Shown here piece after piece: positions 1 through 64,000 of a DNA stretch of 64,000 nt (positions are counted from its first letter, which is position 1; the number at the start of each line of letters is the position of its first letter). The stretch covers positions 42,364-106,363 of the forward strand of contig JAQWLT010000026.1 in NCBI GenBank assembly GCA_029247205.1. The letters run 5' to 3'. The notes under the pieces are model-generated. The model ran no database searches. It was not told the DNA's origin and worked only from the letters and a program-made list of their open reading frames with translations. The stretch comes from Phycisphaerales bacterium (GTDB taxonomy: Bacteria > Planctomycetota > Phycisphaerae > Phycisphaerales > SM1A02). The translations under genes and the position numbers were made by a program.

Positions 1-2
1 GG

Positions 3-791
3 TTTGGGCTCTGGCTACGGCGATCAAGGTGGTCATGGTCGGGCTTGCTTGTGGCAGCGATGGGCCCTGTCTTCTACGCGATCTTACTTTGGTCACCAAT
101 CGGGGCAACAACTCCGAACAACTCCATCTCAGTGTTGCACTGGACAGCGGGCCCGATCCTTGGACCCCCCGAACCCTATGGCAACTTCATCGTGTCGCAA
201 GACCCTGACATTGTCATCGTCGAAGGTGCCCGCCGCGCTGCGACGACATCCGCATTCCGCAAGTGGAGTAGCGATGCGCACGTCGCTCTTCGCGGGCCCT
301 TTCTGATTGCGAGCAAGTTCCCCATCCAAACACTGCGCACGATTGCGTGGGCAAATGACATCTTGCTCTTGAAGCTCGTTGTCGAGTTGGAAGATGGATC
401 GCCCCTCCAGTTCCTGATCGTGGACCTCCCCTCAGATCCACGATTGAGCAGATCAAGTGTTATGGCAGCAACGCAGGAACTCCTTGGTCGTCTTGAATTC
501 ACACCCGACATCGTGCTTGGTGATTTCAATCTCACACAGCAAAGTGCACAGCTGCCTGGATTCCTGCCGGGCATGACACCAAACTGGGGGCGGGATGGTC
601 ACGGATGGGGCGGCACCTATCCACGCTCACTTCCTGTGTACCGACTTGATCACGTACTGAGCGATAAACAGGCGAAGCCTTGGCTTGTACAACAAATCAC
701 AACGACCGACCCAGGGGTCGGTCGGCATCGATCACAACTGATTCTTCTGGAGACAAACCCTACTCAGGGACTGCCCGCGCCTTCCCAGTAG
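3..791 (+). CDS. Endonuclease/exonuclease/phosphatase family protein (5' end outside window)
   Basis: This is a predicted metal-dependent phosphodiesterase of the EEP (DNase I-like) fold. Visible fold motifs are GDFN (metal and catalytic Asp/Asn, about residue 160 counted from the TTG at 45), then RLDHVL, and GRHRSQ near the C-terminus, the usual position of the catalytic His. The frame stays open to the window edge upstream of the TTG at 45 and encodes arginines followed by a hydrophobic stretch (LLVAAMGPVFYAILLW). The protein is therefore probably membrane-anchored with its enzyme domain outside the cytoplasm, and its true start lies upstream. Its 3' end overlaps the convergent prepilin-like gene by 28 bp. 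The substrate (nucleic acid, lipid or phosphoinositide-like) cannot be read from the sequence. Confidence 0.8.
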   Translation, partial: FGLWLRRSRWSWSGLLVAAMGPVFYAILLWSPIGATTPNNSISVLHWTAGPILGPPEPYGNFIVSQDPDIVIVEGARRAATTSAFRKWSSDAHVALRGPFLIASKFPIQTLRTIAWANDILLLKLVVELEDGSPLQFLIVDLPSDPRLSRSSVMAATQELLGRLEFTPDIVLGDFNLTQQSAQLPGFLPGMTPNWGRDGHGWGGTYPRSLPVYRLDHVLSDKQAKPWLVQQITTTDPGVGRHRSQLILLETNPTQGLPAPSQ

Positions 792-1636
792 TCCAGCCGC
801 TTCCAAGGATCGGCGAAGATGTCCTGGATGATCCCATTGAGATCTGCTAAGCCTTGCCCGGACTGGGCTTCAAGCGGAAGCCTATTTTGAAGCGTTGGAT
901 CTGACATCCATTCCACCGAACTGTCCGCTCGCAATACATTCAGGCCGATCCGATGATTCAAGTCTGTTTGCCGACGCAGCCCGTCGGTGATAAGGATCCG
1001 CTTGGGGTTACGCTCCATGATCACATACCGACCATTGGGCAGCAAGTGACCGCGGTAGTGATAGTTACCGTAGACCACATGATCTGGCTGGGCTTCGTCG
1101 TCGTCACGAGGCTTGACCCAATCTTGTTTGTACCGCTCGTGATCGTGCTCCCCCCAGTGTGCCGGGCAGTAGTACGTCGACGCATCAGGAACAAGTCCCG
1201 AGGCAAACAGGCGTCCGAGTCCATCCCAACCATGACGCTGCGACTCAAGCCAATCGCTTCGGACGCGTGCCTGTCGCTGATAGCCCACTGCCGTCGAGCC
1301 GCCTGCATGAATGAACGGACCTTGACCTTGAGCAAGTTCCTCTTCGGTATGTGGCGCGTAGGTACGCAGCAATTCCCCGAGATCAGGATTTGGATTCATA
1401 AGCACTCGACTTTGCGGAAGTCGACCACGGTGGGCTCCACTCCACATCACAAGCCCTTGCCCGAGTGTTCGTTGGTTGCTGGCGCTGAGCACACGGTAAG
1501 TTGCGGTCCGCACCTGGTTCAGGCCCGGCATGAGTAAGCCAAGCAGAAGCGAAATGACAGCAATAACCACCATCAACTCGACGAGACTGAACGCTCGGCG
1601 GCGGAAGTGCTTGATTGCTGAGAACCTATGTTCCAT
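764..1636 (-). CDS. Prepilin-type N-terminal cleavage/methylation protein (DUF1559-like pseudopilin)
   Basis: This is a type IV pilin or type II secretion pseudopilin-like protein. The N-terminus shows the class III signal: a basic leader ending in RRRAF, then SLVELMVVIAVISLLLGLL with Glu at the expected +5 position. A prepilin peptidase would cut before the hydrophobic helix. Near the C-terminus NHRIGLNVLRADSSVEW resembles the H-x9-DG motif of the planctomycete DUF1559 family, with Ser in place of Gly. The ATG at 1636 is preferred over the TTG at 1654 because GGAGAGG lies about 7 nt upstream of it. No other secretion gene is adjacent, as is usual for these scattered pseudopilins. The role is probably cell-surface; the exact function is unknown. 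Confidence 0.85.
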   Translation of the reverse strand: MEHRFSAIKHFRRRAFSLVELMVVIAVISLLLGLLMPGLNQVRTATYRVLSASNQRTLGQGLVMWSGAHRGRLPQSRVLMNPNPDLGELLRTYAPHTEEELAQGQGPFIHAGGSTAVGYQRQARVRSDWLESQRHGWDGLGRLFASGLVPDASTYYCPAHWGEHDHERYKQDWVKPRDDDEAQPDHVVYGNYHYRGHLLPNGRYVIMERNPKRILITDGLRRQTDLNHRIGLNVLRADSSVEWMSDPTLQNRLPLEAQSGQGLADLNGIIQDIFADPWKRLDYWEGAGSP

Positions 1637-1829
1637 AACCTGACCTCTCCACAACCTCTTCTTCGCTCAAAGAAGACACTTACACCATAACTGGAGTAGG
1701 GCCCAACTCGTACCAGTCTTTGACAGGATGGCCAGAAAAGCACAGAAAGACACAAGTATTTGATCCTTGCCCTCAGCGTGGTATCGTGTGGGGCCCTGTA
1801 GCCCTACGAGCAGCTACATCAAGGAGTAA

Positions 1830-2393
1830 TTGGTCATTAACGAAGATCTGGCACTTATGCAGCGAGTTGCCAGCGGCGACGAAAAGGCCGTTGGTGAGCT
1901 CTATGACCGCTTTGGCGGTCTCGTCTTTCGCGGTGCCAGGCAGTTGCTGCCCAGCGACGCCGAAGCCGAGGACGCTCTCCAAGAAGTCTTCCTGAGGCTT
2001 TGGCGGACTGCAGATCGATTTGACCCCAATCGGGCTAAATTGGTGACCTGGGTCATGCTATTGACTCGCCGGCATGTCATTGACCGCATCCGGCGCTCAG
2101 CTGTCCGGCCAAAAACGACGGAAATGACCACGCTCAATGAGGGCTTCGGCCGGCCAGGAGAGACCAAGGGCTCTGCTGCAGAGCGAAATATCCTGCTGCT
2201 GAAATGCCTTGCGACGCTTCCAGAGTTACAGCGATCCGTTATCGAACGTTCTTATTTACAAGGTTTTACGCTCCGAGAAGTGGCGATTCAGCTCGATATC
2301 CCCCTTGGAACGGTCAAATCAGCCCTCAGCCGTGGGCTTGCGCGGCTTCGAAACAACGCAAGTGAAGATCTTCCTGATTGGGCTGCATCCTAA
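1830..2393 (+). CDS. ECF-type RNA polymerase sigma factor
   Basis: This is a group 4 (ECF) sigma-70 factor of 187 residues with only regions 2 and 4. Region 2 is visible as YDRFGGLVFRGARQ and EDALQEVFLRLW, with a DNA-melting segment including RHVIDRIRR. Region 4 is ELQRSVIERSYLQGFTLREVA followed by the helix-turn-helix IPLGTVKSALSRGLARLR. AAGGAG ends only 3 nt before the TTG at 1830, which is short for an SD, so the true start may be slightly further in, for example the ATG at 1857. The gene is followed by a single-pass membrane protein that could be its anti-sigma partner. Confidence 0.9.
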   Translation: MVINEDLALMQRVASGDEKAVGELYDRFGGLVFRGARQLLPSDAEAEDALQEVFLRLWRTADRFDPNRAKLVTWVMLLTRRHVIDRIRRSAVRPKTTEMTTLNEGFGRPGETKGSAAERNILLLKCLATLPELQRSVIERSYLQGFTLREVAIQLDIPLGTVKSALSRGLARLRNNASEDLPDWAAS

Positions 2394-2433
2394 ATGGCGA
2401 TACAAGCGAAGGAAAGAGACGAGACCACTTCCT

Positions 2434-3261
2434 ATGACTACTGAACACATCTTTATGCCCTCACACGAGTTGGCCGAACTTGCCGTTCTGGATGCCTATG
2501 GCATGCTCCCAGACGCCGATCTGCTCCGCTTCGAGCAAGCCTTCCTCGCCATCTCTCCCGAAGCCCAAGCCGAACTCCGCCGAATCCAAGCGGATATCGC
2601 CACTGACGAGCGACTCCTGCCGGCTTGTGAGCCCTCAGCAGCGTTGCGTACCAAGGTGATTGGGCGCATCCGCGCTGCCATGGACCTCAGTCAGGCAAGC
2701 GAACTTGATGCCGACATCGCTCGCTTCCAGCATCCTGCGATGCAAGCAGCCGAGCAGAATTCCAACTTCCTGAGTTCGGTGTGGACTTGGCGAATGGCCG
2801 CACTCTTGCTTCTGGGTGTGGTGCTGACCTTGGTCGCCACCAATACCTCCAATCAACGCCACTTTGATCAACTCAATCTTGAGGCAATGCGCCTGCAAGC
2901 AACACACGAATTCGAAGTCGCCATGGGCGATCAGTATCAACCCTTCATGGAACTCATGCGTCGACCTGACGTCGAACATGCGTATCTCTCTGCCGATGGC
3001 GGGCACGGTTTCGTTCGGCTCTCCATTGACGAGACCTCCGGCCGCGTCTTCGTGATGGCAATGGACCTCGTTGGTCATGAAGGTCCATGCCGCCTTGAGG
3101 TTTCGAGCGAGGCAGGCGAACTGCTCTCTGCGACCGACCTGCGAACCGACCGCTACATCGACGCGGCGACAATGGAAGTCGATCCGACCATCTTGGCGAA
3201 TGCCACCATCCGCCTGATCGATGGACTCGGCCGAACCATTGCAACAACACGGTTGACGTAA
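2434..3261 (+). CDS. Predicted anti-sigma factor, single-pass membrane protein
   Basis: This is a 275-residue protein placed 40 bp after the ECF sigma gene, read in the same direction. An N-terminal cytoplasmic part (MPSHELAELAVLDAYGMLPDADLLRFEQA) resembles the helical start of RskA-type anti-sigma factors, but it has no Cys/His zinc site. One membrane segment follows (WRMAALLLLGVVLTLVAT, about residue 110-130), then a roughly 140-residue outer domain. The long ORF begins upstream inside the sigma gene in another frame; the ATG at 2434 gives the natural N-terminus. The anti-sigma role is inferred from position and topology. The ORF ends just before a strong terminator. Confidence 0.65.
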   Translation: MTTEHIFMPSHELAELAVLDAYGMLPDADLLRFEQAFLAISPEAQAELRRIQADIATDERLLPACEPSAALRTKVIGRIRAAMDLSQASELDADIARFQHPAMQAAEQNSNFLSSVWTWRMAALLLLGVVLTLVATNTSNQRHFDQLNLEAMRLQATHEFEVAMGDQYQPFMELMRRPDVEHAYLSADGGHGFVRLSIDETSGRVFVMAMDLVGHEGPCRLEVSSEAGELLSATDLRTDRYIDAATMEVDPTILANATIRLIDGLGRTIATTRLT

Positions 3262-3278
3262 GCCAGAAACTCATTCAT

Positions 3279-3310
3279 ACAAAGAGAGCCTAGCGATGGG
3301 CTCTCTTTGT
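3279..3310 (+). terminator. Intrinsic terminator after the sigma/anti-sigma operon
   Basis: ACAAAGAGAGCC and GGCTCTCTTTGT form a perfect 12-bp stem with an 8-nt loop, followed by GGTTTTG. It lies 18 bp after the anti-sigma stop and just before the convergent ABC-F gene, so it may also work for that gene. Confidence 0.8.
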
Positions 3311-3351
3311 GGTTTTGAGATCAAGGCGAGGCAAGGGACAACCCGGAGACT

Positions 3352-5253
3352 TCATTCGCACCTAGATACCCACGCCTGTTCGTGTGCTTCGAGTTCAGTA
3401 GTCAGCGACTGTTGCTCATCTACAAGTTGCTGCATGGCGGCTGGATCTGACCACGCCACTTCTTCGCCCATGGAAGACTGTATCTGAGAGAGACGCGATT
3501 CTATCTGCTCGATCTTGGCTTCAAGATCAGCAAGTGAAAGACGATCGAGCGGCGATGATTTCTTCTTCGTCGGGGCAAGCCGCACAGCGGCATCGGTCTC
3601 AGTGCAGTTCGACTCGGCCTGCCCACGCTTGGCAATCCACCGAGAAATCGTTCCTTGAAACACCTCAGCAGTGCCCAAACCATCGAGCACAACGAGTTGA
3701 TCACAAGTCGACTCCAGAAGTGCCCGGTCATGGCTCACCATGAGGAGTGTCCCGCCAAACGGGCCGCCACGTCTGAGTACAGCCTCAAGCCGCTCAGCCG
3801 TCGCCAGATCCACATGATTGCTCGGCTCATCAAGCACCAACATGTTGTGGCCGCCACCGAATAACCCAGCTAGAACAGCTCTTGCCCGCTCGCCACCAGA
3901 GAGCGTGCCAAGCAAACGATCTTGATCAGCACCAGTGAACAAGAATGCACCAGCCAAGTCGCGCGCCTCTTGTTCCGATGCCACGCCACCCTTCGCAATA
4001 GCCAATGCCCGCTGCACCCACTCCCACACAGACAATTCAGGGTCGACGTGATCTTGCATCTGTCGAAACCAACCGATGTGCAAACCCGTTCCTGGATCAA
4101 GATGTCCACTCGTCGGGGCAAGATCCTCAAGCAGCACACGCAGCAGCGTGGTCTTGCCCGATCCATTCGGCCCGACGATCCCAATCCGATCCCCCCGCCG
4201 AATATCGAGATTGAGATCCGAAACCAGGCACCGACCACCGAGTTCAATTCGAAGCGAATCGACACTTAACACACGATCGCCACATCGCGCCGCTGGCGGC
4301 AATCGCATCGACGCAACGACTTCGGACTCGGGACGCTCGAGGTCGGCGGAGTCAACAAATCGTTCCAGTCGCGTCTCGCGACCTCTGGCTTGTTTCGCCC
4401 GCTGACCGGCCTTGTACTTGCGTATATAGACTTGCTCACGGCGAATATGGTCCTGCTGCTTCTCCCACATACGTGACTCCGTCAAGCGGCGTTCGGCTCG
4501 CATGGTGACGTATCGCGTGTAGTTGCCCGGAAACATCTCAAGGAGACCGCGGCGTAACTCGACAACTTTGTCACAGACCGCATCAAGCAACCATCGGTCA
4601 TGGCTGACGACGATGACGGCACCAGAAAAGGTGTCGCGTAAGAATCGCTCAAGCCACTCGCAACCTTCAATATCCAAGTGGTTCGTTGGTTCGTCCAGAA
4701 GCAAGAGATCCGGGGCCTCAAGCAACAACTTTGCCAGTGCCAATCGTGAACGCTCACCGCCAGAGAGTTTCATTGCATCGCGATCGAACATCTCGTTGCC
4801 AAGCCCGACGCCATGCAGCGTTGCTTCAATGCGGTGCTCAACGGACCAGCCTCCCGCAGCTTCGAGCTTTGCCTGCAATTCGGACTGCTGCATCATCAGT
4901 TGCTCTAGTTGCTCACCATTCGCGGAGGCCATGTGCTCGTACACCCGCTCAAGTTCTGCATTGAGTTCATCAAGCCGAATGAAAGCGGTTGCGGCGATAT
5001 CACGTACGGTTAAGCCGGCCTCAAACGTGGGGTGCTGCTCCAGTAGGCCCACCCGCGAACCGCGGGCAATCGCAGCGGAACCGCTGTCCGGGTCGTGGCT
5101 ACCAGTCAGTACATTGAGTAGCGTGGACTTACCCGTGCCATTGCGGCCGAGCAGACCAATACGGTCTCCTGCCTGTATCGTCAGGTCGACACCATCAAGG
5201 ATGATGCGGTTGCCATACTGCACGACAACACTGGAAATGATGGCAAGGCTCAT
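3352..5253 (-). CDS. ABC-F family ATPase (Uup/EttA-like), two nucleotide-binding domains
   Basis: This is a soluble, duplicated ABC ATPase of the ABC-F class, which acts on ribosomes or nucleic acids rather than in transport. Domain 1 has Walker A GRNGTGKST, signature LSGGERSRLALAKLLL and Walker B LLLLDEPTNHLD. Domain 2 has GPNGSGKTT, LSGGERARAVLAGLF and MLVLDEPSNHVD. A charged linker (RREQVYIRKYKAGQRAKQARGRE) joins them, and a C-terminal coiled-coil segment (LADLEAKIEQIESRLSQI) is of the kind found in Uup/YheS members. The ORF extends upstream, but ATG at 5253 (MSLAIISSVVVQYG) is the natural start. The protein is 633 residues, no membrane segments, divergent from the HIT gene. The subfamily is not certain. 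Confidence 0.93.
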   Translation of the reverse strand: MSLAIISSVVVQYGNRIILDGVDLTIQAGDRIGLLGRNGTGKSTLLNVLTGSHDPDSGSAAIARGSRVGLLEQHPTFEAGLTVRDIAATAFIRLDELNAELERVYEHMASANGEQLEQLMMQQSELQAKLEAAGGWSVEHRIEATLHGVGLGNEMFDRDAMKLSGGERSRLALAKLLLEAPDLLLLDEPTNHLDIEGCEWLERFLRDTFSGAVIVVSHDRWLLDAVCDKVVELRRGLLEMFPGNYTRYVTMRAERRLTESRMWEKQQDHIRREQVYIRKYKAGQRAKQARGRETRLERFVDSADLERPESEVVASMRLPPAARCGDRVLSVDSLRIELGGRCLVSDLNLDIRRGDRIGIVGPNGSGKTTLLRVLLEDLAPTSGHLDPGTGLHIGWFRQMQDHVDPELSVWEWVQRALAIAKGGVASEQEARDLAGAFLFTGADQDRLLGTLSGGERARAVLAGLFGGGHNMLVLDEPSNHVDLATAERLEAVLRRGGPFGGTLLMVSHDRALLESTCDQLVVLDGLGTAEVFQGTISRWIAKRGQAESNCTETDAAVRLAPTKKKSSPLDRLSLADLEAKIEQIESRLSQIQSSMGEEVAWSDPAAMQQLVDEQQSLTTELEAHEQAWVSRCE

Positions 5254-5326
5254 GGATCTACTCTGATTAAGGGCGGGTAAAGCGCAAAGCGTACCCGGAC
5301 CGCCAAGCAAAAGGACAATCGAACCT

Positions 5327-5827
5327 ATGCATGACGCACTCTGGGCCCCGTGGCGATTGCAGTATCTCCAACACCTCGACCGCGACACTCGCGAGGGCGG
5401 TGCGGGGCTCGGAGACTTCCTGAGCCACTGTTGGCATGCGCCACAGGATGATCTCGCAAGTCATGTCATCTACCGCGATGACCATGGATTGATCATGCTG
5501 AACCGGCACCCTTATGCGAATGGCCACTTGCTGGTGGCACTGGGCGAAGCAAAGCCGCGGGTGCTCGACTATGAACCATCCCAACGGGCAGCCTTCTGGA
5601 ACCTCATTGAGATCGCCTGGGAACGCATGCAAACCGTGCTCGATCCTCAAGGCATCAATATGGGCATCAATGAAGGTGCCGCAAGCGGCGCTGGATTGCC
5701 CGGGCACTTGCATGCGCACCTGGTGCCGCGATGGCAAGGTGATGCAAACTTCATGAGTACCGTTGCAGGCACGCGCGTCATCCCATCGAGTCTTGATGAC
5801 ATGGCGAGCCTGTATCAGTCTGGCTGA
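5327..5827 (+). CDS. HIT family hydrolase/phosphorylase
   Basis: This is a histidine-triad nucleotide-binding protein, acting on dinucleoside polyphosphates or AMP conjugates. The catalytic triad is visible in LPGHLHAHLVPRW (H-x-H-x-H) near residue 130. The N-terminal LWAPWRLQYL and the segment NRHPYANGHLLVAL are typical of the bacterial Ap4A phosphorylase-like branch. The length, 166 residues, is normal for that branch. AAAAGGA lies about 11 nt upstream of the ATG. The gene is divergent from the ABC-F gene, and its 3' flank holds two strong hairpins. The exact substrate is not determined. Confidence 0.88.
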   Translation: MHDALWAPWRLQYLQHLDRDTREGGAGLGDFLSHCWHAPQDDLASHVIYRDDHGLIMLNRHPYANGHLLVALGEAKPRVLDYEPSQRAAFWNLIEIAWERMQTVLDPQGINMGINEGAASGAGLPGHLHAHLVPRWQGDANFMSTVAGTRVIPSSLDDMASLYQSG

Positions 5828-5861
5828 GAAGCACGCCGGGCGAATCCCTCACACGTACGTC

Positions 5862-5877
5862 GGCGACCGAGGTCGCC
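5862..5877. other. Hairpin, 7-bp stem
   Basis: GGCGACC and GGTCGCC are separated by GA. It lies 35 bp after the HIT stop and may belong to the 3' end of the HIT transcript. No U-run follows. Confidence 0.5.
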
Positions 5878-5895
5878 CACCCGCCTTGGGACTTG

Positions 5896-5924
5896 CTCGA
5901 ACCCAAGTACCAAGTGGGTTCGAG
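5896..5924. other. Perfect 10-bp inverted repeat in the HIT-lipoprotein intergenic region
   Basis: CTCGAACCCA and TGGGTTCGAG are separated by 9 nt (AGTACCAAG). It could be a Rho-independent-like end of the HIT transcript without a U-run, or an operator. The rest of the 405-bp gap (5828-6232) shows no ORF with coding character on either strand and only short dyads such as ATCCC-TG-GGGAT near 5990. Confidence 0.55.
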
Positions 5925-6232
5925 GGCCGTCGTTCCCGGCCTTCCCCTCGGTGGAGGCTTGACCATTGACGCGGCACAATCGATCCCTGGGGATTCGATA
6001 GGAACGAGCAAGTGTGCCCGCGAGCGTGTACGTCTGAGGGAATTCGCCTCAACGCATCCCCAACGTACCACCGAGAGGACCCAGAGGCCAGTTGAGACCA
6101 CTCCATCCATCAATTTATGCAGTGGGTTTGACAGAGGGCGATTGGCAAGGAGCACTGGACGGTTCGCGGCTTGGAAGAGCACCAAAGTGGGTCCCCGAGC
6201 ACCGCCCCTGTTCGAGAGATTTGGAGAACGCC

Positions 6233-6526
6233 ATGCGTAACACCTCGCTGCTTGTCTCACTCGCCTCAGCTTTCATTACGCTGCTCATGGTTGGAGGCTG
6301 CACCAGTAGCAACCCCAAGAATGTGTCAATCAGCTCAATTCGAGGCAATCTGACCCCAGAGGTCCGAGGCACCAGCGAGACCAGCTACGACATCGACAAC
6401 AATATGGCGATCGTTGGCAACATTCAGTTACGGCAAGCCTCCGAGGACCTCGGACGCCTCTTCCTCTTTGATCAGCCCAGCACACTCAGTCCCTATCCGA
6501 TCGTGCCAACTGGTCTTGATCCCTAG
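6233..6526 (+). CDS. Small predicted lipoprotein of unknown function
   Basis: This 97-residue protein begins with a lipoprotein signal peptide: basic MRN, a hydrophobic core (LLVSLASAFITLLM), then the lipobox VGGC with Cys near residue 22, followed by TSSNPKN. Signal peptidase II would cut before Cys. The mature part is a short polar chain with no recognised domain. The ATG at 6233 has GGAGAA 6 nt upstream; the longer ORF start at 6092 has no support. It precedes rpsA by about 200 bp in the same direction but is probably an independent unit, since a promoter-like site lies between them. Confidence 0.75.
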   Translation: MRNTSLLVSLASAFITLLMVGGCTSSNPKNVSISSIRGNLTPEVRGTSETSYDIDNNMAIVGNIQLRQASEDLGRLFLFDQPSTLSPYPIVPTGLDP

Positions 6527-6587
6527 CAAGAGCCTCTTCTGTGGTATGAAGACTGGCATGATTGCCTCGCCTATTGGCCGGGTGGCC

Positions 6588-6595
6588 TGTATACT
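6588..6595 (+). promoter_or_regulatory. Extended -10 promoter candidate for rpsA
   Basis: TGTATACT is a near-consensus extended -10 element (TATACT preceded by TG). No clear -35 is visible. Transcription from it would give an rpsA leader of about 130 nt, long enough for the autoregulation known for S1 mRNAs; that role is inferred. Confidence 0.45.
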
Positions 6596-6732
6596 GCGTG
6601 ATTCCCTCCCAAGGGACCGCTGAAAGCATCGGCATACTCGAGCGCACCGCGCGCCGGGCTGGCACTCTCAGCGACGACTTCAGCATGCGGCATGCGGCCT
6701 GCATTACTCCCTTGGGCGCCGCACCACACCCA

Positions 6733-8496
6733 ATGGTTGATTTTAATCTGATTGCCGATCTTGGCATCGACGATACCGACGTCGATGCACTCTTACGGGG
6801 TTCCGATGGCGAAACCGTCACCGATGAATCACTTGAAACACTGCTTGCGAGTGACATTCAGCAGGTTGCCCGCGGCCGCATTCTCAAAGGCCGTGTTGCA
6901 GGCCGCGCTGGCGACGACGTCATCGTTGATGTCGGCCTCAAGTCTGAGGGCCTGATTCACAAAGGCGAGTTTGACGACCTTGATGCTCTGCAGCCTGGCG
7001 ATGAAATCGAAGTGCTTCTCGAAGAATTCGATGATGGCAGTGGCGTCATCAAACTATCCAAGCGGAAGGCCGATCGCATCCGCGGTTGGGAACGTGTGCT
7101 TGAGTCCAAGAGCGAAGGCGATATCGTCGAGGGCCGCGGCATGCGGAAGATCAAGGGCGGCATTCTCGTCGACATCGGCGTACCCGTCTTCTTGCCCGCG
7201 TCGCAGATCGATGTTCGCCGTCCCGGCGACGTCAGTGAGTTCATCGGCCGCACAATTCGTGCCGAGATCCTCAAAATCGACGAAGAGCGTCGCAATATCG
7301 TCATTAGCCGTCGCCGTGTACTGGAGCGTGAACGTTCCGAAGCCAAGGACAAGATTCTTGGCGCGCTCGAAGAAGGCCAATTTGTCACTGGTGTAGTCAC
7401 GAACATCGCCGACTTCGGCGCATTCATTGACCTTGGTGGCATCGACGGACTTCTCCACATCACCGATATGAGTTGGGGACGCGTCAGTCACCCAAGTGAA
7501 ATCTGTAAGCCTGGCGATGAACTTGAAGTCAAGGTGCTGCGAATCGATCTCGAAAAAGAGAAAATCGCACTTGGCCTGAAGCAAAAAGAACCCTCGCCAT
7601 GGGACGACATCGAGCAACGATTCCCGATCGGCAACCGTATCACCGGCAAAGTGGTCAGCCTAGTCAGCTATGGCTCCTTCATCGAACTCCAAGAGGGCAT
7701 CGAAGGCCTTGTGCACGTATCTGAGATGTCTTGGACACGCCGTATCAACCACCCCAATGAAATTGTTTCGGTAGGTGACGAGATTGAAGTCGTTGTCCTG
7801 GATATCAACCGAGACAAGCAGGAGATCTCACTGGGCCTCAAGCAAACCGAGTTGAACCCTTGGGAGTTGGTCGCCGAGCGATACCCCACCGGCACAGTTG
7901 TCGGAGGTACTGTTCGCAACCTGACCAACTACGGCGCCTTCATCGAAATCGAGCCCGGCATCGACGGCCTACTGCACGTCTCTGATATGTCGTGGACCGA
8001 GAAGATCTCGCACGCCAACGAGAAGTACAAGAAGGGTGATCCGGTTGAATGCGTCGTATTGGAGATTGATCAGGAGAAGCAACGCGTCGGTCTTGGCGTT
8101 AAGCAACTCGCCGAGGATCCGTGGGTCGCTGCGATCCCGGATGCCTATCACCCAGGCATGGTTGTGCACGGCACCGTGACCAAGATCACAAACTTCGGCG
8201 TCTTCGTCGAGTTGGAAACTGGCCTCGAAGGCCTGCTGCACATCTCTGAATTGTCCGACGAGAAGGTTGATGACCCACAAGACATCGTGAAACCTGGTCA
8301 AAATGTCGATGTCAAAATCCTTCGTGTCGACACAGACGAGCGAAAGATTGGTCTCAGTCTCAAGCGTGCCCAGTGGGGCGACGCCGCTCGTGCTGGAGAT
8401 GATGAAGTCGAGTCGAGTGATTCATCCAAGCCAATGCCAACTCGCGGCGGCATGGACGACCACGGCGCGATGGGCACCGACAAGATCGAGCTCTGA
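6733..8496 (+). CDS. rpsA: Ribosomal protein S1 with six S1 domains
   Basis: This is 30S ribosomal protein S1, an mRNA-binding protein that helps load mRNA during initiation. Six OB-fold S1 repeats run through the 587 residues. The first two are divergent (GRILKGRVAGRAGDDVIVDVG; VEGRGMRKIKGGILVDIG). Four are canonical, for example GVVTNIADFGAFIDLGGIDG, GKVVSLVSYGSFIELQEGIEG, GTVRNLTNYGAFIEIEPGIDG and GTVTKITNFGVFVELETGLEG. A short acidic, disordered tail ends the chain. The ATG at 6733 (MVDFNLIADLG) is chosen; the upstream in-frame ATG at 6685 adds low-complexity residues. No SD is visible upstream of either. Confidence 0.95.
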   Translation: MVDFNLIADLGIDDTDVDALLRGSDGETVTDESLETLLASDIQQVARGRILKGRVAGRAGDDVIVDVGLKSEGLIHKGEFDDLDALQPGDEIEVLLEEFDDGSGVIKLSKRKADRIRGWERVLESKSEGDIVEGRGMRKIKGGILVDIGVPVFLPASQIDVRRPGDVSEFIGRTIRAEILKIDEERRNIVISRRRVLERERSEAKDKILGALEEGQFVTGVVTNIADFGAFIDLGGIDGLLHITDMSWGRVSHPSEICKPGDELEVKVLRIDLEKEKIALGLKQKEPSPWDDIEQRFPIGNRITGKVVSLVSYGSFIELQEGIEGLVHVSEMSWTRRINHPNEIVSVGDEIEVVVLDINRDKQEISLGLKQTELNPWELVAERYPTGTVVGGTVRNLTNYGAFIEIEPGIDGLLHVSDMSWTEKISHANEKYKKGDPVECVVLEIDQEKQRVGLGVKQLAEDPWVAAIPDAYHPGMVVHGTVTKITNFGVFVELETGLEGLLHISELSDEKVDDPQDIVKPGQNVDVKILRVDTDERKIGLSLKRAQWGDAARAGDDEVESSDSSKPMPTRGGMDDHGAMGTDKIEL

Positions 8497-8521
8497 TCGA
8501 CGAGATATTGCATGACAGCGG

Positions 8522-8539
8522 AACTGCCCTCAGGCAGTT
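8522..8539 (+). terminator. Short hairpin after rpsA
   Basis: AACTGCC and GGCAGTT form a perfect 7-bp stem with a CTCA loop, then TCGTC. It is the first of two tandem hairpins 26 and 61 bp after the rpsA stop. Confidence 0.5.
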
Positions 8540-8556
8540 TCGTCACACCGATCTGG

Positions 8557-8588
8557 CTGAAGGCCACCTGCTTGCAGGTGGCCTTCAG
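8557..8588 (+). terminator. Strong terminator hairpin after rpsA
   Basis: CTGAAGGCCACCTG and CAGGTGGCCTTCAG form a perfect 14-bp stem with a 4-nt CTTG loop. There is no U-run, so it may act as a pause/Rho barrier or mRNA stabiliser. The remaining sequence to 8791 holds no gene. Confidence 0.7.
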
Positions 8589-8791
8589 CACATTGTGATG
8601 AATGTAAGGATTGTCAATACGACCATCTTGCGTCGATTGGCGGTCCAGTGCATAAACGTCGAGATCGTCACGGCGCTTCCTCCTCTGATCTTCGAGATCC
8701 TCTCAGGCCCGCCCATGGGCGGTCCTACCCTACTATGTCCGATGGTGGAACGAATGCAAGGGACCATATCCCTCGTCCACGGAGGAAGGCG

Positions 8792-10360
8792 ATGAGACAT
8801 CGACTGACAGCATGGGTATGCGGCATCTGTGGTCTGTATGGCCCTCTGAGCAACACGGCAGTAGCTGCTCCAGATGCTGGAGCAGCCATCGATGCGTGGA
8901 TGCGAGCACGAGCAGCAGTCGATGCGGGCGATGCCACCATGCTCGCAGATCACCCCACCGATCTGCCTGGCGTGCGATTGGTCCTCCGCCACGATGGGAG
9001 GCCACTCGCTGCTGCTGCTGCTGCGAAGGCCACTGGCGAATCGACGCCACTGCAAACCGCCACCCAAGATCTCCTTGAGAAGGCTCGGGCCGACGGTGCC
9101 CTCGCCGAGCTACCAACTGCAATTGTGACCGAAGGGCTGGCTCGAACAACTCTTGAACTCGACGCCGCTGGACCACTCACGCCGATGACTGCGGCGAACC
9201 TTGTTGATGCAGCAAGTGACCTCAACCCGGCCGATGACGGCGTCGCTCTGCGGGTGGGCGATAGATGGCATCTTCGGTACCCCTCAGCGCTTCGCATGTC
9301 CGGGGCAGCGGCCACACTGGAGATGCTCGTTGAGCTCGCCGCTGTTGCCGGGTTTACACCTGAATCGCTGGACTCTGCTCGTCGCACCGGCGCCGCAACA
9401 CTCTACCGATTCCAAACAATCACCCTTGTGCAGTGTGGTGATGAACTTTCACCACGCGTGTACGAACGAGGCCGCGAGACCAGCCCGTGGAATACAAGCC
9501 GTGAGGCAATACTTGCCCAGTTAAGCCGCATTGGGCGACACGTGCTTTTGCAGTGCTGGGATGACCCTGACGGCGAGTTGCTGCATGTTGGCGGTGAATA
9601 TGTACCACCGCATGATCACTGTCAACCCGTGCAAGCAGCAGCCAGAGATCATGCATTTGTAGCGCTGGCCCTACACAAACTCAGCGCCGTGCCTGAACTT
9701 CCAGAACAACTCAACATATCAGGGCGGCTCGCAGCCGACACCATCGCAGCCCAACTCGCCTCTGATGACCCAGTTATTGTTGCTGTGCGTTCTCAACTTG
9801 ATCCCTCCACCAATCTGGACTCTGTACGGCTGCTTCTTTCGGACAACACCGCACCGCGCGTTGAACGCGCCATTGCAGCATGGGCACTTGCTCACAATGC
9901 CGCCGACCATGAAGCTGTAATCGCCTTGCTTGACGAAACTGCTGTAGGCCCCCGACAACAACTCTTTGGCATGCTTCCATGGATCGGGTGGGCTGATCTG
10001 GCACAAGCGAAGTCCCTCAATCAGCCCCCGCGGCTGGATCGCCTCTGGCAAGGCCTTAGCAGCGTAACGCTCAAAGACGTCGACTCACGAACTTCCACAG
10101 CTGACATGTTGCCGGTCGCGGCCTTTCTCGCCTCTGTGCAGAAATCATCTGCAGATCGTTCGCTCCAATTGCTTGATCTCTTGGTCGTCGGCCCACATGA
10201 ATCTCGTTTCTTCCGGTCACCCACACGGGCAGTTGGAGGTGTGCGACTCTCGCCATGGAATGAACGAATGCCGGTGTGGGCACAGACACTTGGAATCCTA
10301 TTGCTCTGCGAAGCACTCGAACATCTAGATGATCCGCTGCTCAAGGAAAAAAACTCATGA
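8792..10360 (+). CDS. Exported protein of unknown function
   Basis: I do not recognise this 522-residue protein. The N-terminus (MRHRLTAWVCGICGLYGPLSNTAVA-AP) is a plausible Sec signal peptide with an AVA cleavage site. The mature part is rich in Ala and Leu, has an Ala run (AAAAAAKA), and looks mostly helical in its second half, where segments such as RAIAAWALAHNAADHEAVIALL suggest HEAT-like helical repeats. The ATG at 8792 has a strong SD (GGAGGAAGG). It overlaps the next gene by 4 bp (ATGA), so the two proteins are probably made together. Confidence 0.7.
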   Translation: MRHRLTAWVCGICGLYGPLSNTAVAAPDAGAAIDAWMRARAAVDAGDATMLADHPTDLPGVRLVLRHDGRPLAAAAAAKATGESTPLQTATQDLLEKARADGALAELPTAIVTEGLARTTLELDAAGPLTPMTAANLVDAASDLNPADDGVALRVGDRWHLRYPSALRMSGAAATLEMLVELAAVAGFTPESLDSARRTGAATLYRFQTITLVQCGDELSPRVYERGRETSPWNTSREAILAQLSRIGRHVLLQCWDDPDGELLHVGGEYVPPHDHCQPVQAAARDHAFVALALHKLSAVPELPEQLNISGRLAADTIAAQLASDDPVIVAVRSQLDPSTNLDSVRLLLSDNTAPRVERAIAAWALAHNAADHEAVIALLDETAVGPRQQLFGMLPWIGWADLAQAKSLNQPPRLDRLWQGLSSVTLKDVDSRTSTADMLPVAAFLASVQKSSADRSLQLLDLLVVGPHESRFFRSPTRAVGGVRLSPWNERMPVWAQTLGILLLCEALEHLDDPLLKEKNS

Positions 10361-11175
10361 TGACACTCCTGCAATCTGCATGCGCATCTGTTCTGATGAC
10401 GTGCATGCCTGCCGCAGGGCCGCAAGATGGGATGGCGCTATCCAAATTGATCTACACGGACATCGACACCGGTTTCACACAAGCGAGCCTAGCGGATGTC
10501 ATCGACTTGATCTCGCAAACAAGTGGGGCCAAGGTTGTGCTTCTAGCCGAGTCTGAATCGCGGCCAAATGGAATTGATGCATCGCTCACAGTTGACCTTC
10601 CCGCGGCACATCGACCTGCGCTCAATCTGCTGCAAGATGCACTCGCCGCATGCGGGTCACCTGTACCGTGCACATGGCAAGTACGCAGTGGCATGATTGA
10701 AGTGTCGACCAAGGATCAATTGAGCACAGAAAGCATGCAAGTCACCCGTATTTTGCCAATTGAAGAATTCATTCAACCTATACCCGACTACAACGATCCG
10801 CCGAATCTCAACCTTGGCGGGGGTGGTGGCGGTGGAACTGGTGGTGGAGCTGGCGGCGGTGATGGCGCCGCGTGGGAAGACCTTGAAACACGCCGCAACC
10901 AATTGATTGAGGTACTCATTAGCAATATCGAGCCAAAAGCCTGGAAACGTGCTGGCGGTAACTGGGCAGAAATCATGCCATACCGTCGATCGCTGCTCAT
11001 TCGAGGGCCACGATGGGTGCAGCGACAAGTAATGGGCTTCGACTTTTTACTCCCTCGCGTATCCGGGCGCACGCCACGCACACTTCGATTCGATGGTGAT
11101 CAAGTTCGTGTCGAAATTGCACTGAGCGAGCAATTGCGTCGTGAGGACAACGAGCGTGCAGCACAGCCGCACTGA
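10357..11175 (+). CDS. Exported STN-domain-like protein with a Gly-rich linker
   Basis: This 272-residue protein begins with a short hydrophobic, probably exported N-terminus. Residues 35-130 (FTQASLADVIDLISQTSGAKVVLL, then LTVDLPAAHRPALNLLQDAL and a TWQVRSGMIEVST strand) look like the STN domain found before secretins and TonB-dependent receptors. A poly-Gly linker (GGGGGGGTGGGAGGG) leads to a C-terminal part (RRNQLIEVLISNIEPKAW, YRRSLLIRGPRWVQRQV) that resembles the continuation of this domain. The secretin barrel is absent. It starts inside the previous gene's stop (ATGA), so it shares that operon. The STN assignment is by pattern only. Confidence 0.65.
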   Translation: MMTLLQSACASVLMTCMPAAGPQDGMALSKLIYTDIDTGFTQASLADVIDLISQTSGAKVVLLAESESRPNGIDASLTVDLPAAHRPALNLLQDALAACGSPVPCTWQVRSGMIEVSTKDQLSTESMQVTRILPIEEFIQPIPDYNDPPNLNLGGGGGGGTGGGAGGGDGAAWEDLETRRNQLIEVLISNIEPKAWKRAGGNWAEIMPYRRSLLIRGPRWVQRQVMGFDFLLPRVSGRTPRTLRFDGDQVRVEIALSEQLRREDNERAAQPH

Positions 11176-11176
11176 C

Positions 11177-12508
11177 CTACTCGTGTCGCAAGGCCTCAAT
11201 AGGGTCTTGCCGACTTGCGAGTACGGCCGGATAGATCCCGAATACCAAACCTGTTGCAGCTGCAACGCTGAATGACACCACAACCGACCACGGCGTGATC
11301 GCAGCCTCAAACGAGATCTCGGTTTCAAGATGCCGCTGCACAACAGGGAGCGAAAGCACCCACGGAAGCGCCCGATCTACAGCGAGTGCGAGCCCGACGC
11401 CAAAGAGAATGCCCAAGATCCCCCCCGCCGCTGACAACGTGCCCGTCTCAACAAGAAACTGCAAAATAATGTCGCGACGTGTTGCGCCAAGAGCACGGCG
11501 AATACCAATCTCCCGTGTTCGTTCGATGACCGATGCGAGCATAATGTTCATGATGCCGATGCCGCCCACAAGCAAACTGATAGCAGCGATGGCTGTCAGC
11601 AAGAGGTTCATTGCAAATGTGGTGCGTTCTACATTTGCCAGCAATTCCCAGGGAACAATAATGGTGACATCGCCAGACTCGGCGTGGCCCGCATCGATCA
11701 CGCGTCGCACTCGTCGAGACATTTGGATCACTTGATCTGCATCGGTGGCCTCAATGTAGATTTCCGAAAATCGTGTCTCCTCTCCCGAGAAAGAACCGCT
11801 TACGCGGCGCATCACCGAATCACTAAACTCCAGTCGTCCGGTAGATATCGGAATGTGCACATCTAGATTCAGATCCCGGCCAACAAGCGCTACCCCTGCA
11901 CCGCCAGAGAGACCCACAGGATGAAGTACGCCGATGACCATAAAAATACGATCGTCGATGCGAATTGTCTCGCCAATGGGTGACTTGAGCGGGAAGAACT
12001 GATCCGCCACGGCCGAACCAATGACAGCAACACGCGATCGGGCTAACTCATCCTCGGGCACGAGATACCGGCCACCGCTCGCAACGCCAAGATTGAGCAC
12101 AGAAAGCAGATCAGTCGTCGTTCCATACACCTGACTGACCGTTCGGCGCGGACCATATGACACTTCCGAACCAAATGCCTTGAGCGGCACCATGCGATTG
12201 GCATCGGGCAGCGTGTGCTTGAGCCGCTCCCAATCTACATCTTCAAGGCCAAATTTTGCCACAAAGCTTCGCTGCTCACCGCTTGCGGCGGCAGACTCGG
12301 GCGGACGCTGTGAACGGACAATGATATTGCGGGCGCCGAGTGCTTGAATATCGCGAACAGCTGCCCGCTTATTGCCCTCACCGATCGCAACCATCAGTAT
12401 GACTGCGGCCACACCAAGAATGATTCCAAGACTAGTGAGAATCGACCGCAGCATATGCAGGCGAAGGTTGGAGAGCCCAAGCCGAATTGTCTCAAGAAGG
12501 AATTCCAT
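11177..12508 (-). CDS. MacB/FtsX-type ABC transporter permease
   Basis: This is a 443-residue permease of the MacB-like type VII ABC superfamily. TM1 is near residues 20-45 (MLRSILTSLGIILGVAAVILMVAIG). A large periplasmic MacB-PCD-like domain covers residues 50-300, followed by three C-terminal TM segments, with the conserved REIGIRRALGATRRDI cytoplasmic motif between the first and second. The usual substrates are lipoproteins, peptides or drugs, moved by mechanotransmission. No ABC ATPase or adaptor gene is adjacent: the upstream neighbour is divergent and the downstream one is convergent. It must pair with an ATPase encoded elsewhere. The stop is 1 bp from the stop of the convergent STN-like gene. 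Confidence 0.9.
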   Translation of the reverse strand: MEFLLETIRLGLSNLRLHMLRSILTSLGIILGVAAVILMVAIGEGNKRAAVRDIQALGARNIIVRSQRPPESAAASGEQRSFVAKFGLEDVDWERLKHTLPDANRMVPLKAFGSEVSYGPRRTVSQVYGTTTDLLSVLNLGVASGGRYLVPEDELARSRVAVIGSAVADQFFPLKSPIGETIRIDDRIFMVIGVLHPVGLSGGAGVALVGRDLNLDVHIPISTGRLEFSDSVMRRVSGSFSGEETRFSEIYIEATDADQVIQMSRRVRRVIDAGHAESGDVTIIVPWELLANVERTTFAMNLLLTAIAAISLLVGGIGIMNIMLASVIERTREIGIRRALGATRRDIILQFLVETGTLSAAGGILGILFGVGLALAVDRALPWVLSLPVVQRHLETEISFEAAITPWSVVVSFSVAAATGLVFGIYPAVLASRQDPIEALRHE

Positions 12509-12550
12509 TGATTGATGCTCTGGAGCGAAGTGGCATGGTACGCTCGGGCG

Positions 12551-12832
12551 ATGGGTCGCTCAGCAGACATCTCGGCCATTGAGGAAGTTTCCATACCACG
12601 CGGATGGATGTTTCGCTGCGATCTGGCAGGTGCCGGCGAATCAGAAGTACGGCTGGACTGGGCCGACTATGGCCACTGGTGTCCCGGTGGAGGTACCACC
12701 CCAAGCCGAGTCGTTGAAATCGTGCTCCAGGTCATGTTCGAATACGGCGCCACGGTGCCAACATCCTTTGATGCTGCCCGCGTGCGTCATGTCGTTCCAG
12801 AAGCCGACAAACTCATCACCTCCTTGATGTAG
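12551..12832 (+). CDS. Small conserved-looking protein of unknown function
   Basis: This protein is not recognised. The ATG at 12551 gives 93 residues; the ORF could also begin at the ATG at 12515, but the upstream codons overlap the promoter zone shared with the divergent permease. A TACGCT hexamer ends 6 nt before ATG 12551, fitting a leaderless start. The chain is soluble, has no signal, and contains FRCDLAGAGESEVRLDWADYGHWCPGGG. The next gene, a sensor kinase, follows 38 bp later in the same direction. Confidence 0.6.
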   Translation: MGRSADISAIEEVSIPRGWMFRCDLAGAGESEVRLDWADYGHWCPGGGTTPSRVVEIVLQVMFEYGATVPTSFDAARVRHVVPEADKLITSLM

Positions 12833-12870
12833 GGCACCAGCCCGCGTGACCCCTGCTACGCTGCCTTGGC

Positions 12871-14481
12871 ATGTCGCGTGGAGTCAGTCTTGCAAACAAG
12901 TGCCTCATCCTCTTTGGCTGCGCCATCGTTGCCATCTTGGTTGGTGCGCTCCTCGTGCCCTGGGTCGGTGTGCGGACACTCATCCACGAGAATCAGGTAG
13001 AGATCGCAGGTCAAGTCTCGGACGCCTGGCTTGCCGGCAAACTTGAACTTGGCGGCTTGCAGCCGGGGCATAGAACAGATCTAGAGGTAGCGGGCCCTGG
13101 CGGTGGCATGAAAGTGTCATGGGTGCCAATTGATGACATCGACACCACCACAGCCCCCGACGCCTTTACCAGCCGCGCCCTCGAGGCGTTTACAAGCACG
13201 CCCGATCAACCCTGGTTCACAACGACAAAGACACAGGATGAGCATGAGTTGATCTTCTTTGCGAAACCGGTCACCGCTTCACGTCTACGACGACTTGGCA
13301 ATGCGAGGGTCTCCGACTTTAGCGCCGGTGTGTCCGCCCCCACCGTCACCGATCCAATTAGCGGGCTGTTGGTTGTTTCTCGAAGCACTCGATTTGGCGA
13401 GGGACAACTCGACCGCAGCCGCGCCGTCATCGTGCTGACCGGCCTTGCGGCTGGTGTGCTCGCGGTCATTGTGTTCTGGTTCATCCTGTTCCGATTGATC
13501 TTCTCTCCAGTTCGACGCCTTCGCCGTGTCGTTGACCGTGTAGGAGAAGGACAGATTGAGGCGCGAGCCGATATTCATACTGGGGATGAGTTTGAAGAAC
13601 TCTCGAAAGGTCTCAATGAGATGCTCGATAGTTTGGGCGAAGCCAGAACGCGGCTTGAACAGATGAACGAAAATCTCGACCTGAAGGTGTCAGAACTGGC
13701 CGAGGCAAATGTTGGCTTATGGGAGTCCTCACGTTTCAAAAGTGAGTTCCTCGCCAATGTCAGTCACGAGTTGCGAACACCACTCAACTCAATCATCGGA
13801 TTTGCAGATCTCCTGCGAGAAGAGGTTGCTGCTTCTGAGGGACCAGCCGAGAAGCACCTTCGGTATCTCTCCAACATCATGTTGAGTGGGCGATCGCTGC
13901 TTGAGATGATCAATGAACTTCTCAATATGGCCAAAATAGAGGCTGGCCGAATGGAAGTTGCCGTCGAACCAACGAATATCATCGACTTGGTTGAAGGAAT
14001 TGTCGGCATCATGTTGCCACAAGCAACGGCACGCTCAATCGACGTTACAACGACATTTGATGATGGCCTGCCAACGATCGAAACAGATCCCGGAAAGGTG
14101 CAGCAAGTGCTCTACAATCTTCTGTCTAATGCCATCAAGTTTACGCCCCAGGGTGGACGCGTATACATTGATGCCGAGAAGATCGTGAAATCCGGCCTCA
14201 CTGAGTTCATCAGTCTGACAGTGACGGATAATGGCCCAGGTATTCCGGTCGACATGCAAGATGTCGTTTTTGAAAAGTTCCGTCAGGTCGATGCCAGCCA
14301 TACCAGGCAGCACTCCGGCACTGGTCTTGGCCTCGCCATTTGCAAAGAACTCGCCGAGATGTTGCAGGCTGATCTGCAACTCAATAAATCGCCAACAGGT
14401 GGCGGCGCTTCCTTCACCCTGACGCTTCCCCTTGCTTGGAGTCCACCCAAACCTCGCTCACTCATGAGTCAAGAGGCTTAA
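12871..14481 (+). CDS. Membrane sensor histidine kinase (HAMP-HisKA-HATPase)
   Basis: This is a 536-residue two-component sensor kinase. TM1 lies near residues 8-32 (LILFGCAIVAILVGALLVPW), a periplasmic sensor region runs to about 190, and TM2 is VIVLTGLAAGVLAVIVFWFILF. A HAMP domain begins SPVRRLRRVVDRVGEGQIEAR and is followed by a short coiled coil. The kinase core shows the H-box LANVSHELRTPLNSIIGFADL, N-box VLYNLLSNAIKFT, DNGPGI, KFRQVD and GTGLGLAICKELAE. No response regulator lies beside it, so it is an orphan here. The signal is unknown. TACGCT ends 8 nt before the ATG and no SD is present. Confidence 0.95.
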   Translation: MSRGVSLANKCLILFGCAIVAILVGALLVPWVGVRTLIHENQVEIAGQVSDAWLAGKLELGGLQPGHRTDLEVAGPGGGMKVSWVPIDDIDTTTAPDAFTSRALEAFTSTPDQPWFTTTKTQDEHELIFFAKPVTASRLRRLGNARVSDFSAGVSAPTVTDPISGLLVVSRSTRFGEGQLDRSRAVIVLTGLAAGVLAVIVFWFILFRLIFSPVRRLRRVVDRVGEGQIEARADIHTGDEFEELSKGLNEMLDSLGEARTRLEQMNENLDLKVSELAEANVGLWESSRFKSEFLANVSHELRTPLNSIIGFADLLREEVAASEGPAEKHLRYLSNIMLSGRSLLEMINELLNMAKIEAGRMEVAVEPTNIIDLVEGIVGIMLPQATARSIDVTTTFDDGLPTIETDPGKVQQVLYNLLSNAIKFTPQGGRVYIDAEKIVKSGLTEFISLTVTDNGPGIPVDMQDVVFEKFRQVDASHTRQHSGTGLGLAICKELAEMLQADLQLNKSPTGGGASFTLTLPLAWSPPKPRSLMSQEA

Positions 14482-14785
14482 CCCAATCCCAGTCCTTCGA
14501 CTTATGAAGCGCTCCGGCGGCTTGCTTGATGCAACGCCGACACGCCGAACCTTCAACACAGATTCCTTTCCAAGCTGGATCGTCACGCGTCTCAAGGCAT
14601 AGGCGGCACGGGGCAGACGGCAGATCCTGACGCTCCAACACAAGCGATCGATAGGCAATCGTCAAGCAACTACCACAGATCAAGCTGCCTTGGTGGCCCT
14701 CAATGCACGCGGTCCCAGCCGACCATGCGGGATCGCCGCAGAAGTCGCACAGAATGTCTTCGGGCTGCACATCATCTGGATTCAT
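14462..14785 (-). CDS. Small protein with duplicated C4 zinc knuckle
   Basis: This protein of about 107 residues carries four CxxC pairs. CDFC-GDPAW...C-IEG...CGSC is followed by CRLC-ETRDDPAW...C-VEG...CRRC, an internal duplication of one zinc-binding unit. Each half recalls the C4 zinc finger at the start of ClpX (CSFCG...ICDEC). A basic tail ends the protein. It is the last gene of the leftward hppA operon; with ATG 14785 it starts 4 bp after the trmB stop, while upstream in-frame starts (14821, 14812, 14800) would overlap trmB. The function is unknown; protein or RNA binding is plausible. Confidence 0.7.
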   Translation of the reverse strand: MNPDDVQPEDILCDFCGDPAWSAGTACIEGHQGSLICGSCLTIAYRSLVLERQDLPSAPCRLCLETRDDPAWKGICVEGSACRRCIKQAAGALHKSKDWDWVKPLDS

Positions 14786-14789
14786 GCCT

Positions 14790-15470
14790 TCACGATGCAT
14801 TGGTTTCATCATCCTTATCAATTCGAGTCAGCGTCATTGCGTGAAATGGCCTGCCTTCACGCTGGTATTTTCGCTCAAAGTTTGTTCCAACTACTTCGCC
14901 ATCGCCTGCTGAGCCGGGCGGCAAAAACTCACTCCGGCTATAGAGTGATGCGTGCCGCTCGACATGTGTTTCGTACCAGGCGAAGAGATCACTGTGATCA
15001 GTCACCAAGTGGACACGCCCAGAAGGCTTCAGAATACGATGCATCGCAATCATGGTGCTGTCTTGAACAACGCGTCGCTTGTGATGTCGCTTCTTAGGCC
15101 ACGGGTCAGTGAAATAGAGGTGTATCACGTCAACAACGGATGGTTGGCACCGATGGCATACAAACTCACCCGCATCATCTCGGAGCATTCGAATATTCGT
15201 AAGCCCATTTCGCCGCACGCGATCGGCCGCATATCGAAAGAATTCCCTAGTCCATTCGATGCCCAAGAAGTTTGTTCCTGCCTGAATGGAAGCTTGCTGA
15301 ACGAGGAATGTCCCCTTTCCAGAGCCAACTTCAAGTTCAAATGGCCTTGCGGGATCGGCGAAGAGTGTGCGTGGATCAAGTGATCCACCGTCCCAGGCAG
15401 GAAGATCGTCCGCTTCTAATCCGAAGCCAGTAATATCAAGCGTGCGGCCGCGTGAGATACTGAAACTCAT
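14790..15470 (-). CDS. trmB: tRNA (guanine-N7)-methyltransferase
   Basis: This is a SAM-dependent enzyme that makes m7G46 in the tRNA variable loop. It shows the SAM motif ELEVGSGKGTFL, the family signature YFTDPWPKKRHHKRR, and the C-terminal TNFERKYQREGRP that binds tRNA. The length is 226 residues. ATG 15470 is firmly set by its ATGA overlap with the stop of the upstream esterase-like gene; the longer ORF start at 15515 lies inside that gene. It is co-transcribed with hppA, rsfS and the esterase-like gene. Confidence 0.95.
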   Translation of the reverse strand: MSFSISRGRTLDITGFGLEADDLPAWDGGSLDPRTLFADPARPFELEVGSGKGTFLVQQASIQAGTNFLGIEWTREFFRYAADRVRRNGLTNIRMLRDDAGEFVCHRCQPSVVDVIHLYFTDPWPKKRHHKRRVVQDSTMIAMHRILKPSGRVHLVTDHSDLFAWYETHVERHASLYSRSEFLPPGSAGDGEVVGTNFERKYQREGRPFHAMTLTRIDKDDETNAS

Positions 15471-17080
15471 GGTGACACCCGTGGGGGCGTCATCTGGAGT
15501 TGGTCTACAAGCCATGTTGTGAGTGCTTCGCGAGCAGATGCAGCCACTTCGTTTGGTGTTTCAGCAATCGCAAGCGAGTGATCGAGACCCGGGATCAGCC
15601 TTGGCTTGAAGTCCACGCCACGTTGTGACGCAATCTCAGTCAACGCTGTCAGACTGTTTGGACCGTCAAAAGTTGCGTCGCGATCACCCTGCAATGCAAG
15701 TACTGGAATTCCTCGAATGCGTGCAATTGACATCCGCGGATCCATACCCATGTGAAGTCGCCACTCAGGATCCACCGCAAGCAACATCAGGGCGTCAATC
15801 TCATCAGCAGCTGCACTCACTTGCTCTTCACCGAAGAGCGCCCGGCGATGGGCAATCCATTCTGTGGCTGCAATTCGAATCGCCTTCTCGTTGGCATCAT
15901 GCATTGCGAAATCAATGAATGTCCGCCAGGCCGCGAGGGCCTGCTGCGTCTCATTGGGTTGCCCGGCGGCAAGAATGAGGTCTTCCATAAGCAGTCGGCC
16001 AGACTTGCCTGGTAGCGAGAGCAACACAACTGCGGAAACATTGTCACCGAAAGTGGCAGCGTACCGGGCCACAATCGACGCTCCACCGCCATGCCCAACA
16101 AGTGCCAACTTGCGCAAGTCAATGGCTTCGTTGGCTTGCAACCAATCCATCCAACGGCGCGTTGCCCTTACGCGTTCCTTAAATCCGGCCTCTGGCAAAT
16201 GCATTCGGAATGTAGCAAAGCCCTGTTCACCAAATACGCTCGCAAGAGATTCCATTACAGGGGTACCTGCCACGATGCCGTCAAGATCAGCCCCAACTTC
16301 CCCGATAAGGAAGACCAATGGGTGTGGCCCATCGGTGTCTGGAAAGACCAGTCGACCAGATAACATTGGTTCGCCTGGAGCCTCGAGTGTCTGTAACGAA
16401 GTATCCGTTCGTGTCAATGTAATGATGTGCTGATCACGACCAGTCGTCCACAGCGCCTTGGTTGTCGCCCCGATGGGCTCAAGAGCCAGTGAAACAGGTG
16501 TGCCCCCTTGCCGGGAGGGGAATTCCAAAAGTAGAATGCCGTCACTCTCTACGTCGGTGCGGACGTCAACCGGATATCCCTCAATCGGCGAGTTCATGCT
16601 GCTGGTTTGATCGACTTCGGCGAGCCATCGCCCATCATGCTTGACCAGGTGAACCGCGAGATCCACTATCTCGGTCTCGCCAATAAGAATCTCTCCGCGA
16701 TAACTCACGCGGGATGGATCCTGACGCACCGCATGGCGTCGAGCGGCATGAAAGACGCCCGGGTTCTTGCTTCCATTGATGCGAGTGGTCCCGGCAATCG
16801 TTTGGCACATATCGTCAAGCGTGCCACGAAAGTCCACGCCGCCAACCTTGAATGTCACGACACTGCCTTGAAGCGAGGCGTCCTCCAGCATCGCTTGATG
16901 CAGTCCACCCGCAACACTCTCCACACGACCGGTGAAGTGATGGTCGGAGCTGTTCTGAAGCGTGAGGACAAAGTCCATTGATGGTTGGCCCGGCACGGTC
17001 CACGCGCCCACCCATAATCCATCAGGACATAGAGCCCCGATTGATACCGCCAGCAGGACAGTCAAGCCCGGCAGGATCAT
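15467..17080 (-). CDS. Alpha/beta-hydrolase-fold exported protein lacking the nucleophile Ser
   Basis: This 537-residue protein has a signal-peptide-like start (MILPGLTVLLAVSIGALC). A beta-rich region of about 220 residues precedes an alpha/beta hydrolase domain (HPLVFLIGEVGADLDG; RRWMDWLQANEAIDLRKLALVG). At the nucleophile elbow, where the family has G-x-S-x-G, this protein reads VGHGGGAS, so the Ser position is Gly. The Asp (QGDRDATFDG) and His (GLDHSLA) regions are retained. It may be a binding protein or use another residue. Start and stop both overlap neighbours by ATGA (rsfS before, trmB after), which ties it to the translation-related operon. Confidence 0.8.
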   Translation of the reverse strand: MILPGLTVLLAVSIGALCPDGLWVGAWTVPGQPSMDFVLTLQNSSDHHFTGRVESVAGGLHQAMLEDASLQGSVVTFKVGGVDFRGTLDDMCQTIAGTTRINGSKNPGVFHAARRHAVRQDPSRVSYRGEILIGETEIVDLAVHLVKHDGRWLAEVDQTSSMNSPIEGYPVDVRTDVESDGILLLEFPSRQGGTPVSLALEPIGATTKALWTTGRDQHIITLTRTDTSLQTLEAPGEPMLSGRLVFPDTDGPHPLVFLIGEVGADLDGIVAGTPVMESLASVFGEQGFATFRMHLPEAGFKERVRATRRWMDWLQANEAIDLRKLALVGHGGGASIVARYAATFGDNVSAVVLLSLPGKSGRLLMEDLILAAGQPNETQQALAAWRTFIDFAMHDANEKAIRIAATEWIAHRRALFGEEQVSAAADEIDALMLLAVDPEWRLHMGMDPRMSIARIRGIPVLALQGDRDATFDGPNSLTALTEIASQRGVDFKPRLIPGLDHSLAIAETPNEVAASAREALTTWLVDQLQMTPPRVSP

Positions 17081-17499
17081 GATGTCGATTCGCGGGCGAA
17101 CTCAACTTCAGGGGCATCTGACCATAACTCATCGAGATCGTAGTACCCGCGGCGTGAGGGCTCGAAGACATGCACAACGACATCCACAAAGTCGACAATG
17201 ATCCAAGTAGAAGCTGGATCAGCATTCGTTCTGAATCGATGCTGCCCGTTGGCATCTCCGATGCTTTCAATATCGCTGGCCACCGAACGAACTTGGCGAT
17301 CGCTCGTTCCAGAAGCTACCACCACGTAGTCGCACACTTGGCTGCGACCTCGGACATCAAACACACGTACATCTGTGCAGTGTCGATCCGCCGCTGTTTG
17401 AGCGGCTTCAATAGCAAATGCCTGCGCGTCCTTAGAAAGCGCGGAGGCCCCGGAACTAGGTCCCGAGGCCTTCGACGGAATACCGTGCGAATCGATCAT
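17077..17499 (-). CDS. rsfS: Ribosomal silencing factor RsfS
   Basis: This is an Iojap/RsfS family protein that binds uL14 and blocks joining of the ribosomal subunits when nutrients are scarce. Visible are AIEAAQTAADRHCTDVRVFDVRG, CDYVVVASGTSDRQVRSVAS and the end WIIVDFVDVVVHVFEPSRRGYYDLDELW, the family's most conserved part. A 30-residue Ser-rich N-terminus precedes the domain. The ATG at 17499 lies 4 bp after the hppA stop and is preferred over 17541. The product is 140 residues. Confidence 0.95.
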   Translation of the reverse strand: MIDSHGIPSKASGPSSGASALSKDAQAFAIEAAQTAADRHCTDVRVFDVRGRSQVCDYVVVASGTSDRQVRSVASDIESIGDANGQHRFRTNADPASTWIIVDFVDVVVHVFEPSRRGYYDLDELWSDAPEVEFARESTS

Positions 17500-17503
17500 T
17501 GAA

Positions 17504-20137
17504 TCAGCCAAGCCCAAGGGCCGCCTGGAAGCTCGGCCCAAAGTTTACGACCAACCCGGCAAAGACAACCGAGACGATGGCGATCAACTTGATGAGAATA
17601 TTGAGGGATGGCCCCGAGGTGTCCTTGAATGGATCGCCGACGGTATCGCCAGTCACTGATGCCTTATGCGAGTCAGAACCCTTGCCGCCATGGTGGCCGG
17701 CTTCGATGTACTTCTTCGCGTTGTCCCATGCGCCACCAGCGTTCGCCATGTAGATGGCAAGCGCAAATCCACTGGTGAGGCCACCAACGAGTAGGCCCAT
17801 GACGCCACCGACACCGAGGATGAGACCGACAATGATGGGCGTCACGATGGCCATGATCGAAGGGATCACCATCTCACGCTGCGCACCGGCGGTAGAAATC
17901 GACACGCACTCTTGGTAATCAGGGAACTCGACACCGTCTACGGTGACGATTTTGGGCCACTTCATTGGGTCCGCAACCTCTTCATCAGACATGCCTTGCT
18001 TCTTGAAGGCCTCGCGCATCAATTTGAACTGGCGGCGACACTCGCCCATCATTTGGTAGGCAGCGCGGCCGACGGCACTCATTGTCATCGAGCAGAACAC
18101 GAAGGCGAGCATGACACCGAGGAACAAGCCACCGATGACTCGGGGGTTCATAATGGAGATGTCGTAGAAGGCAGCCATGTGCTTGAGCGTCGCCCGATCA
18201 GCGGGCACAAGATCAAAGTGCACGTCACCCGCAGTGACGACGTACTCACCGGCCACATTGTCCCAGGTTGCCTGTGCAGTCACTGTGGAACCATCCTCGA
18301 AGAGATTCTTGACTCCCTCAGCAACGGCGTTAGACGAGAGTAAAAGCCCACCTCCAGCAAGGACATGCTGATCGGTCTCAGCGACCATCTTGAACTCGCC
18401 ATGACCTTCGTAGGTCATGTGAAGTGTGTGCTCACCGTAGGTGTCAAAGGAACTTGACACAGACGAATGGGCGAATGTCTTCGCTCCCTCAACATGCGCG
18501 GCGATCGTGGTGGCGTCATCCACCGAGAGTTTCTCAACGACTGCACCCTTGACAACAATTGCGTACGCAGCAAGCAAAGCCATCGCGGTCAAGGCCGCAG
18601 ACCCGATTGCAAAGCCCTTGCCAGTAGCGGCTGTGGTGTTTCCGAGTGAATCGAGCATATCGGTCCGCTCACGCACAAAGGCGGGCTGGCCCGTCATTTC
18701 GGCGTTGCCACCAGCATTGTCGGCGATTGGCCCATAGGCATCGGTCGCAAGCGTGATACCCAGGGTACTGAGCATGCCGACGGCAGCAATGCCAACGCCG
18801 TACAGGCCCAAGAGGAAATTCTCGTTGCCACCACAGAAACCAAAGGCAGCCAGAATGGCGACCACGATGATGATGAGCGGCGCCCAAGTCGACTTCATGC
18901 CCTCTGAAATGCCGGCAATAATGACAGTCGCGTGACCAGTCTGTGTCTGCTCAGCAATGCGTTGCGTTGGAGCGTGCTCATACGACGTGTAATACTCCGT
19001 CGCGAACGCAATGATCAAGCCTGCAGCGAGACCGGTGACGATGGCGAGCCATGGCTGCCACCACTCAAACGTACCGTTGTTGGCACCAAGCAGAATATAG
19101 AACAGCACACCAGCACCTAGAGTGACGAGTGCCGACGAGAACCACACACCCATGTGCAGGCCTCGAAGCAATTGACTGAAAGAAGCACCTTCTTTTGCTC
19201 GAACCACGAAGATGCCGAGCAGCGAGCAGATGATCCCGATACCAGCAAGTGCCATCGGTGCGACGGCCAGTTTCATAGCCCACTCGCCACCAAGTCCACC
19301 AGCAAACGCTGCCGTTGCACCAATTGCCATGGACGCAAGAATTGAACCGTAGTACGACTCATACAGATCGGCGCCCATGCCAGCGACGTCGCCCACGTTG
19401 TCACCAACGTTGTCGGCGATGGCAGCAGGGTTCCGCGGGTCATCCTCAGGGATGCCGGCTTCGATCTTACCAACGAGGTCTGCACCGACGTCAGCGGCCT
19501 TGGTATAGATGCCACCACCTACACGAGCAAAGAGTGCCTGCGTTGAAGCACCCATGCCATAGGTCAGCATGATGGCAGTTGTCATTTCAAGGGACTGCTC
19601 GGGGAAGAACGAATTCCAGACAACGAACCAGGCACTCACATCAAGCAACGCGAAGCCGACGACCACCAGGCCCATGACCGCACCACTGCGAAACGCGACG
19701 GTAAGCCCAGCATTCAACGATTGCTTGGCGGCAAAGGTTGTGCGAGCCGAGGCGTTCGTCGCCATCTTCATGCCGAACCAACCACAGAGGCCAGAGAAGA
19801 TGCCCGCAATCGGAACACCAATGGCTGTAGCCTTCGGCTGAATCCCGAGGAATCCAAGCGCCACCAGAATGGCAATCAAGATGATGAATACAACCGTCAC
19901 AACCTTGTACTGCCGTACGAGATAGGCCATTGCACCCTGCCGAACGGCTTGAGCAATGCGAATCATCTCTGGCTCGCCTTCACTCTTGCTCATCACATTT
20001 CTGCTGAAGACAAGAGCAGCGATCAACGCAAGTATCGCAGCGATAGGGGCGATGAACCACACCCATGCGGTATCGATAATCGCTTGAATTCCCTGCGAAG
20101 CAGCGGCATCAGTCGTCGAAAGAAACAACGTATTCAC
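17504..20137 (-). CDS. hppA: Membrane-bound ion-translocating pyrophosphatase
   Basis: This integral membrane enzyme hydrolyses pyrophosphate and pumps H+ or Na+ outward. The catalytic signatures are present: DVGADLVGKIEAGIPEDDPRNPA, NVGDNVGDVAGMGADLYESY and the C-terminal DTVGDPFKDTSGPSLNILIK. LGNTTAATGKGFAIGS carries Ala and Gly where K+-independent enzymes have Lys and Thr, so it is predicted K+-dependent. At 877 residues it is longer than the usual 650-800, due to a roughly 120-residue hydrophilic insertion after AAYAIVVKGA and before DISIMNPRVIGG. GTG 20137 is chosen because GAGGAG lies exactly 8 nt upstream; the GTG at 20146 overlaps that SD. It leads the operon to trmB. Confidence 0.96.
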   Translation of the reverse strand: MNTLFLSTTDAAASQGIQAIIDTAWVWFIAPIAAILALIAALVFSRNVMSKSEGEPEMIRIAQAVRQGAMAYLVRQYKVVTVVFIILIAILVALGFLGIQPKATAIGVPIAGIFSGLCGWFGMKMATNASARTTFAAKQSLNAGLTVAFRSGAVMGLVVVGFALLDVSAWFVVWNSFFPEQSLEMTTAIMLTYGMGASTQALFARVGGGIYTKAADVGADLVGKIEAGIPEDDPRNPAAIADNVGDNVGDVAGMGADLYESYYGSILASMAIGATAAFAGGLGGEWAMKLAVAPMALAGIGIICSLLGIFVVRAKEGASFSQLLRGLHMGVWFSSALVTLGAGVLFYILLGANNGTFEWWQPWLAIVTGLAAGLIIAFATEYYTSYEHAPTQRIAEQTQTGHATVIIAGISEGMKSTWAPLIIIVVAILAAFGFCGGNENFLLGLYGVGIAAVGMLSTLGITLATDAYGPIADNAGGNAEMTGQPAFVRERTDMLDSLGNTTAATGKGFAIGSAALTAMALLAAYAIVVKGAVVEKLSVDDATTIAAHVEGAKTFAHSSVSSSFDTYGEHTLHMTYEGHGEFKMVAETDQHVLAGGGLLLSSNAVAEGVKNLFEDGSTVTAQATWDNVAGEYVVTAGDVHFDLVPADRATLKHMAAFYDISIMNPRVIGGLFLGVMLAFVFCSMTMSAVGRAAYQMMGECRRQFKLMREAFKKQGMSDEEVADPMKWPKIVTVDGVEFPDYQECVSISTAGAQREMVIPSIMAIVTPIIVGLILGVGGVMGLLVGGLTSGFALAIYMANAGGAWDNAKKYIEAGHHGGKGSDSHKASVTGDTVGDPFKDTSGPSLNILIKLIAIVSVVFAGLVVNFGPSFQAALGLG

Positions 20138-20145
20138 GAATCTCA

Positions 20146-20151
20146 CTCCTC
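20146..20151 (-). promoter_or_regulatory. Ribosome binding site deciding the hppA start
   Basis: GAGGAG on the minus strand lies 8 nt before GTG 20137. It overlaps the alternative GTG at 20146, which it rules out. Confidence 0.7.
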
Positions 20152-20269
20152 AATCATCGCGTTGATGCGAACAAGCACCGATCGCGCGTTATAAAGACTT
20201 GGTCAATTCCAGTATCGGTAATCTGACGCGATCAACATGCGATCGCCTCGAGTCTTGATCATGATTAGA

Positions 20270-20542
20270 TCAGCGACGACCGCCGCCACCACCACTTCGA
20301 CCGGCACCACGAGCATCACGAGCATCACGAGCCTTTGGCTTCACAACTGGCTCCGGTTCGTTCATGCGAATCACCCGAGCAATCGCCTTACGCATCGCAC
20401 GGCGACGTCGCTCGGACGGCTTCTCAAAGTATTGCTTTCGCTTCACGTCCTTGGTGAGGCCTTCCTTCTCGCAGAGCTTCTTGAAACGCCGAAGCATCTG
20501 ATTGACGGACTCGCCGTGCCTGGATTTGATTCGAATAGCCAT
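20270..20542 (-). CDS. rpsU: Ribosomal protein S21 with RGG-like tail
   Basis: This is 30S subunit protein bS21, at the anti-SD end of 16S rRNA. The core MAIRIKSRHGESVNQMLRRFKKLCEKEGLTKDVKRKQYFEKPSERRRR is canonical. The protein is 90 residues against the usual 58-71 because of a C-terminal extension (EPEPVVKPKARDARDARGAGRSGGGGGRR) of Arg/Gly type. The ATG at 20542 has GAGGAGG 12 nt upstream, a rare strong SD in this window. A promoter with an unusually long, dyad-filled spacer lies just upstream. Confidence 0.95.
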   Translation of the reverse strand: MAIRIKSRHGESVNQMLRRFKKLCEKEGLTKDVKRKQYFEKPSERRRRAMRKAIARVIRMNEPEPVVKPKARDARDARGAGRSGGGGGRR

Positions 20543-20578
20543 AACTGTCAAAAGCCTCCTCAAGGGAAAACGAGCCGC

Positions 20579-20609
20579 GTATTAGAGCGGAAACCGCTCC
20601 CAATGGCAA
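20579..20609 (-). promoter_or_regulatory. rpsU promoter candidate with 19-bp spacer and internal dyad
   Basis: On the minus strand TTGCCA (-35) and TAATAC (-10) are separated by 19 bp. Fifteen of these form the dyad GAGCGG-TTT-CCGCTC, which abuts the -10. A 19-bp spacer with an internal dyad is the layout activated by MerR-family regulators. The site is 37 bp upstream of the rpsU start codon and 38 bp from the divergent NYN gene. Confidence 0.45.
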
Positions 20610-20636
20610 CCCGTTCGGTGCGGTAGGCTGTGAATC

Positions 20637-21266
20637 ATGCGGGTCATTGTTGATGCCTGGAATGTGCTGCACGTCGAGGGCGTCCTGCCACCGGGGCTCG
20701 CCGGGCTCGACCTCGCAGGGCTTGGCAGGCTCATGCAGGCAACCCGCTGGAGGGCCTCTCATGGCACCCTCGTGTGCGATGGGGCAGCCCAACCCCGCCC
20801 TGAGGGGCTCCCAGACCCGATTCATGTGCTGTGGTCGGGGCACACACGCGAGGCAGACGACCTCATCGAGGACGTCATCGCCCGCACTACCACGCCCGGA
20901 AGGCTGGTCGTGGTGTCCTCTGACAACCGACTCATCCGGGCCGCTAAGCGTCGCCGATGCAATTGGTTGCGGTCAGATGCCTTCCTTCGCACCATGCTGG
21001 ATGACTTGGCCAGAGGTAAACCGAATGCCGCTCGCCCAGGCAGCGGAACGAATGAGGATTGGAAGGACCTCTTTGGGTTCGGAGCCGAGGAGTTATCCGC
21101 TCTGCACGCCGAGGTCAATGCTGCAGATTTGCCTCGCCAAGAGGAGCCAGCCAAGAGCCAGCCAAAGCAGCCCGAGCCCGTGGAAGAAGATCTGCCAGCC
21201 CTGCCCCCAATGTCATTTCCTGCCTCTGTGTTGGAACAGGCGATGAAAATCGCCCGTGGCAACTGA
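20637..21266 (+). CDS. NYN/PIN-like domain predicted ribonuclease
   Basis: This 209-residue protein has a NYN (YacP-like) PIN-fold nuclease domain. The first acidic site is MRVIVDAWNVLH, followed by TREADDLIEDVIARTTTPGRLVVVSSDNRLIRAAKRR, matching the conserved Asp residues that hold Mg2+. The C-terminal third is Pro/Glu-rich and disordered (EEPAKSQPKQPEPVEEDLP). YacP/Rae1-type proteins cut mRNA in the ribosome A-site; whether this one does is inference, but its position divergent from rpsU fits a ribosome link. TAGGCT ends 7 nt before the ATG; no SD is seen. Confidence 0.85.
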   Translation: MRVIVDAWNVLHVEGVLPPGLAGLDLAGLGRLMQATRWRASHGTLVCDGAAQPRPEGLPDPIHVLWSGHTREADDLIEDVIARTTTPGRLVVVSSDNRLIRAAKRRRCNWLRSDAFLRTMLDDLARGKPNAARPGSGTNEDWKDLFGFGAEELSALHAEVNAADLPRQEEPAKSQPKQPEPVEEDLPALPPMSFPASVLEQAMKIARGN

Positions 21267-21299
21267 TCGCAAGCATGGCACCCATTTCAACTCCATGAA

Positions 21300-21926
21300 T
21301 TACGGCCAGAGCCGCTCGGTCGTCCAGCCTGAACTCGTCGGTGTGTACACGATGCGGTCGTGCAATCGGTCGTCACCATCTTGCCATAACTCCACACGAT
21401 CAAGCGAGACTCGTAGCCCACTCCAATGTGATGGACGCGGCACGTCTGAGCCCAGTGGGTACTGCATCGCAATCTTGGCTACACGTGCTGCCAACTCGTC
21501 GCGGCTGCCGAGCGGGCGTGACTGATCGCTCGCAATTGCGCCAATCCGGCTACCCCAAGCCCGTGACTTGAAGTAGGCATCTGCCTCTGCTTCACTCACC
21601 GGAGACACGCTGCCCTCAATCCGCACTTGCCGGCCGAGCACATCCCAGTGCAGCAACAACGCAACCTTCGGATTCTCCGCCATGTGCCCCGCCTTTCGGC
21701 TCTGCAAATTGGTGTAGATGACAGCCCCTCGTTCATCGAGTCCCTTGAGCAGCATCATGCGTGCGCTCGGTTGCCCATCCGTGCCAGTGGTCGCAAGTAC
21801 CACAGCGTTTGGATTTGGTTTTTGAGCGTATGCCTGAGCGTCTGCGAGCCACATATCGATCGCAGCAACAGGATTACTCGGAAGCGCATCCATGTCGGCA
21901 AGCCGAAAGCCTTCTGGAAAAATCAT
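21300..21926 (-). CDS. pdxH: Pyridoxamine/pyridoxine 5'-phosphate oxidase
   Basis: This FMN enzyme forms pyridoxal 5'-phosphate from PNP or PMP. Visible are the N-terminal AMQ-type helix (NPVAAIDMWLADAQAY), FMN-binding RMMLLKGLDERGAVIYTN and QSRKAGHMAENPKVALLLHW, QVRIEGSV, and the C-terminal end TTERLWP (the family ends in xRLxP). The length is 208 residues. Its ATG overlaps the purE stop by ATGA, so purE-pdxH is an operon. The convergent NYN gene ends 33 bp away. Confidence 0.95.
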   Translation of the reverse strand: MIFPEGFRLADMDALPSNPVAAIDMWLADAQAYAQKPNPNAVVLATTGTDGQPSARMMLLKGLDERGAVIYTNLQSRKAGHMAENPKVALLLHWDVLGRQVRIEGSVSPVSEAEADAYFKSRAWGSRIGAIASDQSRPLGSRDELAARVAKIAMQYPLGSDVPRPSHWSGLRVSLDRVELWQDGDDRLHDRIVYTPTSSGWTTERLWP

Positions 21927-22444
21927 GCCGGCGGGTGGCCCGGCGCACCTGGAAGCGAGAACGTCGCATCAGACTGCGTTGCCCGGAAAGCGAGCAGTCG
22001 ATCGCGAATGTCTTGGTCAGATAGCGCGATGATGGATGCAGCAAGCAATGCAGCATTGACTGCACCAGCAGATCCAACTGCCAGCGTTCCGACCGGAATA
22101 CCGCGGGGCATTTGCGCCATGGAAAGCAACGAGTCCAGCCCTTCAGTCGACCACGCTTTCATGGGGCACCCGAGCACCGGGAGGTGCGTCAGCGCCGCCG
22201 CAACACCAGCAAGATGCGCCGCGCCGCCTGCAGCACAGATCAATACCTGTAAGCCTCGATCGGCTGCCGAGCCGCAGTAGGCTTCAAGCCGCTTTGGCGC
22301 ACGGTGAGCTGACACTACATTGCATTCGTGCACAATTCCTAAGTCGCCCAGTGTGTCAGAGGTCTTCTGCATGATGGGCCAGTCCGAGGCACTACCCATC
22401 AACACACCAACGCGGGCCCCATCGATCATTACACAGTCATTCAT
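21923..22444 (-). CDS. purE: N5-carboxyaminoimidazole ribonucleotide mutase
   Basis: This enzyme acts in purine biosynthesis, converting N5-CAIR to CAIR. The active-site motifs are GVLMGSASDWPIM, VSAHRAPKRL and GAAHLAGVAAALTHLPVLGCPM, then STEGLDSLLSMAQMPRGIPVGTLAVGSAGAVNAALLAA, all class I PurE. Three in-frame ATGs are possible (22465 is upstream, 22444, 22429). 22444 is favoured because a TATCAT hexamer ends 7 nt before it. The product is about 173 residues. No purK is adjacent. Confidence 0.93.
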   Translation of the reverse strand: MNDCVMIDGARVGVLMGSASDWPIMQKTSDTLGDLGIVHECNVVSAHRAPKRLEAYCGSAADRGLQVLICAAGGAAHLAGVAAALTHLPVLGCPMKAWSTEGLDSLLSMAQMPRGIPVGTLAVGSAGAVNAALLAASIIALSDQDIRDRLLAFRATQSDATFSLPGAPGHPPA

Positions 22445-22501
22445 ATGGCCCATGATACCGAGCAAGTGGATCGGCTACCATGAGCGGTTCACCGGGCCGT
22501 A

Positions 22502-22572
22502 TGGGGATTGGTGTAACGGTAGCACGACTGACTCTGAATCAGTTAGTCCAAGTTCGAATCTTGGATCCCCAG
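22502..22572 (+). tRNA. tRNA-Gln (anticodon CUG)
   Basis: The 7-bp acceptor stem TGGGGAT/ATCCCCA closes the 71-nt molecule, with discriminator G. The anticodon stem ACTGA/TCAGT encloses loop CTCTGAA, giving anticodon CUG for Gln CAG codons. The T arm is CCAAG-TTCGAAT-CTTGG. CCA is not encoded and must be added. It lies 57 bp from the divergent purE start. Confidence 0.95.
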
Positions 22573-22605
22573 TTGGGTCGCCGAGAGGCAGACCAGCCCC
22601 AATAC

Positions 22606-22642
22606 AAAAAAAAGACGGCCGCCCCCATCAGGACGGCCGTCT
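22606..22642 (-). terminator. Intrinsic terminator of the Met-rich protein gene
   Basis: Read on the minus strand, AGACGGCCG and CGGCCGTCT form a 9-bp stem with a 12-nt loop, followed directly by eight T. It lies 25 bp after the stop at 22667 and stops that transcript before it runs antisense through tRNA-Gln. Confidence 0.9.
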
Positions 22643-22666
22643 CGCATTCAATTCACACAGTGGAAC

Positions 22667-24394
22667 TCAGTCACCAACAGCAATAGAACCCTCTGTTGCA
22701 CGAGACGCTACAGGCGGTGCCTGCATCTGCTGGATCATGGCATACCAATTCTTCATATTCGTACGGATCCGAATTTGATCCCACGTTTTACCGTTAGACG
22801 AACCAACGATGCTCAGCCGGACAGGGTCCCCGGCAGGGATCGACGGAGGCAACATTGCGGCCATTGGACCAAGCATGGGCTGAGCCATACGCAAACCATC
22901 ACCGGCAAGTTGTCTGATGTCCATATCAATGGCGTACGTCGACGGGGCGAGAGTATCGCCAAAGAGCTTCGACAAGTCGTTGTCAGCGCCACCATCAGCC
23001 GCAAGTTTGCGAGTTTCGACAAGTCGGCTGTTGCCAATAACTGTCACCATGTGATCGCCTTCGATGAGATATCGAACGGGAAGCCCATCTGCTCCCCAGA
23101 ATGTGTCGACCATTGTCTGCAACATGGCCATTGGGTCAGGCTGCCCCTCTCGAGCAGGAGGCATCATGCCGCTCATGCCGCTCATGCCCATCGTGTCCAT
23201 CATCTTGTTCGCGTCAATCTTGACCAAATAACCAATGCCGGTGCCACGAAGGACTTTGATTTCCGTACCCGAGAAACCAATGTCGGCAGCCAAGAGTGCT
23301 TGCCATGCTTCGCGAGTATCCTGAAGTAAGGCGGAAGGATCAGTGGTATCAGCCACCGACACGACCTCCAGGCCCTTATCGCTGAACGACATGCCCATCG
23401 CCACACCGGTCTTCACCGTGCTCAGCGGCTTGACCCATTTTGGCCATAACGCTTCCATCTTGGCCTTCGCCTCGGGGGGGAGCGAGTTCAAGTCGCCACG
23501 GGACATCTCCATCATGAGCTTCAGTGAGCTGAGATCAAGCACGGCGGTCATCGGCATGTCGCCTGGCACCATGCGAGCCAATGCCTGGAGACCCGCACCT
23601 GGCTTGGTCAACATATTGAGGTCAGTGGGTGTCATGCGAACAAGCGCGTCGAGCACTGGACCATCAAAGTTGATGCCAACATTCCACTTCGAGATCATGT
23701 GCATGAACATCCGCACCTTCGCGGCATTCGCTTCCTGCAGTCGCCGCATCGTGACAGCGTCCTCTTCCGAAAGTCCTGGAGGCACTTGCTGCATCATTGC
23801 GAGCATGCCATCAATCATCGGCCCGTATTCCTGAAGAAGCTTGGCTTGATCAATATTGGCCGAGACGGATGCGCCAAGCATGCCAGATGAGAGCGAAGAC
23901 GATGCGTTCGCTGGGGTGTACGGAGCGTTACTCAGAGCGGCCCAATTCGAACCGGGAAGAGACACAATGTGCATGCCGGGCTGACTGGCCGCCAAACTAC
24001 TCGTGTCGGCAACCTTGAAGATTACGCCACTGATGGGAGAGCCTGTGGCGGGATCTTGTGGGCCAGCGAAGAATGCAACACCAGCATCTGTGACCATGCC
24101 ACTGCTGCCGGGTCCCTTGCCTTCCTTCTTCACCAGCATGTTCAGCGATGACACCGGCCCAGCCATCGCCACCATCATGGCCATCTGCGGCTCGACGGCC
24201 GTGACGGTCTTGAGGAGATCCTGCTGAAGACCCTCGATTGACTCCGTGTATCCAAGAACGTACGCGCCTTCTGGCAAGAGCGCTGTGACATCCTTTGGAA
24301 CCGAAACCATACTAAATGGCATTGCCGCGGCAACAGCCGTAACAGCCAATGTGAGTGCTATCCCTGCTTGCTTTGTCCAGTCCCATGCGTTCAT
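22667..24394 (-). CDS. Exported Met-rich protein of unknown function
   Basis: This 575-residue protein begins with a Sec signal peptide (KQAGIALTLAVTAVAAAMPF). The mature chain repeats alternating beta/alpha patterns (GVAFFAGPQDPATGSPISGVIFKVAD; MTAVLDLSSLKLMMEMS) like DUF3352-type periplasmic proteins, but I cannot name it with confidence. It is unusually rich in Met, with clusters MMDTMGMSGMSGMMP and PMAMLQTM that could bind copper or simply be flexible. The ATG has GAGGAG 7 nt upstream and a good promoter. It forms its own transcription unit, ending in a strong terminator. Confidence 0.75.
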   Translation of the reverse strand: MNAWDWTKQAGIALTLAVTAVAAAMPFSMVSVPKDVTALLPEGAYVLGYTESIEGLQQDLLKTVTAVEPQMAMMVAMAGPVSSLNMLVKKEGKGPGSSGMVTDAGVAFFAGPQDPATGSPISGVIFKVADTSSLAASQPGMHIVSLPGSNWAALSNAPYTPANASSSLSSGMLGASVSANIDQAKLLQEYGPMIDGMLAMMQQVPPGLSEEDAVTMRRLQEANAAKVRMFMHMISKWNVGINFDGPVLDALVRMTPTDLNMLTKPGAGLQALARMVPGDMPMTAVLDLSSLKLMMEMSRGDLNSLPPEAKAKMEALWPKWVKPLSTVKTGVAMGMSFSDKGLEVVSVADTTDPSALLQDTREAWQALLAADIGFSGTEIKVLRGTGIGYLVKIDANKMMDTMGMSGMSGMMPPAREGQPDPMAMLQTMVDTFWGADGLPVRYLIEGDHMVTVIGNSRLVETRKLAADGGADNDLSKLFGDTLAPSTYAIDMDIRQLAGDGLRMAQPMLGPMAAMLPPSIPAGDPVRLSIVGSSNGKTWDQIRIRTNMKNWYAMIQQMQAPPVASRATEGSIAVGD

Positions 24395-24428
24395 ACCGCG
24401 ACTCCTCTTTTTCTCATTTCACAAATAT

Positions 24429-24448
24429 CCCCGCCAGAGCGGCAGGGG
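24429..24448 (-). other. Hairpin in the 5' leader of the Met-rich protein gene
   Basis: On the transcript CCCC-T-GCC and GGC-GGGG pair around a 5-nt GCTCT loop, with one bulged T. It lies between the promoter and the GAGGAG SD, so it could affect mRNA stability or translation. Confidence 0.45.
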
Positions 24449-24458
24449 TAGCCCACCG

Positions 24459-24487
24459 ACTTTATCCACCTTCTTATTGGGCGGCAA
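24459..24487 (-). promoter_or_regulatory. Sigma-70-like promoter of the Met-rich protein gene
   Basis: TTGCCG (-35), a 17-bp spacer and TAAAGT (-10) lie 65 bp upstream of the ATG at 24394, in the acs-proximal gap. Confidence 0.5.
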
Positions 24488-24540
24488 GCAGCCACAATTT
24501 CATGGGCCATAACGCACCCACGAGAGCCGCTTATTATCAA

Positions 24541-26526
<1,986 letters not shown>

Positions 26527-26573
26527 GCGGCGCCTCCTCGGCTTGTAGGCAGCAGCGTATCGGATGCTCGCCG

Positions 26574-28898
26574 CTATCGGCGCTTTCGCTTGCCGCCCTT
26601 GTAACGATTTGCTTTGTCGCCATGCTTGCGTTTGTGCTCGTGCCGCTTCTTGGTGACCGATCGAGGCAAATCCCCCACCACGCGGTCGGGGCGGTCCTGA
26701 AGCAGCAGGTCCAGTTCACGAGCAGCTGGGTCGACACGCACAATCTGCACAGTGATTGGATCACCGATCGCAATGACCGCCCCGCTGCCCTTGGCAACCA
26801 TGCGGCCTTGACCTTCTATTTCAACCCAACGATCTCGCTTGGACGTGCCCATATGTTCCCACGTGACTTGGCCATCCACGAGGTAGCGATTGAGTGACAC
26901 ATACAATCCGCCCGGATTGAATCCACTGATCACTGCCGGCAGTTCATCGCCCAGATGATGTTCGGCAAGGTATTGCAACACCAGGAAGGTGCGAAGCGCC
27001 CGCTCTGCGGCAGCGCTATTGCCTTCAGTTTCACTGCAATGTCGACCAATCGCAATAAGATCGTCCTGAGGCATCGTGCGGTCATCATCACGCAACAGCC
27101 GTTCAAGTCCGCCACGCTTGCGGCCCGTAAATTTCAATGACTCATTTTCAGTGTGATCGAGATAAGCCTCAATCGCTCGGTGCACAATGAGATCCGGATA
27201 GCGGCGAATTGGAGATGTAAAATGCGCATAGTGTTCACTCGCAAGCGCGAAGTGGCCGACGATGGCTGGGCTGTACTCGGCTTTCGTCAGCGTACGAAGA
27301 ACGGCAAAGTGAACAGCCCGTGAAGATGCATGATCGCGTGTGGCATCAAGTAGTTTCTGTAGATCATGACGAGTCGCCTCGTCGGGCAGACGAAAACCCG
27401 CGGCGCCTGCCTTCATGCGAAGATCGGCCAGATCTTCGAGCGCCGGCTCGGGGTGGATGCGACGCAGGATGCCAACCTGAAGCGAATCAAAGAGGCGAGA
27501 CACGGCCTCATTTGCTTCCACCATGAACATCTCAATGATTGTGTGCGTGTAAGCGCTGTCCTCTTCTTGAACATCTGCAACATGGCCTTCCTCATCAAAG
27601 AGAAGAACAGACTCCGGCAGATTAAGCACAATCATGCCATTGCGCTGGCGGCGTTTGCGAATCACACGGGCGAGCCGATCTGATTCTCGTACAGCCTCAA
27701 TCACGTCTTCAGTCGGCTCGGTGTTGGTTTGAGATTCTCCACGGGCGGCCTTGCCATTTCCATCAATCCAAGCCTGCGCTTCAAGGTACGTGAACCGTTT
27801 ATCAGAACGAATGACGGTGGCGAGAAAGCGTGTGTCTCGAACGCGACCACGGCGGTCGATACGCACAAACACACTCTTGGCACAGCGGTCCACGCCTTCT
27901 TGTAGCGAGCACACGCCGTTGCTCAGTACTTCTGGCAACATCGGCAATACCAGGCGTGGAAGGTAGGTGCTATTGGCGCGAGCCTTGGCTTCTTCATCAA
28001 GGGCTGTTCCCGGCCGCACAAAGTGCGACACATCAGCGATGTGGATGCCAAGATCCCATTCTTCGGCTTCAGCGTCCCACGTCAGTGAGATCGCATCATC
28101 AAAGTCCTTCGCGTCTGGCGGATCGATCGTGAATGTCACGAGGTCGCGGAGGTCCGCTCGATGCTCGCCGGCATCATCAACAAGTTTCGACGCCTCTCTT
28201 GCTTCGTGTACAACCTCCGGTGGAAAGTCTGTGCGAAGTCCGTAGGACGCAATGACTGCTGCCGTTTCGACATCAGGCTCGCCAGCTGTACCGAGCACTT
28301 CCATGACAACACCCTCGCCGAGGTGGTCGCCATCGGGCGGCACAAGGAGATCAAAGACCACCTTGTCGCCGACCTTGATGTTCTTGGCACCAGGATCACG
28401 AATAATGACGGGTTCGCGAAGGCGACGCCCGTCGGGCTCTACCAGCCAATTGCTCTTACGGCGAATGACGGTACCTGCAAACGTAGTCTGCCCTTGCTCG
28501 ATAACCGCAACCACCCGACCTGATGGCGATCCACTCTTCCACCCCTGCTTCTGGGAGACGTTGCACCGCACCGTATCACCAGAAATCGCGCCCTCTGCAG
28601 CACCAATCGGGATGTACACATCACCCTCGCGCACCGGCGACTCAGGGGTAACAAAGCCAAATCCACGGCGCGTGGAACGATAGATGCCAACAACTTCCGA
28701 TCCAATCGAAGGTAGGCGAAGATAGTCGCCAGATTGCTCAATGCGGCCATCCTGCAGCAGGGCCGCAATCGACTCGCGAAGCACATCCTTGTCATCTCCC
28801 CGAGCCCGCATCGCAATCGAAATGGCGTGCACATCGGCCTGCCGACCTTGCTCGCGAGCAAGATGGTCGAGTATTCGGGAGACATAGCGAAGCGGCAT
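26574..28898 (-). CDS. rnr: Ribonuclease R (RNase II/R family exoribonuclease)
   Basis: This is a processive 3'-5' exoribonuclease that degrades structured RNA. An N-terminal helical region is followed by cold-shock-type OB domains ([18 protein letters not shown]). The RNB catalytic domain has [14 protein letters not shown] with the Mg2+ Asp residues, [19 protein letters not shown], and an S1 domain ([21 protein letters not shown]). A Lys/Arg/His-rich tail ([25 protein letters not shown]) is typical of RNase R. It is 774 residues. TATCCT with an upstream TG ends 8 nt before the ATG and no SD is present. The 162-bp gap up to 29060 holds no gene. Confidence 0.95.
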
Positions 28899-29060
28899 TG
28901 TTGCGTAGGATACCAGTCCCCGAGCCAGCCACCGATCACAAGTGACGATCCGTACGCAATCAGCGCCGTGAGCCCGACAAGAACCACTTCCGCATACTTA
29001 TGCAGTCATGCGTGGGCAGTCAAATGACGATGACTGCTGACCGTGTCACCCGCAAAGGCC

Positions 29061-29585
29061 TCAACTCTTCTTTGGCGACTTCTTGCGAGCGGATTTCTTG
29101 CTTGCAGACTTCCGGACGGCTGGCTTCTTCCTGATCTTGGCCTTTCGTCGAGCGGCGTCAACTAGATTACCAACACCACGACCTTCTCTGGCCCGGTGTG
29201 TTGGGGTCGACGTTGAACCTGAAATCTTCTTTTCAGACGGTTCAGAGGCCTTCTCAGATGGTGTGCTTGGCTTGGCGTCAACCTTCTTAGCGGGCGCGTC
29301 GCTGCCTGAGCCTGGCTTGGTCGATTTCATATCACTCTTCTTAGAGTTGTCCTTGCTCTTCTTAGCAGCCTTTTGAACCGCCTTCTCATCTGCAGCCTTC
29401 TCCGCCGCCTCCGCCTTGACGCTTGCGGCGCCGCCTTTGATGATGAAGCCAGCACCAATGCCAATGAGCCGATCAAGTTTCAGCTTGCTGCACTGCGGAC
29501 ACTTGCGTTTTACGGGCGCTCGCATCGACTGTACGAGTTCAAACTCGTGCTCGCAGGCGCTGCAGCGATAGTCGTACGTAGGCAT
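29061..29585 (-). CDS. FmdB-type zinc ribbon protein with histone-like basic tail
   Basis: Residues 1-45 form an FmdB/CxxC regulatory zinc ribbon (MPTYDYRCSACEHEFE...KRKCPQC). The rest of the 174 residues is a low-complexity tail: a Lys/Ala/Ser/Pro region, then RRKAKIRKKPAVRKSASKKSARKKSPKKS, resembling histone H1 C-terminal tails. FmdB proteins are usually about 70-110 residues. The ATG at 29585 lies 1 bp after the grpE stop, so this is the last gene of the chaperone operon. Nucleic-acid binding by the tail is inferred from composition. Confidence 0.85.
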   Translation of the reverse strand: MPTYDYRCSACEHEFELVQSMRAPVKRKCPQCSKLKLDRLIGIGAGFIIKGGAASVKAEAAEKAADEKAVQKAAKKSKDNSKKSDMKSTKPGSGSDAPAKKVDAKPSTPSEKASEPSEKKISGSTSTPTHRAREGRGVGNLVDAARRKAKIRKKPAVRKSASKKSARKKSPKKS

Positions 29586-29586
29586 T

Positions 29587-30171
29587 TCAGGGCGCGACCG
29601 CAACCTTGGCGGGGCGAAGTACATGGTGCTCGGTCGCAAAGCCTGGCTGCATCAACATTGTGATGTGACCAGACTCAATGCCGTCGGCTGGCTGTTGAAG
29701 CATTGCTTCATGGCGCTGCGGATCAAACTCGTCGCCAATTTCAGGAGCAATTCGCTCTGCACCGAGATCGCCAAGCACTTTCAAGAACTCATCCCGAGCT
29801 AGTCGCACGCCTGTGGCGAATTGCTCTGCGGTCATCTGCTCAAGATCTTGCCCTAGTGCGAGATCGAGTTGATCGGAGACCGTAATCAAAGATCGAAGTG
29901 CAGACGCCACTGCTGCCCGACTCACACGTACTTCATTCTCGCTTGCACGTCGCTGATTGTTGCTTAGCTCTGCAAGCGCACGAAGGCGATCTGCCTTGAC
30001 TGATTCGAGTTCGTCTGCATACCACTCCAATACCAATTGGACATCGCCCTCAGCTTCATCGGTAACCTGCCCAATCAGAGCGTCGTCGATTTCAACAACA
30101 GGCTGTTCGATAACAGAATCCGTGTCTTCGGTTGAGTCAACTGGTTCAGCTGGTATTTCATCGGTATTCAT
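29587..30171 (-). CDS. grpE: Nucleotide exchange factor GrpE
   Basis: This co-chaperone releases ADP from DnaK. An acidic disordered N-terminus precedes the long dimerising helix (ADRLRALAELSNNQRRASENEV) and a C-terminal beta domain (GDEFDPQRHEAMLQQPADGIESGHI...VLRPAKVAV), which matches the GrpE signature. It has 194 residues. It sits 21 bp after dnaJ. No dnaK is in the window, so DnaK must be encoded elsewhere. Confidence 0.95.
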   Translation of the reverse strand: MNTDEIPAEPVDSTEDTDSVIEQPVVEIDDALIGQVTDEAEGDVQLVLEWYADELESVKADRLRALAELSNNQRRASENEVRVSRAAVASALRSLITVSDQLDLALGQDLEQMTAEQFATGVRLARDEFLKVLGDLGAERIAPEIGDEFDPQRHEAMLQQPADGIESGHITMLMQPGFATEHHVLRPAKVAVAP

Positions 30172-30192
30172 GATGCACCTCGCGGTAATAGG

Positions 30193-31326
30193 TCAGTGCC
30201 CTCGCACTGCCTCCTTGATACGTGTCCAGAAACCGGGCGGATCGGCGTCAACTGCTACATCTTCGGTCTCAGCATATTGCTTCAATAGGTCGCGCTGTTC
30301 ATCAGTCAGATGTCGCGGCACAACAAGATGTAACACTGCCACCAAGTCACCCGGCCGACCGCTTCGAAGATCCGGCATGCCGCGACCATCGATTCGGAAG
30401 AGTTCGCCATTTGGGGTTCCAGAGGGAGCACGCAGCACATGTGGATCGGGCGAGTCGAGCGTTGGCACCTCAACGTCGGCGCCAAGCGCTAACTGCGTAA
30501 AATTGACTGGCACCAATACCATCAAATCGTTGCCGTCTCGCTCAAATCGATCGTGTTCTTCAATACGCACAAGCACATGCAAATCACCACGCTGGCCGCT
30601 GCCGGCAGGATCAACTTCTGCCTGTGGAGGCTCGCCCTCGCCAGCAAGCCGGACCGCTTGGCCAGTATGAATACCAGCAGGAATGCGTACCGACAGCTTT
30701 CGCTCAACGCTTCGCCTTCCTCGGCCATCACATCCATGACACGGATCAGATACCACCTGGCCCTTTCCACGACAAGCTGGACAGGCCGTCACCATGCGGA
30801 ACATGCCACCAAGCCCAGCCTGTGCAACTTGTCCGTTGCCACCACATGTTGCGCATGTCTCCGGGGTGCTTCCTGGTGCTGAGCCATCACCATGACAGTC
30901 ACCACAGACGTCAAGCCTTGTGAATGAAATGTCGCGATCAAGACCGTTGAACGCCTCTTCGAGCGACAATTCAAGTTGGTACTCAAGGTCGTACCCGCGG
31001 GATGGCCGACGCCTTCGCCCGCCTCCACCCATGCCTTCAAAGATGTCGCTGAACATTGAAAAGATGTCATCAGGATTCATCGCATGACCAGCTTGTTGGC
31101 GCGATGCCTCGTGCCCGTACCGGTCATACATGCGGCGACGCTCGGCATCGCCAAGCGTCTCGTATGCCTCGGCAGCTTCTTTGAAACTTGCCTCGGCAGC
31201 TGCGTCGTTTGGATTTCGGTCCGGGTGATACTTCATCGCCATGCGGCGATAGGCCCGTTTGACATCGTCCCCCGACGCGTCACGCGCGACACTGAGTACT
31301 TCGTAATAGCAACGGGTAGTAGACAT
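30193..31326 (-). CDS. dnaJ: Chaperone DnaJ
   Basis: This is a type I Hsp40. The J domain ([35 protein letters not shown]) carries HPD. A Gly/Phe-poor linker follows, then a zinc centre with four CxxCxGxG-like motifs ([32 protein letters not shown]), and a C-terminal substrate domain. It has 377 residues. It follows groEL2 after an 81-bp gap that contains a strong hairpin. Confidence 0.96.
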
Positions 31327-31349
31327 AAGGCTGTCAGGCCCCTGCCCGT

Positions 31350-31388
31350 CTCGGGTCCCTCGCCGACAGCGCCGACGGGGGACCCGAG
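31350..31388 (-). other. Intra-operon hairpin between groEL2 and dnaJ
   Basis: CTCGGGTCCC and GGGACCCGAG form a perfect 10-bp stem. The 19-nt loop contains the repeat GTCGGC twice. No U-run follows on the minus strand, so it more probably protects or processes the groE-dnaJ mRNA than ends it. Confidence 0.6.
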
Positions 31389-31407
31389 GGGGATAAAGGG
31401 GGCTTCA

Positions 31408-33021
31408 TCAGACGATGGCGCCCTGCACTGGGTCTGCATCATCTGCAAGATCAGTGAGTGCGACATTGGCCGTCAGCATGAGCCCTGCCACCGATGCAGC
31501 ATTACGAAGCGCGGTACACACAACAAAAGCCGGATCAATAATGCCTGCCTTAACAAGGTCGCCATACTCGGCGGTCCCAGCGTTATAGCCAAAGCCATTC
31601 GCACCATCCTTGACTTTCTCAACCACAACATCACCGTCAATGCCAGTGTTGTTTGCAATGCACCGGCACGGTGCCTCAAGCGCGTGGGTCAGAATGTCGA
31701 AGCCAAACTTCTCGTCACCCTTGGCCTTACTTCGACCAGCAGCAACGGCCTCGATCGCACGAAGGAAGGCGACACCGCCACCGGGCACATAGCCCTCCTT
31801 GGCAGCTGAACGAGTGGCATTGAGCGCGTCATCGACGCGATCCTTCCGCTCCTTCATCTCGACTTCAGTTGCGCCACCGACCGACACAACGGCTACGCCG
31901 CCGGTCAACTTGGCGAGTCGCTCCTGCAACTTCTCTTTGTCATAGTCGCTCGTAGAATTCTCAATTTGTGTCTTGATCTGGTTTGCCCGGGTCGTGACGT
32001 CAGACTTCTTGCCGCCGCCCTTGATCATGGTCGTGTTGTCCTTGGTAATGACGACACGCTTGACCTTGCCGAGTTCACTCACCTGAACATCTTCGAGATT
32101 GCGACCAAGATCCTCGGCGAAGAACATCCCGCCAGTGAGCGCAGCGATGTCGCCGAGCATGGCCTTGCGTCGCTCGCCGAAGCCAGGAGCCTTCACAGCG
32201 CAGATCTGCAAAACACCTCGGAGGCGGTTTACAACCAAGGCCGCAAGCGCCTCGTTCTCAACATCCTCGGCAATAATCAGCAACGGCTTTCCACTACCAG
32301 CAACGGTATTGAGCAGCGGAAGCAAATCAGGCAAATTTGAGATCTTCTTCTCGTACATCAGAACATACGCATCCTCAAGCACGCACTCTGCGGCCTTGGG
32401 ATCGGTCATAAAGTATGGACTGAGGTAACCCTTATCAAAGGCCATGCCCTCGACATAGTCGAGCGTCGTTTCGGCAGTCTTGCCTTCTTCGACCTCGACA
32501 ACGCCCTCGTGTCCAACCTTGTGAATCGCTTCGGCGATCAGCCCGCCAATTTCAGCGTCATGATTGGCCGATACAGTCGCGATCTTGCGAAGGTCGTCTT
32601 TCCCACGGCACTCGGTTGCTGATGACTCAACCGCGGCACATGCGACTGCAGCTGCCTTGTTAAGGCCACGCTGAATCGCCACGGCATTACCACCGGCGGT
32701 CACAGTGCGAAGGCCCTCACGATAAATTGCATCGGCAATCACCGTTGCAGTCGTTGTCCCGTCACCAGCTACATCCGCAGTCTTCTTGGCAACCTGATGG
32801 ACCATTTGCGCACCCATGTTTTGGAATGGGCTTTCAAGCTCGATCTCCTTGGAGACTGAGACACCATCCTTGGTGACAGATGGGCCACCAAAGGACTTCT
32901 GAACAACGACATTGCGGCCACTGGGGCCCATCGTCGAGGACACAGCGCGGGCCAATTGCCCAACGCCTTCAAGGAATGCCTCACGGGCATCAGTATCGAA
33001 TTTCATTTGTTTAACGGACAT
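31408..33021 (-). CDS. groEL2: Chaperonin GroEL, second copy, without GGM tail
   Basis: This is a 60-kDa chaperonin of 537 residues. It has the ATP site ([16 protein letters not shown]), DKGYLSPYFMTDP in the apical domain, and VPGGGVAFLRAIEA. It ends ADDADPVQGAIV and lacks the C-terminal GGM repeats that fill the GroEL cavity floor. It is clearly diverged from groEL1 and is likely a specialised paralog. ATG 33021 (MSVKQMKFD) is preferred to 33036. It follows groES by 33 bp, between groES and dnaJ. Confidence 0.95.
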   Translation of the reverse strand: MSVKQMKFDTDAREAFLEGVGQLARAVSSTMGPSGRNVVVQKSFGGPSVTKDGVSVSKEIELESPFQNMGAQMVHQVAKKTADVAGDGTTTATVIADAIYREGLRTVTAGGNAVAIQRGLNKAAAVACAAVESSATECRGKDDLRKIATVSANHDAEIGGLIAEAIHKVGHEGVVEVEEGKTAETTLDYVEGMAFDKGYLSPYFMTDPKAAECVLEDAYVLMYEKKISNLPDLLPLLNTVAGSGKPLLIIAEDVENEALAALVVNRLRGVLQICAVKAPGFGERRKAMLGDIAALTGGMFFAEDLGRNLEDVQVSELGKVKRVVITKDNTTMIKGGGKKSDVTTRANQIKTQIENSTSDYDKEKLQERLAKLTGGVAVVSVGGATEVEMKERKDRVDDALNATRSAAKEGYVPGGGVAFLRAIEAVAAGRSKAKGDEKFGFDILTHALEAPCRCIANNTGIDGDVVVEKVKDGANGFGYNAGTAEYGDLVKAGIIDPAFVVCTALRNAASVAGLMLTANVALTDLADDADPVQGAIV

Positions 33022-33054
33022 AATCTGGGTCTCCAAATCGGTGACAGACTGAGC

Positions 33055-33342
33055 TCACTCGAGGATGCCGAGGAGCTCACTCTCACGCACGATGATGTGC
33101 TTGACGTTCTTGATTTCGATCTCCGTGCCGGCATACTTGCCGTACACGACGGTGTCACCCTTGGCGACTGACGGCTTGACTCGCTCGCCGTTGTCCAGTC
33201 GCTTGCCAGGACCACAGGCCACGATCTTGCCCTGCATAGGCTTTTCCTTGGCTGACTCGGGGAGATAAATGCCCGACTCGGTACGGCTCTGAGCCTCGAG
33301 CGGACGGATGATCACGCGATCTTCCAATGGTTTGACTGACAT
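33055..33342 (-). CDS. groES: Co-chaperonin GroES
   Basis: This is the 10-kDa lid of the GroEL chamber. MSVKPLEDRVIIRPLEAQ, the mobile loop (SRTESGIYLPESAKEKP) and the GDTVVYGKYAGTEIEI end are typical. It has 95 residues. GAAGGA lies 8 nt upstream of the ATG. It sits between two groEL genes, downstream of groEL1, the reverse of the common groES-groEL order. Confidence 0.97.
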   Translation of the reverse strand: MSVKPLEDRVIIRPLEAQSRTESGIYLPESAKEKPMQGKIVACGPGKRLDNGERVKPSVAKGDTVVYGKYAGTEIEIKNVKHIIVRESELLGILE

Positions 33343-33441
33343 CGTTTTATTCCTTCGCTTCAGTGCGACCTACTCGGCCGCGATTCTGTTTGTGTGGGTC
33401 TCATGATCGCCATGCTTTGGCGGCGTACGCTTTCGTTGAGG

Positions 33442-35241
<1,800 letters not shown>

Positions 35242-35281
35242 CTACCCGCAACTGGCGCGCCAAAACGAGGCGGGTGTGGAA

Positions 35282-36253
35282 TCACTCAGGGCTCGATTGA
35301 TCTTCTAAGACAGAATGGCCACTGACAGGCTCTGATGGCTGCTTGCCCAGATCTGCCAGGTTGGCAGCGATGAGGGAATCTGGGCTGCTGGAGGCGACTT
35401 CGCTCAGCAAGGCCCCCAGTTTCTGCGGCGGTCGGCATAGATCGCCGCGAATCCACCAAGCGTTGACCAGCAAATACCAGTGCCCTACCACGACAAAGAG
35501 CATCGCCGTCAAGCCAATCGCCACTGGAATGACTCCATAGGTCGAATCCCGCTCGCCAACTTCGAGCAGAATGAGCAGGGCCACCCAGGCCGCGGCAACA
35601 ATACCGATTGCAACAAGCAGTGATGGAATCCGCTGACGCCGAACGGCACTTGACCGAAACTGCCGAGATCGTCGGCCGAGTTCCAGCAAGACACCTCGAA
35701 ACCCGACAAGACCAATCGCCAGCCCCGGCAGCGGCAAGACGGCGGCCAAAATCGTCGCAACCTGCCCTGATGCCCATTGGAAGCCCCCGCCCGCAGTAGC
35801 CATCGCCCCTGCAGATAACAAGATGCCTACCAAGAACGTTGTGATTGACCAGCAGCTCCCAAGTGAATCCTGCCGACCTTTCTGCGGGCGAATACTCCAC
35901 CATCCGAGCAGACCAAGTCCCACAACAGCCGCCGCAAGCGGCCACCATGGCCACGAAGGCCAGCCCGCTGTGGGGCGACCGGCCAAGGTAAATGATTCGC
36001 GTATAGACAGTACAAAGACACTGCTGGCAACAACTGTCAAGGCACATGCCCCCAACAACAACCCTCGTCCTACCAACACAGCATTCTCCAACGGCGGTAA
36101 GCGATGAGCTTCTGGGTCAATCGAGCCTGCTAGTGAGAATGGCACAGGAAGGCCACACTCGGGGCAGCGACCATCCGCTGCCGACCCTTCAAGTTCGTAG
36201 CCGCATGCAAGGCAATCCAGCGATTGTTTCACCTGCCGGCCGATGAGTGACAT
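35282..36253 (-). CDS. Multi-pass membrane protein with N-terminal zinc ribbon
   Basis: The N-terminus has a zinc ribbon (SLDCLACGYELEG...GRCPECG), a form very common in planctomycete membrane proteins. About six to seven hydrophobic segments follow, for example LLLGACALTVVASSVFVL, WWPLAAAVVGLGLLGWW and LLVAIGIVAAAWVALLILL. A polar C-terminal tail ends the 323 residues. ATG 36253 (MSLIGRQVKQ) is chosen; the ORF could begin at 36328. It is divergent from moxR and 115 bp upstream of groEL1. The function is unknown. Confidence 0.75.
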   Translation of the reverse strand: MSLIGRQVKQSLDCLACGYELEGSAADGRCPECGLPVPFSLAGSIDPEAHRLPPLENAVLVGRGLLLGACALTVVASSVFVLSIRESFTLAGRPTAGWPSWPWWPLAAAVVGLGLLGWWSIRPQKGRQDSLGSCWSITTFLVGILLSAGAMATAGGGFQWASGQVATILAAVLPLPGLAIGLVGFRGVLLELGRRSRQFRSSAVRRQRIPSLLVAIGIVAAAWVALLILLEVGERDSTYGVIPVAIGLTAMLFVVVGHWYLLVNAWWIRGDLCRPPQKLGALLSEVASSSPDSLIAANLADLGKQPSEPVSGHSVLEDQSSPE

Positions 36254-36319
36254 CGGTCCATCCACACCCGCTAGCGTCGTCGGGATCTTGCTCACTGGGG
36301 TTCCTCTCTCCCTCATAGA

Positions 36320-36347
36320 TTGCTTCACTTGGTGGCAGGGCTATACT
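36320..36347 (+). promoter_or_regulatory. Promoter candidate for moxR
   Basis: TTGCTT (-35), a 16-bp spacer and TATACT (-10, five of six consensus) lie so that transcription would begin only a few bases before ATG 36360. No SD is present. Confidence 0.5.
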
Positions 36348-36359
36348 TGCCACCTTCAG

Positions 36360-37292
36360 ATGCAAACAGACTCACTGAATCGACTCCGAGAGAATATCAC
36401 CTCCGTTTTCCTAGGAAATGGTGCAGCAGTCAATCGCGTGCTCACCTGCCTCCTCGCCCGAGGGCATTTGCTGATCGAGGATGTCCCGGGAGTTGGCAAG
36501 ACGGTGCTCGCACGCACCCTTGCCAAGAGCATTGGCGGGTCGATTTCACGTATTCAATGCACCCCTGACCTGCTTCCAAGCGATGTGACCGGCATCACCA
36601 TTTATGAGCGTGACCGCGGTGAATTCCGGTTTCAGCCTGGCCCGATCTTTCACAACATCGTCATTGCAGACGAAATCAATCGTGCCACACCTCGAACACA
36701 GTCCGCACTGCTCGAAGCAATGGCAGAGGAGACCGTCACGGTCGACGGGCACACACACGAACTGCCGCAACCGTTCATTGTCGTAGCGACACAGAACCCA
36801 TACGAGTTTGAAGGCACATACTTCCTGCCCGAAAACCAACTCGATCGATTCCTCATTCGCATAAATCTTGGATACCCGGCCCCCCCTGACGAAGCGCGGG
36901 TCATCGAGCAGCAACCAGGGCGGCGTGAGTTGGCCTCGCTTGAATCGGTCATCACCACAGATGAAGTACTTGCCTTACAAGATGCAGTCGATGCAGTCAA
37001 ACTTGAGCCATCGCTCGTCGCGTACATCATCGCTTTAGCAACAGCTACTCGTACCCATGATGACGTACAGATTGGTGTCAGCCCACGAGGATCGCTCGCA
37101 CTTGCACAGTCTGCTCGAGCAACAGCTCTCTTGTCTGGACGCGACTACTGCATTCCAGAAGACATCGTGTCTAATGCGATTCCCGTGTGCGCCCATCGAA
37201 TCATCGGCCGATCCACGATGCACCAAGGGGACACGCTCACCGCGCGGCGGCTGATGCAACAAGTGCTTGAAACTGTGCCCAGCCCTTCATAG
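36360..37292 (+). CDS. MoxR family AAA+ ATPase
   Basis: This is an AAA+ ATPase of the MoxR class, usually a chaperone for maturation of other proteins through VWA-domain partners. Walker A is EDVPGVGKTVLAR, Walker B with sensor is IVIADEINRATPRTQSALLEAM, and ATQNPYEFEGTYFLPENQLDRF is the conserved MoxR segment. It has 310 residues. The usual DUF58/VWA partner is absent: the next gene is convergent hpt. ATG 36360 (MQTDSLNRL) gives the natural start; the ORF upstream to 36243 overlaps the divergent gene. Confidence 0.93.
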   Translation: MQTDSLNRLRENITSVFLGNGAAVNRVLTCLLARGHLLIEDVPGVGKTVLARTLAKSIGGSISRIQCTPDLLPSDVTGITIYERDRGEFRFQPGPIFHNIVIADEINRATPRTQSALLEAMAEETVTVDGHTHELPQPFIVVATQNPYEFEGTYFLPENQLDRFLIRINLGYPAPPDEARVIEQQPGRRELASLESVITTDEVLALQDAVDAVKLEPSLVAYIIALATATRTHDDVQIGVSPRGSLALAQSARATALLSGRDYCIPEDIVSNAIPVCAHRIIGRSTMHQGDTLTARRLMQQVLETVPSPS

Positions 37293-37297
37293 TCAAA

Positions 37298-37846
37298 CTA
37301 TGAAATGACTGACGATTTCAGTACTGAAATGTCAGGCATATTGCGGTACAACCCGTCGTAGTCAAGGCCGTAACCAACGACGAACACTTCGGGAATGTCA
37401 AAGCCCACATACTCGCAGTCAACTTCAACTGCTCTGGCAATGTCTTTCCGAAGCAGAACACAACACCGCACATCGGCGGCGCCTGCTGTCTTCAACTGCT
37501 CACAGAGATGCCCCATCGTTCGACCAGAATCGAGAATGTCATCAATGAGTAGCACCGTTGCGCCATCCAGACCGGGAGGCAGCGGAGTCTGGCCAACGAT
37601 GCCTTGGCTCGTCGTGCTGCGACCGGGGTAGGAAGACACTGTGATTGGTTGGATCCGAAATGACAGTGGCAAGTGCCGCAACAAATCTGCCGTAAAGAAC
37701 AGACTGCCTGTCATGACCGGCAACACAACAAGACGCCCAGCCGCCGCTGCAGGGCGGAGACCTGAGACCAACTGCTGCCCCAGTTGCTCGACTCGGTCTG
37801 CAATGGAGTCGCGATCGATCAGAATTCGGTCTACTGCGTCATACAT
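37298..37846 (-). CDS. hpt: Hypoxanthine-guanine phosphoribosyltransferase
   Basis: This is a purine-salvage enzyme that joins hypoxanthine or guanine to PRPP. The PRPP loop VLLIDDILDSGRTM is diagnostic, with LVVLPVMTGSLFF and the base-binding YVGFDIPEVFVVGYGLDYDGLYRN. It has 182 residues from ATG 37846; a TTG at 37864 is the only in-frame alternative. TACCAT ends 9 nt before ATG 37846. It is divergent from folC and ends 5 bp from the convergent moxR stop. Confidence 0.95.
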   Translation of the reverse strand: MYDAVDRILIDRDSIADRVEQLGQQLVSGLRPAAAAGRLVVLPVMTGSLFFTADLLRHLPLSFRIQPITVSSYPGRSTTSQGIVGQTPLPPGLDGATVLLIDDILDSGRTMGHLCEQLKTAGAADVRCCVLLRKDIARAVEVDCEYVGFDIPEVFVVGYGLDYDGLYRNMPDISVLKSSVIS

Positions 37847-37942
37847 GGGCTCAGAATGGTACAAAAGTGCATAGGGGGCCTGATGAAGGAAGCGTCATTT
37901 TTTATGTAAACTACTGCTACGAAAGGAATTACAATTCGTGAT

Positions 37943-37971
37943 TTGATTCGAATCGACAAACCCGTTATTAT
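37943..37971 (+). promoter_or_regulatory. folC promoter placed for a leaderless transcript
   Basis: TTGATT (-35), exactly 17 bp, and TATTAT (-10) end 9 nt before ATG 37981. A start site 7-8 nt after the -10 would leave only about 2 nt of leader. There is no SD. It is one of the best promoters in the window. Confidence 0.65.
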
Positions 37972-37980
37972 GGTTTCGTT

Positions 37981-39426
37981 ATGGCAACCACACAAAAAAT
38001 CAAAAATACCGGCTCTGGGGACTCCAAAAAATCTACACGCAAGAACAAAAGGGTCAAAGCTCCCAGCAGCGGTGCTGCAATTCGCACCTTTCCAAGCGCA
38101 GTCAAAGCACTACTCAGCAGGCCAAATGTTGAACGGCTGCGGCCCGCGCGGATTACCACAGATACATTCAAACTCGACCGCATGGCAGCCCTGCTTGCAG
38201 CCCTCGGGAACCCGCAGCAAGACCTTCATGCAGTCCATATTGCAGGCACCATTGGCAAGGGGTCAACCGTTGCCATGATGCAATCGATGCTGCGTGGTTG
38301 CGGCTGGACAACCGGCACGTACACGTCGCCTCATCTCATAGACATTCGCGAGCGTATTGCCATCAATGGCGAGCCAATTTCAACATCTGCATTTACTGAG
38401 TTGACCCGACAAGTCACCAAAGCTGCAGACGAAGCTTCGCTCGATGTGTCATTCTTCGAACTGGTGACAGCCATGTCATGGCTGCACTTTGTTGAAGAAG
38501 CAACCGACATCGCCATCATTGAGACCGGTCTTGGTGGACGACTCGACGCAACAAATCTCATCGTACCGTCCGTTTCACTGATCACTAAGATTGAGTTTGA
38601 TCACCAACATCTGCTTGGCAATACGCTTGGTGAAATCGCCCGCGAAAAGGCTGGCATCTTCAAGCCTGGCATTCCAGCCCTTTCCGTCAAACAGGCGCCT
38701 GAAGTCGAGGCGGTACTGCGTGAAGTGGCCGAAGAAGTTGGCACTGAATTGCGGATCATTGGCAAAGATATTGATTTCAGCAGCCGTTTCTGTGTCACCG
38801 ATGATCTTGGTGCGCACATGCGGGTCTGTCTTCTTGGCGACCGTACCCACTACATGCATCTGCCAGTGCCACTCTCTGGTTCACACCAAGCTGACAACTG
38901 TGCACTGGCACTCGCTGCCATGGACATGCTCGGTAACGGGGCCGAAGAGTTTAAAGAATCATCCATCTTCCGCGGCCTGGCCACCACCAAGAACCCCGGT
39001 CGTATGGACATGATTTGGAAACAGCCTCGCGTACTCGTGGATGGAGCCCACAACCCGGCTTCCATGCAAGCACTCATGAAGGGCATTGGCTCGCACGTGC
39101 AGTTTGACTCGATGATCTGCATCTTCGGATGTAATGCCGATAAGGATGTCGAAGCCAATCTCAAGGCTCTGTCGCTTGGCGGCGACAAGATCATCTTCAC
39201 AAAGGCTTCTGATCAGCCCCGCGCCGCCGAGCCCGAGGATCTCGCTAAAAAGTTTGAGAAACTAAGTGGGCGACTTTGCCAAACGGCAGGTTCCATCCGC
39301 GAAGCCATCAGCATTGCCTCACAGGCGACTGGTCGTGAAGACCTCATTTGCGTAACCGGCAGTTTCTACCTCGTAGGTGAGACCATGGCCATGTTCGAGC
39401 AGATCAAGGCTGCCCGGGCGAAGTGA
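37981..39426 (+). CDS. folC: Dihydrofolate synthase/folylpolyglutamate synthase
   Basis: This is a Mur-ligase-fold enzyme that adds glutamate to dihydropteroate and folates. ATP P-loop: HVAGTIGKGST-like (AVHIAGTIGKGSTVAMM); TYTSPHLIDIRERI is the FolC signature; IIETGLGGRLDATN, ITKIEFDHQHLLG and RVLVDGAHNPASM follow. Its 481 residues include a 60-residue N-terminal extension that begins with Lys/Ser-rich sequence (KSTRKNKRVKAPSSG) not usual in FolC. It is preceded by a leaderless-type promoter and followed 66 bp later by leuS. Confidence 0.94.
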   Translation: MATTQKIKNTGSGDSKKSTRKNKRVKAPSSGAAIRTFPSAVKALLSRPNVERLRPARITTDTFKLDRMAALLAALGNPQQDLHAVHIAGTIGKGSTVAMMQSMLRGCGWTTGTYTSPHLIDIRERIAINGEPISTSAFTELTRQVTKAADEASLDVSFFELVTAMSWLHFVEEATDIAIIETGLGGRLDATNLIVPSVSLITKIEFDHQHLLGNTLGEIAREKAGIFKPGIPALSVKQAPEVEAVLREVAEEVGTELRIIGKDIDFSSRFCVTDDLGAHMRVCLLGDRTHYMHLPVPLSGSHQADNCALALAAMDMLGNGAEEFKESSIFRGLATTKNPGRMDMIWKQPRVLVDGAHNPASMQALMKGIGSHVQFDSMICIFGCNADKDVEANLKALSLGGDKIIFTKASDQPRAAEPEDLAKKFEKLSGRLCQTAGSIREAISIASQATGREDLICVTGSFYLVGETMAMFEQIKAARAK

Positions 39427-39492
39427 TCGTGCCCTGAGCCCACCGAGTTGGTCTTGGCGTGAGCTGACAGGCCGTATCATTCAGCGGCACCC

Positions 39493-42315
39493 ATGAGCGA
39501 CTCAAACCAGATCCAATCAGCCTGTACCCCTTCCAAGCGGGCGCCTACCCACCGCTATCGGGCCGCGCTCGCTGCTCGCATTGAAGCACGCTGGCAAGCA
39601 ACTTGGGAGGCAGAGAAAGCCTTTGCAGCCTTGAACCCCGGCGACGAAGGTTTCGACGCATCAACACCCCCTTTCTACTGCCTTGACATGTTCCCCTACC
39701 CATCGGGCGCGGGCCTCCATGTTGGCCATCCAATCGGGTACATCGGCTCGGACATCATTTGCCGGTTCCGACGCATGCAGGGCGACAATGTCCTGCATCC
39801 CATGGGGTGGGATGCGTTCGGTCTGCCAGCGGAGCAGTACGCCATCATGACCGGCGTACACCCTCGCGAAACTACGCAAAAAGCGATCAACAACTTTCGC
39901 CGACAACTCCAACGATTTGGATTCTCGTACGACTGGTCACGTGAGTTCGCCACGATTGATGAAGACTTCTACCAGTGGACGCAGTGGATATGGCTGCAAG
40001 CATGGAGTTCGTGGTACGACCACCGAGTCGAGCGGGCACGACCAATCACTGAACTAGCCGCTGCCCTCGAGCGCGGCGAAGCCACAGTGGATAAGCAAGG
40101 ACACCTGACCTGGGAAACAGGCGAGCCGAATATCTGGAACGACTTGTCTGATGCAGCGAAAAGCACAGTCCTCGATAATCACCGGCTGGCCTATCTTGGC
40201 GAGCAGATTGTGAACTGGTGTCCAAAGCTCGGCACAGTGCTTGCGAATGAAGAAGTCATCAATGGCCGATCGGAGCGGGGCGACCATCCTGTGACAAGGC
40301 GACCGCTTTGTCAGTGGCTCTTCAGAATCACCGCGTTTGCAGATCGCCTGCTTGACGGACTCAAAAATCTTGATTGGCCCGAGTCGACTCTCATACAACA
40401 AACCAGTTGGATTGGCCGCAGTGAAGGCGCCGATCTTCGATTTGCAATCAACGACTTTGGCGGCACCCTCGACGTGTTCACAACGCGGCCGGACACAATC
40501 TTTGGCGTTACATTCATGGTTGTCGCCCCCGAACATCCCTTGGTGGAGTCCGTTTTGAAGTCGCCAACAAACGGTTGCGATACCGATGCGATTCGCGCCT
40601 ACGTCGACACCACCCGCAACCGCTCAGACGTCGAGAGAATGGCTGATAGCAAAGACAAGACCGGCGTATCACTCGGCGTAACGGTCACCCATCCAGCCAC
40701 TGGTGAACCGCTACCAGTATGGGTCGCAGACTATGTATTAATGGGCTACGGCCATGGAGCCATCATGGCCGTTCCTGGTCATGACGCACGTGACCAAGCA
40801 TTTGCTCAACGTTTTGGACTCTCCACCAACACCGTCGTATCGCCGCCGAGTGGAGTTGACGATCCCTGCTGGAGCGGCGATGGGATTGCAATCAATTCTT
40901 CCAGTGATGCTTTGAATATTGAAGGGATGACGACGGCCGAGGCAAAGGCGGCCGTCATTCACTGGGCCGAATTGGGTGCCCATGGCTGCGGCCGCACAAG
41001 TTGGCGCATTCGCGACTGGCTCTTTTCTCGGCAACGTTATTGGGGCGAACCATTCCCAATTGTGCATGGACCAGACGGGGTGCACTATCCGGTTTCAAGC
41101 GAACACCTTCCGGTGTCGCTGCCCGACATCGACGACTACGAGCCCGCCGAAAACGAGGACCCCACCCCGCTACTTGGCAAAGTAACTGCGTGGATCAACA
41201 CCACCGCGGGAGAAGCGGGTGTTGACCCCGCACTACTTGCCCCGGATACTCCAGTTCGCCGCGAAGCCAACACCATGCCCGGATGGGCCGGTTCGTGCTG
41301 GTACTTCATTCGATACTGCGATCCCCACAACAAGGATGCCTTTGTGGGTGCAGATGCCGAAAAGTACTGGCTCGCCGACGGCGTCGATCTCTACATCGGT
41401 GGCGCTGAACATGCTGTACTCCATCTCCTGTATGCCAGATTCTGGCACATGATGTTGCATGATCTTGGCCATCTAACTTCGGATGAACCATTTCGTCGCC
41501 TCTTCCATCAGGGACTCATCACGAGTTTTGCGTACCAACGCGAAGACAAATCACTCGTGCCCGTAGACGAGGTTGATGAGGATGCATCAACCGAGTTGGC
41601 CACAGGGGAGCCCGTGAACCGAATCATCGCCAAGATGAGTAAGTCACTGCGAAACGTAGTCAATCCTGATGAAATCATTGCCGAGTTCGGGGCCGATACA
41701 TTTCGTTTGTATGAGATGTATATGGGGCCACTCGATGCATCCAAGCCCTGGAATACACGAGACATCACCGGTTCATTTCGGTTCTTGCAACGGACATGGC
41801 GATTAGTTGTAGACGAGCAAGATGGATCACTGCTCGTACGTGAGCAACCTGATGAAGACGTTGAGCGATTACTGCACCGCACAATCTGTAAGGTTGGGGC
41901 GGACATCGATAAACTCGCGTTCAATACAGCGATCGCCGCTATGATCGAGTTCGTCAACGCGGCAACCCAAGCTGGCGGATTGACTGCTGATCAACTTGAC
42001 CGCTTCTCTCGAATTCTGTGCCCATTTGCCCCACATATTGCCGAAGAGCTGCGGAGTCTTCTTGAACTTGATGGGCTCTGTGCGCTCGCGGCATGGCCCG
42101 ACTATGACGATGCGATGCTGCACGATGACACGATCGAGATTCCGTTGCAAGTGAAAGGCAAGGTACGTGGACGCATCACCGTTGCAGCTGATGCGGACGA
42201 GGCGACCGTTACTGCTGCTGCACTTTCCGAGCCGAGTATCGTAGATTTACTCGGCGGAGATGAACCTCGTAAGGTGATTGTCATACCTGGCAAGATCGTC
42301 AATATCATCCCATGA
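39493..42315 (+). CDS. leuS: Leucyl-tRNA synthetase
   Basis: This is a class Ia aminoacyl-tRNA synthetase that charges tRNA-Leu. HIGH motif: PYPSGAGLHVGHPIGY. Editing domain with TRPDTIFGVTFMVVAPEHPLV. DWLFSRQRYWGEPFPI, GGAEHAVLHLLYARFW and KMSKS in AKMSKSLRNVVNPDE complete the pattern. It has 940 residues, longer than the usual 860, with an N-terminal extension of about 30. TATCAT ends 12 nt before the ATG. Its stop overlaps the next gene's ATG by 4 bp. Confidence 0.97.
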   Translation: MSDSNQIQSACTPSKRAPTHRYRAALAARIEARWQATWEAEKAFAALNPGDEGFDASTPPFYCLDMFPYPSGAGLHVGHPIGYIGSDIICRFRRMQGDNVLHPMGWDAFGLPAEQYAIMTGVHPRETTQKAINNFRRQLQRFGFSYDWSREFATIDEDFYQWTQWIWLQAWSSWYDHRVERARPITELAAALERGEATVDKQGHLTWETGEPNIWNDLSDAAKSTVLDNHRLAYLGEQIVNWCPKLGTVLANEEVINGRSERGDHPVTRRPLCQWLFRITAFADRLLDGLKNLDWPESTLIQQTSWIGRSEGADLRFAINDFGGTLDVFTTRPDTIFGVTFMVVAPEHPLVESVLKSPTNGCDTDAIRAYVDTTRNRSDVERMADSKDKTGVSLGVTVTHPATGEPLPVWVADYVLMGYGHGAIMAVPGHDARDQAFAQRFGLSTNTVVSPPSGVDDPCWSGDGIAINSSSDALNIEGMTTAEAKAAVIHWAELGAHGCGRTSWRIRDWLFSRQRYWGEPFPIVHGPDGVHYPVSSEHLPVSLPDIDDYEPAENEDPTPLLGKVTAWINTTAGEAGVDPALLAPDTPVRREANTMPGWAGSCWYFIRYCDPHNKDAFVGADAEKYWLADGVDLYIGGAEHAVLHLLYARFWHMMLHDLGHLTSDEPFRRLFHQGLITSFAYQREDKSLVPVDEVDEDASTELATGEPVNRIIAKMSKSLRNVVNPDEIIAEFGADTFRLYEMYMGPLDASKPWNTRDITGSFRFLQRTWRLVVDEQDGSLLVREQPDEDVERLLHRTICKVGADIDKLAFNTAIAAMIEFVNAATQAGGLTADQLDRFSRILCPFAPHIAEELRSLLELDGLCALAAWPDYDDAMLHDDTIEIPLQVKGKVRGRITVAADADEATVTAAALSEPSIVDLLGGDEPRKVIVIPGKIVNIIP

Positions 42316-43511
42316 CTACAGAAGCACGCACGCCGTTCGAATCGCAGGACTTGCCAGAGGGCACGTGGATGCTCGAGCAGCCACAGCCGATCTTTCTCAT
42401 ACTGGCCGGCGTGTCTACTGCGATCATTGAAAATGCTGAGTCGTTGGCCCAGCATCTGGCAGATATAACAGGCGACAACGTCGACCTTGCCACCGACACG
42501 GACCCACCTGACGACGTGGCATGGCTGGCTTCGATCACAATCGCGGGCTTGCCTGCGCCGCTGTTGTGTTGGCCTGAAGAGGCAGCTACAACTGGAACAG
42601 GCCTTCCCGAACACATCGTCAACCGCCCCGGTCTCATTCTACAGTCGCTACTTCACCCGGCCGATCCGCTGACCTGCCTTGCAAATCTACTCCGGCTATT
42701 GACGCTGCTGGACCCAGATGCTGGCGGCGTTCTTGATGCCGACACTGGCCGGTGGCTTGACCATGACATGTTGACCGAACACCTCATTGAGTCTCAGATT
42801 GAGCCCCGAGAGGATCTCCTTTGGATCGTCAGTGCAGTAGAAGAGGAGTCAGGACACCAAGTCGTGACAACTGGCATGGACCGTTGTGGCCGCCGTGAAC
42901 TTGCTCTTGAAGCTGTGCCCGACGAAGACGTGGACACCGCCGCTGAACTCCTCGCAACAGTCGCAGCGTTAACTCTTGAAACTCCGCTGCCACCAACCGG
43001 CAGCACAATTGAGATCGGTCCAGGACTTCACCTCGGCGTGAGTGGTGATACCGATGATGAGACCAGCCCCGTGATACTCCACGCAGCTGATGGAAGCGGT
43101 CCGCCGATTGAAGTACTTCGTCAACTCAGAGATGATGTGGCAGCCATCTATCAAACAGAGCGGGCAACCGATCGACAGCGTGCGCTCGCAGTCGATACAT
43201 GGGATCGCTTTCTCTCAATTCATGCCGCCGTCGTAGCGGGCGGAGGCGTGTGCTATGTCGAAGTGCCTTGGGAACAAGCCGATGGCGAAGAGACCCGCCG
43301 TGAGCACTTGTGGATGGAAGTCGAGTCACAAACCGGGAGCTACGTCATGGCCATTCCAGCACATGACAGCGCGCTCATCGAGGGCATGCCCTCAGAGACT
43401 ACAAAGGTCGAGGTCGACGAAATCTGTTCGTGGCGAGTCGTTCTTGATGATCAACCATGGGGACCCGAAGAACTCAATCTCCTCATCTCGCAACTAGAAG
43501 GACGATCATGA
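42312..43511 (+). CDS. Protein of unknown function with a C-terminal DUF2314-like region
   Basis: This 399-residue soluble, strongly acidic protein is not recognised as a whole. The C-terminal part (REHLWMEVESQTGSYVMAIPAHDS...TTKVEVDEICSWRVV) follows the pattern of DUF2314 domains, which often join suppressor-of-fused-like or DUF4261-type domains in bacteria. The N-terminal part (PIFLILAGVSTAIIENAESLAQHLADI) could be such a partner domain. ATGA overlaps couple it to leuS before and to the DUF2007-like gene after. The DUF2314 call is by eye. Confidence 0.65.
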   Translation: MTTEARTPFESQDLPEGTWMLEQPQPIFLILAGVSTAIIENAESLAQHLADITGDNVDLATDTDPPDDVAWLASITIAGLPAPLLCWPEEAATTGTGLPEHIVNRPGLILQSLLHPADPLTCLANLLRLLTLLDPDAGGVLDADTGRWLDHDMLTEHLIESQIEPREDLLWIVSAVEEESGHQVVTTGMDRCGRRELALEAVPDEDVDTAAELLATVAALTLETPLPPTGSTIEIGPGLHLGVSGDTDDETSPVILHAADGSGPPIEVLRQLRDDVAAIYQTERATDRQRALAVDTWDRFLSIHAAVVAGGGVCYVEVPWEQADGEETRREHLWMEVESQTGSYVMAIPAHDSALIEGMPSETTKVEVDEICSWRVVLDDQPWGPEELNLLISQLEGRS

Positions 43512-43909
43512 AGAACGATCCTGACCAACTTGTCACGATCACGACCGCCACCAGTGAATTCACGGCGCACATTCTGATCTCGATTCTTGAGGACGCAGGC
43601 GTACAGGCATTCACATTTGGTAGTACAGGCACAACGCTCGGGGTCGTTGGACAGAGCACCAACCCACGATGGGGTGCGCCCGTACAAGTCAGACGCGAGG
43701 ACCTTGGCACCGCTCGTGAAATCCTGCTTGCAAATCGCCGAGACTCAATCGATATCGATTGGAATCAAGTCGATGTTGGTACCGAGTCACGGATCGATGA
43801 TGGTTCGACGCCAGGCGGAACGCCACTCCTCGCGAGGATTGGATGGCTCGTCGCCGCAACGCTTGTTGTTCTTGGCTTGCTTCTTGCCATCATCTCGATG
43901 ACCACCTAA
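43508..43909 (+). CDS. DUF2007-like signalling protein with C-terminal membrane anchor
   Basis: This 133-residue protein has an N-terminal DUF2007-like fold (VTITTATSEFTAHILISILEDAGVQAFTFG ... PVQVRREDLGTAREIL), related to the PII-type ferredoxin-like proteins. One C-terminal TM helix follows (IGWLVAATLVVLGLLLAIIS). It starts in the stop of the previous gene (ATGA) and its stop codon overlaps the stop of the convergent phosphotransferase gene. A role as a small membrane-tethered sensor or binder is inferred. Confidence 0.75.
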   Translation: MKNDPDQLVTITTATSEFTAHILISILEDAGVQAFTFGSTGTTLGVVGQSTNPRWGAPVQVRREDLGTAREILLANRRDSIDIDWNQVDVGTESRIDDGSTPGGTPLLARIGWLVAATLVVLGLLLAIISMTT

Positions 43910-44955
43910 CAGCAACGGCTCGACTCAATAATGTCATCCCGGTGCTGATCTATCCAATGAAGTCTTGCAACAATCCACGGCATCACCATGTCAGGCGTCA
44001 TAGAACGAAGCCGGCCTTTACGCCTCAAAGCGATTGTGCTCTCAACTCCCATCGCCTCGATCATAAGTGACGGAATACAATCGAGCTCAACTTTCCCAAG
44101 CGGCACCCTCGCAACAAGTTGGTAGCCAGAAAGCAAGGAACCGAGTAACGTCAAGTCGCTCGCCACCGGCCAACTATCGACCGGCGAACCAGCTGTTCGG
44201 TTAAGAGAAAACTGCAATAAGCCATTGGCAAGATCAGACACACGGGGCTCTAGGCAGGCTGACTCAAGATCGATGACAGCAGCAACACGGTCAGTGCCCA
44301 TCAAGAGATTTCCTGGGTGCCAATCTCCGTGCACAACAGCCGTAGGCAACGTTTCCCAGTGCGGCCGCACGCTTCGCCTCGCGACTCGAAGTAAATCGGC
44401 GACGCGTTCATAGGAATCGCCCGGGTACTCCTCGGCCATCACTACAAGTGCCTGTGCAACATCTCGACGATCGTGATACCCGCGGCGGCGTGGCGCCTCC
44501 TTCTTCAGCGGCGAGAGCAGATCATGCATTGCCGCCATGGCTGACCCGCTGGCCTTGGCTTGCTTTGGGCAATAGCGATAACGATGACCATCAATCCAAC
44601 GGGACAACTCGTAGTAATGCGACCCTCGCTCAGCAATTGTCTGGTTCATCCGAGTTCGCTGCACTTCAGCAACGGGGAATCCAGCTTCAGCGAGGTGCTG
44701 AATGACTTGGTGTTGAAATCGTAGACGAGCGAGATCTGCCCGCGATGGCGCGAGTCGCTTCAGCAAAAATGCACCTGAATCAGTGGAGACTCTCGCCTTA
44801 GGGGCTCGGTTTGATCCCGCTGCAAATGGTCGAATCGACTCCAAGTTGCCAAGTTCGTACATCGCAACGACGGATGCAATCTCTTGCGGCGACAACTGGG
44901 CATCCTGCTGAGCCTCGTCCAAATGATCCGATTCCGGACCCGCGGTGCTACTCAA
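43906..44955 (-). CDS. Aminoglycoside phosphotransferase/CotS-like kinase
   Basis: This is a small-molecule kinase of the APH/choline kinase fold. The Brenner motif VVHGDWHPGNLLMG and the metal-binding VIDLESACLEPRVSDLANGL are clear; FLLKRLAPSRADLARLRFQHQVIQHLAEAGFPV is the N-lobe. The substrate is unknown; homoserine-kinase-type and spore-coat CotS proteins share this pattern. A TTG at 44955 is taken as start (349 residues) because the frame above runs into yicC; the next ATG is well inside. It is the last gene of the tpiA-secG-yicC run. Confidence 0.85.
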   Translation of the reverse strand: MSSTAGPESDHLDEAQQDAQLSPQEIASVVAMYELGNLESIRPFAAGSNRAPKARVSTDSGAFLLKRLAPSRADLARLRFQHQVIQHLAEAGFPVAEVQRTRMNQTIAERGSHYYELSRWIDGHRYRYCPKQAKASGSAMAAMHDLLSPLKKEAPRRRGYHDRRDVAQALVVMAEEYPGDSYERVADLLRVARRSVRPHWETLPTAVVHGDWHPGNLLMGTDRVAAVIDLESACLEPRVSDLANGLLQFSLNRTAGSPVDSWPVASDLTLLGSLLSGYQLVARVPLGKVELDCIPSLMIEAMGVESTIALRRKGRLRSMTPDMVMPWIVARLHWIDQHRDDIIESSRCC

Positions 44956-45826
44956 GATTTTGAACCTGTTCCTTGACGCGATCAACCGAACCCTTCACCT
45001 CAACGATGGCCCGGCCAACTTCTGTGTCGAAGCACTTGCTGCCAATCGTGTTGGCCTCCCGCAACAACTCCTGCGAAAGAAAGTCGAGCGTTCTGCCAAT
45101 AAGAGTTGTGTCGCTACAAAGCATCTCGCGGAACTGATCAATGTGAGCTGAAAGACGAGCAATTTCTTCAGTGATATCGCTACGCTCAGCAAAGACGGCA
45201 ACCTCTCGTAGTAGATCCTCATCACGCGCTTCTCCCCCAACATCTGCAAGCAATGCTTCCATTCGCTGGCGGAGCCTCGCTTGGAATGCTTCAACGACCT
45301 GCGGTGCCTTCGCATGAATAGCAGCAATGTGTGATTCGATCTTTGCAAGATGTGTTTCGATTTCTTCTGCGAGCGCCTTGCCTTCGCGAATCCGCATGCC
45401 ATCGACCAAGCCACATGCTTCAGCGACCAGTTTGAGAACAACTGGCCGCGCCTCCTCAAGAAAAGACTCGTCGGGCTCAGAGGAAAGAACACCAGGCAAA
45501 TGCACAAGGCCCGATATATCAATTCGGCAATGGTCTCGTTCCGCCAGTGGAGAGAGCTGCTCAACATATCGCTCCAGTGCAGCGATATTGATTGGCAATG
45601 CTGCCTGGGCAGACTGATCGACAACTCGCACGCTCACGGTGACAGAACCACGGGCAAAATGACGCCCGACCTCTTGTTCTATCTCGGGTTCGAGACCGTG
45701 CAACTCATCAGGCACGCGTGATACGCACTTAAGAAAGCGGCCATTGACCGATCGAATTTCAACGCCATACCGCCGCCCATGCTCAACGAACTGAGCGACG
45801 CCGAAGCCGGTCATCGATCGGGGCAT
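44948..45826 (-). CDS. yicC: YicC/YloC family endoribonuclease
   Basis: This is a conserved bacterial stress-linked endoribonuclease. The N-terminal signature MPRSMTGFGVAQF and EIRSVNGRFLKCVSRVPDEL is diagnostic, as is the C-terminal block RLSAHIDQFREMLCSDTTLIGRTLDFLSQELLREANTIGSKC. It has 292 residues. ATG 45826 lies 1 bp after the secG stop; the ORF upstream is inside secG. Membership in the tpiA-secG operon is clear from spacing. Confidence 0.95.
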   Translation of the reverse strand: MPRSMTGFGVAQFVEHGRRYGVEIRSVNGRFLKCVSRVPDELHGLEPEIEQEVGRHFARGSVTVSVRVVDQSAQAALPINIAALERYVEQLSPLAERDHCRIDISGLVHLPGVLSSEPDESFLEEARPVVLKLVAEACGLVDGMRIREGKALAEEIETHLAKIESHIAAIHAKAPQVVEAFQARLRQRMEALLADVGGEARDEDLLREVAVFAERSDITEEIARLSAHIDQFREMLCSDTTLIGRTLDFLSQELLREANTIGSKCFDTEVGRAIVEVKGSVDRVKEQVQNLE

Positions 45827-45827
45827 A

Positions 45828-46274
45828 TCAGGAATCGTCGCCGGTTGGCTGATCGGCTGCAGGCTTGCTTGGCGGAGTCGTCGGATTTTCATCCGATGGA
45901 GTGGTCACACCACTGGCCTCGGGCTGTGCTTCAGAGCTCGTACCTGACTCATCACCAAAACCAGGGTTGCCCTCTGACATTGGGAGAAGGATATCGGCCG
46001 GTGTGGGAGCCTCTGCGGTCGTTTGTGTTGGTGTCCATATATTGGCATTCAGTACCAAGGCGAGTGTCAGATACACGGCGAAGGCCACGACTGTCATGAC
46101 AGTCAAGGCATCGCCGACTCGTCCGCCGAATACGCCCTCGGTTCCACCACCACCAGCGCCACCAAAGGCACCAGCAAGACCGCCGCCAGCAGGCCGCTGC
46201 ACAAGAATGATGAGAATCATCGCCACTGCAACAACGATGAAGATAATGGTCAAGGTGAGGTAGAGGGTGCTCAT
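45828..46274 (-). CDS. secG: Preprotein translocase subunit SecG
   Basis: This is the small subunit of the SecYEG channel. Two TM helices are present (LYLTLTIIFIVVAVAMILIILVQ and LTVMTVVAFAVYLTLALVLN), with the conserved Gly-rich loop (PAGGGLAGAFGGAGGGG...FGG). A 70-residue acidic, Pro-rich tail extends the protein to 148 residues; E. coli SecG has 110. It begins 2 bp after tpiA. Confidence 0.94.
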   Translation of the reverse strand: MSTLYLTLTIIFIVVAVAMILIILVQRPAGGGLAGAFGGAGGGGTEGVFGGRVGDALTVMTVVAFAVYLTLALVLNANIWTPTQTTAEAPTPADILLPMSEGNPGFGDESGTSSEAQPEASGVTTPSDENPTTPPSKPAADQPTGDDS

Positions 46275-46276
46275 GA

Positions 46277-47044
46277 CTACTCCAGCCCGGCGGTTGCCCG
46301 GGCAATCTCGATGAATGAACCAGCCTGCAGCGACGCGCCGCCAACGAGAGCGCCATCGACGTCCTCACAGGCCATCAGGTCCGCCACATTGGACGGCTTC
46401 ACTGACCCGCCATAGACAATGCGAATCCTCGCGGCGGATCGAGCATCATACCGTACGCCGACCGCGGATCGAAGCACTTCGTGGACTTCTTGGGCCTCAG
46501 CGGGCCCGGCTGTTCGACCGGTGCCAATTGCCCAGATGGGCTCGTAAGCGAGGTCCACCATGGCCATATCATCAGTGGAAATGCCTTCAAGCGAGCCCTC
46601 GAGTTGCCCAAGCACAACCTCCCGGGTCTGGCCTGCCTCCCGGTCCTCAAGCGTCTCGCCCACACAGAGCAGCACACGAAGCCTTCCATCGATCGCCTGA
46701 CGCACCTTTCTCGCCAACAATTGATTCGTCTCTCCAAGCCCGTGCCGCCGTTCAGAGTGGCCAACAAGCGTAGTTGTACAGCCACAGTCTCGCAGCATGG
46801 ACGCTGAAACTTGGCCCGTGAAGGCGCCTTCCGCCTCGGCAGCCACATCCTGCCCCCCAACGGCAATCCGGCCTTGGATCGCCTCAACCACAGCCCCTAA
46901 GTAGGGGTATGGGGGAAATATGGCCATATCAATGCGGGCCGCAACCGACGCTGCAGACGCGGCAATATCGCGGCCGAGTGCAGCCGCAGTGGCAGCGTCA
47001 AGGTGCATTTTCCAATTGCCGCCCACCAGTGCTCGTCGGTCCAT
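46277..47044 (-). CDS. tpiA: Triosephosphate isomerase
   Basis: This glycolytic enzyme interconverts DHAP and glyceraldehyde 3-phosphate. It shows GGNWKMHLD with the catalytic Lys, LVGHSERRHGLGE with the catalytic His, LAYEPIWAIGTGRTA with the catalytic Glu, and phosphate-binding YGGSVKPSN. It has 255 residues. GGAG lies 6 nt before the ATG. It leads the operon tpiA-secG-yicC and is divergent from alaS. Confidence 0.97.
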   Translation of the reverse strand: MDRRALVGGNWKMHLDAATAAALGRDIAASAASVAARIDMAIFPPYPYLGAVVEAIQGRIAVGGQDVAAEAEGAFTGQVSASMLRDCGCTTTLVGHSERRHGLGETNQLLARKVRQAIDGRLRVLLCVGETLEDREAGQTREVVLGQLEGSLEGISTDDMAMVDLAYEPIWAIGTGRTAGPAEAQEVHEVLRSAVGVRYDARSAARIRIVYGGSVKPSNVADLMACEDVDGALVGGASLQAGSFIEIARATAGLE

Positions 47045-47149
47045 GTTGTACTCCAGTCGGTTTACTCGCTCAGCATACTCGTCCTCGGCTCGAAACTTTG
47101 GGCTTGGGACCTACTATGGGCGACCAAGCCCAGAGGGTCCCCACCAAAC

Positions 47150-49975
47150 ATGTCTCCATTCAATACCGATTGCCCAACAGCCGCTGATATCCGACGGTCC
47201 TTTCTAGCGTTCTTCAAAGACCAAGCTGGACACGAGATTGTCCCTAGTTCGCCGGTCGTCCCCCACGATGACCCAACGCTGCTCTTCTGCAACGCTGGCA
47301 TGAACCAATTCAAGGATGTCTTCCTGAGCACTGGCACAAGACCGTGGTCTCGGGCGGTGGATAGCCAGAAGTGCATCCGCGCAGGTGGCAAGCACAATGA
47401 TCTCGAGGACGTTGGGCGAGACACCTATCACCACACGTTCTTTGAGATGCTAGGCAACTGGTCCTTTGGCGACTATTTCAAAGCCGAAGCAATTGAGTGG
47501 GCGTGGACACTCTTAACCGAAGTCTGGGGTCTGCCAAAAGATCGACTGCATGTCACGGTCTTCGCCGGTGATGAATCGGACGGGCTCGGGCCAGATGAAG
47601 AAGCCGAAACACTGTGGCTTGAGCGTACCGACATTGATCCGTCGCACATCACCCGGTGGGACCGTAAGGACAATTTCTGGGAAATGGGCGCCGCCGGACC
47701 ATGCGGACCATGCACCGAGATTCACTACGACTCGACACCAGACGGCACAGGCGGGCCAATGGTGAATCTTGATCACCCCGATGTCATCGAGGTATGGAAT
47801 CTGGTCTTCATTCAATTCAACCGGCGCGAAGACGGGACACTTGTTCCCCTGCCGTCGCAGCACGTAGACACCGGGATGGGCCTTGAGCGAATTGTGCGTG
47901 TGCTACAGAACAAACGAAGCAACTACGACACCGATCTGTGGACACCGATCTTCGACGCCATTGATCGTGAAACCACTGCGGCAACATATGGTGGCGTGCT
48001 CGATGACCCTGTTGACACCGCCTATCGCGTCATTGCCGATCATGTGCGATGCCTCACCGTTGCGCTCACAGACGGGGCGAGACCGGGGCCAGATGGCCGA
48101 GGATATGTACTCCGTCGCATTCTTCGTAGAGGCGTGCGTATGGCTAGGCAATCGCTTGGCGCCGAGGAACCGCTGCTTTGCAAGCTCGTACCAGCAGTCG
48201 TACAAACACTCGGCGATGCCTACCCTGAGGTCGCCGCCGCGGCCACCGAGGTTGCTGACATCATCAAGGCAGAAGAGCTGGCCTTCCTGCGTACCCTCGA
48301 TCGAGGACTGATGCTTTTTGCGGAAGCTGCAGCAGAAGCAACAGCGACCGGTGGTGTCATCTCAGGCGAGAAGGCCTTTCTGCTGCATGACACCTTCGGT
48401 TTTCCAATTGACCTCACGGCGCAGATGGCTGAGGAACAATCGATTGCACTGGACCGTGATGGGTACGAGAAGGCGATGGAAACGGCAAGAGACCGCTCAC
48501 GCGGTGAGACGGGCACCACCGACACCGTGCTCGCCTTACCACCAGAAGTCATTGCTTCACTTGAAGGTCTCGGCCATATGGGCACCGATGACTTAGCCAA
48601 GTTCCATGACGGAAACTGCACGGGAGTGGTTACTGGAATCTGGAATGGCAATGCACTCATCAAAAATGTACCCAAACAAGAGCGAGTCGCCGTACTACTC
48701 AACCGTACGAGTTTCTATGGCGAACAAGGTGGGCAGATCGGTGATGAGGGGTGCTTAACATTCGAGGATGGTGGCGTATTCCGCGTCGAGCAGACCGTTC
48801 GATCGGGCTCCTGGATCTTGCATATTGGCCAACTTGAATCAGGCCAACTAGGTCTCGGTGACCATGTTGAGACGATCGTTGATGCCTCTCGTCATACGGC
48901 CATCGAAACAAATCACACTGCTACCCATTTGCTGAACCGAGCACTTCGTGAAGTCCTCGGCAAGGACTCTGATCAGCGAGGTTCACTCGTCGCGCCGAAT
49001 CGCCTGCGATTCGATTACGCCGCATCGAAGTCGCCAAGCCTGAAAGACATTGAGGCGATTGAGAAACTCGTCCAAGAAGACATCGACGCCGATCTCACAG
49101 TCAATGCTGATGAATTGCCACTTGATCTTGCCATGGAGATCAACGGCGCCCGCGCCATGTTTGGTGAGCGGTATCCGGATCCCGTCCGCGTCGTGTGCGC
49201 GGGTGCTGAAGTGAATGAACTTGCCAATGATCCACCACGGGATGCATGGAAAAGGCTGTCTATCGAATTCTGCGGGGGCAGCCATGTGACAAGCACAAAG
49301 TGCATCGGTAACTTCCTGGTGATGCAAGAGCAGGGTTTGGCTGCAGGAATCCGCCGCATTGTGGCCATCACCGACGAAGAAGCAGTGAATACCAGAGCAG
49401 CAGGCGAAGCACTGTTGGCCCAACTCGAGTCAATGCGGTCGATCGAGTCGGCTGATTTACCTGCTGCAGTAGACGATGCCGCCCGCAAACTGGCGGATGG
49501 TGAGTTTGGACTCGTGCATCGTCGAACTGCCGATGCACAACTAGACACACTGCGAAAATCTGCCAAGGCTGCACGAAAGGCTGCTGCCGGGGAGTCGAAG
49601 GGGGCAGCGATCGACGATGCGCGTGCACTGGCGTCGGATGCAATTGGAGATATTATGATTGGCGAAATTACGGCCTCAGACCGTGAGTCACTGCTTGCCG
49701 GAATAGATACAGCAAGTGCGATCGCGTCAGATGTCGCATGTTTGCTCGCCTGCAGAATCGAAGAGACAGGAAAGGTCATCATCGCTGCGCAGGTGCCGAA
49801 GCCACTTATTGCACGAGGTCTGCATGCTGGCGACTGGGTGCGAGTTGCAGCACAAGCCTGCGGTGGTGGTGGTGGTGGCCGACCCGATGCGGCTCAAGCA
49901 GGCGGAAAGAATCCTGAACAATTACCCGAAGCACTTGATGCCGCCGGGATCTATGCCAAAGAGGTGCTGCAATGA
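47150..49975 (+). CDS. alaS: Alanyl-tRNA synthetase
   Basis: This is a class II synthetase that charges tRNA-Ala and edits Ser/Gly. The N-terminal catalytic part is SFLAFFKDQAGHEIVPSSPVVP, NAGMNQFKDVF, KHNDLEDVGRDTYHHTFFEMLGNWSFGDYF. The editing domain has HTATHLLNRALREVLG and CGGSHVTSTKCIGNF. A C-Ala domain ends with GGGGGGRPDAAQAGGKNP. ATG 47150 gives 941 residues; the ORF to 47003 runs into tpiA. ATGA overlap with the next small gene. Confidence 0.96.
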   Translation: MSPFNTDCPTAADIRRSFLAFFKDQAGHEIVPSSPVVPHDDPTLLFCNAGMNQFKDVFLSTGTRPWSRAVDSQKCIRAGGKHNDLEDVGRDTYHHTFFEMLGNWSFGDYFKAEAIEWAWTLLTEVWGLPKDRLHVTVFAGDESDGLGPDEEAETLWLERTDIDPSHITRWDRKDNFWEMGAAGPCGPCTEIHYDSTPDGTGGPMVNLDHPDVIEVWNLVFIQFNRREDGTLVPLPSQHVDTGMGLERIVRVLQNKRSNYDTDLWTPIFDAIDRETTAATYGGVLDDPVDTAYRVIADHVRCLTVALTDGARPGPDGRGYVLRRILRRGVRMARQSLGAEEPLLCKLVPAVVQTLGDAYPEVAAAATEVADIIKAEELAFLRTLDRGLMLFAEAAAEATATGGVISGEKAFLLHDTFGFPIDLTAQMAEEQSIALDRDGYEKAMETARDRSRGETGTTDTVLALPPEVIASLEGLGHMGTDDLAKFHDGNCTGVVTGIWNGNALIKNVPKQERVAVLLNRTSFYGEQGGQIGDEGCLTFEDGGVFRVEQTVRSGSWILHIGQLESGQLGLGDHVETIVDASRHTAIETNHTATHLLNRALREVLGKDSDQRGSLVAPNRLRFDYAASKSPSLKDIEAIEKLVQEDIDADLTVNADELPLDLAMEINGARAMFGERYPDPVRVVCAGAEVNELANDPPRDAWKRLSIEFCGGSHVTSTKCIGNFLVMQEQGLAAGIRRIVAITDEEAVNTRAAGEALLAQLESMRSIESADLPAAVDDAARKLADGEFGLVHRRTADAQLDTLRKSAKAARKAAAGESKGAAIDDARALASDAIGDIMIGEITASDRESLLAGIDTASAIASDVACLLACRIEETGKVIIAAQVPKPLIARGLHAGDWVRVAAQACGGGGGGRPDAAQAGGKNPEQLPEALDAAGIYAKEVLQ

Positions 49976-50325
49976 GTGATAGTGAAAAGATCGAACATGA
50001 TGAGGGCGGCGAGCCAGAATCTCGGCATCATGTCTCGACGATCCGAACGGTTGATCGCCAAGTTGGCGAGCATGTGCTTGCTGCCCTCAATGAGGATGAT
50101 GCCGTAGCAGCGATTACAACACTCGTAACAGGCGTACGGGCCGATCGCATCGTGTCAATGCCACTCACTCGTGAGCAGGTGGAGGCGATTCGTGGGGTTC
50201 TTGAGCAGGCGCAAGCCGAAGCAACGGAGTCCGAAGAAGAAGAAGAAGGCCGCCGTGAAGGTTTCCTTGGCTTCCACACCGTACTACGTACAGAAACAAA
50301 GGAATCCGAGGATACCGACGAGTGA
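49972..50325 (+). CDS. Small acidic protein of unknown function
   Basis: This 117-residue, strongly acidic protein is not recognised. A central helical part (HVLAALNEDDAVAAITTLVTGVRADRIVSMPLTREQVEAIRGVLEQAQ) is flanked by Glu-rich disordered ends (ATESEEEEEGRREG). It starts within the alaS stop (ATGA) and its stop overlaps the next gene's GTG (GTGA), so it is translationally coupled to both. Confidence 0.7.
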   Translation: MSDSEKIEHDEGGEPESRHHVSTIRTVDRQVGEHVLAALNEDDAVAAITTLVTGVRADRIVSMPLTREQVEAIRGVLEQAQAEATESEEEEEGRREGFLGFHTVLRTETKESEDTDE

Positions 50326-51266
50326 TTGATCGTCGGACTGTAGTCGGCGTCGGACTGGCGATCACATGCCAGCCATGGCGTGCGCTTGCTGGACCAGCCA
50401 CTGTGGCCAATACAAAGGAGTCAGATGCCATGAAGAACCATAGTTGGCCCGTGTCACTCGCGCAGTGGTCACTGCACCGCACCCTTCGTGCTGACAAACT
50501 CACAACTGAACAATTCCCTGCCTTTACTCGTGAACAGTTTGGCATCACTGGTGTGGAGTACGTCAACTCCTTCTTCAAAGATCGTTCCACCGACGACGCG
50601 TGGCTAAACGCCCAAAAAGCCCGCTGCAAAGACGCCGGTGTGCAAAGTGTGCTCATCATGGTCGATGACGAAGGCGCGCTCGGTGATCCGTCTGCAGCAG
50701 ATCGGGCAGCAGCAGTTGACAACCATCGCCGATGGCTCCACGCGGCCAAGTCTCTCGGCTGCCACGGTATCCGAGTCAATGTGCCTTCAGAGGGCACGCC
50801 GGAAGAGCAGCGAGAACTCTGCACGGCGGGCCTCGCCGCACTCATGCCCCACGCGGAAGAACTCAATCTTTCGGTCATGATCGAGAATCACGGCGGGCTT
50901 TCTAGCAATGGCCAGTGGCTCGCGTCGCTCATCACGGCTGTTGACCATCCAAGACTTGGCTCGCTTCCAGACTTTGGAAACTTTGTACTGAACTGGGACA
51001 CCAAGGAAATGTATGACCGCTATCGCGGCGTCGATGAACTTCTGCCACATGCCAAGGCACTCAGTGCCAAGAGCCATGACTTTGACGAGTTTGGGAACGA
51101 AATACACACCGACTACTCGAGGATTTTTGAGCTTATTCGCAAGCACGGATACAGCGGCTGGATTGGTGTTGAGTATGAAGGCGAAACGCTGTCTGAAATC
51201 GATGGAATTACACACACCCGTGATCTGCTTCTCAAAAACGGCTGCCATGTCAGCGAAGGAGTCTGA
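50322..51266 (+). CDS. Tat-exported sugar phosphate isomerase/epimerase-like TIM-barrel protein
   Basis: This 314-residue protein has a twin-arginine-like signal (DRRTVVGVGLAIT) and then an AP endonuclease 2/xylose isomerase-like TIM barrel: GVEYVNSFFKD, GVQSVLIMVDDEG, GCHGIRVNVPSEG, LSVMIENHGGLS, LGSLPDFGNFVLN, AKSHDFDEFGNE and GWIGVEYEGE. Conserved Glu, Asp, His and Glu at strand ends fit a metal-bound sugar isomerase. The substrate is unknown; export to the periplasm is typical for many planctomycete members. It starts at GTG 50322. Confidence 0.85.
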   Translation: MIDRRTVVGVGLAITCQPWRALAGPATVANTKESDAMKNHSWPVSLAQWSLHRTLRADKLTTEQFPAFTREQFGITGVEYVNSFFKDRSTDDAWLNAQKARCKDAGVQSVLIMVDDEGALGDPSAADRAAAVDNHRRWLHAAKSLGCHGIRVNVPSEGTPEEQRELCTAGLAALMPHAEELNLSVMIENHGGLSSNGQWLASLITAVDHPRLGSLPDFGNFVLNWDTKEMYDRYRGVDELLPHAKALSAKSHDFDEFGNEIHTDYSRIFELIRKHGYSGWIGVEYEGETLSEIDGITHTRDLLLKNGCHVSEGV

Positions 51267-51269
51267 TTC

Positions 51270-52301
51270 ATGAAAGCACTGTGCATTACCAAGCAAGGGG
51301 ATCCCGTAAGCCCAAACATTGAACTTCAGGAAGTGCCCACGCCTTCGCCTGCTACAGGCGAGGTACTCGTAAAAACCGAAGCAAGCGCCATGAATCATCT
51401 CGATCTTTGGATTGGCCGAGGCCTACCGGGAATCGATACCGCGTGGCCACGCATCGGTGGCTCGGATGGATGTGGTCGAATCACTGAAGTTGGCAAAGGT
51501 GTCGATGATGCTTGGGTCGGCCGCCGCGTTGTTCTGAATGCTGCTGTGGAAGCTGCTGGCACCATGCACCCAGACACCACACCAGCAGGCCGCGACATCC
51601 ACATGATCGGCGAGCATGGGCCTGGCACACATGCCGAATTCTTTGTTGCTCCAGCAACCAATGTTCTGGCCTTATCTGACACAAGTGATCCGACCAAGGT
51701 TGTCGCATTCGCGCTCTCACACCTCACTGCGTGGCGAATGCTGCGTACACGAGCAAGGCTCGCCGAAGGCGAAACGGTGCTCATCACCGGCATTGGTGGA
51801 GGCGTGGCGCTTGCAGCACTTAACATTGCCCGCCACTTTGGATGCCACACAATTGTGACCAGCCGGCACGAATCAAAGTTGGACCGTGCCCGTTTCATCG
51901 GAGCAGATCAGACTGTCTTGGACGAGGGTGAAGACTGGAGCCGTACCGTGCGCAGATTCACTGCTCGACGGGGAGTCGATGTCTGCGTTGACTCGATCGG
52001 TGCTGCCGTGCACCTCTCGTGTATCAAGTCGCTGGCTCGTGCCGGACGATTTGTATCATGCGGCTGCACCAGCGGCGCAAACCCACCAACGGACCTTGCC
52101 CGGTTATTTTGGAACCAACTTGAGATGCTTGGCTCAACAATGGGCGACATGCAGGAGTTTCGCGAAGTACTCTCCCTATTCCAACAGGACCGCCTTGAAC
52201 CAACCATCGACTCGGTCATCCCTGCCTCCGAAGGGGCCAAAGCGTACGAACGAATTGAATCTGGATCCCAGTTTGGCAAGGTAGTACTCACTTGGACTTA
52301 A
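51270..52301 (+). CDS. MDR-family NAD(P)H quinone oxidoreductase/zinc-type alcohol dehydrogenase-like
   Basis: This 343-residue medium-chain dehydrogenase/reductase has a GroES-like N-terminal domain (LVKTEASAMNHLDLWIGRGLPG, GGSDGCGRITEVG) and a Rossmann domain (EGETVLITGIGGGVALAALNIARHFGC). The catalytic zinc Cys of alcohol dehydrogenases is replaced by Asn in ASAMNHLDL, fitting zinc-independent quinone oxidoreductases. The gene starts 3 bp after the TIM-barrel gene. The specific substrate is not known. Confidence 0.88.
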   Translation: MKALCITKQGDPVSPNIELQEVPTPSPATGEVLVKTEASAMNHLDLWIGRGLPGIDTAWPRIGGSDGCGRITEVGKGVDDAWVGRRVVLNAAVEAAGTMHPDTTPAGRDIHMIGEHGPGTHAEFFVAPATNVLALSDTSDPTKVVAFALSHLTAWRMLRTRARLAEGETVLITGIGGGVALAALNIARHFGCHTIVTSRHESKLDRARFIGADQTVLDEGEDWSRTVRRFTARRGVDVCVDSIGAAVHLSCIKSLARAGRFVSCGCTSGANPPTDLARLFWNQLEMLGSTMGDMQEFREVLSLFQQDRLEPTIDSVIPASEGAKAYERIESGSQFGKVVLTWT

Positions 52302-52312
52302 ATCACGAAAGC

Positions 52313-53530
52313 ATGGACCACACGCAACGAAACGGCGACATTCTCGATCGCAGCGATACGTGGCTTGCTCAGTCGCTCCCCAAAATGATCGCTATGCGGC
52401 GGGACCTGCACAGCCACCCAGAACCAGCCGGTGCCGAGTTCCGCACAAATGCCATTGTGTGTGAACACATGAAAGTGGCCGGGCTCACGCCACAATTGCG
52501 ATCTGATGCGACTGGCATCATTGTTGACCTCGATCTTGTTGAACGTGACGCCCCTCGAATAGCCATCCGTGCAGACATGGATTGTGTAGAAGTGCCTGAC
52601 GAAAAAACGGTGTCGTGGCGATCAAGCGTCGATGGGCTCTGCCACGCCTGTGGACACGACGCTCACACAACAATGGCCTGTTTTGCAGCTCATGCCCTCG
52701 CCCTTGAGACGAATGCAATGCAATCAGCAGGACCACAGCGAAACCTGCGATTCATCTTTCAGCCTGCGGAGGAATCGTCCACTGGCGCTATTGAGATGGT
52801 CGACCGCGGCGCACTGCAAGACGTTGATCGCATCATTGCACTTCACTGCGACCCATTTCTAGATGCCGGTCAAATCGGCCTGCGAGACGGACCAATCACA
52901 GCCAATCTCATGTCCTTTCGCGTGACCCTCTCCGGCCGCGGCGGGCACAGCGCACGGCCGTATGAAGCAATTGACCCAATCCCCGCCGCCGTCAATCTGG
53001 TTTCATTGCTCTATCAACTCGCGCCGCGCAGTGTCGATAACCGACGAGCGTATTGCCTCACTGTGACATCTATTCGATCTGGCGAGGCGATCAACGCCAT
53101 CCCAGACTCGGCAGAGATTTGTGGCACGATTCGTGCTGCTCGTGTGGAGGATGCCAAGCGTCTTCATGACATGGTGGGGACCTGTGTGAAGGCCGCCTGC
53201 CTTGCCACGGGGTGCTCCGCTACAACAGAGTTCCCACATTCTGCCCCAGCGACACAGAATGATCCGCATGTTGTTGACATGATGGAGACAGCAGCCACCG
53301 GTATTGTTGGTAGCCACAATGTTGTTCGAATCGAGTTGCCGAGCCTTGGCGGTGAAGACTTTGCGATCTATCAACAACATGTCCCGGGCGCGATGGTTCG
53401 ACTTGGCACAGGAGCTGGACCTCTCCCGGATCGCCAAGCACTCCACTCCACTCTCTTTGATATCGACGAGTCGGCTCTCTTGGTTGGTAGCCGGCTTCTA
53501 GCCCACGCTGCGATTCACTCGGTACTTTGA
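52313..53530 (+). CDS. M20-family amidohydrolase (hippurate/N-acyl amino acid hydrolase-like)
   Basis: This is a zinc peptidase-fold amidohydrolase, releasing acyl groups from amino acids. Metal and catalytic motifs: RADMDCVEVPDE, CHACGHDAHTTM (family CGHD-H), IFQPAEESSTGA and LGGEDFAIYQQHVPGAM. The dimerisation domain has SGRGGHSARPYEAIDP. It has 405 residues from ATG 52313; the ORF begins at a TTG at 52292 within the previous gene. It probably belongs to the alaS-to-GCS2 run. Confidence 0.92.
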   Translation: MDHTQRNGDILDRSDTWLAQSLPKMIAMRRDLHSHPEPAGAEFRTNAIVCEHMKVAGLTPQLRSDATGIIVDLDLVERDAPRIAIRADMDCVEVPDEKTVSWRSSVDGLCHACGHDAHTTMACFAAHALALETNAMQSAGPQRNLRFIFQPAEESSTGAIEMVDRGALQDVDRIIALHCDPFLDAGQIGLRDGPITANLMSFRVTLSGRGGHSARPYEAIDPIPAAVNLVSLLYQLAPRSVDNRRAYCLTVTSIRSGEAINAIPDSAEICGTIRAARVEDAKRLHDMVGTCVKAACLATGCSATTEFPHSAPATQNDPHVVDMMETAATGIVGSHNVVRIELPSLGGEDFAIYQQHVPGAMVRLGTGAGPLPDRQALHSTLFDIDESALLVGSRLLAHAAIHSVL

Positions 53531-53560
53531 CTAGCCAGTAATCCTTTAGAGAACAGCACA

Positions 53561-54688
53561 ATGCCAATTCAATTCAATGCAAGTAGCGACCATACGCTTG
53601 GCGTCGAGATAGAACTCGGTGTCATCGACCGCAATTCAATGGGACTCGTCCCGCGAGCCGCTGACATTCTCTCTCAGGTTCCAGAGGAATGGACAGACTG
53701 CGTGAAACCTGAGTTCATGCAGGGCTACCTTGAATTTAACACTGGCGTCTGTGACACCGTGGACGATGTTCGCAAGGACTTGCAAGAGAAACTGAAATGG
53801 GGCTATGGCCTTGCCGCCGAACTCGATGCGACCTTTCTCTGGAGCGGCACCCACCCCTTCTCACGGTGGGATGAACAGTCGCTCACGCCAGATGAACGGT
53901 ATCACTGGCTGATGGAAACGATGCAGTATGTGGCTCGCCGACTTGTGTGCTTTGGCTTGCATGTTCATGTTGGAGTTGACGGCGGCGATAAGGCTATTCA
54001 GATGTGCGATCGCATGATGCGGCACCTGCCTGTCATGCTCGCGCTGTCTGCAAACTCACCATGCTGGAATGGCCAGGACACCGGCTTGGCCTCTTACCGA
54101 TCCAAAATTATGGAGTCGCTGCCAACGGCCGGACTACCTGAGACGATGCGTAACTGGTCAGAGTACAACTGGCTCGTCAATCATCTTCAGTCAACTGACT
54201 TCATTCACTCTTCGCGAGAGATCTGGTGGGATGTGCGGCCGGTTGCCCGATTCGGAACCGTCGAAGTTCGCATCATGGACACACCAATGACGATGCGGCA
54301 ACTCTTGGGCTTGGTCGCCATGGTGCAGTGTATTGTTGCAGGTATCTCAGCCGAAATTGACCGCGGTGCCTATCTCGTCGATTGCCATCCAATGATCGCT
54401 CGGCAGAACAAGTGGCATGCTGTCCGCTACGGGCTCGACGCCACACTGGTGGACCCAGACACGATGCTTGCAGCGTCAGCACGACAAATGGCCCGACGAA
54501 CACTCGATTTGTGTCGCCCGGTCGCAGACCACCTGGGGTGCGCAACTGAACTTGGCTACTGCGACGAGATTCTGCAAGATGGGAATGGAGCACAGTCACA
54601 ACGCCACATGCTGCAAACCGGACAGAGTGGGCAGGATGTTGTCAAAGGCATGCTTGATGCAACTGGCGAACCCTGGAATGGGCCTTGA
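53561..54688 (+). CDS. Glutamate-cysteine ligase type 2 (YbdK-like carboxylate-amine ligase)
   Basis: This 375-residue enzyme has the GCS2 fold: TLGVEIELGVID, KPEFMQGYLEFNTGVC, HVHVGVDGGDKAI and FGTVEVRIMDTPMTMRQ. YbdK-type proteins have weak glutamate-cysteine ligase activity; some homologues make other amide bonds, so the real product could differ. It is the last gene of the rightward run and is convergent with tmk 57 bp away, with no terminator visible in that gap. Confidence 0.88.
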   Translation: MPIQFNASSDHTLGVEIELGVIDRNSMGLVPRAADILSQVPEEWTDCVKPEFMQGYLEFNTGVCDTVDDVRKDLQEKLKWGYGLAAELDATFLWSGTHPFSRWDEQSLTPDERYHWLMETMQYVARRLVCFGLHVHVGVDGGDKAIQMCDRMMRHLPVMLALSANSPCWNGQDTGLASYRSKIMESLPTAGLPETMRNWSEYNWLVNHLQSTDFIHSSREIWWDVRPVARFGTVEVRIMDTPMTMRQLLGLVAMVQCIVAGISAEIDRGAYLVDCHPMIARQNKWHAVRYGLDATLVDPDTMLAASARQMARRTLDLCRPVADHLGCATELGYCDEILQDGNGAQSQRHMLQTGQSGQDVVKGMLDATGEPWNGP

Positions 54689-54745
54689 GCACATCACAGG
54701 CAAAACAAAAGAACCAAGAGCATCACATCCCAGCGTCGTCTCAGC

Positions 54746-55381
54746 TCAACAACGAGCCGTCAGTTTGGCCTCGATCTCAGCAGTGGCCCTGGCATACACC
54801 GAATCGGCGTCGCCCGTTGCATCAATCAAGAGAACATGCTCAGGGTCGGCAGCAAATAGTGCGTGATAGCCATCCCGCACCCGCCTATGGAATTCGGCGC
54901 CCTTTTGCTCCATGCGATCAAGTAGTGGATTGAGACGCTTCGCCGCCGTCACTTCGTCGACATCGAATATCACCGTCAAATCTGGCATCTGATGATTCGT
55001 GGCAACGGCGGCAACCTCGAAGATTTCTTCCATAGGCAAACCACCAGCCGTACCTTGATACGCACAAGTCGATGCTACAAACCGATCGGCCAAAACCAAA
55101 TCACCCCGGCTGATCGCTGGTCCAATCTGCTGCTCTACAAGTTGTGCCCGACTCGCCATATACAGCAGCATCTCACAGCGAATGGTCATGTCGGTGTTCT
55201 CAGGATCAAGCAGAACCTTGCGGATCTGCTCCCCCACCGATGTTCCTCCCGGCTCGCGGACCTCAATCACCTCAAGTCCAGCGGCACTGGCATCGGTGGC
55301 AAAGCGGGCCAACTGGGTTGACTTGCCTGAGCCGTCCGGGCCCTCAAAGACGATGAATTTGCCGCGAAGCCACTGGTGCAT
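54746..55381 (-). CDS. tmk: Thymidylate kinase
   Basis: This enzyme phosphorylates dTMP to dTDP. P-loop FEGPDGSGKSTQ, EVREPGGTSVGEQIR, VLADRFVASTCAYQGTAGGL (the DRY/F motif) and DLTVIFDVD are diagnostic. It has 211 residues from ATG 55381; the longer ORF to 55531 covers the shared promoter region with the divergent gene. TTGACC-17-GACACT ends 6 nt before the ATG. Confidence 0.95.
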   Translation of the reverse strand: MHQWLRGKFIVFEGPDGSGKSTQLARFATDASAAGLEVIEVREPGGTSVGEQIRKVLLDPENTDMTIRCEMLLYMASRAQLVEQQIGPAISRGDLVLADRFVASTCAYQGTAGGLPMEEIFEVAAVATNHQMPDLTVIFDVDEVTAAKRLNPLLDRMEQKGAEFHRRVRDGYHALFAADPEHVLLIDATGDADSVYARATAEIEAKLTARC

Positions 55382-55387
55382 TGGTGA

Positions 55388-55416
55388 AGTGTCGGCTGTA
55401 GAGGCCCACGGGTCAA
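55388..55416 (-). promoter_or_regulatory. tmk promoter candidate placed for a leaderless start
   Basis: On the minus strand TTGACC (-35), exactly 17 bp and GACACT (-10) end 6 nt before the tmk ATG. No SD lies between them. Confidence 0.5.
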
Positions 55417-55445
55417 CAGGTGGCGACCGAAGTAGTATCGAACAT

Positions 55446-55901
55446 ATGCGGGTCCTACTAAGAGACATCGACCGGAAGCCCCTCGGCCAGATCGAACTCG
55501 CCTCAGGTGCGACACCTGCCTGTGTGAGCACTGAGAAGGGCCGTGAGGTTTATCTCAACTGGGAAGGAGCTCATGATGACGAAGGGCATCTCCGTCGGTG
55601 CCTCTCCTGTGGCTGCGACACGCTTTATCGCCATCGCCGTATGCCTCAAGTCACTGGCTTTGTCATTGTGCTGGCACTCGCCCTGGGCCTGGGTGGCATC
55701 CTTGGCCTCGCAACCGGCCTGCCATTCCTCATTGCCATGGTCCTCGTGCTACTGCTTGATGTGGCGATTCTGGTGCTCTCACGAGAGACGCTGGAGTGCT
55801 ACCGATGTCGATCGTCCTACCGCAATCTAGACATCGCTCAGTATCACCAGCGATGGAATGGCGACACCGCCAGGAGAATCACTTCCGGCGACGTCTCTTA
55901 A
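55446..55901 (+). CDS. Small membrane protein with split zinc ribbon
   Basis: This 151-residue protein has two Cys pairs (CLSCGC and CYRCRSS) on either side of two TM helices (VTGFVIVLALALGLGGILGLA and PFLIAMVLVLLLDVAILVLS). The pairs could form one zinc ribbon on the same side of the membrane. It is not otherwise recognised. ATG 55446 (MRVLLRDID) is 7 nt after TAGTAT; the ORF to 55182 is in tmk. Its 3' end overlaps the convergent ubiB by 23 bp. Confidence 0.75.
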   Translation: MRVLLRDIDRKPLGQIELASGATPACVSTEKGREVYLNWEGAHDDEGHLRRCLSCGCDTLYRHRRMPQVTGFVIVLALALGLGGILGLATGLPFLIAMVLVLLLDVAILVLSRETLECYRCRSSYRNLDIAQYHQRWNGDTARRITSGDVS

Positions 55902-57576
55902 ACTTAGACCACAAACTCTCGATCACAATCATCAAGGCCAGCGAGAATGAGACGAGGAAGGACACAAATCCAATCCAGCCAAGCAGCGAATGATCGTTTG
56001 ATTGACTTGATGACGCCAGCACGAGAATCGATGACGCCATGATCATCGCAGCTACGAGCACCGCGTATGCCAATTGACGACTTGAGTGGTGAAGCGTACG
56101 CTCAAATGACTCAACGCCATTCACATCAAGTGCAAGGCGGAACTTATTGCTGCTCACCCGTTCGAGGATTGTGTTGAGTCCGCCTGGCAGTCGGTCGGCA
56201 AGTGTGACCCACTTTCCGACATTGCGAGTCAGTCGACCCTTGATGACCCGCCATGAATACTGCTGTTTGACCAATCGCTCCACATGAGGACGGGCGAATT
56301 GCACGAGGTCAAATTCTGGATCAAGCTCCTCGGCCACACCTTCAATGGTGGTTAATGCCTTGATCATCAGAACAATCTCAGCCGGACACTGCAACTTATG
56401 CTTTCTCAGGCCCTCAGTAAACGCCCGTAGCATGGCGCCCATATCGACTTTCTCAAATGAGATGCCCGTGAATTGGTCAAGAAAATCCTGTAAGTCACGC
56501 CGGAGCTCACGACGGTTGACCTGGTCTTCTTCAACCTGTCCGAGCCCGAGAAATGCGGGATACAGTTTGTCAATGTCCCCAGATGCAACCCCATAAATGA
56601 GATTCGCAAGATCAGTCACAGTCTCTGGATCAACACGCCCCGCCATTCCGCAGTCGATGAAGCAAATTCGACCATCTTCCATGAGGAAGAGGTTTCCGGG
56701 GTGTGGGTCTGCATGGAAGAAACCAACGTCAAGTACTTGCCGAAGCACAGTAAAGGCGCCGTTGCGAACAAGCGATTCACGCTGGTCAACACTTAGGTTG
56801 GCCTGTTTCCACTTCGAAAGTTGTACACCCTTAATCTCTTCGAGACCAAGCACGCGTTTGCGCGTAACACTCCAGTACACCTCAGGGAACCAAGCCTGCT
56901 CACCCTCTTCGAGGTTGTTCCGAAACAGATCGGTGTTTCGACCTTCATGTACAAAGTCAAGTTCATACTCAATAGCCTTTGAGAACTCTTCAACAACACT
57001 GACAGGGTCAAACGGAAGATCCCGTGTGTGCCGTGAAAGCCATTCTGCTACGGCTTCTAGAATTTCAATGTCAGCTGCAACAAGTCGATCAATCTTCGGC
57101 CGCAGAATCTTCAACACAATCGGACGGCTTCCTTCACGCAGGACCGCCCGGTGAGCCTGTGCCATGGATGCTGCAGCCATCGGCTCTTCATCTATGGATT
57201 CAAAGATTTCATCGAGATCGCCAAGATCTTCGGTCAATTGTGCTTTGATTTCTGGCCATGGAACAGATGGCACATCGTCCTGCAACTTCTGCAATTCTTC
57301 GATGTACTCAGGCGAGAGAATGTCCGGTCGCGTGCTGAGAATCTGCCCGAGTTTGATAAAGGTTGGCCCGAGTTCTTCAAGCGCCATTCGCAATCTTGCG
57401 GGGCGACTCTCAGTGTGTACGGTAGCGGCAGGTTTACGAGAAAACACTCGCTGGCCACGCTCGAGCAATAGGTCCAGTTTGGCATCCTCGAAGAACTCGC
57501 GGAAGCCGAACTTGACCAAGATCCCAAGCATCTCACGGTACCGATTCGCGTGTCGAATCAATTGCAACATAGACAT
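55879..57576 (-). CDS. ubiB: UbiB/ABC1 family atypical kinase
   Basis: This membrane-anchored atypical protein kinase-like ATPase supports quinone lipid biosynthesis. The KxGQ motif is LGPTFIKLGQILSTRPD and the Ala-rich loop is AAASMAQAHRAVL, with VLKILRP, FFHADPHPGNLFLMEDGRICFIDCGMAGR (catalytic HxDxHPGN and DFG-like). Two C-terminal TM helices (YAVLVAAMIMASSILVL and LGWIGFVSFLVSFSLALMIV). It has 565 residues. TACCAT ends 7 nt before the ATG. No other ubi or men gene is nearby. Confidence 0.93.
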   Translation of the reverse strand: MSMLQLIRHANRYREMLGILVKFGFREFFEDAKLDLLLERGQRVFSRKPAATVHTESRPARLRMALEELGPTFIKLGQILSTRPDILSPEYIEELQKLQDDVPSVPWPEIKAQLTEDLGDLDEIFESIDEEPMAAASMAQAHRAVLREGSRPIVLKILRPKIDRLVAADIEILEAVAEWLSRHTRDLPFDPVSVVEEFSKAIEYELDFVHEGRNTDLFRNNLEEGEQAWFPEVYWSVTRKRVLGLEEIKGVQLSKWKQANLSVDQRESLVRNGAFTVLRQVLDVGFFHADPHPGNLFLMEDGRICFIDCGMAGRVDPETVTDLANLIYGVASGDIDKLYPAFLGLGQVEEDQVNRRELRRDLQDFLDQFTGISFEKVDMGAMLRAFTEGLRKHKLQCPAEIVLMIKALTTIEGVAEELDPEFDLVQFARPHVERLVKQQYSWRVIKGRLTRNVGKWVTLADRLPGGLNTILERVSSNKFRLALDVNGVESFERTLHHSSRQLAYAVLVAAMIMASSILVLASSSQSNDHSLLGWIGFVSFLVSFSLALMIVIESLWSKFKRRRRK

Positions 57577-57623
57577 GGTGGGAATGGTACCGCGTTGTGG
57601 CTTCGATTCCGGGCAGTGCGAGC

Positions 57624-58994
57624 TCAGCCCAACTTTGGCCTGCGTACACCACCGCCGGGCTTCTGGTCAGGCCCGATTGGCCGAGATGCTCGATTGCGCC
57701 GGCCAGGACCTGGCCGCTTACGGGTTTCGTGCGGCATTCCCTCTTCGCGTGGGGCAGGCTTGGTCTTTTTAGGGGATGTTTTTGCTTTAAATCCAGGCAC
57801 AGTCTCAGGGTCAACCCGTACACCCGCTGCGGGCGCCATCTTGTACCAAGTGTCCAAATCACGCTCACCAATCAACGTCCAAGCGTGGCCGCTCTTTCGA
57901 GTGCCGTGCGCCGCTCTACCGGCACGATGAACGAGATCCTCTGCAGTGTTGGGCAGGTCATAGTTGATGACCGTCGCAATACCGTCAATGTGCAAGCCGC
58001 GACTTCCCACATCGGTCGCCACTAATACATCAATTTCGCCACTACTAAAGGCTTCGAGCGCCCGACGCCGCTGAGCCTGTGATCGATCCGCATGGAGTTG
58101 CCCAGTCTTTAAATCATGCCTCGAGAGTGCTGCCGCAACCCAACCTGTCCGCCGCCGCGTTCGACAAAAAATCAGCATCCGGCCGCCGCCTGCATGCTTA
58201 TGAAGATGAATAAGTAAATCAACACGATCACGAGGATGAACCAACACTACATGTTGGGTCACATGCTCAACCGCCACGGTGTGCGGGTGGGTTTCGATTC
58301 TCACTGCGCCTCGCAGGTGTTGGTCAGCCAATTGCAGTACGTCGCGGGGCATCGTGGCGCTGAAAAGAAGCATCTGCCGGCGAGACGAGATTCTCTCGAG
58401 AATACGTCTGACCTGCGGGGCAAAGCCCATATCGAACATTCGATCGGCTTCGTCAATCACCAACATCTGCACCGCTTCACCGTCGATATCACCTTCATCG
58501 ATCAACTCAAGAAGCCGGCCAGGGGTCGCAACCAAAAGGTCAACACCCTTTGAGAGGACCTCCCGGATAGGGCTGATCGCAACGCTTCCAACAGCCACAC
58601 CAACCCTCAATACAGATCCTCGCAATAGACCGTCGGCCACGCGACCTGTTTGATCAGCCAACTCCCGGGTCGGACAGAGCACGACTGCACGAAGCCGACG
58701 CCGAGAAGACATTCGAGTGCCTTTGGCGGGCCGATCATCCAGAATTCGCTGAAGAACCGGCACCAAGAACGCAAGCGTCTTACCACTACCCGTCTCAGCA
58801 AGCGAAATCACATCTCGACCTGCGAGTACCTCAGGAATAACCTGCGACTGCACCGAGCGAGGGCGATTGATGCCCTGCCTCGACAATGTCTCAGTCAAGA
58901 CTGAGCCGATACCGATCGTGACGAACGAGTCGCCCAGCGGCAATTTTGCAGTTTTTCCAGAAGAAGATTGATCACGTGACTGATTGGAGGGCAT
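57624..58994 (-). CDS. DEAD-box RNA helicase
   Basis: This is a RhlE/DeaD-like ATP-dependent RNA helicase of about 456 residues. Motifs in order: Q motif INRPRSVQSQVIPEVLAG, I AETGSGKT, Ia PTRELADQ, Ib TPGRL, II VIDEADRMFDMGF, III SATMP, IV LIFCRTRRRT, V VATDVGSRGLHI, VI HRAGRAAHG. The last residue of motif VI is His instead of the usual Arg. A basic Pro/Gly-rich tail ends it (APREEGMPHETRKRPGPGRRNRASRP). ATG 58994 is preferred; a TTG at 59000 lies just upstream. Confidence 0.93.
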   Translation of the reverse strand: MPSNQSRDQSSSGKTAKLPLGDSFVTIGIGSVLTETLSRQGINRPRSVQSQVIPEVLAGRDVISLAETGSGKTLAFLVPVLQRILDDRPAKGTRMSSRRRLRAVVLCPTRELADQTGRVADGLLRGSVLRVGVAVGSVAISPIREVLSKGVDLLVATPGRLLELIDEGDIDGEAVQMLVIDEADRMFDMGFAPQVRRILERISSRRQMLLFSATMPRDVLQLADQHLRGAVRIETHPHTVAVEHVTQHVVLVHPRDRVDLLIHLHKHAGGGRMLIFCRTRRRTGWVAAALSRHDLKTGQLHADRSQAQRRRALEAFSSGEIDVLVATDVGSRGLHIDGIATVINYDLPNTAEDLVHRAGRAAHGTRKSGHAWTLIGERDLDTWYKMAPAAGVRVDPETVPGFKAKTSPKKTKPAPREEGMPHETRKRPGPGRRNRASRPIGPDQKPGGGVRRPKLG

Positions 58995-59045
58995 ACTCAA
59001 GTACTCATGCTAGGACATCCAGAAAAACTCGAACGACGCAGTGCC

Positions 59046-59290
59046 TATTCTAGGTGTGCGGCGTCACGGCGCCACCCCTTGGGGGCCCGCACCCTGAATG
59101 CCCAAGCCCTTTCGATGCCATCCACCGGCCATGTTCTGTGCCGCAGTCTCATGTTTGTCATGAATTACTGCACAGCTACCTGTTGCCGCGTCTGGAACGC
59201 GATTTCGGCGGGGCTCGCCCGAGGAGACTAAGGACTCGATTCCAAGGAACCCACCAGCGACGCCCCGCCACACAGCGGGGCGTTTGTTAT
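59046..59290 (+). ncRNA. Candidate structured leader RNA or riboswitch-like attenuator
   Basis: A TATTCT hexamer at 59046-59051 could start an RNA near 59058. The next 230 nt can fold into several arms: GTGCGG/CCGCAC (59056-59092) with an inner CCCC-TT-GGGG; CTGT...GCAGT-CATG/CATG-ACTGC-ACAG (59136-59175); and GGCGGGGC (59207-59214), which can pair with GCCCCGCC (59262-59269), the 5' arm of the terminator. This gives mutually exclusive antiterminator and terminator forms. I match it to no known riboswitch class by eye. It could instead be an independent small RNA. Confidence 0.5.
59260..59283 (+). terminator. Intrinsic terminator 41 bp before the collagen-like gene
   Basis: ACGCCCCGC and GCGGGGCGT form a 9-bp GC-rich stem with loop CACACA, then TTGTTATTTC. 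It lies upstream of an SD and ORF on the same strand, so it must be an attenuator or end a small RNA. Confidence 0.75.
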
Positions 59291-59324
59291 TTCATCCCCT
59301 CTTACGTATTCAGGAGATCTCACT

Positions 59325-60035
59325 ATGTCCCCCTCCCCCGGAAGTCCCGGAACCCCAGGCAGTCCTGGAAACCCCGGCTACGAACCTCTCATGCCTAACA
59401 GGCGAGGCGATGGCTTTGGACTCGCCTCCATGCTCTCCACCCGATCGATCGCCACCATTCGACGGGCCAGCGGAGTGCATGGCACTGTAGAGGGGCTCGA
59501 CCTACAAAGCATCGTTCACAGCATTGAGCAAATCCCCTCCCGCTCATGGGTCGCAGATGATCTGACGGTGTTGATTGGGCAACCGTCACTTCGCTTTCGC
59601 GCCACAAACCCGGCGTGGCTCGTCCGAATCGATGGCCCCGTTGAATCGCGTGATGGTCGTGCCATACGGGCGGCCATCATGCGAGGTGATGACCCGCTGG
59701 CCTTTGAACTTCGCGCAGACCTCTATCTGGCTGCTACACGAACTGGCGTTTCGTTCTCGACCAACGATGACAACATCGTGCTCGAAATAGCCGCCACACT
59801 TCTGCAGCATCACGCTGCAGCAGCGGTACAACGTGCTGTGGCTGATGTGCACAAACCCGAGCTAGACACCGTCGCTGCCCTGCTTGGCCCATCCGGACTG
59901 GCGCTTCGTGGACTCGAGACTGACGTCTTCCCGAGCTTCCTCGATATCGGCGTCTCGGACGCTGAACACGAAGCTCCACCAGCCATACGATCCGTCGTGC
60001 TCGATCGCGTCACTGGAGCATGGCACACCGACTGA
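59325..60035 (+). CDS. Protein of unknown function with collagen-like N-terminus
   Basis: This 236-residue protein is not recognised. It begins with Gly/Pro repeats of collagen type (SPGSPGTPGSPGNPGYEP), followed by a region of about 200 residues with beta and helix patterns (LTVLIGQPSLRFRATNPAWLVRIDG; VLEIAATLLQHHAAAAVQRA). No signal peptide or TM segment is seen. AGGAG lies 8 nt upstream of ATG 59325. The gene sits behind a structured leader with a terminator and is followed by its own terminator. Confidence 0.7.
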   Translation: MSPSPGSPGTPGSPGNPGYEPLMPNRRGDGFGLASMLSTRSIATIRRASGVHGTVEGLDLQSIVHSIEQIPSRSWVADDLTVLIGQPSLRFRATNPAWLVRIDGPVESRDGRAIRAAIMRGDDPLAFELRADLYLAATRTGVSFSTNDDNIVLEIAATLLQHHAAAAVQRAVADVHKPELDTVAALLGPSGLALRGLETDVFPSFLDIGVSDAEHEAPPAIRSVVLDRVTGAWHTD

Positions 60036-60087
60036 TCAAACATCTACTCTCCTGTGTGCGTCTCAACTCATCGAGTCGCACCTCGAA

Positions 60088-60120
60088 CACCCCCAAAGCG
60101 GACCGCCCGCATTGGGGGTG
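60088..60120 (+). terminator. Intrinsic terminator after the collagen-like gene
   Basis: CACCCCCAA and TTGGGGGTG form a perfect 9-bp stem around a 15-nt GC-rich loop, followed by CTTTCGT. Confidence 0.75.
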
Positions 60121-60151
60121 CTTTCGTGTCAGGGGAAGGCAAGCGGGTCGT

Positions 60152-60159
60152 GGTATGTT
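60152..60159 (+). promoter_or_regulatory. Extended -10 element for the atoE-like gene
   Basis: TG-G-TATGTT ends 6 nt before ATG 60166; a start 7 nt downstream would fall on the ATG itself. No -35 or SD is clear. Confidence 0.4.
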
Positions 60160-60165
60160 GATGGC

Positions 60166-61554
60166 ATGATTCGACGCACCGGAGCGGTCGTGACCGCTGT
60201 CTTTCGACGCATCGTTCCCGACCCACTTGTCATCGCTGTTGTGCTGACGGTCGGGGTGTTCGTGGCCGCCTTGTGGGTGGGCCGATATCCCGATCATGTT
60301 GACACCACCCTGGAACGAGCGGGATGGTTACTCGATGCGTGGAGTAGTAGTGACGGTCTCTGGAAACTGCTTGCCTTCGCAATGCAGATGAGTCTCATTC
60401 TGCTGGGTGGACACGTACTCGCTGAAGCCCCGCCCGTTCGGCGAGCACTCGGCAAGCTTGCCAATATCCCACGTACTGCAGCAGGCGCAGCGATATTAAT
60501 CGGCATTGTTGCCATGCTGCTTGGGATTGTGAACTGGGGTTTAGGGCTCATCGGAGGCGCCGTCATTGCCCGTGAAACGGGCCGCTCACTCTCGCGGCGA
60601 GGTGTAACGGCGCACTACCCACTACTCGCAGCAGCTGGATATACCGGAATGCTTGTATGGCATGGTGGTCTCTCTGGTTCGGCTCCACTATCAATGACGA
60701 CGCCTGCAGGCACTGCCAAGGTGCTGCCAACTTCACTTGCAGGCGCCGAGGTGACCACTCCACTCAGCGAAACTGTGTTCTCGCTCGAGAATCTACTGAT
60801 TACCGGTGGACTGCTTCTGATCATTCCGGTCCTCCTTGGCCTGATGTCGCCTCAAAGCGTCGACTGTGAACCCATCGATCGATTCACCCCGGGTGAGCAG
60901 AATGCTCCCTGTGAGGCTCGGGGCCATGCAACACTGCCAGACTTGCTCAATCACACCAGGTGGATCACGGCAACGCTTGGTCTAGCACTTCTGTGCGCAG
61001 CAATCTCGACAACTGCCACAAGCGGCCTCGATCGGATTGGACTCAATACAGTCATCATGTATTTACTCGCAGTGGCACTTTTACTGCACCGCTCGCCAGA
61101 TGCATTCATGCACGCTGCGACACGCGCAGCAGCGGGATGCGCCGGCATCATCGTTCAATTCCCACTCTACGCTGGGATCATGGGAATCATGGTTGCCGCC
61201 GGGCTCGTCGAACTCTTGACAGGTGCCATGCTGGAACTGGCTGGACCACAAACGTTGGAGTTCTGGACCATGGTCTCTGCAGGCATCGTCAATATTCTCG
61301 TCCCGAGTGGTGGCGGACAGTGGGCTGTGCAAGGTCCAATTGCCATTGAAGCAGGACGGTCAGCGGGAATTGGCACTGGGTCAATGATATTAGCTGTTGC
61401 CTATGGCGATGAACTCACCAATATGCTGCAGCCATTTTGGGCATTACCGCTGCTCGCAGTAACCGGTGTACGGGCGCGGGACATCGTGGGCTACACCGCA
61501 ATCGTCATGCTTGCAGCAGGCGCATGGATGACACTTTGGTTGCTTGTCCTATGA
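60166..61554 (+). CDS. AtoE-type short-chain fatty acid transporter
   Basis: This is a 462-residue multi-pass permease of the TIGR00366/AtoE family, which imports acetoacetate, butyrate or similar acids. At least 10 TM helices are visible, for example PLVIAVVLTVGVFVAALWV, AAILIGIVAMLLGIVNWGLGLIGGAVIARE and VNILVPSGGGQWAVQGPIAIEAG, the last being a conserved segment of the family. YHYPLL- and WHGGLSGSAPL-like loops also fit. It overlaps the crotonase gene by ATGA, so uptake and acyl-CoA handling are linked. Acs upstream at 25 kb could activate the acids. Confidence 0.9.
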   Translation: MIRRTGAVVTAVFRRIVPDPLVIAVVLTVGVFVAALWVGRYPDHVDTTLERAGWLLDAWSSSDGLWKLLAFAMQMSLILLGGHVLAEAPPVRRALGKLANIPRTAAGAAILIGIVAMLLGIVNWGLGLIGGAVIARETGRSLSRRGVTAHYPLLAAAGYTGMLVWHGGLSGSAPLSMTTPAGTAKVLPTSLAGAEVTTPLSETVFSLENLLITGGLLLIIPVLLGLMSPQSVDCEPIDRFTPGEQNAPCEARGHATLPDLLNHTRWITATLGLALLCAAISTTATSGLDRIGLNTVIMYLLAVALLLHRSPDAFMHAATRAAAGCAGIIVQFPLYAGIMGIMVAAGLVELLTGAMLELAGPQTLEFWTMVSAGIVNILVPSGGGQWAVQGPIAIEAGRSAGIGTGSMILAVAYGDELTNMLQPFWALPLLAVTGVRARDIVGYTAIVMLAAGAWMTLWLLVL

Positions 61555-62243
61555 GTAAGCATGTACGAGTTTGCAGGGCTGCGGGCATCCACACCGTGAC
61601 ACTAGATGCTGCAGATCGCCGCAACGCGCTTACTGTACCGATGCTAGAAGCCATCGAAGTGGCTGCTTGTGCTGCAGCAAACGCATCGGTCTTGGTGATT
61701 GAAGGAGCGGGCAAGACGTTCTGCGCAGGCTTTGATGTGGAACTCATGCAAACTCATCCAGACGCAGTGGATGAACTCATTGCAGCACTCAGTATGACAT
61801 GCCGAGCGTTGCGTCGATGCCCAGCAACCGTGCTCGCCGACGTTCAGGGCGCTGCTGTTGCTGGCGGATGCGCGTTGGCTGTATCAGCGGACATCCTGCT
61901 CGCTCGAGAGGGCGCACGACTGGGATACCCAGTGCACGCCCTGGGCATCTCACCTGCCGTCACCATTCCAGTGCTTCTTCCATCGGCGGGCGGACGGGCT
62001 AGAAGTATGCTGATGAACGGACGGCTTGTAGAGGCGCAATCACTGCATGATGCTGGAGTGGTGCACCACCTACTTCCGATGGAAAATGATCGAACCCCAT
62101 TCGTCAATGAACTCGCGGCTCGCGGCCGCGATGCTTCGCATATCACCAAGGCTTGGCTCAATGAACTGGATGATGTACTGAACGATGATCGATTCGATGG
62201 CCCGGTTACTGGATCACGCGGACTTCGCTACGGTCAGTCCTGA
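61551..62243 (+). CDS. Crotonase (enoyl-CoA hydratase/isomerase) family protein lacking catalytic Glu residues
   Basis: This 230-residue crotonase-fold protein has the CoA-binding oxyanion segments IEGAGKTFCAGFDVELM and VQGAAVAGGCALAVSADILLA. The two Glu residues used by enoyl-CoA hydratase (in GGGCE and PE) are Ala and Val here (GGCALAVS and GYPVHALG). It is therefore unlikely to be a hydratase; isomerase, other crotonase chemistry or a binding role is possible. It is coupled to the AtoE-type gene by ATGA and overlaps the convergent ndh by 10 bp. Confidence 0.85.
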   Translation: MSKHVRVCRAAGIHTVTLDAADRRNALTVPMLEAIEVAACAAANASVLVIEGAGKTFCAGFDVELMQTHPDAVDELIAALSMTCRALRRCPATVLADVQGAAVAGGCALAVSADILLAREGARLGYPVHALGISPAVTIPVLLPSAGGRARSMLMNGRLVEAQSLHDAGVVHHLLPMENDRTPFVNELAARGRDASHITKAWLNELDDVLNDDRFDGPVTGSRGLRYGQS

Positions 62244-63571
62244 CTCGCTCGCTCGCCGGACTTGCTCCGAATCATGTCTCGGTGCGAGGCCGCATGCATG
62301 CCAAGTTGCACATAATCCTTGCGGCACACCGCATTGAGCATCCAGTCGACCAACACTCGTAGCCGACGGCCAAATCGCGGGGTCTTCATGAGATAGATCC
62401 CACGCCACATGAGCCATGCAAGAATGCCATGCACGCGAAGACCCTTGATCGCCGCCACACCTCGGTGACGCCCAAGCGGCACCAATATGCCTTGAAGTTC
62501 GACACCCCCAGGCTTGGTGGGTCGGCCCTGCTCAGTCGCCGCAATATTTGCTGCGAGTTGTGGCGCCTGCCGAATGGCGATTTGCGCCAGCGGAGGCATT
62601 GGCTTGCCATCGCGGCCAGGGACCGAAGCGCAATCACCCATGCCCCAAATATTCGGCGTTCCAGTCGCCCGGTAGTCTGATTCACACTGCATGCCGCCAA
62701 ATTTATTCAACGGAAGACCATTGAGGTTCTTTAGCATCGGGGAGGGGGCGATACCAGCGGTCCAAATGACCGTCGAACATGGAACGGTCTCGCCATTACT
62801 GTCAACGATGCGGTCCGCATGAACCTCCTTCACAGAGACGCCCGTATGAATATTGATCCCACGCTTTCGCAGTAACTTGGTCGCCCAGTTTGAGAGATGG
62901 TCTGGCAAAATCGCTAGCAATCTCTTGTTGAACTCATAGACGGAGAATTGAATATCTTCGTCTTTGATGTTGTGATATTGAGCCGACGCTTCGCGGACAA
63001 AGACTTCAAGTTCACCAAGCACTTCGATGCCTGTCACATTGCCGCCGACAACCACAAAATGTAAGAGGCGGCGACGTTCCTCAAGATCATCAATCGCATT
63101 TGCCAATTCCAAGAGTTCAACTGCCCGATCACGTATCGCCACGGCATCAGACATGTGTTTCATGAAGAAGGCGTGCTCACGAACTCCCGACACCACATCC
63201 TCTGGAAACATCCTCGTGACACTCCCGAGCGCGACGACGAGGTGGTCGTAACCGATCCATCTAGATTGTTCATCCCCAACAAGTTGGAAGTGCACACGCT
63301 GCGATTCTGGATCCATCCCAACCACTTCGGCCATCAGCAACTCTGCTTTGGGGGCAAATTCTCGAATGGGCACGGTGCAATGACGAGGTTCAATCGAACC
63401 ACATCCAGCTTCGATGAGCAATGGATAGAAAATGAAATAGTTATTCCGATCGATGACGACGACTTCGACATCAAGACCATACTTGCGGCGAGTCAGCTCC
63501 TTGGCGAGGTATGAGCCACCGAAGCCGCCGCCCAGAATGACAATTCGCTTTCGTTCACGCTGCTCAACCAT
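62234..63571 (-). CDS. ndh: Type II NADH dehydrogenase
   Basis: This is a single-subunit FAD NADH:quinone oxidoreductase without proton pumping. It shows FAD motif VILGGGFGGSYLAKEL, NYFIFYPLLIEAGCG, the second nucleotide site VVVGGNVTGIEVLGEL, STVIWTAGIAPSPML, NIWGMGDCASVPG and PLAQIAIRQAPQLAANI. It has 445 residues with a C-terminal membrane-attaching amphipathic part. AGGAAGGG lies 5 nt before ATG 63571. Its start lies within the 3' end of the upstream membrane protein gene (79-bp overlap). Confidence 0.95.
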   Translation of the reverse strand: MVEQRERKRIVILGGGFGGSYLAKELTRRKYGLDVEVVVIDRNNYFIFYPLLIEAGCGSIEPRHCTVPIREFAPKAELLMAEVVGMDPESQRVHFQLVGDEQSRWIGYDHLVVALGSVTRMFPEDVVSGVREHAFFMKHMSDAVAIRDRAVELLELANAIDDLEERRRLLHFVVVGGNVTGIEVLGELEVFVREASAQYHNIKDEDIQFSVYEFNKRLLAILPDHLSNWATKLLRKRGINIHTGVSVKEVHADRIVDSNGETVPCSTVIWTAGIAPSPMLKNLNGLPLNKFGGMQCESDYRATGTPNIWGMGDCASVPGRDGKPMPPLAQIAIRQAPQLAANIAATEQGRPTKPGGVELQGILVPLGRHRGVAAIKGLRVHGILAWLMWRGIYLMKTPRFGRRLRVLVDWMLNAVCRKDYVQLGMHAASHRDMIRSKSGERASQD

Positions 63572-64000
63572 GGTTGCCCTTCCTGCTGCGGAGTCGTCGG
63601 TGGCTGCATCACCACTTGGTCGCTCGTCCCGCGAGGGTACTCGACTGCTCGTTTCTTGTGCAAAGCCGGATCTGTCTCGATTGGCGGGATGTCATCATTA
63701 ATGATCATCGACATGATGAGCACGCATGACCACACGACTGGGAAGGCGGATGCCGCCACAGCAAATATTGCGAGGTTCCGAGCTGTGCTCCACCGCACTC
63801 TTCCAATAAACTCGCACACGATCACCACAAAGGCGACAACCGAGAACTTAAAGACGCTCATCCCAGGAATTCCGAACCACTTGATCACCAAAGCCGCGAT
63901 CGGATTCATCTCTGTGCCACTAAAGAACAGGACGAGCCGAGTCAGAATGATGTCGATTGAGGCGACAAAGACCAGCCATAAATACAGATTGGGAAAAAGT
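63493..64000 (-). CDS. DUF5658-like membrane protein (5' end outside window)
   Basis: The ORF track starts at ATG 63909, but the frame stays open to the window edge and codes NLYLWLVFVASIDIILTRLVLFFSGTEMNPIAALVIKWFG, so the real start is upstream. The pattern of a TM helix with Asp and Thr, then G-T-E-x-NP and a second Lys-containing helix, fits DUF5658. A third TM helix follows (NLAIFAVAASAFPVVWSCVLIM), then a polar tail that overlaps ndh by 79 bp. The function is unknown. Confidence 0.7.
   Translation of the reverse strand, partial: LFPNLYLWLVFVASIDIILTRLVLFFSGTEMNPIAALVIKWFGIPGMSVFKFSVVAFVVIVCEFIGRVRWSTARNLAIFAVAASAFPVVWSCVLIMSMIINDDIPPIETDPALHKKRAVEYPRGTSDQVVMQPPTTPQQEGQPWLSSVNESELSFWAAASVAHTSPRS

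Follow-up and report, generated by a model that had tools for sequence, protein, structure and literature searches.

A Probable Ribosome-Mediated Transcription Attenuator Built on a Conserved Small Open Reading Frame in Planctomycetota

Overview of the Locus

The locus described here, located in a stretch of DNA of 64,000 nucleotides of marine planctomycete origin (the window), is probably a ribosome-mediated transcription attenuator, as judged from comparative sequence analysis: a conserved small open reading frame (ORF) carries in its final codons an arm able to pair with the 5' arm of an intrinsic terminator, and the gene that follows the terminator encodes a conserved protein (see Table 1). 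The preliminary description of this DNA had presented the locus as a riboswitch-like attenuator; of that reading the antiterminator/terminator switch stands, since conservation and covariation across 17 genera support it strongly, while the riboswitch-like structured leader does not, the region being a coding ORF. Since the leader region is coding, has no Rfam match and is not unusually stable, the sensor is most likely the translating ribosome. More tentatively, the locus may belong to a family of attenuators specific to planctomycetes, whose sensor would at the same time be a functional small protein of 58–75 aa; translation of this protein, perhaps via its Cys codons, would set the transcription of a lineage-specific protein of unknown function, antitermination being the default when no ribosome is present.

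Table 1: Coordinates of the features of the locus and of its neighbours, given as positions in the window.
Feature	Position	Strand	Remarks
Divergent DEAD-box helicase gene	57624..59000	-	Pfam DEAD and Helicase_C
Probable small-ORF promoter	58968..58997	+	TTGATC (58968-58973), 18 nt, CATACT (58992-58997); ends 9 nt 5' of ATG
Leader small ORF	59007..59231	+	74 aa, MLGHPEKLERRSAYSRCAASRRHPLGARTLNAQALSMPSTGHVLCRSLMFVMNYCTATCCRVWNAISAGLARGD; stop TAA 59229-59231
TATTCT	59046..59051	+	Codons 14-15 (Tyr-Ser) of the small ORF
Cys-Cys (59181-59186) and Trp (59193-59195) codons	59181..59195	+	Candidate stall codons just 5' of the antiterminator arm
Antiterminator 5' arm GGCGGGGC	59207-59214	+	Within the final small-ORF codons; complement of 59262-59269
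Candidate anti-antiterminator hairpin	59209..59221	+	CGGG-GCTCG-CCCG; 4-bp, in the terminator-state fold of the 3' end
Intrinsic terminator	59259..59284	+	GACGCCCCGCC-ACACA-GCGGGGCGTT; 10 pairs, loop 6
Terminator 5' arm core GCCCCGCC	59262-59269	+	
Controlled gene, 236-aa protein of unknown function	59325..60035	+	SD AGGAG 59312-59316
Short-chain fatty acid transporter (SCFA_trans), next gene	60166..61554	+	Pfam PF02667, E=2.2e-111

The Small ORF

The element was recognized in six genus relatives via DNA search and in a further genome, G137, via sequence-model search, giving eight carriers including the window. In the six genomes found by DNA search, the block 59163-59293 is 81–88% identical to that of the window, compared to 45–59% identity for the downstream proteins. 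Read as an ORF, the conserved block ends in GLARGD followed by TAA or TGA, the only codons seen at this stop in the genus. In all eight genomes the ATG, the frame, and the stop are kept (66–74 codons), the protein beginning with MLGHP or MFGHT from the ATG at 59007, and every gap in the DNA alignment of the small ORF within the genus is a multiple of three; moreover, pS (0.50) is higher than pN (0.37), with pS>pN in 27 of the 28 pairs. Purifying selection on the small ORF is weak in the genus of the window, where the codon signal of the last 25 codons alone is not significant (p=0.105), and clearer in another genus, g7, the largest group of leaders, whose orthologous ORFs of 74–75 aa display an in-frame pS about twice pN, with no such excess in the other frames. 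On this comparative evidence, what had been taken for a structured leader is a small ORF that codes for a protein; a shorter version of it, 23 codons from 59160, was replaced by the 74 codons from 59007, that ATG proving conserved. In one leader (L021) no ATG, GTG, or TTG is present near the conserved 3' part, so that its start must be a far-upstream ATG. Searches of the small proteins against Pfam and NCBIfam returned no family; the small protein may additionally have a function of its own.

The region upstream of the small ORF carries its probable promoter, as suggested by the sequence, and since this ends 9 nt before the ATG, the transcript would be almost leaderless. The pattern in the genus is approximately CTGGTC-N18-CATA[CG]T-N9-ATG, and mostly TTGACC-N16-CATAGT-N7-ATG in g7. 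Conservation of the window promoter is confounded by its overlap with the start of the divergent helicase gene, whose possible start codon (58994) is also complemented by the CAT; in g7 a UbiB-like kinase takes the place of the helicase as divergent neighbour. The TATTCT at 59046, taken in the preliminary description as a -10 element, is indeed present in the sequence; it is not the promoter, given that it lies in codons of the conserved ORF (His-Ser or Tyr-Ser in the relatives) and that six of the eight genus members have CATTCT at this place. An alternative assignment of ATTCTA as the -10 of the divergent helicase was likewise dropped, these letters being codons of the small ORF.

The Terminator and the Competing Antiterminator

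The terminator of the window, followed by a T-rich tail (TGTTATTTCA, 3' of 59284), had been recognized in the preliminary description, with a stem one pair shorter (9 instead of 10); the exact complementarity between 59207-59214 and 59262-59269 reported there was confirmed, as were the SD and the ATG downstream. The antiterminator arm lies 14 nt upstream of the small-ORF stop codon, and the terminator 27 nt downstream of it. Exact triples (antiterminator arm, terminator 5' arm, and 3' arm, then a T-rich tail) are rare: one occurs in the 64-kb window, compared to 0.075 per simulated window. Terminator-like sites alone are not above chance, with four in the window versus 5.6 expected.

The arrangement extends well beyond the genus. 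In 46 leaders from 17 genera (the window and 45 others) a terminator precedes a homologous target gene, and a common layout is shared by the 17 genera: the end of a small ORF (58–75 codons in length), an antiterminator arm about 40–50 nt 5' of the terminator, and then the terminator. The best complement of the terminator 5' arm is usually found at that distance, within the final codons of the small ORF, whose stop, hand-picked among candidates in the rarer genera, falls 25–40 nt 5' of the terminator and 2–15 nt 3' of the predicted antiterminator duplex. At 18 further loci no terminator was detected in a first scan, and a relaxed scan recovered one.

Pairing with the terminator arm is sharply localised along the leaders: the mean duplex energy peaks at about -14 to -15 kcal/mol in 28-nt windows starting 54–70 nt 5' of the terminator, compared to -5 to -8 kcal/mol elsewhere. 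Covariation of the two arms, which the preliminary description had proposed as a check, is apparent between genera, matched arms reaching -16.1 versus -13.7 (sd 0.65) for arms swapped between the 17 genera (permutation p=0.0005); it is weak in g7, where matched arms have no advantage (-12.3 versus -12.5). Examples of differing pairs are GGACAGGGTT/AACCCTGTCC in L043 and GACGGGGC/GCCCCGTC in L023; even in the same genus, G141 (L019) carries GGCGGAGC/GCTCCGCC where the window has GGCGGGGC/GCCCCGCC, both sides having changed. Taken singly, only 19 of the 46 leaders exceed their shuffles in complementarity at the 0.05 level.

These data bear on the simplest alternative, namely, that two neighbouring genes are involved, the terminator just ending the gene of the small protein and the complementarity arising from GC-rich repeats. 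The sequence is in fact GC-rich, and pairing is still fairly good (-13.7) when the two arms come from different genera; such an origin is nevertheless quite unlikely in view of the localised complementarity, the covarying arms, the fixed spacing to the terminator, and the uniqueness of the triple in the window. Furthermore, just 40 nt, containing no promoter-like match, separate the terminator from the ATG of the next gene at 59325.

A second alternative is a ligand-binding riboswitch or other metabolite-sensing RNA, in which an aptamer located in 59058-59250 would decide whether the antiterminator or the terminator forms. In its favour, both of these competing structures are genuine and have been conserved, and some bases after the stop (GGACTCGATTCCAAGGAAC) are strongly conserved in the genus; the would-be aptamer, however, is a translated ORF evolving by codon rules, and what is retained from one genus to another is limited to the arms, the ORF, and the spacing. 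In Rfam, neither the window leader nor its seven relatives found a match at the gathering score, and relaxed thresholds gave sub-threshold chance matches only, in keeping with the earlier statement that the leader matches no known class; the sole Rfam match in the window is a tRNA gene (22502-22572). The folding stability of the leader is not exceptional compared to shuffles (z=-1.64 when the terminator is included, z=-0.48 when it is left out), so that the three arms advanced in the preliminary description carry no evidential weight. On balance, a riboswitch is highly improbable. The candidate CGGG...CCCG hairpin fits, and is partly kept, within the genus of the window, as judged by inspection.

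The Target Gene and Its Neighbourhood

Homologs of the target protein occur in 66 of 400 genomes, belonging to 27 genera and almost all to one family. That the gene has no known function, as previously noted, agrees with the searches: no Pfam or NCBIfam family was found for the protein, its structure, predicted from seven sequences, is mostly of low confidence (mean pLDDT 60), and the low-confidence model found no fold match in the PDB (best E=0.53). The collagen-like N-terminus mentioned in the preliminary description is present in the window copy; it is peculiar to that copy, being absent from the others.

In several other genera (leaders L028, L032, L043, L027, and L044) a second short ORF, often ending in GGDGP or similar, is found between the terminator and the target gene; its overlap with the target start (ATGA) suggests translational coupling. 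In G137 the leader and the target gene are situated at the ends of two contigs, C67 (L107) and C8, probably because of an assembly break at the locus. A further terminator-like site (60104-60120) follows the target gene of the window, ahead of the gene for the fatty acid transporter.

The neighbourhood (window 54746-63571; L113-L115) recurs across genera, with a UbiB-like kinase and the target protein and, in several genera, a short-chain fatty acid transporter, an enoyl-CoA hydratase, and an NDH-2-like oxidoreductase; outside the window these gene names reflect sequence resemblance only.

Proposed Mechanism and Candidate Signals

The effect of a translating ribosome was explored by folding the RNA left free downstream of it, the reach of the ribosome being assumed to be 13 nt. 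In these predicted folds the antiterminator is formed in 16 of 16 leaders when the ribosome is far upstream and in 15 of 16 when it is absent; it is lost in 16 of 16 once about ten codons or fewer lie between the A site and the stop. The Trp codon (59193) is the last one in the window at which the A site is still fully permissive; the Cys-Cys pair lies just upstream. In a segment made up of the last 60 nt and the terminator, the terminator fold has a predicted energy of -34.2 kcal/mol, compared to -30.4 kcal/mol for the antiterminator fold as long as the 3' arm has yet to be transcribed, so that the choice between the two would be kinetic.

The sequence itself shows the ORF and both of the competing pairings, which are conserved, covary, and keep a fixed spacing; from this we infer the following steps for the ribosome. 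A nearly leaderless transcript would start just 5' of 59007 and encode the 74-aa small protein. A ribosome at the final ten or so codons would cover the antiterminator arm, allowing the terminator to form and leaving the gene at 59325 off; a ribosome held upstream, or absent, would let the antiterminator pair first, with read-through by RNA polymerase. The upstream hold might be due to slow or uncharged codons (Cys-Cys or Trp) or to an inhibited ribosome.

Which signal would hold the ribosome may be considered in two ways, both of them versions of the attenuator reading. A general sensor of slowed translation (e.g., by ribosome-targeting inhibitors), resembling BmrB and having no dedicated codon, is conceivable. 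In its favour, the leader ORF, at 58–75 aa, lacks a run of one codon, the antiterminator is the default fold in the predictions, and the logic matches that of BmrB of Bacillus subtilis (PMC4191407); no transporter or resistance gene, on the other hand, lies directly downstream.

The more specific version, a cysteine attenuator in which scarce charged tRNA-Cys would stall the ribosome on Cys codons 13–30 nt 5' of the antiterminator arm and so turn the gene on, appears doubtful. A Cys codon equivalent to those near 59181-59195 is found in most genera, an enrichment which is suggestive only: Cys makes up 5.4% of the last 40 residues, compared to 2.1% in the proteins of the window and 3.3% in other frames, and every member of 15 of the 17 genera has at least one Cys codon among codons 7–32 before the stop. 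The peak falls 18–27 nt 5' of the arm core, a distance at which a stalled ribosome would not block the arm. However, no one codon stands out clearly as regulatory: the Cys cluster (z=3.2) does not withstand correction for the scan over all residues and windows (3.25 being the 95% level of the null maxima), and cysteine was rejected as a proven signal on this ground; several g7 leaders carry Trp or Tyr instead, g24 has no Cys there, and the target gene has no known cysteine link.

Comparison with Known Systems

A literature search of partial coverage found no such leader-ORF attenuator described in Planctomycetota, of which the present leaders would constitute a family. The analysis brings to light a small protein that is conserved between genera and had no annotation, proposes a concrete way in which a conserved protein without known function would be switched, and illustrates how an apparent riboswitch can turn out to be a translated ORF.

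In the classical trp, his, and ilv attenuators the position of the ribosome on a leader ORF likewise picks the structure, and here a terminating ribosome would cover the antiterminator arm; their leader peptides are of about 15–30 codons, whereas the leader here has 58–75 codons, no run of regulatory codons and, as far as was found, no strong anti-antiterminator. The Cys-rich leader peptides preceding cys operons in Mycobacterium and other bacteria, in which the Cys codons form runs close to the stop and a terminator is not obvious, are similar in being short upstream ORFs carrying Cys codons; in the present leaders, by contrast, the Cys codons are scattered, the terminator is clear, and the target is not a known cys gene (PMC1262725).

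The closest known system in logic is the bmrB leader of bmrCD in Bacillus subtilis, a translated ORF of 53 aa placed before the target, with a terminator and a competing antiterminator, in which efficient translation favours termination and hindered translation favours read-through (PMC4191407). The sequences are unrelated and the phylum is different; the bmrB terminator is contained in the ORF and controls a multidrug ABC transporter (PMC4191407), whereas here the terminator lies 27 nt past the stop; finally, loss of translation lowers expression in bmrB (PMC4191407), while in the present leaders folding predicts that the antiterminator would form even without a ribosome.
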